This document shows positions 1 to 22,606 of a stretch of 22,606 nucleotides of DNA, piece after piece. The stretch covers positions 1 through 22,606 of the forward strand of contig CAJMOO010000029.1 in the NCBI GenBank assembly GCA_905215045.1, written 5' to 3'. The notes under the pieces were generated by a model. It ran no database searches. It saw only the letters and a list, made by a program, of their open reading frames with translations, and was not told the origin of the DNA. Source of the DNA: an uncultured bacterium. Lineage in GTDB: Bacteria > Bacillota_A > Clostridia > Lachnospirales > Lachnospiraceae. The translations under genes were made by a program, and so were the position numbers. Position 1 is the stretch's first letter; each line of letters begins with the position of its first letter.

Positions 1-125
1 CTTTGTTTTCCAATTCCTATTACCTTTTTCACGTCGATCACCTTCTTTCTAATTTATATATCTCTTTTTTCTTCTTTTAGTATACAAAAAATGGGAATCT
101 CAGGCAACCTTGAGTATCTGTCTGA

Positions 126-1013
126 TCACGCATCCAAAACCGTCAATGCCGTCACTGCTCCAACAATACATAAGATTCCAACAACATCGATCATTCCAAA
201 GGCCTGTCCAAGCACGGTTGCGGAAAGAATCGTTGCAACCAGCGGTTCCACGCATCCAAGCATACTTCCCTGAACTGGTCCTAACATGGAAATCCCATGG
301 AGATAACAGGAAAACGCCACGATTGTTCCTAAGAATACAACTCCAATTGTCATTGCAACCGTCATGATATCCCAATGTCCTGGGACACTCCACACTTTTG
401 TAAATGGAGTTACCAAAACTCCACCGACAAACATTCCCCATCCTGTTGTCTCTAAAGTACCAAATTCGTCTAATAATTTCTTTGGCTGCACGTTATAAAC
501 TGCAAAAGCAAAAGCGGATAACAATCCCCAGAATAATGCTGCATTAGTGATCACTAAGTTTTTTATACTTCCATGTGTTGCAAGCAAAAAGATTCCTACG
601 ATCACAGTTGCCAGTACAAGCACTTCTTCTTTCTTTGGAAATCTTTTTTCCACTAATACAAAGAACACCATAATTAAGATTGGTGCAGAATACTGAATAA
701 CTGTCGCAGTTCCCGGATTTGACTCCTGAATGGCAAGGAAGTACGTCATCTGACACATAGCCATTCCAATCATCCCGAAGATCAGCTGATTGACCGCTGA
801 ATCTTTTCTTTTCCATACACGAAAAATTGAATTCCCTTTTCTCTGATACATAAGCAACAGCAGGCAGATTCCTGCCCCTAATAATCTGACTGTCACAAGC
901 CACGTAGCCGTCAGATCTTTTGCATCAAATAAATATTTCCCCATCACACCGGACATGCCCCAGCAGCATCCTCCTGCAACTGTGAAGCAGATTCCTTTTA
1001 AACTTCGATTCAT
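126..1013 (-). CDS. EamA/DMT-family transporter (10-TM exporter)
   Basis: This 295-residue, very hydrophobic protein has the layout of the drug/metabolite transporter superfamily: two tandem EamA domains, roughly residues 8-140 and 155-293. About ten membrane segments are visible. The first repeat holds the typical glycine-rich start (CCWGMSGVMGKYLF) and the end of the second has the usual PLVATILSATVLGQ segment. Such proteins act in the cytoplasmic membrane and often export amino acids or other metabolites; the substrate cannot be read here. The ATG is preceded by AGGAG about 9 bases upstream, which supports this start. Only 32 bases separate it from the end of jetC, so it may be the last gene of the jet transcript, although no functional link is evident. 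No clean terminator was found in the 125 bases after the stop. Confidence 0.9.
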   Translation of the reverse strand: MNRSLKGICFTVAGGCCWGMSGVMGKYLFDAKDLTATWLVTVRLLGAGICLLLLMYQRKGNSIFRVWKRKDSAVNQLIFGMIGMAMCQMTYFLAIQESNPGTATVIQYSAPILIMVFFVLVEKRFPKKEEVLVLATVIVGIFLLATHGSIKNLVITNAALFWGLLSAFAFAVYNVQPKKLLDEFGTLETTGWGMFVGGVLVTPFTKVWSVPGHWDIMTVAMTIGVVFLGTIVAFSCYLHGISMLGPVQGSMLGCVEPLVATILSATVLGQAFGMIDVVGILCIVGAVTALTVLDA

Positions 1014-1045
1014 AAATACATTTCTCCTCGTATCTGTATTTTTAT

Positions 1046-4000
1046 CTATTCTTCTGTGACTAAATTATCAAATTCACATTTCTCAAATTCCTGAATGGAA
1101 ATATTTTTCTTGTTTGGATTGGCGTATACAAAAGTCTTATCTACATTTTCTAGGTAATTTTGAATCTTATCATTTGTCGCACTGATGATTGCCTGGAATC
1201 CTAGATTCCTGATCAGGTCAATACAACTTGCAACTTTCTCTGCATCCATCTTAGAGAATGCTTCATCTAAGACAACCAGACGGATGCTTGGATTTCTTCG
1301 TACTTTTGGTGAAAGATGAATTCCATAGGCCTGTGCAAAACTTGCGAGTAATGCAACATATAATGGGTTCTGTCCTTCTCCACCAGAGTTTTTCTTGATC
1401 ATCTTACTTAATCCGATCGTCAGTTTTTCATCACCATCCACAATCTGTTCCATATCAAAGGACAGATACGTACGATAATCAGAATATTTCTGCATATCAC
1501 GTTTCGCATTCTCAAGTTCTTCACCGGTTGCACCTTCTGGCGGGATAAAGATCTCTATCAATTCATTCATCAGTTCCCCGTATTTATTCTCATGTTCCAT
1601 AGAGAAGAGATTCATCTGGTCATCCATCGTTGTATTTAAGACAGATGGATCGATATTCAGAGAATCATCCATAAACATTGGATAATATTTTCCATCGGCT
1701 CCTGTATTTCTTGTGATCTTAAATTGGTATTTGTCTTTCCCAAAGTCGAGTCCACTGATCATGCGGTTTAATTCATCCCTGCGCTGATAAGCTTCCCTGA
1801 TCGCGCTTCGAATCTTGTATACAAAGTCATCTTTGAAATGTTCCATTGCTGTTTTGGCCTGTTTTGCAGCTTTTTCACGATACATTTCCATGTGATCAGA
1901 TGATAATTCCTTATAAAGCTTGTCATACACATCATTATTCTCATCTACTGCTGAGAATGTGCGGTTCGGATATTCCCTTAAATATGCAGTTCTGACTTCC
2001 ACAAGCTTTCTATATTCTTCTTCCTTCTTCGTTCCGGCATCATAGTATTTCCTTGCTGCACGTTTTTTGAGACGTTCATAGTCTTCGGTGTCTGTCTTCT
2101 CGATCTCTTGTGCAAACTGCTGCTCGTACTCTCCATTTGCCGGTAATTCATTCTGTGCACGGATCAATGCTTCATTCTGGTCAATGATCTGCTGTCTGCA
2201 TTCTTTTAATGCGTTCTGTGTTGCCCAGATCGCTTCTTTCATTGCATTGATCTCTTGTTTGCAATCTTCCTGTTTCGCCCTGTTCTGGTCTCTTTCCTCT
2301 TCCAGACCTTTTAAGGCACCTTCTCTTAATTTTGTCAGCTGATTTTCTAAATCTTCATATTCTTCCTGACGTTCTTTCGCTCGTTCCAGTGTTTCCTGCT
2401 GTTTTAAATATTCCTCGGCTGACTGTGGAAGATATTCATAATCTAAGATGACAGCTGCACTTAGAACTTCTTTTTCTAATGGATCTTTCTTGTCAAAGAT
2501 CTTATCTTTTTCTTTCTCTAACTCTTTGATCCTGTGACGTAAACTGTTATCTCCGATGTAGGAGTTTCTTGTGTACTGCTTTGGATCTAATCGTTTTAAC
2601 TGGAAGTTCTTATAAAGCATTCCATCTGGCGTGATACCGGTACGACAATTTCTTAATTCGTCGATCGTCTCACATTTGATCACACGCCCGATCAGCGATT
2701 CGATTAACTTTTTCACATAAGACTGCTCTGCAAGAACCTCTTCTGATAACGCATTTTCCTCGACCTTCATGTCCTGCTTATCAATCTTTTGTGTATCTGC
2801 GATTGAAATTCTCCAGTATTTCTTCTGATCCATATCACGATAGATTTCCATGGCATCCTTGACGTATTTTGGTTCCACGATCAGAGTCAGTTTATTCGAT
2901 CCTAAATATCCTTCGACCGCTTTATGCCATTTCTCATCTTTCATATCTAACAGATCGGCAAGCACATTTACCTTTACAAAATCACCACATTTTTCGCTTA
3001 ATTTCGTCTGTAATTCATATCTTGCATCCAGAACTTCTTTTGGATACGCTTTGTTACCCTTTTTCAGTTCTTTCAACTCATCAGAAATGGATTTTTCCTG
3101 TTTCTTTAAGGTTCTTAGTGCAGACGCATTATCTTGTCGTTCTTCCTCAGTTTCTTTTCTTAAGATATCCAATGTATGTTTTAATCGGTTTAGATCATCT
3201 TCTGTGATATCTCCCTGTTCAAATTTCTCGATATCCCAGATTGCCTGATTTGGCGTAATATCGAGATCACACCATTTTTTTAAGTCTTTTGATGTCTGTT
3301 CCCAACGCTGTACGGAATGATTTAACTGTCCTAACAACTCCTGAACATCCTTTTTCCTTGTTGCGATCTGATCGTATCCACTTCCTGCGATCTGTGCTAC
3401 TAATGCATCGTATTCTTTGGCGAGTTTCTCTAGTTTCTTCTCAAGAACTGTTTCATTCTCTTCCTGTGTCTTTAGATCTTTCTCTCCATCTTCAATCTTT
3501 TGCTGTAATAGATGAATATCTGTTTTTAATTTCAGGACATCCAGTTTGTTCATGCGGTACTGACAATAATCCTGTTCCTCTTTTTTGGTCTTGAATTTAA
3601 CGAAACTTTCTTTGATCTCTTCTAAGCTCTTTGCTTCCTTTAATGTATCTTCGATTCTCTGACGCATTCTTCCATACTGCATCACGCTTTCCTGCATATC
3701 TTCAATATGAATGTCCTGCTCCATACAGATGTATTCTTTCACAAAATCTTCGAGCTTGATATTCATTTTAAATGGGATCGCGCGTTTAAACAGTCTTGGG
3801 AATTTCTCCATATCAAGACCGCCAAGATAGATGTCATACATCTGTTTTCTAAATCTCTCGTTGCTTGTTCCAAAATAGAAATCTTCTTTTTTGAAGTTTT
3901 TCTGCATATATTTGCGGAGTTCCGAAATTGTCATCGCATGTTCTTCCGTACGGTAAGCATTCTCTAAAATGCCGCCTTTGTGCCAGAAAAATAATCTGGA

Positions 4001-4405
4001 TGTATCATTTCTTGCTGTATCTACGTCAAATACAACTCCAAGACATTCTTTTTCGTCAGATTCTGTCTGTGTAAATTCAAGAACGATCGTTGTGGAGAAG
4101 TTTTTATTTCTCAAATAAGTAACTTCATCTTTCTCTCCGACCGCAACCATTCCTCGCAGGTATTCGATCAGATTTCGATCGGAATCGTCTGCTGCCGCCT
4201 TATTAAAGAATCCACGACCATCTGTATTCGCATATAAAACGATCTGCATCGCATCGATCACTGTTGACTTTCCACTTCCAGAATGTCCGGTAAAAAAATT
4301 GATTCCATCGTTGAAACTTAATATTTTCTGATCTATATAATGCCAATTATTCAGGCATATCTTCGATAATGCCAGAAATGGCTGCTTCGTCTTCGTCAAA
4401 CTCAC
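1046..4405 (-). CDS. jetC: JetC/MukB-like SMC ATPase (Wadjet or MksBEF type)
   Basis: This 1,119-residue SMC-like ATPase should form the DNA-translocating arm of a bacterial condensin-like complex. The Walker A motif GHSGSGKST is at residues 40-48. An ABC signature SGGEGQ is at 1007-1012. Walker B VVLDEAF follows around 1044-1050, with the D-loop SKMD just after. Between the two ATPase halves lies a long Lys/Glu-rich coiled coil with a hinge-like, non-coiled region around residues 470-580. The N-terminal pattern (NWHYID...FNDGINFFTG) is typical of the JetC/MukB branch rather than Smc or SbcC. The start is GTG at 4405-4403, preceded by a strong AGGAGGAAG and lying inside jetB, giving a 59-base overlap. 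Partners jetB and jetA are immediately upstream. In Wadjet systems a fourth gene, jetD, supplies the nuclease; none follows here. Confidence 0.92.
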   Translation of the reverse strand: MSLTKTKQPFLALSKICLNNWHYIDQKILSFNDGINFFTGHSGSGKSTVIDAMQIVLYANTDGRGFFNKAAADDSDRNLIEYLRGMVAVGEKDEVTYLRNKNFSTTIVLEFTQTESDEKECLGVVFDVDTARNDTSRLFFWHKGGILENAYRTEEHAMTISELRKYMQKNFKKEDFYFGTSNERFRKQMYDIYLGGLDMEKFPRLFKRAIPFKMNIKLEDFVKEYICMEQDIHIEDMQESVMQYGRMRQRIEDTLKEAKSLEEIKESFVKFKTKKEEQDYCQYRMNKLDVLKLKTDIHLLQQKIEDGEKDLKTQEENETVLEKKLEKLAKEYDALVAQIAGSGYDQIATRKKDVQELLGQLNHSVQRWEQTSKDLKKWCDLDITPNQAIWDIEKFEQGDITEDDLNRLKHTLDILRKETEEERQDNASALRTLKKQEKSISDELKELKKGNKAYPKEVLDARYELQTKLSEKCGDFVKVNVLADLLDMKDEKWHKAVEGYLGSNKLTLIVEPKYVKDAMEIYRDMDQKKYWRISIADTQKIDKQDMKVEENALSEEVLAEQSYVKKLIESLIGRVIKCETIDELRNCRTGITPDGMLYKNFQLKRLDPKQYTRNSYIGDNSLRHRIKELEKEKDKIFDKKDPLEKEVLSAAVILDYEYLPQSAEEYLKQQETLERAKERQEEYEDLENQLTKLREGALKGLEEERDQNRAKQEDCKQEINAMKEAIWATQNALKECRQQIIDQNEALIRAQNELPANGEYEQQFAQEIEKTDTEDYERLKKRAARKYYDAGTKKEEEYRKLVEVRTAYLREYPNRTFSAVDENNDVYDKLYKELSSDHMEMYREKAAKQAKTAMEHFKDDFVYKIRSAIREAYQRRDELNRMISGLDFGKDKYQFKITRNTGADGKYYPMFMDDSLNIDPSVLNTTMDDQMNLFSMEHENKYGELMNELIEIFIPPEGATGEELENAKRDMQKYSDYRTYLSFDMEQIVDGDEKLTIGLSKMIKKNSGGEGQNPLYVALLASFAQAYGIHLSPKVRRNPSIRLVVLDEAFSKMDAEKVASCIDLIRNLGFQAIISATNDKIQNYLENVDKTFVYANPNKKNISIQEFEKCEFDNLVTEE

Positions 4406-5003
4406 TGTCTACTTCCTCCTTACTGAAACTTTCGATCAATCTGCGGATGTCATCTCCTAGTAACACGACATTCACGCATGGATAGATCATCATTCTTGTC
4501 TCGTCATTTAACTCTTCTAATACATCGAGTGGTTCGATGATCTGATATTTCTTTAATAATGCGATGGAACGACGCATCTCAGTGATGGATGGCAAGGTTC
4601 TCATCAGATGGAAATCATTGATCTTTTCATGGATTTCTCCTAATGATGTATACACACTTGTATTCGATGAAGCCTCTGCCATATGTTCATCATACAATAA
4701 TTTTAAGATCAGAAGATAAATGGTTGATAATCTGGAAATCTTCTCTCCGATCAAAGTTTCTCCTTCAATATAAAAGACTCCAAGATGCAGATTTTCTCTT
4801 AATTCGATTCCTGAAATCTTAAAATATTCTCTTAAAAATTCCTGATGCAGGTCAATGGTTCTAAATTCTTTATTGTATACAAGTCTTCCGCTCTTTTTAT
4901 CATATTTTCTTTCTAATACAAATGTCTGTTTTAACAACGTACGGATCACTTTCGTGACCGCATTTTTTTCTTCGTCATTCAATTCTTCATAATACGGTAT
5001 CAT
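4347..5003 (-). CDS. jetB: JetB/MukE-like subunit (DUF4194 type)
   Basis: This 218-residue acidic protein sits between jetA and jetC and has the size and helical winged-helix character of the MukE/JetB (DUF4194) subunit. That subunit bridges the kleisin and the SMC ATPase heads. The N-terminal motif is MIPYYEELNDEEKNAVTKVI, and the C-terminus is strongly acidic. Its ATG overlaps the jetA stop codon as ATGA, with AAGGAGGA upstream, indicating translational coupling. Its 3' end overlaps jetC by 59 bases. The assignment rests on gene order plus the family pattern; a direct profile search would be needed to separate the Wadjet JetB from the MksE subfamilies. Confidence 0.82.
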   Translation of the reverse strand: MIPYYEELNDEEKNAVTKVIRTLLKQTFVLERKYDKKSGRLVYNKEFRTIDLHQEFLREYFKISGIELRENLHLGVFYIEGETLIGEKISRLSTIYLLILKLLYDEHMAEASSNTSVYTSLGEIHEKINDFHLMRTLPSITEMRRSIALLKKYQIIEPLDVLEELNDETRMMIYPCVNVVLLGDDIRRLIESFSKEEVDSEFDEDEAAISGIIEDMPE

Positions 5004-6358
5004 GATTTCGGTTTCCTCCTTACAAAAGTTAATGCCGGATAGCGGTAACTTCCATTATCGATCAATTTATCGTCTCTCTCGATCGCTTTATATTTACTGT
5101 TTCTTCTCGTACTGTAATCGTAAGCAAGGATTAATTTCTCAAAGGACTCTTCATCCCTGATATCAATATCCTTAACTTCCATATGGTCATCATGCATGTA
5201 AGCTTCAATGAAATCTTCAATCTCAGCCTGTTGGTATCTTGTATGAATCTTATTTAATCTTAGGACATCTTCTCTTGATAATTCTTCCTGCTGCTTTTCT
5301 TCTTCCACCTGACTTGCAAAATCTCTTCGTTTTCTCTTCTTATACAAAGACTTCTCTGAAAGCACTTCAAAATGAGAGAGATTCATACTCTTTCCGACCT
5401 TCTCGATCTTTTCCTCGCTGTCCTTAGAATCCCCGATTGTCTTTAACAGCTGGATCATCAGACCCCTTGTATCGGATTCCCCATTCAGCATGTAATTCAT
5501 ACGTGTTACAGTTGCCCTGATATATTTGGAATGTTCTTTATCCATATTGGAAATTCGATGTTCTATGTCATCAAATCCACGCTCGATCGCATTAATGATA
5601 CTTAAGACATCTTCACCTTTTTCTTTATCTGCTTTCTTCTGTACCTGTTCCATCCATGGAATATCTTCTCTCATTTCTCTTAAACATCGTTTGATATCAT
5701 TTTTATATAAATAGAAGTTATCATTTGTCTTTAAGATATGATATTTCTTCTCAACGATCTCCTCGACGTAACCTTCCAAATGTTCTGCCAGCACTTCTTC
5801 ATATGATTTCTGTTTTAGCAGTCGGCTAAAGAAATGGTCCATGTTGTGTAACATATCCTGCAAGGCTTTATTTAATTTCTTTGTATTAACAAGCGCTGTT
5901 TTTAACATGGCTAAGTTCATCTTCTTATCATGCCAGAATGAAAACAGTGTTGCGTATACATTCTGGATATAGATCTCTGTGTCATCCGTTGATGGGTTGA
6001 CTAATTCTTCAAATGCTGTTAAAAATACGGCTGCGTAATCAGGAATGATGATATTGGTGGTTAATGTTGAGAAATCTTCGATCCTCTTTAACCATCCTGT
6101 TTTGATCAGCCAGTTTAAGATCCTGTTTGGCGGTGTCTGGCTTGCATCAGTTTCTGATTCAAATTCTTCAGGAGATAACCAGATCCGCTGGCTTTCGTTC
6201 CAGTCTTCTAATACCTGAAGGCATACTTCTTTACTTAAATAATAATTGTTATATTCATATTCTTCGTTGATCTTCAGCAAGGCTTCCATATAAAGTTCTC
6301 TGTTCATCGAACGAAATAAACTCCAGAATGAATCTGGGATATCATAGGCAAATTTCAT
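5000..6358 (-). CDS. jetA: JetA/MukF-like kleisin subunit
   Basis: This 452-residue protein is the first gene of the jet operon and resembles the clostridial JetA family (DUF5716 type), the kleisin-like subunit of Wadjet/MksBEF complexes. It starts MKFAYDIPDSFWSLFRS and is mostly helical, with charged C-terminal segments. The reading frame stays open upstream to 6541. ATG at 6358 is nevertheless preferred because AGGAAG lies at the right distance before it, the extension is low-complexity, and the extension would run through the marR operators. Its stop overlaps the jetB start by 4 bases. A candidate promoter is at 6402-6430. In the family JetA joins the SMC heads into a ring; here that role is inferred from similarity and gene order. 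Confidence 0.82.
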   Translation of the reverse strand: MKFAYDIPDSFWSLFRSMNRELYMEALLKINEEYEYNNYYLSKEVCLQVLEDWNESQRIWLSPEEFESETDASQTPPNRILNWLIKTGWLKRIEDFSTLTTNIIIPDYAAVFLTAFEELVNPSTDDTEIYIQNVYATLFSFWHDKKMNLAMLKTALVNTKKLNKALQDMLHNMDHFFSRLLKQKSYEEVLAEHLEGYVEEIVEKKYHILKTNDNFYLYKNDIKRCLREMREDIPWMEQVQKKADKEKGEDVLSIINAIERGFDDIEHRISNMDKEHSKYIRATVTRMNYMLNGESDTRGLMIQLLKTIGDSKDSEEKIEKVGKSMNLSHFEVLSEKSLYKKRKRRDFASQVEEEKQQEELSREDVLRLNKIHTRYQQAEIEDFIEAYMHDDHMEVKDIDIRDEESFEKLILAYDYSTRRNSKYKAIERDDKLIDNGSYRYPALTFVRRKPKS

Positions 6359-6401
6359 AGGTAACTTCCTTCTTTGGTTGTACTTTATTCTCTGACTCTT
6401 T

Positions 6402-6430
6402 ATTTTAACTGATTCGAATGACCTCGTAAA
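6402..6430 (-). promoter_or_regulatory. Candidate promoter of the jet operon
   Basis: On the minus strand TTTACG (6430-6425) and TAAAAT (6407-6402) are separated by 17 bases, giving a predicted start about 40 bases upstream of the jetA ATG. The -35 matches consensus at 4 of 6 positions, so this is a plausible but moderate promoter. It lies clear of the MarR operators at 6461-6511. Confidence 0.45.
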
Positions 6431-6452
6431 GTGATTTCCTATGAAATAATAA

Positions 6453-6481
6453 TTGACACAAGTCCGAAATCGGACTATAAT
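6453..6481 (+). promoter_or_regulatory. Consensus sigma-A promoter of marR-MATE operon
   Basis: TTGACA (6453-6458) and TATAAT (6476-6481) are both perfect consensus hexamers with an ideal 17-base spacer. The palindromic operator at 6461-6476 fills the spacer, so a bound repressor would block RNA polymerase. A promoter this strong fits a tightly repressed drug-responsive operon. Confidence 0.85.
6461..6476. promoter_or_regulatory. MarR operator O1
   Basis: AGTCCGAAATCGGACT is an inverted repeat with 7-base arms and a 2-base centre. It lies within the spacer of the marR promoter and touches its -10 box. Its exact reverse complement recurs at 6496-6511. Binding by the adjacent MarR protein is inferred from position. 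Confidence 0.75.
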
Positions 6482-6495
6482 TATCATAATCTTGT

Positions 6496-6511
6496 AGTCC
6501 GATTTCGGACT
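6496..6511. promoter_or_regulatory. MarR operator O2
   Basis: AGTCCGATTTCGGACT is the exact reverse complement of the site at 6461-6476, centred 35 bases downstream of it and just past the expected transcription start. An extra T/A pair extends the symmetry to 18 bases. Two sites straddling the promoter are typical for autoregulation by MarR dimers. Confidence 0.75.
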
Positions 6512-6542
6512 AGATATAATTGTTATAAGAAAGGAAGTCACT

Positions 6543-7001
6543 ATGGAATCGAAACAAAATCGTGCCTTAAAGGAATTTGATTCTCTCTATAAGATGATCG
6601 ATGATGTCTATCATGAGATCGCTCTTTCCATGCATCTTACAGATTCCGCATTTCTCATTTTATATTGTCTGTTAGAACTTGGAGATGGTTGCTCTCAGAA
6701 AGATATCTGCAAACTTTACTCCATCTCAAAACAAACGGTGAATTCTTCCGTAAAATCATTAGAAGATAAAGGAGTTTTGATCCGTAAAGCCGGCGTCGGA
6801 AGGGATATCCACTTATTTTTTACAGAGTTTGGACGAGAATTTTCTGAAAAACATATCGGTCCTGTCTTTGATATGGAAAATGCTACATTTGAATCTATGG
6901 AGCCTTCGGAGTGTGAACAGCTGCTTTCTCTTACGAGAAAATATGTTCAGATTTTAAAGAAAAATACGAAACACTATATCTTAGAGGAAAAGGAGTTTTA
7001 G
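6543..7001 (+). CDS. MarR-family transcriptional regulator
   Basis: This 152-residue protein has the MarR winged-helix layout. An N-terminal helical dimer region (about 1-50) is followed by the helix-turn-helix segment GCSQKDICKLYSISKQTVNSSVKSLEDKG (positions 50-78). Next comes a beta-wing with VGRDIHLFFTEFG, then C-terminal dimer helices. MarR proteins repress efflux genes until a small molecule releases them from DNA. AGGAAG stands 5 bases before the ATG. The gene is followed after 6 bases by a MATE transporter, and two palindromes overlap its own promoter, so it very likely autoregulates the pair. The ligand is unknown. Confidence 0.93.
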   Translation: MESKQNRALKEFDSLYKMIDDVYHEIALSMHLTDSAFLILYCLLELGDGCSQKDICKLYSISKQTVNSSVKSLEDKGVLIRKAGVGRDIHLFFTEFGREFSEKHIGPVFDMENATFESMEPSECEQLLSLTRKYVQILKKNTKHYILEEKEF

Positions 7002-7007
7002 TCTATC

Positions 7008-8339
7008 ATGAAGATTCAATTATCGGATCATTTCACTTACAAACGTCTGATCCGTTTTGTCTTTCCATCGATCATTATGATGATCTGTACTTCGATGTAC
7101 AGTATTATTGATGGATTATTTATTTCCAATTTTGCAGGAAAAACAGCATTTGCTGCAGTCAATCTGATCCTTCCTGTTGCGATGGGTGTTGGAGCGATCG
7201 GATTTATGATCGGTTCTGGTGGAAGTGCGATCGTTGCAAAGACGCTTGGTGAAGGTAAAGAAGAAAAAGCAAATGAATATTTTTCTATACTGATCTTTAC
7301 TGCTTTGATCGGAGCTACGATTCTGTCTATCTTTGGATTTATTTTTATAAGGCAGATCTGTATAGCACTTGGTGCGCGTGGACAGCTGCTTGAATATGCG
7401 TCTACTTATGGACGTATTATGTTTGTATCACAGCCAATGTTTATGATGCAGACGATCTTTTATAACTTCTTTATTACAGCTGAGAAACCTTCTTACAGTC
7501 TTCGTATGTCTTTGATCTCTGGTGTGATCAATATCGTGTTTGATTATCTCTTTATCGGCGTTATGCATTATGGTGTTGCCGGAGCTGCGGTTGCAACAGC
7601 CATGGGAGAATATGTCGGCGGGCTTGTACCGTTGATCTATTTTGCACGGAAAAATAACAGCAGCCGTCTTCGTCTTGTGAAACCTGTCTGGAGAAAAGAT
7701 ATTTTATTAAAGACCTGTTTAAATGGTTCTTCGGAATTTATGACAAATGCTTCTTCTTCCGTTGTAAATATGCTTTATAATACACAGTTAATGCGCCTTG
7801 CTGGTGCAGATGGTGTTGCTGCTTATGGTGTGATCATGTATGCGAACTTTATCTTTGCTGCGATCTATCTTGGATATTCTATGGGAAGCGCTCCGATCAC
7901 CAGTTATAATTATGGGGCTGGAAATCATTCGGAATTGAAGAATATGTTGAAGAAGAGTTTGTCTTTAATTGCTGTAACTGGGGTTTGTCTGACTTTGATC
8001 TCTGAGTTTTTTGCCCATCCGCTGATCAATATCTTTGTTGGATATGATGCTGATCTGTTTGCTATGACGTTACATGGATTCCGGTTGTATGCATTTGTGT
8101 TTTTGATCAATGGATTTAATATCTGGGCTTCTTCGTTCTTTACAGCTTTGAATAATGGGGTTGTTTCTGGGATGATTGCGTTCCTTCGAACTTTGTTGTT
8201 TCAGATTGGGTGTATTATGCTGCTGCCAATTTTGCTTGGATTGAATGGAATCTGGATGGGAGTTGTTGTGGCGGAGATGTTGACTTTAATTGTTACGATT
8301 TATTTTTTACGGAGTAGAAAGAAAGTTTATCACTACTAG
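7008..8339 (+). CDS. MATE-family multidrug/Na+ antiporter
   Basis: This 443-residue membrane protein has twelve predicted membrane segments in two halves, and the glycine-rich MATE signature IGSGGSAIVAKTLGEG near residues 66-81. The second half contains the usual repeat YNYGAGNHSELKN. MATE proteins exchange Na+ or H+ for cationic drugs or metabolites across the cytoplasmic membrane. AAGGAG within the 3' end of marR serves as its ribosome binding site, so the two genes are co-transcribed and the transporter is expected to be controlled by MarR. It differs clearly from the second MATE gene at 10646-12013 and is not a recent duplicate of it. Confidence 0.93.
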   Translation: MKIQLSDHFTYKRLIRFVFPSIIMMICTSMYSIIDGLFISNFAGKTAFAAVNLILPVAMGVGAIGFMIGSGGSAIVAKTLGEGKEEKANEYFSILIFTALIGATILSIFGFIFIRQICIALGARGQLLEYASTYGRIMFVSQPMFMMQTIFYNFFITAEKPSYSLRMSLISGVINIVFDYLFIGVMHYGVAGAAVATAMGEYVGGLVPLIYFARKNNSSRLRLVKPVWRKDILLKTCLNGSSEFMTNASSSVVNMLYNTQLMRLAGADGVAAYGVIMYANFIFAAIYLGYSMGSAPITSYNYGAGNHSELKNMLKKSLSLIAVTGVCLTLISEFFAHPLINIFVGYDADLFAMTLHGFRLYAFVFLINGFNIWASSFFTALNNGVVSGMIAFLRTLLFQIGCIMLLPILLGLNGIWMGVVVAEMLTLIVTIYFLRSRKKVYHY

Positions 8340-8358
8340 ATTTTGTAATAGTGTTTCA

Positions 8359-8461
8359 TGTATGAGTCAGAAAGAAGATAAGAAAAAATATTTATAAGAA
8401 TACAGGGTGACACTCCGCATTTTTGAAAGCGTTTTTTCTTATCTTCTTTCTGACTCATACA
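8359..8461. repeat. Perfect 30-bp inverted repeat with 43-nt loop
   Basis: The left arm 8359-8388 and right arm 8432-8461 are exact reverse complements over 30 bases. The left arm is purine-rich, beginning TGTATGAGTCAGAAAG. The loop is 43 bases. The element lies between the convergent MATE and Xre genes. A six-T run sits inside the stem and not after it, so this is not an ordinary Rho-independent terminator. No target duplication flanks it. It could be a miniature mobile element, a structured RNA, or a barrier to read-through. From 8462 to 8589 I see nothing further. Confidence 0.9.
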
Positions 8462-8589
8462 ACGGAACGCTGTTCAAATCACTACACAATGTGTATGTTA
8501 AACTGTATTAGTTGATGATTTTTGTACTTATTAACAGAAGTTTAGATAAAATCTACAACACCGATTTGTTGGGATATTTGAAAATTATC

Positions 8590-9000
8590 TTATCTTAATT
8601 TCTCTTCAATTGTAGTAATATCCGCATTTTTTTCGTTATATGTCACCGTGCCCAAAACCACCAGAAGCATATTAATAACAATCACAGCCAACAATATAAA
8701 TCCAATAACTTTCCATATTCTTTTATGCCGTCTATTCTTAAGCGCCAATTGTTCACTGATCTTCGCAAGTTGTTCTGCTACTTCATTCTTATTGGTTTCT
8801 TCTTTTATTTCACTACCCAATAATTCACTCACTTTAATCTCTAATACATCCGCTAATTTGGATAATGTATCTGCATCTGGTACGGATAGTCCTTTTTCCC
8901 ATTTGCTGATAGTTTGTCTTACTACATGAATTTTGATCGCAAGTTCTTCTTGTGTGTATCCTTTTGCTTTTCTTATTATTTTCAGATTCTCATTAAACAT
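8590..9000 (-). CDS. Xre-family HTH regulator with C-terminal membrane anchor
   Basis: This 136-residue protein has an N-terminal Cro/CI-type helix-turn-helix, about residues 6-60. Recognisable segments are GYTQEELAIKIHVVRQTISKWE and the following VPDADTLSKLADVLEI. A charged linker with a short helix (62-90) leads to one membrane segment around 95-118 (WKVIGFILLAVIVINMLLVV). Such tethered Xre proteins are common in Clostridia and are thought to sense envelope conditions, but the target is not known. AAGGAG precedes the ATG. A near-perfect inverted repeat at 9018-9050 lies directly upstream and is a likely autoregulatory site. Confidence 0.88.
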   Translation of the reverse strand: MFNENLKIIRKAKGYTQEELAIKIHVVRQTISKWEKGLSVPDADTLSKLADVLEIKVSELLGSEIKEETNKNEVAEQLAKISEQLALKNRRHKRIWKVIGFILLAVIVINMLLVVLGTVTYNEKNADITTIEEKLR

Positions 9001-9017
9001 AATTATTGTCTCTCCTT

Positions 9018-9050
9018 ATATTTTGATGTATTGAATTTACACCAAAATAT
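9018..9050. promoter_or_regulatory. Inverted repeat upstream of the Xre gene, candidate operator
   Basis: ATATTTTGATGTA (9018-9030) and TACACCAAAATAT (9038-9050) form 13-base arms with one mismatch around a 7-base centre. The repeat lies between the Xre ribosome binding site and the upstream hairpin, where the promoter must be. Binding by the encoded Xre protein is inferred. Confidence 0.5.
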
Positions 9051-9052
9051 GT

Positions 9053-9069
9053 CGTTGCGGCAAGCAACG
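9053..9069 (-). terminator. Weak hairpin after hepT, possible terminator
   Basis: CGTTGC (9053-9058) and GCAACG (9064-9069) pair around a 5-base loop just beyond the hepT stop. On the minus strand only a short ATATTTT follows, so termination may be inefficient, and read-through into the Xre gene is possible. Confidence 0.35.
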
Positions 9070-9079
9070 TGGGTTAACA

Positions 9080-9409
9080 TTATCCTTTTATCATCTCTAA
9101 CAATTCTGGTATATCATTTTTTAATGTTTCAAAGACAATATTTAAATCAACATTTCCATAATCGTGTACAATACGATTTCTCAATCCATACATAGCATTC
9201 CATGGAATATATCCTCTTTTCTCTTTATACTCATCCGACAATTTCTTTGCATTTTCAGATAACTGAATCATTCGAAACAACATTGAATCCAGTAGTATTT
9301 CATTTGCATTCAATTCTTCTATATCTACATCTTTCATATGTTGTACTATAAATTGCAAATCGTTTCGTATTTTTTGAATGTAATAACGATCATTCTTTAC
9401 ATTATCCAT
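9080..9409 (-). CDS. hepT: HepT-like toxin (DUF86, HEPN RNase)
   Basis: This 109-residue helical protein carries the HEPN signature RNRIVHDY near residues 82-89, which fits RX4HXY exactly, the catalytic motif of HepT ribonuclease toxins. In the MNT/HepT family the motif tyrosine is modified with AMP by the partner nucleotidyltransferase, which silences the RNase. The gene overlaps the upstream MNT gene by 8 bases (ATGGATAA), so toxin translation depends on antitoxin translation. The family's usual length is 110-145 residues, so this copy looks complete. Whether the pair acts as phage defence or a maintenance module cannot be told from sequence. Confidence 0.9.
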   Translation of the reverse strand: MDNVKNDRYYIQKIRNDLQFIVQHMKDVDIEELNANEILLDSMLFRMIQLSENAKKLSDEYKEKRGYIPWNAMYGLRNRIVHDYGNVDLNIVFETLKNDIPELLEMIKG

Positions 9410-9878
9410 ATATTTTTATCCCATCTTTTAATATTTCTTGTGTTAATTCTAAATTATCTTTTAGTTGATTAATTTCTAAAACATCTACTTTTTTGTGTAG
9501 TGCTTCTCTAATTTCTTCGACTAATCCATAAAATTTTAGTCCTTTTACATTTGCTGAAATTAACAGATCCACATCACTGGTTGGCTTTGCTTTCGATTTA
9601 GCGTAAGATCCAAAAAGATAACAAAAATTTACATCATATTTTTGAAATACATTTCCGCATTTTTCAGTTATATATTCTATATCAATAATTCCATGTTCTT
9701 CGTCTATTGGATTTATTTCTGAAAGTTTTTCTAATATATATTTGTATTTCAAACTTCCTTGTTTTTTCTCATCATTCTCATATGATTTATAAGAACGTAA
9801 AGATATTCCTACCAAATCAGCAACTTGTTGTTGTGTCATCTTTTTTTCAGTTCTCATTTTTTTTAACTCACCCATCAT
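9402..9878 (-). CDS. HTH-MNT fusion: nucleotidyltransferase antitoxin of HepT
   Basis: This 158-residue protein combines two domains. Residues about 4-60 form an Xre-type helix-turn-helix (MTQQQVADLVGISLRSYKSY). Residues about 75-158 form a minimal nucleotidyltransferase with GSYAKSKAKPTSDVD, which matches the GSX10DXD active site. MNT antitoxins attach AMP to the HepT tyrosine. Most stand-alone MNT proteins lack a DNA-binding domain, so this one probably also represses its own operon through the palindromes at 9902-9948. The frame is open to 9950, but ATG at 9878 is preferred: AGAGG lies 7 bases before it, and starts further upstream would fall inside the operators. ATG at 9875 is an alternative. 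Confidence 0.88.
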   Translation of the reverse strand: MMGELKKMRTEKKMTQQQVADLVGISLRSYKSYENDEKKQGSLKYKYILEKLSEINPIDEEHGIIDIEYITEKCGNVFQKYDVNFCYLFGSYAKSKAKPTSDVDLLISANVKGLKFYGLVEEIREALHKKVDVLEINQLKDNLELTQEILKDGIKIYG

Positions 9879-9896
9879 AATTGCACCTCTTAATTT

Positions 9897-9925
9897 ATAA
9901 TAGTGCAATTTTTGCACTTCGTCAA
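9897..9925 (-). promoter_or_regulatory. Promoter of the HTH-MNT/hepT operon
   Basis: On the minus strand TTGACG (9925-9920) and TATTAT (9902-9897) are 17 bases apart. The spacer is occupied by the palindrome at 9902-9918, and the predicted transcription start near 9890 leaves a leader of only about a dozen bases, just enough for the ribosome binding site. Confidence 0.7.
9902..9918. promoter_or_regulatory. Operator 1 of the HTH-MNT/hepT operon
   Basis: AGTGCAATTTTTGCACT is an inverted repeat with 7-base arms and a 3-base centre, located between the -35 and -10 boxes. A related site is centred 30 bases upstream, and a half site (GGTGCAATT) overlaps the ribosome binding site. Binding by the HTH domain of the antitoxin is inferred. 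Confidence 0.7.
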
Positions 9926-9931
9926 TTCGAA

Positions 9932-9948
9932 GGTGCAAAAATTGCACC
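9932..9948. promoter_or_regulatory. Operator 2 of the HTH-MNT/hepT operon
   Basis: GGTGCAAAAATTGCACC repeats the operator pattern TGCAA-N3-TTGCA upstream of the -35 box, centred 30 bases (close to three helical turns) from operator 1. That would place two bound dimers on the same face of the DNA. Confidence 0.7.
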
Positions 9949-9992
9949 ATTATTTAAATTCTATAATAGGTATTTTTTCTTAATAAATTTTT

Positions 9993-10174
9993 TTATTCTA
10001 TGATCATGGCTGGCTTATCTGCATATTCATCGAGAAAAATCAATACTTTCTTGCCGTATAAAAGATTTAGATCACTGGATAACTTCCTTGTAACCTTTGA
10101 TATCTCTGATCTGTCCAGATGGAAAGGCCTTTAAATAAATCTCCTCGATTCTCATATTGTCTGGAAAATAGCAT
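9993..10174 (-). pseudogene. Remnant of an AAA-ATPase-like (PF09820/DUF1703) gene
   Basis: Two adjacent minus-strand frames carry pieces of one family. Frame A (10174-10067) reads ENRGDLFKGLSIW and YQRLQGSYPVI, matching the conserved LFKGLxIW...QGxYPVI block that follows Walker A in AAA-ATPase-like proteins. Frame B (10076-9993) reads LYGKKVLIFLDEYADKP, matching the family's YGKKVxxLxDEYDKP Walker B block. In intact members these blocks are separated by several dozen residues, so an internal deletion with frameshift has occurred. Walker A and the whole C-terminal half are missing. These genes are abundant and often decayed in Firmicutes genomes. The family call comes from memory of the motifs and needs a profile search. 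Confidence 0.65.
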
Positions 10175-10185
10175 TCCTTATAAAT

Positions 10186-10521
10186 CTACTTTTGAAATTC
10201 CTTCCGCAAAACCTCTTTCGGTGCCTCAATCTCATTTGCCAATGTATGTTCCGTTAATTCTGACAAAATTTTTAATTTCTTATTGATCATCGGGCGCATG
10301 CAGTTTGGAACGTGTTCCTGATGGGCTCTGTGAATTGCCACACATTCTTTGCAATTTCCATGATATCTACAGGCTTTTTGACATGGGCAGTGGTCTTTGT
10401 CTGCATATTCTTTTCGAAATTCTGCTGCGAATTCTTCTTGTAATCTTAAACCTTCTGCTCTGTTTCCTTTGTGGAATTCTGCCATTGCTGCGATTTCTTT
10501 TTCATTATATTCGATTTTCAT
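10186..10521 (-). CDS. Small cysteine-cluster protein, unknown function
   Basis: This 111-residue protein has a charged helical N-terminus followed by a compact cluster of Cys and His. The cysteines are C45, C47, C51, C57, C60 and C74, with histidines at 54, 64, 67 and 70. The order CPC-x3-C-x2-HGxC-x2-C-x3-HR...PxC resembles short clostridial proteins of about 60-70 residues that are presumed to bind metal. Here the motif is embedded between helical extensions. AAGGAG lies 12 bases before the ATG. The gene is divergent from the MATE gene at 10646 and ends next to the AAA-ATPase-like remnant. I cannot assign a function. Confidence 0.75.
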   Translation of the reverse strand: MKIEYNEKEIAAMAEFHKGNRAEGLRLQEEFAAEFRKEYADKDHCPCQKACRYHGNCKECVAIHRAHQEHVPNCMRPMINKKLKILSELTEHTLANEIEAPKEVLRKEFQK

Positions 10522-10645
10522 ATACTATACCTACTCCTTTATCCATATAGATTTTCTTTCAATTTGTATTATAATAGAATAAATGAAACGATGCCATGAT
10601 AAATAAAAATATAATGAAACTGGAAAGAGATGATCTTAAATAAAA

Positions 10646-12013
10646 ATGAAACGAATTGATTTTGAAAATGGGTCTGTAACCCAAAATATCTTTGCAGCTG
10701 CACTTCCTATGCTTGTTGCTCAGATCTTAAACTTATTATATAACATTGTTGACCGTATTTATATCGCACGAATCCCGCATATCGGAACAGCTGCACTTGG
10801 TGCTGTTGGACTGTGCTTTCCGCTGGTTGTGATCATTACTGCATTTGCTAACTTATTTGGAAGTGGCGGAGCTCCTTTATTTTCGATCAGCCGAGGGCAA
10901 AAGAAAAATAAACAGGCTGTCCATATCATGAATACATCATTTACTATGGTTTGTTTTAGTGCTGTCGTATTGATGCTCATTGGGCTTTTATTTGCACGCC
11001 CGCTTTTGATATTATTCGGGGCTTCCAAGGATGCTCTCGTTTATGCTTTTCCATATATGATGATCTATCTGATCGGTACACTGCCATCTATGATCGCCAT
11101 TGGAATGAATCCATTTATTAATGCACAAGGATATTCAACCATCGGAATGTTTTCTGTTGCGATCGGTGCCGTTGCCAACTTACTGCTTGACCCATTCTTT
11201 ATTTTTGTATTAGGGTTTGGCGTTCGGGGTGCTGCGATCGCAACTGTGATCTCACAATGTCTTTCTGCTTCTTTTGTGTTATTTTTCCTTACAAAAAAAG
11301 CAGAATTAAAGGTACGTTTTCTTCATAAAGATGAGCTGTCAGAAAGTTTAGGATATGCAAAGAATATCATCAGCCTTGGAACTGCCGGATTTATCATGCA
11401 GTTAACTAACGGTCTGGTAAGTATTGTTTGCAACAATGTACTTTCTGTGACTGGCGGAGATATTTATATCTCTGTCATGACGATCGTATCAAGTGTACGA
11501 CAACTTGTGGAAACCCCGATTTATGCCATGAATGAAGGCGGTTCTCCGATCTTGAGTTATAACTATGGTGCCAGACGTCCAGCTCGTGTAAGAAAGGCTA
11601 TGATCGTTATGTCTGCTATGATCCTATGCTATACAGCCGTTATGTGGAGTGTTATCATTTTTGCTCCTGGTACATTGATCCGTGTATTCAGTTCTGATCC
11701 TTCACTTGTAAAAGATTCCATTCCTGCATTGAATCAGTATTTTGCTGCTTTTATCTTTATGGATCTGCAGTATATTGGACAGACAGTATTTAAATCTCTA
11801 AACAAAAAGAAACATGCGATCTTTTTCTCATTGCTTCGTAAGGTATTTATTGTTATTCCATTAATTTATTTTATGCCTTATGTATTGCACATGGGAACTT
11901 CCGGAGTATTCCTTGCGGAACCTGTTTCTAATGTGATCGGTGGAGGCTTTTGCTTCGTTACGATGCTTTGCACTGTGCTACCTGAACTTAGAAGAATGGA
12001 TAACTGTGATTGA
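10646..12013 (+). CDS. MATE-family efflux transporter
   Basis: This 455-residue protein has twelve membrane segments with MATE hallmarks: QILNLLYNIVDRIYIARIP near residues 21-39, LFGSGGAPLFSISRGQ around 70-85, and the second-half repeat ILSYNYGARRPARVRK. It probably exports cationic compounds using an ion gradient. No regulator gene is attached. The ribosome binding site is weak, with only GGAAAGAGA about 15 bases upstream, suggesting low translation. The AT-rich 124-base gap before it holds TATAAT-like boxes on both strands but no convincing -35. It converges on the MoxR gene with only 10 bases between stops and no visible terminator. Confidence 0.93.
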   Translation: MKRIDFENGSVTQNIFAAALPMLVAQILNLLYNIVDRIYIARIPHIGTAALGAVGLCFPLVVIITAFANLFGSGGAPLFSISRGQKKNKQAVHIMNTSFTMVCFSAVVLMLIGLLFARPLLILFGASKDALVYAFPYMMIYLIGTLPSMIAIGMNPFINAQGYSTIGMFSVAIGAVANLLLDPFFIFVLGFGVRGAAIATVISQCLSASFVLFFLTKKAELKVRFLHKDELSESLGYAKNIISLGTAGFIMQLTNGLVSIVCNNVLSVTGGDIYISVMTIVSSVRQLVETPIYAMNEGGSPILSYNYGARRPARVRKAMIVMSAMILCYTAVMWSVIIFAPGTLIRVFSSDPSLVKDSIPALNQYFAAFIFMDLQYIGQTVFKSLNKKKHAIFFSLLRKVFIVIPLIYFMPYVLHMGTSGVFLAEPVSNVIGGGFCFVTMLCTVLPELRRMDNCD

Positions 12014-12023
12014 TCTTTTTAGT

Positions 12024-13511
12024 TTAAAATTTTCTCTCCAGCTCATCCATCTCTGCCATGATCTCCGCTTGCTGTTCATCAAACAAAAGCCCTTTATTAT
12101 ATTGATAATACTTATCACATCCATTTTCCTTGATAAACCAGACACTGTAATAATTAACATTCAGTTCTGTCACAAATACAACCATTTCCTGACTTTGTCC
12201 AAAGGCTTCTTCCATGAAGTCAAATGCATTGTCTAGTGCTTTGGTTGTATTCTCTATCTGCTGTTCTAATTTTGCTGGTTCTTTCTTGAATTCTCCTCTC
12301 ACACGTTCAAATTCTGCTTCTGCTTCTAAATGTTCAGCTTTGCTGATCTGTTCGTATGACTCCAGAGTCTTGATCACATCAAGCAACATATGTTCCTGTG
12401 CTTTTCCAAGTTTCTCTGTCTTTTTCTTTTCGTCGAAGTCCTCATGGATTTCTTTGACTACCTGACTTAATGTCTTGCCTGTTTTAAGTTGTTTTAGCCA
12501 GCCAAATAATTCCGTAACATAAGCATCCTGTCGATAAGATTCAGCAAACATTTCGGACAATTTTCCATTTAACAATCCGACAACACTTAATTTCTCATCA
12601 AATGCTGCGAATTTTAATCTGCCGATCGTTTCCTGATTCCACTGTCCTTTTAAAATACGCTCAATTCCATAGTCTTCTTTGTATTTCTTATATAATTCAT
12701 AATAGTTAGCAAAGTCTTTGGCGATCTTCAGGTGCTGTAAGTACTGAAATACCACTTCTCTGTCAATATCTTTTCCAAGTTCTTCGTAAACTTTTAATAA
12801 CTGAGACAGATCTTCCCATCCTCTGGCTGTAACAAACGCCTTTCCATCAACTGTTGTTTCCATACGATAGAAATATTCTTTACGGATTTCAAGATATGCA
12901 AGGATTGCTGGGTGGATTCCTGCCTGATATGCGTATTCTTTCCACACTTCATAGTCTGCTTCCACATCAATCTTCTTCATACGGTCCAAGGTAACTACGT
13001 CAAAATCTCTGACAGATTTATTGTATTCTGGCGGATTTCCTGCCGCTACGATGATCCAGCCATCTGGTACTTTCTGATTTCCGAACATCTTACACTGCAA
13101 AAACTGAAGCATTGTTGGTGCCAATGTCTCAGATACACAGTTGATCTCATCAATAAATAAAATACCTTCTTTATTTCCAGTCTGTTCAATCTTTTCATAA
13201 ACAGATGCAATGATCTCACTCATCGTATATTCCGTAACAGAATATGTTTGTCCACTATATTCTTTTTCTCTGATAAATGGCAAACCGATCGCACTCTGTC
13301 TTGTGTGGTGCGTGATCGTATAAGCTACCAATCCAATCTCACATTCTCTTGCGATCTGTTCCATGATCTGTGTTTTTCCAATTCCCGGAGGGCCCATCAA
13401 AAGGATCGGACGCTGTCTGATGGATGGTATTTTATATTCTCCATAATTATCCTTTGTAAGATAAGCTTCAATGGAATCTTTGATTTCCTGTTTTGCTCTT
13501 TTAATATTCAT
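12024..13511 (-). CDS. MoxR-type AAA+ ATPase
   Basis: This 495-residue protein has an N-terminal AAA+ module. Walker A GPPGIGKT is at 40-47, Walker B ILFIDEIN at 117-124 and a sensor-1 region VAAGNPPEYN at 155-164. A charged helical C-terminal half follows. MoxR ATPases act with vWA-domain partners as chaperone- or chelatase-like machines, and the gene just upstream encodes such a partner. Although the frame is open to 13544, ATG at 13511 is preferred because AAGGAG stands 9 bases before it; this start overlaps the vWA gene by 11 bases. The C-terminal half (about residues 270-495) matches nothing I recognise and may bind the partner or substrate. Confidence 0.87.
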   Translation of the reverse strand: MNIKRAKQEIKDSIEAYLTKDNYGEYKIPSIRQRPILLMGPPGIGKTQIMEQIARECEIGLVAYTITHHTRQSAIGLPFIREKEYSGQTYSVTEYTMSEIIASVYEKIEQTGNKEGILFIDEINCVSETLAPTMLQFLQCKMFGNQKVPDGWIIVAAGNPPEYNKSVRDFDVVTLDRMKKIDVEADYEVWKEYAYQAGIHPAILAYLEIRKEYFYRMETTVDGKAFVTARGWEDLSQLLKVYEELGKDIDREVVFQYLQHLKIAKDFANYYELYKKYKEDYGIERILKGQWNQETIGRLKFAAFDEKLSVVGLLNGKLSEMFAESYRQDAYVTELFGWLKQLKTGKTLSQVVKEIHEDFDEKKKTEKLGKAQEHMLLDVIKTLESYEQISKAEHLEAEAEFERVRGEFKKEPAKLEQQIENTTKALDNAFDFMEEAFGQSQEMVVFVTELNVNYYSVWFIKENGCDKYYQYNKGLLFDEQQAEIMAEMDELERKF

Positions 13512-14820
13512 GTTTTTCTTCTCCTTCATCAAGATCTTCGGCATCGACGATCAATTTAACTGCCCATGGCGGTACATCCACATCTTCGTATTCTTCCTGC
13601 ATAAAAATAAATGCTGTCTGATATGGTGGTTTCTTCTTTGGATAGGTTCCTTTTCCATCTGTGAAATAGATCAATCCCTTCAGATGATAAAATTCACCCT
13701 GTTCGATCAGATGATTCACATATTCAAATGCTGGCCGGAAATCTGTCCCACCTTCTCCGATCAGTTCCAAATGTTCCATATATTCTTTTAATTCTTTTTC
13801 GTCTGTGATCTTCTGGTCGTTTTGTACCATCTCATCACACTGAATGATATGAATATTTACCTTATGAAAAAAGCTCTCTGCTTCCGTTAACACACCATAT
13901 GTTTCTTCCAGAAATTTCTTTACCAGATCACCAGAACATGACATTGATGTATCAATCACGATGGCAAAGTCTTCAACTTTCTTTACTTCCTTCCACTCCT
14001 GCGGCTCGATCAACGGCATATTCCCATACATAGAAAGCCCATAACTGTAAAATATATAGTCAAACGAATCTGGGTCCACACTGACTTCTTCTCTTAAAAC
14101 CGAAAATTTTCTTAAAAATTCACGATAATCATAACGGTCTCTGTTTTCTACCTGTACCTGTCCAATCAGATCCCCTGCTTGTTGTGACTCTTCACTGGAA
14201 AATGTCTCCATATCTGTTTCCGTTTTTTCACTGATATTCTTCCATTTATTTTCTACTTCCTGATGAAGATCTTGTTTGGGATCTTCGGGCCAATACTGGT
14301 GGTCATCTACCCGAAATTCCATCTGCAGTTCTTTTATTTTCTTCTCTTCTAATCCAAAAGAAACCAACTGTCGATAAATCCCCTCGGCTGTCAATACTTT
14401 GAGGTTCCTCTCAAGCTGCCCGTAAATGTCTTTGCGCAGCCTTGTTTGCACCATATGGATACATTTTAAATGCCAGTGATCAATAATTGATTCGACTGCG
14501 ATATCACAAGAAATATTCCATAGAGTCTTATCTCTTCCTTTTCTTCTTGTCACATGATGTAAAATACAGTGAAGCACCATATGAAGATATGCACGATTCA
14601 TCCGGACTCTGTTTTGCCTGTACATGCCTCCTAAAGCTCCTGGATGATAAAATATACACATTCCATCCGTTCCAACACCATTTACAGAAGGATCGATCAC
14701 ATAAGCAAAACTGCTTAATGCCACATCTAAAAAACGCATATGGATATATAATTCATTTCTTGTCGTCGCAAGGATCTTTGTTCCAAGTTCACTGAGACGC
14801 TCATTGATATTTTCTTCCAT
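13501..14820 (-). CDS. DUF2201-type protein: zincin-like domain plus vWA domain
   Basis: This 439-residue protein has two recognisable parts. The N-terminal domain (about 1-170) resembles the putative metallopeptidase fold of DUF2201 proteins, with HMVLHCILHH at 80-89 and the following WNISCDIAVESII. The C-terminal vWA domain (about 283-430) has a complete metal-ion-dependent adhesion site: D290-T-S-M-S294, T359 in EGGTD, and D388 in YFTDG. The catalytic Glu of HExxH is Met here, so proteolysis is doubtful. The middle section is acidic and probably disordered. vWA proteins of this kind are substrates or adaptors of MoxR ATPases, and the MoxR gene overlaps the end of this one. Confidence 0.87.
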   Translation of the reverse strand: MEENINERLSELGTKILATTRNELYIHMRFLDVALSSFAYVIDPSVNGVGTDGMCIFYHPGALGGMYRQNRVRMNRAYLHMVLHCILHHVTRRKGRDKTLWNISCDIAVESIIDHWHLKCIHMVQTRLRKDIYGQLERNLKVLTAEGIYRQLVSFGLEEKKIKELQMEFRVDDHQYWPEDPKQDLHQEVENKWKNISEKTETDMETFSSEESQQAGDLIGQVQVENRDRYDYREFLRKFSVLREEVSVDPDSFDYIFYSYGLSMYGNMPLIEPQEWKEVKKVEDFAIVIDTSMSCSGDLVKKFLEETYGVLTEAESFFHKVNIHIIQCDEMVQNDQKITDEKELKEYMEHLELIGEGGTDFRPAFEYVNHLIEQGEFYHLKGLIYFTDGKGTYPKKKPPYQTAFIFMQEEYEDVDVPPWAVKLIVDAEDLDEGEEKHEY

Positions 14821-14842
14821 TATTCATTTCCCTTTATCTTAT

Positions 14843-15802
14843 CTATAATTCAAATGTTTTCTTTTTCTTTGGAAATCTCTTATGCTGTTCGTTCATCAAA
14901 ATACTTAAAAGTTCTGTTTTCTGCTTTCTGGATGCCCAGTCGATCGCTGCTTCGATTCCTTCTTTACTGAAATAATTCTTCTCTGCCATCAAATTGATAA
15001 ATGGCATCTGATCTTCTTCTTTTAAATAATTCATCATCTCGCATTGGTTCTGCTTTATATATCCCTCGTATTGCATCCATGCAAAATCTGATACCCCGTA
15101 TGGCATTAACATACGCCCAGCTAATATCTCCCATACAATATCCAGATCTTCCTGAACTGCTGCCACTGGGAAAATATCATCATATTTACGATAGTCGATC
15201 TCTCCTCGCAAAAAACTTTGGCGATATTGATATCCTGTTCCATGAAAATGTGTCTCCACAATTCTTGCTGGTGTATTTTCCACAGCCTCTTCATAATACT
15301 CTGGATAAAATAAACGACTTTGTTTTTCTTCTTCTTTATAACGGATATTTACCTGCAATGGAAAACGAGTATCTCTTACAACGTCTCTTAAAGCACTTTT
15401 TTTATCCTCATAAACATCATAGTAGATCTTTTGCAGCTTGCATCCTGTAAAAATTCCTGCTCCTGTTCTTAAAAGAGAATCTGAAAACCCAAGTGTTGTC
15501 AGATTTACACATCCATAAAATGCATATTTCCCTATTTCCACAGTATCCGGTGGCAGATAAACTTCTTTTACTGCCTCTCCACAAAACATCGGTTCATCTT
15601 CACTGCCCAAAAAGTCTTCGCCGATCATAATCTCTTTTGCTTCGTCTTCTTTTCGTTTATGCGCAGAAAATGCATAATCACCAATCTTCGTAACTCTTTT
15701 TCCTTCAATTTCCGAAGGAATCTCTACTTGATCTTCTTTGCTGAAACAACGAAGAACTTCGATTCCTCCATCTTTTGCATCTCTGTATTGTATCTTAAGC
15801 AT
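14843..15802 (-). CDS. Leucine-rich-repeat (BspA-type) protein, first gene of MoxR-vWA operon
   Basis: This 319-residue protein has an N-terminal BspA-like leucine-rich-repeat part, about residues 20-135. Repeat units include VTKIGDYAFS, VEIGKYAFYGCVNLTTL and LLRTGAGIFTGC, in the usual I-xx-YAF-xx-C pattern. The C-terminal part (about 190-319) is helical and resembles ankyrin-like repeat ends (GIEAAIDWASRKQKTELLSILM). There is no signal peptide, so unlike surface BspA proteins it should be cytoplasmic. The frame is open to 15943, but ATG at 15802 follows AAGGAA and begins the conserved sequence; the upstream part overlaps the promoter. It is 22 bases from the vWA gene, so all three genes form one operon. 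It may recruit targets to the MoxR-vWA machine. Confidence 0.78.
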   Translation of the reverse strand: MLKIQYRDAKDGGIEVLRCFSKEDQVEIPSEIEGKRVTKIGDYAFSAHKRKEDEAKEIMIGEDFLGSEDEPMFCGEAVKEVYLPPDTVEIGKYAFYGCVNLTTLGFSDSLLRTGAGIFTGCKLQKIYYDVYEDKKSALRDVVRDTRFPLQVNIRYKEEEKQSRLFYPEYYEEAVENTPARIVETHFHGTGYQYRQSFLRGEIDYRKYDDIFPVAAVQEDLDIVWEILAGRMLMPYGVSDFAWMQYEGYIKQNQCEMMNYLKEEDQMPFINLMAEKNYFSKEGIEAAIDWASRKQKTELLSILMNEQHKRFPKKKKTFEL

Positions 15803-15842
15803 CGTCTTTTCCTTCGCCTTTCTCCATGTATACACTATCCTT

Positions 15843-15870
15843 ATTATAGCTGACTGACAGGAAATATCAA
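15843..15870 (-). promoter_or_regulatory. Promoter of the LRR-vWA-MoxR operon
   Basis: On the minus strand TTGATA (15870-15865) and TATAAT (15848-15843) are separated by 16 bases and lie about 40 bases upstream of the LRR start codon. This placement also supports the start at 15802 over the longer frame. Confidence 0.65.
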
Positions 15871-15887
15871 GAATCGTAAAAAGGAAT

Positions 15888-15916
15888 TTCCCATCTTCAT
15901 AAAAATGTAATATAAT
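15888..15916 (+). promoter_or_regulatory. Candidate promoter of the MBL-fold hydrolase gene
   Basis: TTCCCA (15888-15893) and a perfect TATAAT (15911-15916) are 17 bases apart, with the start codon about 55 bases downstream. The -35 is weak (4 of 6). Confidence 0.45.
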
Positions 15917-15970
15917 GCAGAAAGATACGATGATTTTATACACTTATGATGATATATAAAGGAGATTTTT

Positions 15971-16774
15971 ATGGAACGACTGATCGTTTTAGGAACTGGA
16001 AATGCACAGGCAATTCATTGCTATAATACTTGTTATGCCATGCAAAAAGGTGAAGAATACTTCCTTGTCGATGCCGGCGGCGGAAATGGAATTCTATCTC
16101 AGCTTGACAAAGCTGGAATCCCTCTTGAAAGCATTCATAATATTTTTGTAACACATGCTCATAACGATCATATTTTAGGAATGGTCTGGATGATCCGTAT
16201 GATCGCTACTTCTATGAACAAGGGAACTTATGATGGTACTCTGACAATCTACTGTCATGAAGAACTGGTTCATACGATCAAAACACTGACAAAACTTACC
16301 GTTGGTAAGAAATTTTATAAGCATTTTGATGAACGTATTGTATTTCATGTCATTGCACATGGAGATACGATTCAGATTCTTGGAGATTCTTTTACATTCT
16401 TTGATATCGGCTCTACAAAAGAAAAACAGTTTGGTTTCACATCGGTTATGGAAAATGGATTAAGGGTATCCTTTCCTGGAGATGAACCTTATCGTGAATC
16501 TCTTTATGATTTTGTGAAAGATTCTGACTGGCTGCTTCATGAAGCATTTTGTGTGTATGGTGAGAGGGATATTTTTAAACCTTATGAAAAACACCATAGT
16601 ACGGTAAAAGATGCCTGTGAATTAGCAGAACATCTAAAGATTCCAAATCTGGTTCTATGGCATACAGAAGATAAAAATATGCTGCATCGTCAAGAAAAAT
16701 ATATGAAGGAAGGCAAGCAGTATTATACTGGAACACTTTATATACCTGAAGATCTGGATGTATTGAAATTGTAA
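15971..16774 (+). CDS. Metallo-beta-lactamase-fold hydrolase, RNase Z-like
   Basis: This 267-residue protein has the metallo-beta-lactamase fold with the binuclear zinc motif THAHNDH (H62, H64, D66, H67). Further ligands probably come from the GD of FPGDEPY and the late WHTED. The N-terminal LGTGNA and VDAGGGNG segments match the RNase Z/ElaC-like branch. The protein lacks the long flexible arm expected for a true tRNA 3' processing enzyme, so a general phosphodiesterase or other hydrolase is equally possible. AAAGGAG stands 6 bases before the ATG. It is transcribed alone, divergent from the LRR operon and convergent with the GDSL gene. Confidence 0.85.
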   Translation: MERLIVLGTGNAQAIHCYNTCYAMQKGEEYFLVDAGGGNGILSQLDKAGIPLESIHNIFVTHAHNDHILGMVWMIRMIATSMNKGTYDGTLTIYCHEELVHTIKTLTKLTVGKKFYKHFDERIVFHVIAHGDTIQILGDSFTFFDIGSTKEKQFGFTSVMENGLRVSFPGDEPYRESLYDFVKDSDWLLHEAFCVYGERDIFKPYEKHHSTVKDACELAEHLKIPNLVLWHTEDKNMLHRQEKYMKEGKQYYTGTLYIPEDLDVLKL

Positions 16775-16777
16775 TTT

Positions 16778-16800
16778 GGAAGGTTAATGATCAACCTTCC
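16778..16800. terminator. Stem-loop between convergent genes, weak terminator candidate
   Basis: GGAAGGTT (16778-16785) and AACCTTCC (16793-16800) pair around a 7-base loop. The right arm lies in the last codons of the GDSL gene. Neither strand has a T-run after the stem, so it may act as an mRNA end-protecting hairpin and not as a classic terminator. Confidence 0.4.
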
Positions 16801-17360
16801 ATCAAATGATAAATAATCGCAGCTACAACATCATAGGCATTTTCCTGCAAATGTATTCCGTCCACGGTATACTCTCTTGACAACTGCCCATCTTCTCCGA
16901 TCAATTTATCAAATACATCAACATATTCAAAGTTATCTTCTTTACACAATCTTTGTATTTCTGTATTGATCTTTTGAATCTCTTCATTGGATTTTCCTTC
17001 TGCCCAGGACGGCATCAATCCAATCCTTTTGGTATATGCCGGATACATAGATTCAATATAAATCTTTGTATCTGGCAATTGCTGCCGAATCCTTCGTGCA
17101 AGTCTGATCAATCGTTCTGCTAACACTCTTGCTCCTGGATACAATGACATCAGGAAATCATTTGCACCACCTTGCATGATAATGATATCTGGTTTATATG
17201 GAAATACGTCATAAGCCAGTCTTGCACCCATCTCTGCGATCGTATCCCCTGCAACTCCACTGTTAATGAACTGTGCATCTATATCTTTTAATTTTTCCAT
17301 TGGGAAATAGTCGGTCAGGGAATCCCCAAACATAACAATTGTTCTCTTCTTCTCTTCCAT
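16791..17360 (-). CDS. GDSL/SGNH-family esterase
   Basis: This 189-residue protein contains the SGNH hydrolase blocks in order: block I FGDSLTD with Ser14, block II SGVAGDT with Gly38, block III GGAND with Asn67, and block V DGIHL with Asp167 and His170. It has no signal peptide and is probably a cytoplasmic esterase or lipase of the lysophospholipase-like group. The ATG is 3 bases after the tyrosine phosphatase stop, with GGAG inside that gene, so translation is coupled. The pair lies downstream of the GTPase-Rae1 fusion in the same direction. The natural ester substrate is unknown. Confidence 0.9.
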   Translation of the reverse strand: MEEKKRTIVMFGDSLTDYFPMEKLKDIDAQFINSGVAGDTIAEMGARLAYDVFPYKPDIIIMQGGANDFLMSLYPGARVLAERLIRLARRIRQQLPDTKIYIESMYPAYTKRIGLMPSWAEGKSNEEIQKINTEIQRLCKEDNFEYVDVFDKLIGEDGQLSREYTVDGIHLQENAYDVVAAIIYHLMEG

Positions 17361-17363
17361 TGT

Positions 17364-18134
17364 CTACTCCAGTACTTTTTGTTTAAAATCCTCTTTTTGC
17401 TGCATGGAAATATTTAATCCCTTGATCATAAACTGATTAATAGAACCATATTCTTCTTTCATCGTTTTAAGTGCTGCATTTAAAAATTCTTCTTTTGCCA
17501 CAAAATAGCCCTCTATTTTTTCGATTTTTTCGCGATGCAATCCTGCTAAATGAAGTTTCTTTTTTAATTTTTCTACTCTTGTGATCGCAGCTTTATTGGT
17601 CTTTAGATAATCTTCCATCACGTCATCTTCAGACACATCAAGCAAAAATAAAATGGTTGCTGATAACAATCCACAACGGTCTTTTCCTTCTGTACAATGC
17701 CATAAAACCGCACCATTTTTTGTATTCATAATCTCTCTGACTGCTTGTGAGATCTGCTTTCTGCAAAATTCTTCTTTGATCATCATCTTATAAATATCTG
17801 ACATCTCTGGAAATTCTTCCATATGTAACATCTGTTTTCTTGTTTCCTGCTCCCGGCTGACTCCCACCATGCTTTCCATAAAAAATGGAATATTCTCATA
17901 AACAGCTCCCGCCACTTCCAGATCTGGCTCTTGTTCTACTTCCATTGGTGTTCTTAAATCCAGAATTTTCTGTAAATGATATTCTGTTTCCAGTAAAATC
18001 TTATCTTTCTGCGTAATCCTTGATAAACGGTTGCTGCGGATCAGCTGTTTATCTTTGATCACTGCACCTTCTGTCGTTTTTAATCCGCCAAGGTCTCTCG
18101 TATTATCTGCACCTTCCAGATAAATCTTCCCCAT
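17364..18134 (-). CDS. Protein-tyrosine/serine phosphatase (PTP family 3 type)
   Basis: This 256-residue protein has the phosphatase signature HCTEGKDRCG at 146-155, with catalytic Cys147 and Arg153 in the CX5R pattern. It also shows the N-terminal NTRDLGGLKT and a general-acid region typical of the bacterial Tyr-phosphatase family 3 (PF13350). These enzymes remove phosphate from protein tyrosine or from phosphoinositides; the substrate here is unknown. GGAGG precedes the ATG. It is 24 bases after the GTPase-Rae1 gene and 3 bases before the GDSL gene, so all three are probably one transcript. Confidence 0.9.
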   Translation of the reverse strand: MGKIYLEGADNTRDLGGLKTTEGAVIKDKQLIRSNRLSRITQKDKILLETEYHLQKILDLRTPMEVEQEPDLEVAGAVYENIPFFMESMVGVSREQETRKQMLHMEEFPEMSDIYKMMIKEEFCRKQISQAVREIMNTKNGAVLWHCTEGKDRCGLLSATILFLLDVSEDDVMEDYLKTNKAAITRVEKLKKKLHLAGLHREKIEKIEGYFVAKEEFLNAALKTMKEEYGSINQFMIKGLNISMQQKEDFKQKVLE

Positions 18135-18158
18135 GTTACCGCCTCCATTTTTGTATGA

Positions 18159-20801
18159 TCAGTTTTCCTTCTCTGGCTGTTCTTTCTCCAAGGATATTCC
18201 ATCCATCATATAAGTTTTCTCATTTTTCTGATTCTCCAGATATTCTGTTCTGATCTGTGCTTTTGCTTCTTCATAGTCTCTCTTTAATTCTCTTGCAGAA
18301 AGCAGACGGCAGCCTTGTCCGCGGATAATGATCTGTTCCAATCCATCGGATGTTGCAACTGTTACATCGTATTTTCGTCCATGGGTATGGGCAAATTTTT
18401 CAATATACTGATCTGCTGTTTCTGCTTCTTTTGTGTAGACTACATGAATATTCATGTAATCTGTGATCTCTGTTTCATGTCCTTTCACACGATATGCATC
18501 AAACACAACAATCAGCTCCATGCCCTTCATTCCCTGATAATTACTCATCTCATCAAGTAATTTTCCTCTGGCTGCATCTACATTCGTATCTAATAATTCC
18601 TTCAGATCATCCCATGCGTAAATGATATTATATCCATCAACCAGCAGGTATTTCTTGGACATATCTCTTTTTACCGATGATTTTTCTGCAGATGTATGAT
18701 AATCCTGTACAAGCCTTGCTGTTTTCTTCTTCTTCCATTTACTTTTATTATGCTGGTTTGCATAAAATGTTTGTTCAAGAATCCGATCGATTTCCTCTGT
18801 ATCAATTGATTCTTCTTCAATATAAGCCCTTCGCTGTGTCAGTTCATCAAATTCCTCTTCCTCGATTTCTTTCGCAAGAACGCTCTCTAAATGCATATGT
18901 TCTGGTACCTCATTCCATGCGACATTATACCCGGCTCCATGGGAACAGAAAACAGATCCACATGGATTTTCAAGATCTCTATCTGGATCATATCCACTGG
19001 CTTCTATGATTTCTTCTTCATTATGGCAGATATCATATCCATTTAAGGTTGTAAATAATCTTCCCATACCTTTGGAATATGCTAATACTTCTTTTTGGTA
19101 TCCTTGCATCGTAGAAACTGGTGCTATTCCTTGAAGCACTGACATCTCTCCTGCAGTATCTGGTGTATCAAACGTACCTTGCATCTTTTCAATATCTGTC
19201 ATAGCTCTTCCGATCATCTGCTGTGGAACTTCCAGCCGGAACTTATAATATGGCTCTAATAAAACACTCTGTGCCATACGAAGCCCCTGTCTTACTGCAC
19301 GGTATGTCGCCTGACGGAAATCTCCACCTTCTGTATGCTTCTGATGTGCCCGTCCTGCTGCCAGCGTGATCTTGATATCTGTGATCGGTGCTCCTGTTAA
19401 AACCCCTCTATGATCTCTTTCTAATAAATGTGTTATGATCAGTCTCTGCCAATTCTTATCCAATACATCTTCGCTGCACTGTGTGTCCATAACAACTCCA
19501 CTTCCCCTCTCCAGCGGTTCCATCAACAAATGTACTTCTGCATAATGTCTTAACGGTTCAAAATGCCCAACACCTTCTACAACATCTGCTATCGTCTCTT
19601 TGTATACAATATTGCCCTGTCCAAATTCCACATCTACATCAAAGCGTTCTTTGATCAGACTCTTTAGGATCTCCAATTGAACCTCTCCCATGATCTGCAC
19701 CTGAATCTCTTGTAATTCTTCATTCCAGATGATGTGAAGTTCTGGTTCTTCTTCTTCCAGCTGACGAAGTTTTGGAAGTATCACACTTGCACTTGTCTCT
19801 TCTGGCAATATCATCTGGTAAGTAAGTACTGGCTCTAACACAGGTTCATATCCGCCCTGCTCTGCTCCAAGACACTGCCCAGGTATCGTATCTGAAAGTC
19901 CTGTAACCGCACAGATTCTTCCTGCCTGCAGTTCATTTACTGTCTCATACTTTTCTCCCGAATAGATACGGATCTGATTGATCTTTTCATCACTTTCTGT
20001 AATAACTGTTTTTACCTTTAAATTTCCACCTGTTACTTTCAAATGTGTCAGACGATTTCCACTTTCATCTCTTGTGATCTTAAATATACGTGCACCAAAT
20101 TCCTCTGGATATTCTCTTTCTTCTGTATAAAATGCAAAATCACCCAGAAATTCATTGACTCCTTGAAGTTTTAACGCTGATCCAAAAAAGCATGGGAAAA
20201 TCTTACGTTCTGCGATCATTTCCCGGATCTTGGATTCCGTGATCTCACCTGATTCCAGATAATGATCCAGTAACGCCTCATCTTCCATAGCGATCATCTC
20301 ATAAAACTCATCACTACCCTTTTCTCCAAAATCAATACATCCGCTGCTTAAACGTTCCTGTAATTCTTTCAATAATTGATCTTTTTGTGTTCCGTCCTGA
20401 TCCATCTTGTTAATAAATAAAAATGTTGGGATCTTATATCTCTCAAGCAGGCTCCATAATGTCAAAGTATGGCCCTGCACACCATCTGCTCCGCTGATCA
20501 CAAGAACCGCATAATCAAGCACTTGCAGGGTTCTTTCCATCTCCGCAGAAAAATCCACATGTCCTGGTGTGTCAAGCAAAGTAAGATCCATCTCATTCAT
20601 TGAAACCTCTGCCTGCTTGGAAAAAATGGTAATTCCTCTGGACCGTTCTAGTTCATAAGTATCTAAAAATGCATCTCCATTATCCACACGTCCGATTTTT
20701 CTCAAATTCCCTGCAGTATATAAAATTGCCTCTGATAGTGTTGTCTTCCCGGCATCCACATGAGCCAGAATACCAGTTACTATGTGCTTTTTATTCTTCA
20801 T
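18159..20801 (-). CDS. TetM/EF-G-like translational GTPase fused to a Rae1/YacP nuclease domain
   Basis: This 880-residue protein joins two ribosome-related modules. Residues 1 to about 660 are an EF-G/TetM-like GTPase with G1 AHVDAGKT (13-20), G2 RGIT (55-58), G3 DTPGH (77-81), G4 NKMD (131-134) and G5 GSAL (207-210). Domains II-V follow, including MGEVQLEIL near 371 and LLEPYYKF near 514. Residues about 717-850 match the Rae1/YacP (NYN, PIN-like) nuclease: LLVDGYNIIYAW (719-730), VVFDAY (765-770), ETADQYIEKFA (794-804) and VATSDG with GQG and SARELKRDYEEA after it. Candidate acidic catalytic residues are D722, D768, D797 and D819. Tet(M) itself has about 640 residues and no such tail, and its A-site loop YSPVST is absent. 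A Lys-rich linker (685-695) separates the modules. It is the first gene of an operon with the phosphatase and GDSL genes. Confidence 0.9.
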   Translation of the reverse strand: MKNKKHIVTGILAHVDAGKTTLSEAILYTAGNLRKIGRVDNGDAFLDTYELERSRGITIFSKQAEVSMNEMDLTLLDTPGHVDFSAEMERTLQVLDYAVLVISGADGVQGHTLTLWSLLERYKIPTFLFINKMDQDGTQKDQLLKELQERLSSGCIDFGEKGSDEFYEMIAMEDEALLDHYLESGEITESKIREMIAERKIFPCFFGSALKLQGVNEFLGDFAFYTEEREYPEEFGARIFKITRDESGNRLTHLKVTGGNLKVKTVITESDEKINQIRIYSGEKYETVNELQAGRICAVTGLSDTIPGQCLGAEQGGYEPVLEPVLTYQMILPEETSASVILPKLRQLEEEEPELHIIWNEELQEIQVQIMGEVQLEILKSLIKERFDVDVEFGQGNIVYKETIADVVEGVGHFEPLRHYAEVHLLMEPLERGSGVVMDTQCSEDVLDKNWQRLIITHLLERDHRGVLTGAPITDIKITLAAGRAHQKHTEGGDFRQATYRAVRQGLRMAQSVLLEPYYKFRLEVPQQMIGRAMTDIEKMQGTFDTPDTAGEMSVLQGIAPVSTMQGYQKEVLAYSKGMGRLFTTLNGYDICHNEEEIIEASGYDPDRDLENPCGSVFCSHGAGYNVAWNEVPEHMHLESVLAKEIEEEEFDELTQRRAYIEEESIDTEEIDRILEQTFYANQHNKSKWKKKKTARLVQDYHTSAEKSSVKRDMSKKYLLVDGYNIIYAWDDLKELLDTNVDAARGKLLDEMSNYQGMKGMELIVVFDAYRVKGHETEITDYMNIHVVYTKEAETADQYIEKFAHTHGRKYDVTVATSDGLEQIIIRGQGCRLLSARELKRDYEEAKAQIRTEYLENQKNEKTYMMDGISLEKEQPEKEN

Positions 20802-20838
20802 AAATTTCTTTTTCCTTTTTTCGTATTCACTGTAAATA

Positions 20839-20868
20839 AGTATAACACATATCCTGTTTTCATGTTAA
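20839..20868 (-). promoter_or_regulatory. Promoter of the GTPase-Rae1 operon
   Basis: On the minus strand TTAACA (20868-20863) and TATACT (20844-20839) are 18 bases apart, each matching consensus at 5 of 6 positions, about 40 bases upstream of the start codon. No attenuator or leader peptide of the tet(M) type is seen in the short leader. Confidence 0.65.
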
Positions 20869-20890
20869 CCGAATGCATCCATAAGATTAT

Positions 20891-20918
20891 TTGACAAATT
20901 TTTCTTCTATGTTATAAT
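20891..20918 (+). promoter_or_regulatory. Upstream promoter P1 of the methyltransferase gene
   Basis: TTGACA (20891-20896) and TATAAT (20913-20918) are both consensus, with a 16-base spacer. The predicted transcript would run through the palindrome at 20945-20963 before the gene. Confidence 0.65.
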
Positions 20919-20944
20919 CAAAAATTAGTGCTCTTCTTTCCATG

Positions 20945-20963
20945 TATACCAGAATCTGGTATA
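20945..20963. promoter_or_regulatory. Perfect 9-bp-arm palindrome over a second -10 box
   Basis: TATACCAGAATCTGGTATA is a perfect inverted repeat with a single-base centre. Its right end overlaps TATAAT at 20960-20965, which with TTTCCA at 20937-20942 could be a second promoter (P2). It is a likely repressor site for the methyltransferase gene; the regulator is unknown. Confidence 0.6.
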
Positions 20964-21020
20964 ATGTAAGTTAATAAAGAGACGGCATACAAACCACAAG
21001 GCATACGAAAGGAGTTTCTT

Positions 21021-21551
21021 ATGAGAGATGCTTTACGGGATGAAATGATCAAGAAAATATGCGTCAGAGATACAGATAATATATTAGATGTCGGTTGCGG
21101 TGATGGTACCTTTTTACATGAACTGACACGCTGGAAGGATGTTGAAGGATATGGTATCGATGAATCTGAGGATAAGATTCTTATCGCAAAGCAAACTTGG
21201 CCAGAACTTCATTTTGAGACAGGTTACAGTGATTTTCTTTCTTTTGATGATAACAGCTTTCGTGTGATCACTGTATGTGACGATTTCCACACATTTAAAG
21301 ATCCACAGAAGTTTGTTAATGAAGCATTTCGTGTCTTAGTTCCTGGCGGAAGACTTTATGTTGGAGAATCTGCCCTTCCTGAGGCATTGCGAATTGTTTC
21401 TAATATTCCATCCTATCTGACTTCTGGTGATGATCGCAGACATTCTACTTATGAGACTTTAGAATATTTTAAGAATGCAGGGCTTACCAAATTCCGTGTA
21501 TATAAGAAGAAACGTCTACTTCTTATCTCTGCAAAGAAACCATTAGAATAA
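21021..21551 (+). CDS. Class I SAM-dependent methyltransferase
   Basis: This 176-residue protein has the class I methyltransferase fold. Motif I ILDVGCGDG is at 21-29 and an acidic motif II follows near GYGIDES. Motif IV is around ITVCDDFHTF, and motif VI is FRVLVPGGRLYVGES. The pattern is that of UbiE/Methyltransf_11 enzymes that modify small molecules or lipids, but the substrate is not predictable. AAAGGAG precedes the ATG by 7 bases. It is a single-gene unit with its own promoters and a strong terminator at 21569-21604. Confidence 0.88.
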   Translation: MRDALRDEMIKKICVRDTDNILDVGCGDGTFLHELTRWKDVEGYGIDESEDKILIAKQTWPELHFETGYSDFLSFDDNSFRVITVCDDFHTFKDPQKFVNEAFRVLVPGGRLYVGESALPEALRIVSNIPSYLTSGDDRRHSTYETLEYFKNAGLTKFRVYKKKRLLLISAKKPLE

Positions 21552-21568
21552 ATTCCAGAACTTAAAAT

Positions 21569-21604
21569 GGAGCTGATACGATCTGTATCAGCTCCGTTTT
21601 TCTT
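21569..21604 (+). terminator. Rho-independent terminator of the methyltransferase gene
   Basis: GGAGCTGATAC (21569-21579) pairs perfectly with GTATCAGCTCC (21585-21595) around a 5-base loop and is followed by GTTTTTCTT. On the minus strand the same stem is followed by ATTTTAAG, so it may also stop the convergent spoIIR transcript. Confidence 0.92.
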
Positions 21605-22199
21605 ATACTTTAAACAACCATCCAAGATATTTATCTTTTGTTATTTTTCTGATCGTTTTTTTCCCTAAAAGTTTCTCCATCTTTTTTCTTGCTGTATTGT
21701 TGATCCTTACCTTGTCATCTTTTGTTACGCATAGATCCGGGAACATGACACACCACCAGTTGTGCCCTTTTGCTGCTCCCAGATCGATTCTTACTGCATC
21801 GTAAATACCTTCTGGAAATGTATATTGGCCATAGTTTTTCTCTGGAAATTTTTCTTGTACAAAATGTACGTTTACCTTTTGTTTCACTCCCTCTTTCTTT
21901 AATATTTCCTGTGCTGTATTTTTTATTCTGTTTTTTTGCATTTTTAAGATTTTAAATGCTTCTTCCTTCGTTTTTGCTTCACTCAATTCTGGACTGATCT
22001 GATCGATCACGGCATCTCTTACTTTCAATTTATATGTCTGATCCATCCTGCTGTTACTATTAGCTCTCACATGAAACCGAATCAGATTGCTTTTCAGATT
22101 TTGCTGTATTATGTTATTGGATTTTCTTTGTCCTGCCACAAAAATCATACATGCTATGGCCAGAAACAGAATCCCTTTGATCATGTTTTTTCTACTCAT
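21603..22199 (-). CDS. spoIIR: Stage II sporulation protein R
   Basis: SpoIIR is made in the forespore and signals across the septum to trigger processing of pro-sigma-E in the mother cell. The protein has one N-terminal membrane segment or signal (GILFLAIACMIFVAG), then the family core: LIRFHVRANSNSRMDQTYKLKVRDAV, the FPEGIYDAVRIDLGAAKGHNWWCVMFPDLC block, and a C-terminal helical part. With ATG at 22199 it has 198 residues, a normal length. The frame is open to a TTG at 22238, but that codon directly abuts AGAGG, so it is unlikely. AGGA lies 12 bases before 22199, so the start is moderately certain. It converges on the methyltransferase gene and shows that the organism can sporulate. Confidence 0.93.
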   Translation of the reverse strand: MSRKNMIKGILFLAIACMIFVAGQRKSNNIIQQNLKSNLIRFHVRANSNSRMDQTYKLKVRDAVIDQISPELSEAKTKEEAFKILKMQKNRIKNTAQEILKKEGVKQKVNVHFVQEKFPEKNYGQYTFPEGIYDAVRIDLGAAKGHNWWCVMFPDLCVTKDDKVRINNTARKKMEKLLGKKTIRKITKDKYLGWLFKV

Positions 22200-22339
22200 A
22201 TTCAGAGGATGTCCTGTTTTTTTGCTTTTTATACACAACCTCTTTCTAATTGTCTGAAAATTTATACAATATCAATAACATTTTCTTAAAATTCAGGGTT
22301 GACGAATCTGACCAGTTATAGTAACCTAATATCCATGAG

Positions 22340-22410
22340 GTCATATGACTGACGGAGCACGTGGAATCAACCACATGGGAGTATGATCATTAATCGCCGG
22401 CCGTCTGGGC
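22340..22410 (+). ncRNA. ZTP (pfl) riboswitch aptamer
   Basis: The sequence shows the pfl-motif layout. P1 pairs GTCATA (22340-22345) with TATGAT (22382-22387), with one G-T pair. P2 is GTGG-AATCAA-CCAC (22361-22374), then TGGGAG, and the conserved 3' element CCGTCTGGGC is at 22401-22410. The pseudoknot GACGG (22351-22355) with CCGTC (22401-22405) is exactly complementary. ZTP riboswitches bind ZMP/ZTP, signals of folate and one-carbon shortage, and usually precede purine or folate genes. No target gene lies in the window. The promoter is not clear: TTGACG at 22299-22304 lacks a good -10. Confidence 0.85.
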
Positions 22411-22438
22411 AATCTTGTCTGGACGTGCGGCGTTTTTT
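22395..22438 (+). terminator. Riboswitch expression platform: terminator overlapping the aptamer
   Basis: CGCCG (22395-22399) pairs with CGGCG (22428-22432), and CGTC (22402-22405) pairs with GACG (22422-22425), across a small internal loop, followed by TTTTTT at 22433-22438. The CGTC arm is the same segment needed for the aptamer pseudoknot, so ligand binding should prevent the terminator and switch transcription on. Confidence 0.85.
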
Positions 22439-22553
22439 AGTTTGTTACTACATTTTTGACAGAAAAAATATCTGTCAGCCCTAAAAAATCACTCAATTTT
22501 TCTCTTTTTAAATTTTTCACTTGGCACGCTCCACTGTCCAGATTTTTACTAAA

Positions 22554-22606
22554 ATCGAGTAGGAGGGAGTGATTAACTCCCGTCCTCTCACACCACCGTG
22601 CATACC
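22554..22606 (-). mobile_element. 3' end of a group II intron (domains V tail and VI), partial
   Basis: Read on the minus strand, the window edge begins GGTATGCACGGTGGTGTGAG, resembling the distal strand of domain V. It continues through GAGGACGGGAG, and a domain VI hairpin (GGGAGT / ACTCCC, 22565-22581) precedes the intron end CCTACTCGAT at 22554. This arrangement is familiar from bacterial group II introns after their reverse transcriptase gene. The ORF and the 5' end lie beyond the window. From 22441 to 22553 I see no gene, only a short TGACAGA/TCTGTCA hairpin at 22457-22477. Confidence 0.75.

What the first reader, a model, noticed from the sequence alone, without database searches (positions are those of the whole stretch)
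18159..20801. Translational GTPase fused to a Rae1-type A-site endonuclease
One continuous 880-residue frame carries all five GTPase motifs of the EF-G/TetM group and a C-terminal domain with the Rae1/YacP landmarks (DGYN, VVFDA, ETAD, VATSD, SARELKRDYEEA). Rae1 of Bacillus subtilis is known to cut mRNA in the ribosomal A site, and TetM-like GTPases dock near that site. The fusion suggests a factor that binds stalled or drug-blocked ribosomes and cleaves their mRNA, a rescue or stress-response activity. The individual domains are known; the joint function is inference.
Basis: partly seen in the sequence, partly recalled or inferred. Interest (0 to 1): 0.85.

Follow-up and report, generated by a model that had tools for sequence, protein, structure and literature searches.

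The report
Ribosome GTPase fused to mRNA-cutting nuclease
A gut bacterium makes one protein that joins an EF-G-like ribosome GTPase to a Rae1-type RNA-cutting domain; the fusion is already on record, but it appears to have replaced the separate Rae1 gene several times over in Clostridia, which points to a ribosome-guided mRNA cutter.

Summary
The frame is real: 880 codons on the MINUS strand, 20801-18159. Residues 4-595 are a five-domain EF-G/Tet-type GTPase; 719-871 is a YacP/Rae1 NYN domain (Pfam E 3e-51). GTPase motifs and nuclease acids are conserved. The fusion is not new: Atkinson 2015 reported it in ten Clostridiales as "Tet" proteins with an NYN domain.

New here:
(1) The GTPase is not a typical Tet protein. 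It scores far under NCBI's cut-off, falls outside the Tet rows in a tree, and its domain-IV tip reads G..HxKHTxGGDFR where TetO has YYSPVST; H486 aligns with EF-G H573.
(2) The fused GTPases form one clade, so one fusion event is likely.
(3) Fused gene and separate yacP exclude each other: 0 of 146 class-sample genomes have both (16.7 expected).
(4) In 45 fused genomes examined, none shows an intact yacP beside rlmB; two keep decayed remnants there.
(5) An RlmB tree needs ten changes of state (five firmly supported).

So the fusion very probably does Rae1's job. Best mechanism: the GTPase brings a flexibly tethered nuclease to ribosomes, which then cuts A-site mRNA. Ribosome binding and cleavage are untested.

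The parts
18159..20801 (-). Whole fusion gene, 880 aa, ATG at 20801, stop codon at 18159-18161
20142..20792 (-). G domain (residues 4-220): AHVDAGKTT, RGITI, DTPGH (H81), NKMD, GSAL
   Evidence: Pfam; conservation
19887..20099 (-). Domain II (residues 235-305)
   Evidence: Pfam
19620..19790 (-). Domain III (residues 338-394)
   Evidence: Pfam
19269..19613 (-). Domain IV (residues 397-511)
   Evidence: Pfam
19314..19355 (-). Domain IV tip loop G483-R496 (GRAHQKHTEGGDFR), signature of this GTPase subfamily; H486 aligns with EF-G H573
19017..19265 (-). Domain V (residues 513-595)
   Evidence: Pfam
18813..19016 (-). C-terminal extension after domain V (residues 596-663: SVFCxHGxGxxVxW hairpin, then a helix at 641-663); the hairpin part (about 596-640) is shared with the unfused relatives
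   Evidence: alignment; model
18654..18812 (-). Linker, predicted flexible (residues 664-716; pLDDT under 50 at 663-667 and 679-714, but a helix is drawn at 668-679)
   Evidence: model
18189..18647 (-). YacP/Rae1-type NYN nuclease domain (residues 719-871); D722, N725, D768, D797 and D819 unchanged in 74 of 74 aligned fusions
20839..20868 (-). Promoter-like TTAACA-18-TATACT; would give a 5' leader of about 30 nt
   Evidence: consensus scan (11 sites found in the stretch, 12.7 expected by chance, so weak); sequence

Best explanation
The protein is a ribosome-directed version of Rae1. An EF-G-paralogous GTPase, of a subfamily that also exists alone, was joined once to a Rae1 nuclease through a predicted flexible linker. 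The composite gene then spread and repeatedly displaced the free yacP/rae1 gene. Most likely cycle: the GTP form binds the factor site of a ribosome with an empty or paused A site and its domain IV enters the decoding region; GTP hydrolysis lets it leave; the tethered NYN domain, held at high local concentration, enters the freed A site and cuts the mRNA there, allowing mRNA decay and possibly tmRNA rescue. Shown here: architecture, conservation of both active sites, fused GTPases as one clade, exclusion with free yacP, decayed yacP remnants. Inferred: spread between lineages, ribosome binding, order of events, A-site cutting, physiological trigger.
Against: I found no ribosome-binding or cleavage data for any fusion (searches listed in the report). 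Replacement shows that free Rae1 becomes dispensable, not that the GTPase targets it. The GTPase (44% identity or more) also lives without any YacP protein (4 of 47 no-NYN genomes in the class sample) and YacP without that GTPase (42 of 46 standalone genomes), so neither needs the other. One fused family genome, G031, holds a second, partial NYN at a contig start whose attachment cannot be told. A domain IV in the decoding region and an NYN in the A site cannot be there at once, so the cycle needs a hand-off that nothing here tests.
Confidence: 0.6

Rival explanations
1. A tetracycline-type ribosomal protection protein whose added RNase contributes to drug resistance (Atkinson's 2015 suggestion).
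For: Best PDB sequence match is TetO; best NCBIfam match is tet_protect (432.7 bits). Atkinson files it under Tet and proposes a resistance mechanism involving RNase activity.
Against: Score far under the Tet cut-off of 775. The tip residue that overlaps tetracycline in TetM, Pro509 (PMC7456112 passages), aligns with K488, kept in 26 of 28 fused rows. In the tree the subfamily lies outside the Tet rows. It is a common gene: 133 of the 150 family genomes listed have a fusion-length frame, and in G001 it lies on a 2.8-Mb contig. At least 4 of 53 fused genomes carry in addition a 643-644-aa frame 31-32% identical to the query; the one scored with NCBIfam, L084 from G240, is over the Tet(M/W/O/S) cut-off. 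Only a short apparent leader, no obvious attenuator (not tested further).
Confidence: 0.12
2. The two halves act separately: the GTPase in ribosome assembly or a special translocation step, the NYN in rRNA or mRNA processing, joined only for co-expression.
For: Each half occurs alone in other genomes. YacP usually sits beside RlmB and near MrnC, rRNA enzymes according to PMC6613710 and PMC8266666 passages. The linker is predicted flexible.
Against: All 53 genomes of the class sample with a fusion-length NYN frame keep the GTPase beside it. Apparent splits are few (G034, G120 and G193; G243) and may be frameshifts or errors. A mere convenience fusion would be expected to fall apart more often.
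Confidence: 0.2
3. The NYN domain is catalytically dead and serves as a sensor of A-site mRNA or of stalled ribosomes.
For: None beyond the lack of an assay.
Against: Catalytic-type acids unchanged in 74 of 74 fusions. The fusion displaces the free enzyme.
Confidence: 0.04

Closest known systems
Tet-NYN fusions of Clostridiales (Atkinson 2015, PMC4342817)
   Same: Same architecture: EF2-family GTPase plus YacP-like NYN domain, reported in ten species.
   Different: That paper classes them as Tet and proposes drug resistance. The data here separate the GTPase from Tet and show that the fusion replaces free yacP. Its supplement was not read.
Rae1/YacP of Bacillus subtilis (PDB 5mq8/5mq9)
   Same: NYN domain aligned over 135 residues with the DGYN, VFDA, ETAD and ATSD motifs.
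   Different: B. subtilis Rae1 is a free small protein (181-residue chain in the PDB) encoded next to yacO/rlmB. Here it is the C-terminal part of an 880-residue GTPase at another locus.
TetM/TetO ribosomal protection proteins
   Same: Five EF-G-type domains, about 30% identity.
   Different: Different domain IV tip, no Tet cut-off match, separate clade, C-terminal extension plus nuclease.
Elongation factor G
   Same: Fold, GTPase motifs, and a histidine at the domain IV tip aligned with T. thermophilus EF-G H573.
   Different: 24-29% identity in the fold alignments. In the HMMER alignment query residues 153-160 bridge EF-G 159-210, so most of the G' insert seems absent. Under NCBI's EF-G cut-off (310.7 against 659.4).
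Unfused GTPases of the same subfamily, mostly 650-700 aa (e.g. L047, L048, L050)
   Same: Same tip signature and C-terminal SVFC hairpin; 44-53% identity to the query over the whole match.
   Different: No NYN domain; they branch outside the fused clade.

Membership tests
YacP/Rae1 (NYN_YacP, PF05991) | Profile match over the domain | tested here: met
   174 bits against cut-off 24.6, residues 719-871
YacP/Rae1 (NYN_YacP, PF05991) | Conserved acidic residues of the NYN/PIN site | tested here: met
   D722, N725, D768, D797, D819 in 28 of 28 and 74 of 74 aligned fusions. That these are the catalytic residues is recalled.
YacP/Rae1 (NYN_YacP, PF05991) | Place beside rlmB (usual, not defining) | tested here: not met
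   Fused gene lies elsewhere; 17 of 20 fetched standalone genes lie beside rlmB; in G001 rlmB is followed by sigH with a 3-nt gap
YacP/Rae1 (NYN_YacP, PF05991) | Translation-dependent mRNA cleavage in the A site | not testable with these tools
   Needs an assay
EF2-family translational GTPase | G1-G5 motifs with catalytic histidine, and domains II-V | tested here: met
   Pfam; H81 in 28 of 28 and 73 of 74; model
Tet ribosomal protection proteins | NCBIfam NF012153 cut-off | tested here: not met
   432.7 bits against 775
Tet ribosomal protection proteins | Domain IV tip with Ser-Pro-Val at TetM 508-510 | tested here: not met
   Query reads QKH at the aligned place; K488 in 26 of 28 and H489 in 27 of 28 fused rows
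Tet ribosomal protection proteins | Groups with Tet sequences in a tree | tested here: not met
   Tet rows L056, L084, L085 form their own branch, 100/100
Tet ribosomal protection proteins | Confers tetracycline resistance | not testable with these tools
   Needs a gene-removal test
Elongation factor G | NCBIfam TIGR00484 cut-off | tested here: not met
   310.7 bits against 659.4

The most novel reading that the evidence does not exclude
The GTPase is a dedicated loader for an A-site nuclease: it recognises a particular stalled ribosome state, clears or probes the A site with its KHT tip loop, and on GTP hydrolysis hands the A site to its own tethered Rae1 domain. This would be a GTP-clocked mRNA-cleaving rescue factor, in which one protein both surveys the ribosome and cuts. 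The unfused GTPases would then be the same surveyor working with other partners.
Probability: 0.35. Interest if true: 0.85.

Novelty: new member of a known kind. Interest (0 to 1): 0.55.

Why it matters
[quoted passage not shown] A natural fusion to an EF-G paralogue that has displaced the free enzyme several times gives a direct handle: the same nuclease domain can be compared free and tethered, and the GTPase can be switched off to see whether targeting fails. It also suggests that proteins grouped or named as tetracycline resistance (Atkinson 2015; source name of P0064) may be part of ordinary translation and mRNA turnover in gut Clostridia, which matters for resistome counts.

Tried and rejected
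Strict pairing of separately encoded GTPase and Rae1 was tested. In the window's family it looked striking: 8 of 10 standalone-NYN genomes carry an unfused GTPase 44-53% identical to the query (G055 has only a 33% relative, G006 none at E 1e-40), against 0 of 20 no-NYN genomes examined (one search reported 21 without a match and listed 20; G179 has a 31% relative). In the class sample it vanished: 4 of 46 standalone and 4 of 47 no-NYN genomes have it; four more standalone genomes (G328, G300, G241, G226) have 31-37% relatives. I dropped it as a general rule.

Fission of the fusion as the source of the family's standalone NYNs was considered, because they nest inside the fused NYNs in the tree. 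It was rejected as the default because 8 of 10 sit beside rlmB as in other Clostridia and the AU test does not reject one fused NYN clade (p 0.343).

Drug-leader regulation was looked for with an Rfam scan (only a ZTP riboswitch far away) and a promoter scan (chance level). A fold of the NYN part alone was useless (pLDDT 40) and was not used. In one search Tet, EF-G, EF2 and spliceosomal GTPases all score high, so fold comparison does not separate subfamilies; the NYN part was not tested by fold search. PADLOC has no match for the fusion.

Rows dropped or sorted by me before counts: G243 (frame of 351 aa) from the class exclusion table; a second, sub-cut-off match in fused genome G318 (163-aa frame, 21 bits; looked at, a short distant match) not counted as a free yacP; G376 (sub-cut-off) from the phylum count, where G383 (frame 308) was counted as standalone; L033-L035 from the GTPase trees (broken copies); L077 and L086 (long branches); L036, L042 and L033-L035; L034, L076, L087 and the duplicate query row; L022, L024 and L093 (no rlmB in the locus). 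The 'no NYN' rows are 15 unfused GTPases and one split copy, L032. The 30 fused rows include the query, its near-copy L036 and the split copy L032. In the family list, seven frames of 256-690 aa and the split G034 were not put among the fused. One search listed rows for only 150 of its 179 genomes with a match. One search checked 76 of the 80 loci (L111, L142, L146 and L151 not given); 73 read without stops or unknown letters. The first GTPase tree used full-length rows, which favours the fused group, and was replaced.

Full report
WHAT IS THERE. The frame named in the finding is real but lies on the minus strand: ATG at 20801, stop at 18159, 880 codons. Pfam gives a complete EF-G-type series (G domain 4-220, II 235-305, III 338-394, IV 397-511, V 513-595) followed by NYN_YacP at 719-871 with E 3.3e-51. 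By sequence the nearest solved proteins are TetO and EF-G for the first part and B. subtilis YacP (5mq8, 5mq9) for the second. The window is probably from Anaerostipes: a protein 90% identical in the tail region is named 'translation factor GTPase family protein [Anaerostipes sp. Marseille-Q3525]'. The window's own assembly is not held; the nearest genome is G001, whose copy is over 99% identical.

PRIOR ART. Atkinson 2015 (PMC4342817; [quoted passage not shown] So the fusion is known. Of eight searches of the held library, seven bore on the fusion or Rae1 (one search was on TetM); no other listed paper that I saw describes it. I judged by titles and abstract starts and, for eight papers besides Atkinson's, by passages. 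Condon, Piton and Braun 2018 on the distribution of Rae1 and Leroy 2017 on Rae1 are not held, so I cannot say whether they mention it.

THE GTPASE IS NOT A TYPICAL TET PROTEIN. It scores 432.7 bits against NCBI's Tet cut-off of 775, and 310.7 against the EF-G cut-off of 659.4. In TetO the domain IV tip reads YYSPVSTPADFR. In TetM, Pro509 at this tip overlaps tetracycline, and Ser508, Pro509 and Val510 clash with sarecycline and tigecycline (PMC7456112, passages). In the fusion the same stretch reads GRAHQKHTEGGDFR. Among 28 fused rows H486 is kept in 27, K488 in 26, H489 in 27 and T490 in 28; among 16 rows without an attached NYN (15 unfused and one split copy) all four are kept in 16 of 16. 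In 73 fusions from named genomes the pattern G..H.KHT.GGDF is exact in 68. H486 aligns without gaps in its block with residue 573 of T. thermophilus EF-G (entry 1fnm is titled EF-G H573A). That this histidine works in the decoding region during translocation is recalled. A tree of residues 1-596 (52 rows) puts 30 fused rows on one side of a branch (97/98), inside a subfamily with 16 unfused GTPases, apart from the Tet rows.

THE FUSION REPLACES FREE RAE1. In the window's family 179 of 200 genomes have a PF05991 match. Of the 150 genomes whose rows were listed, 133 have a frame of 800 aa or more, and 10 carry a standalone gene; the other 7 are split, shortened or at contig ends. Four genomes showed two matches. 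In G062 and G146 the pieces lie at contig ends and cover complementary parts of the domain, so one gene is cut by a contig break; in G111 one copy is matched in two pieces. G031 has a fused copy and a second, partial NYN at a contig start, whose attachment cannot be told; no sigH follows it within 4 kb. In the class sample 53 genomes have a long frame, 46 a standalone one, 1 a frame between, 47 none, and none has both over the cut-off (16.7 expected, Fisher 3.6e-12). In the phylum sample the numbers are 11, 73 and 0 both; four genomes are in both samples. Shared descent inflates such p-values, so I looked at places and trees.

Standalone genes lie beside rlmB in 17 of 20 fetched loci (8 of 10 in the window's family), many of them in the order cysS-mrnC-rlmB-yacP-sigH. 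These names follow the known B. subtilis neighbourhood and were not checked by profile. In 15 fused genomes the rlmB locus has no yacP detectable with two yacP queries, and in 12 of them sigH was found beside rlmB. With a yacP from the same genus (G250), the rlmB-sigH gap of G222, which those two queries had missed, shows a decayed yacP: the best piece has E 3.5e-18, pieces lie in different frames, and all three frames hold many stops. In 30 further fused genomes no intact yacP was found within about 1.5 kb of rlmB, and G295 keeps a remnant of at most 39 residues between rlmB and sigH (E 4.9e-6). On a tree of 63 RlmB proteins, a proxy for the hosts, the fused/standalone state needs 10 changes, 5 of them forced by well supported branches. 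The rows were not a random sample and RlmB is one gene, so the number is a guide. The simplest reading is that the composite gene moved between lineages and each time made the resident yacP dispensable. That is evidence that the fusion performs Rae1's function.

RESULTS AGAINST A TIGHT PARTNERSHIP. At 44% identity or more, the GTPase is found without any YacP in 4 of 47 no-NYN genomes of the class sample, and 42 of 46 standalone-YacP genomes lack it. In the window's family 8 of 10 standalone genomes do carry an unfused GTPase and 0 of 20 no-NYN genomes do, but this did not hold more widely. The partners can work apart; fusion is one successful arrangement.

HOW IT PROBABLY WORKS. B. [quoted passage not shown] The GTPase belongs to a family whose members put domain IV into that same region. 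Both cannot be there together. I therefore favour a hand-off: the GTPase binds and probes, hydrolyses GTP, withdraws, and the tethered nuclease enters. Every step after 'both domains are conserved and the fusion replaces Rae1' is inference.

VERDICT.

Noticed in passing
window 1046-6541, minus strand: JetA, JetB and JetC of a type I Wadjet (anti-plasmid) system by PADLOC. The next minus-strand gene is an EamA transporter, and I recognised no JetD candidate in the ORF list (not searched), so the system may lack its nuclease subunit or carry it elsewhere.
   Followed up: partly
window 22335-22417, plus strand: ZMP/ZTP riboswitch, 59.8 bits against a gathering score of 39; its target gene would lie beyond the window's end.
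   Followed up: no
window 9080-9950, minus strand: A 109-aa ORF beside a 182-aa ORF with an apparent HTH and a GSYAKSKAKPTSDVDLL stretch; looks like a HEPN/MNT (HepT-MntA type) pair by recalled motif, not searched.
   Followed up: no
window 12024-14820, minus strand: AAA ATPase next to a VWA/DUF2201 metallopeptidase-like protein, a MoxR-VWA type pair by recall; present with the same neighbours in G001 (L036).
   Followed up: no
window 17364-18134, minus strand: Tyrosine phosphatase (Y_phosphatase3) starting 24 nt after the fusion's stop codon; among the loci compared this neighbour recurs only in near-identical G001. One database protein of 770 aa (P0118) carries PF13350 together with the fusion's domains.
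   Followed up: partly
L190 (G222) 3139-3587: Decayed yacP between rlmB and sigH in a genome that carries the fusion; a genus-mate (G250) has an intact yacP there.
   Followed up: yes
L032, L033, L034, L035 (G034, G120, G193, G116): Fusion genes that appear split into overlapping frames or shortened inside; natural variants or assembly errors not told apart.
   Followed up: no
L224 (G031) 2-409: A second, partial NYN_YacP at a contig start in a genome that also has the fusion: a possible exception to the exclusion, or a fragment of another fused copy or of contamination.
   Followed up: partly
L050 and L051 (G304): One genome with two unfused GTPases of the subfamily plus a standalone yacP.
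   Followed up: no
L055, L057, L046 (G328, G241, G055): Proteins intermediate between Tet and the subfamily (tet_protect 606, 561 and 453 bits, under the 775 cut-off), with H-x-x-H but no KHT at the tip: a third, unnamed group.
   Followed up: no
alignment A2, residue N131 of the query: Five of 74 fusions have T in place of N in the NKxD guanine-specificity motif.
   Followed up: no
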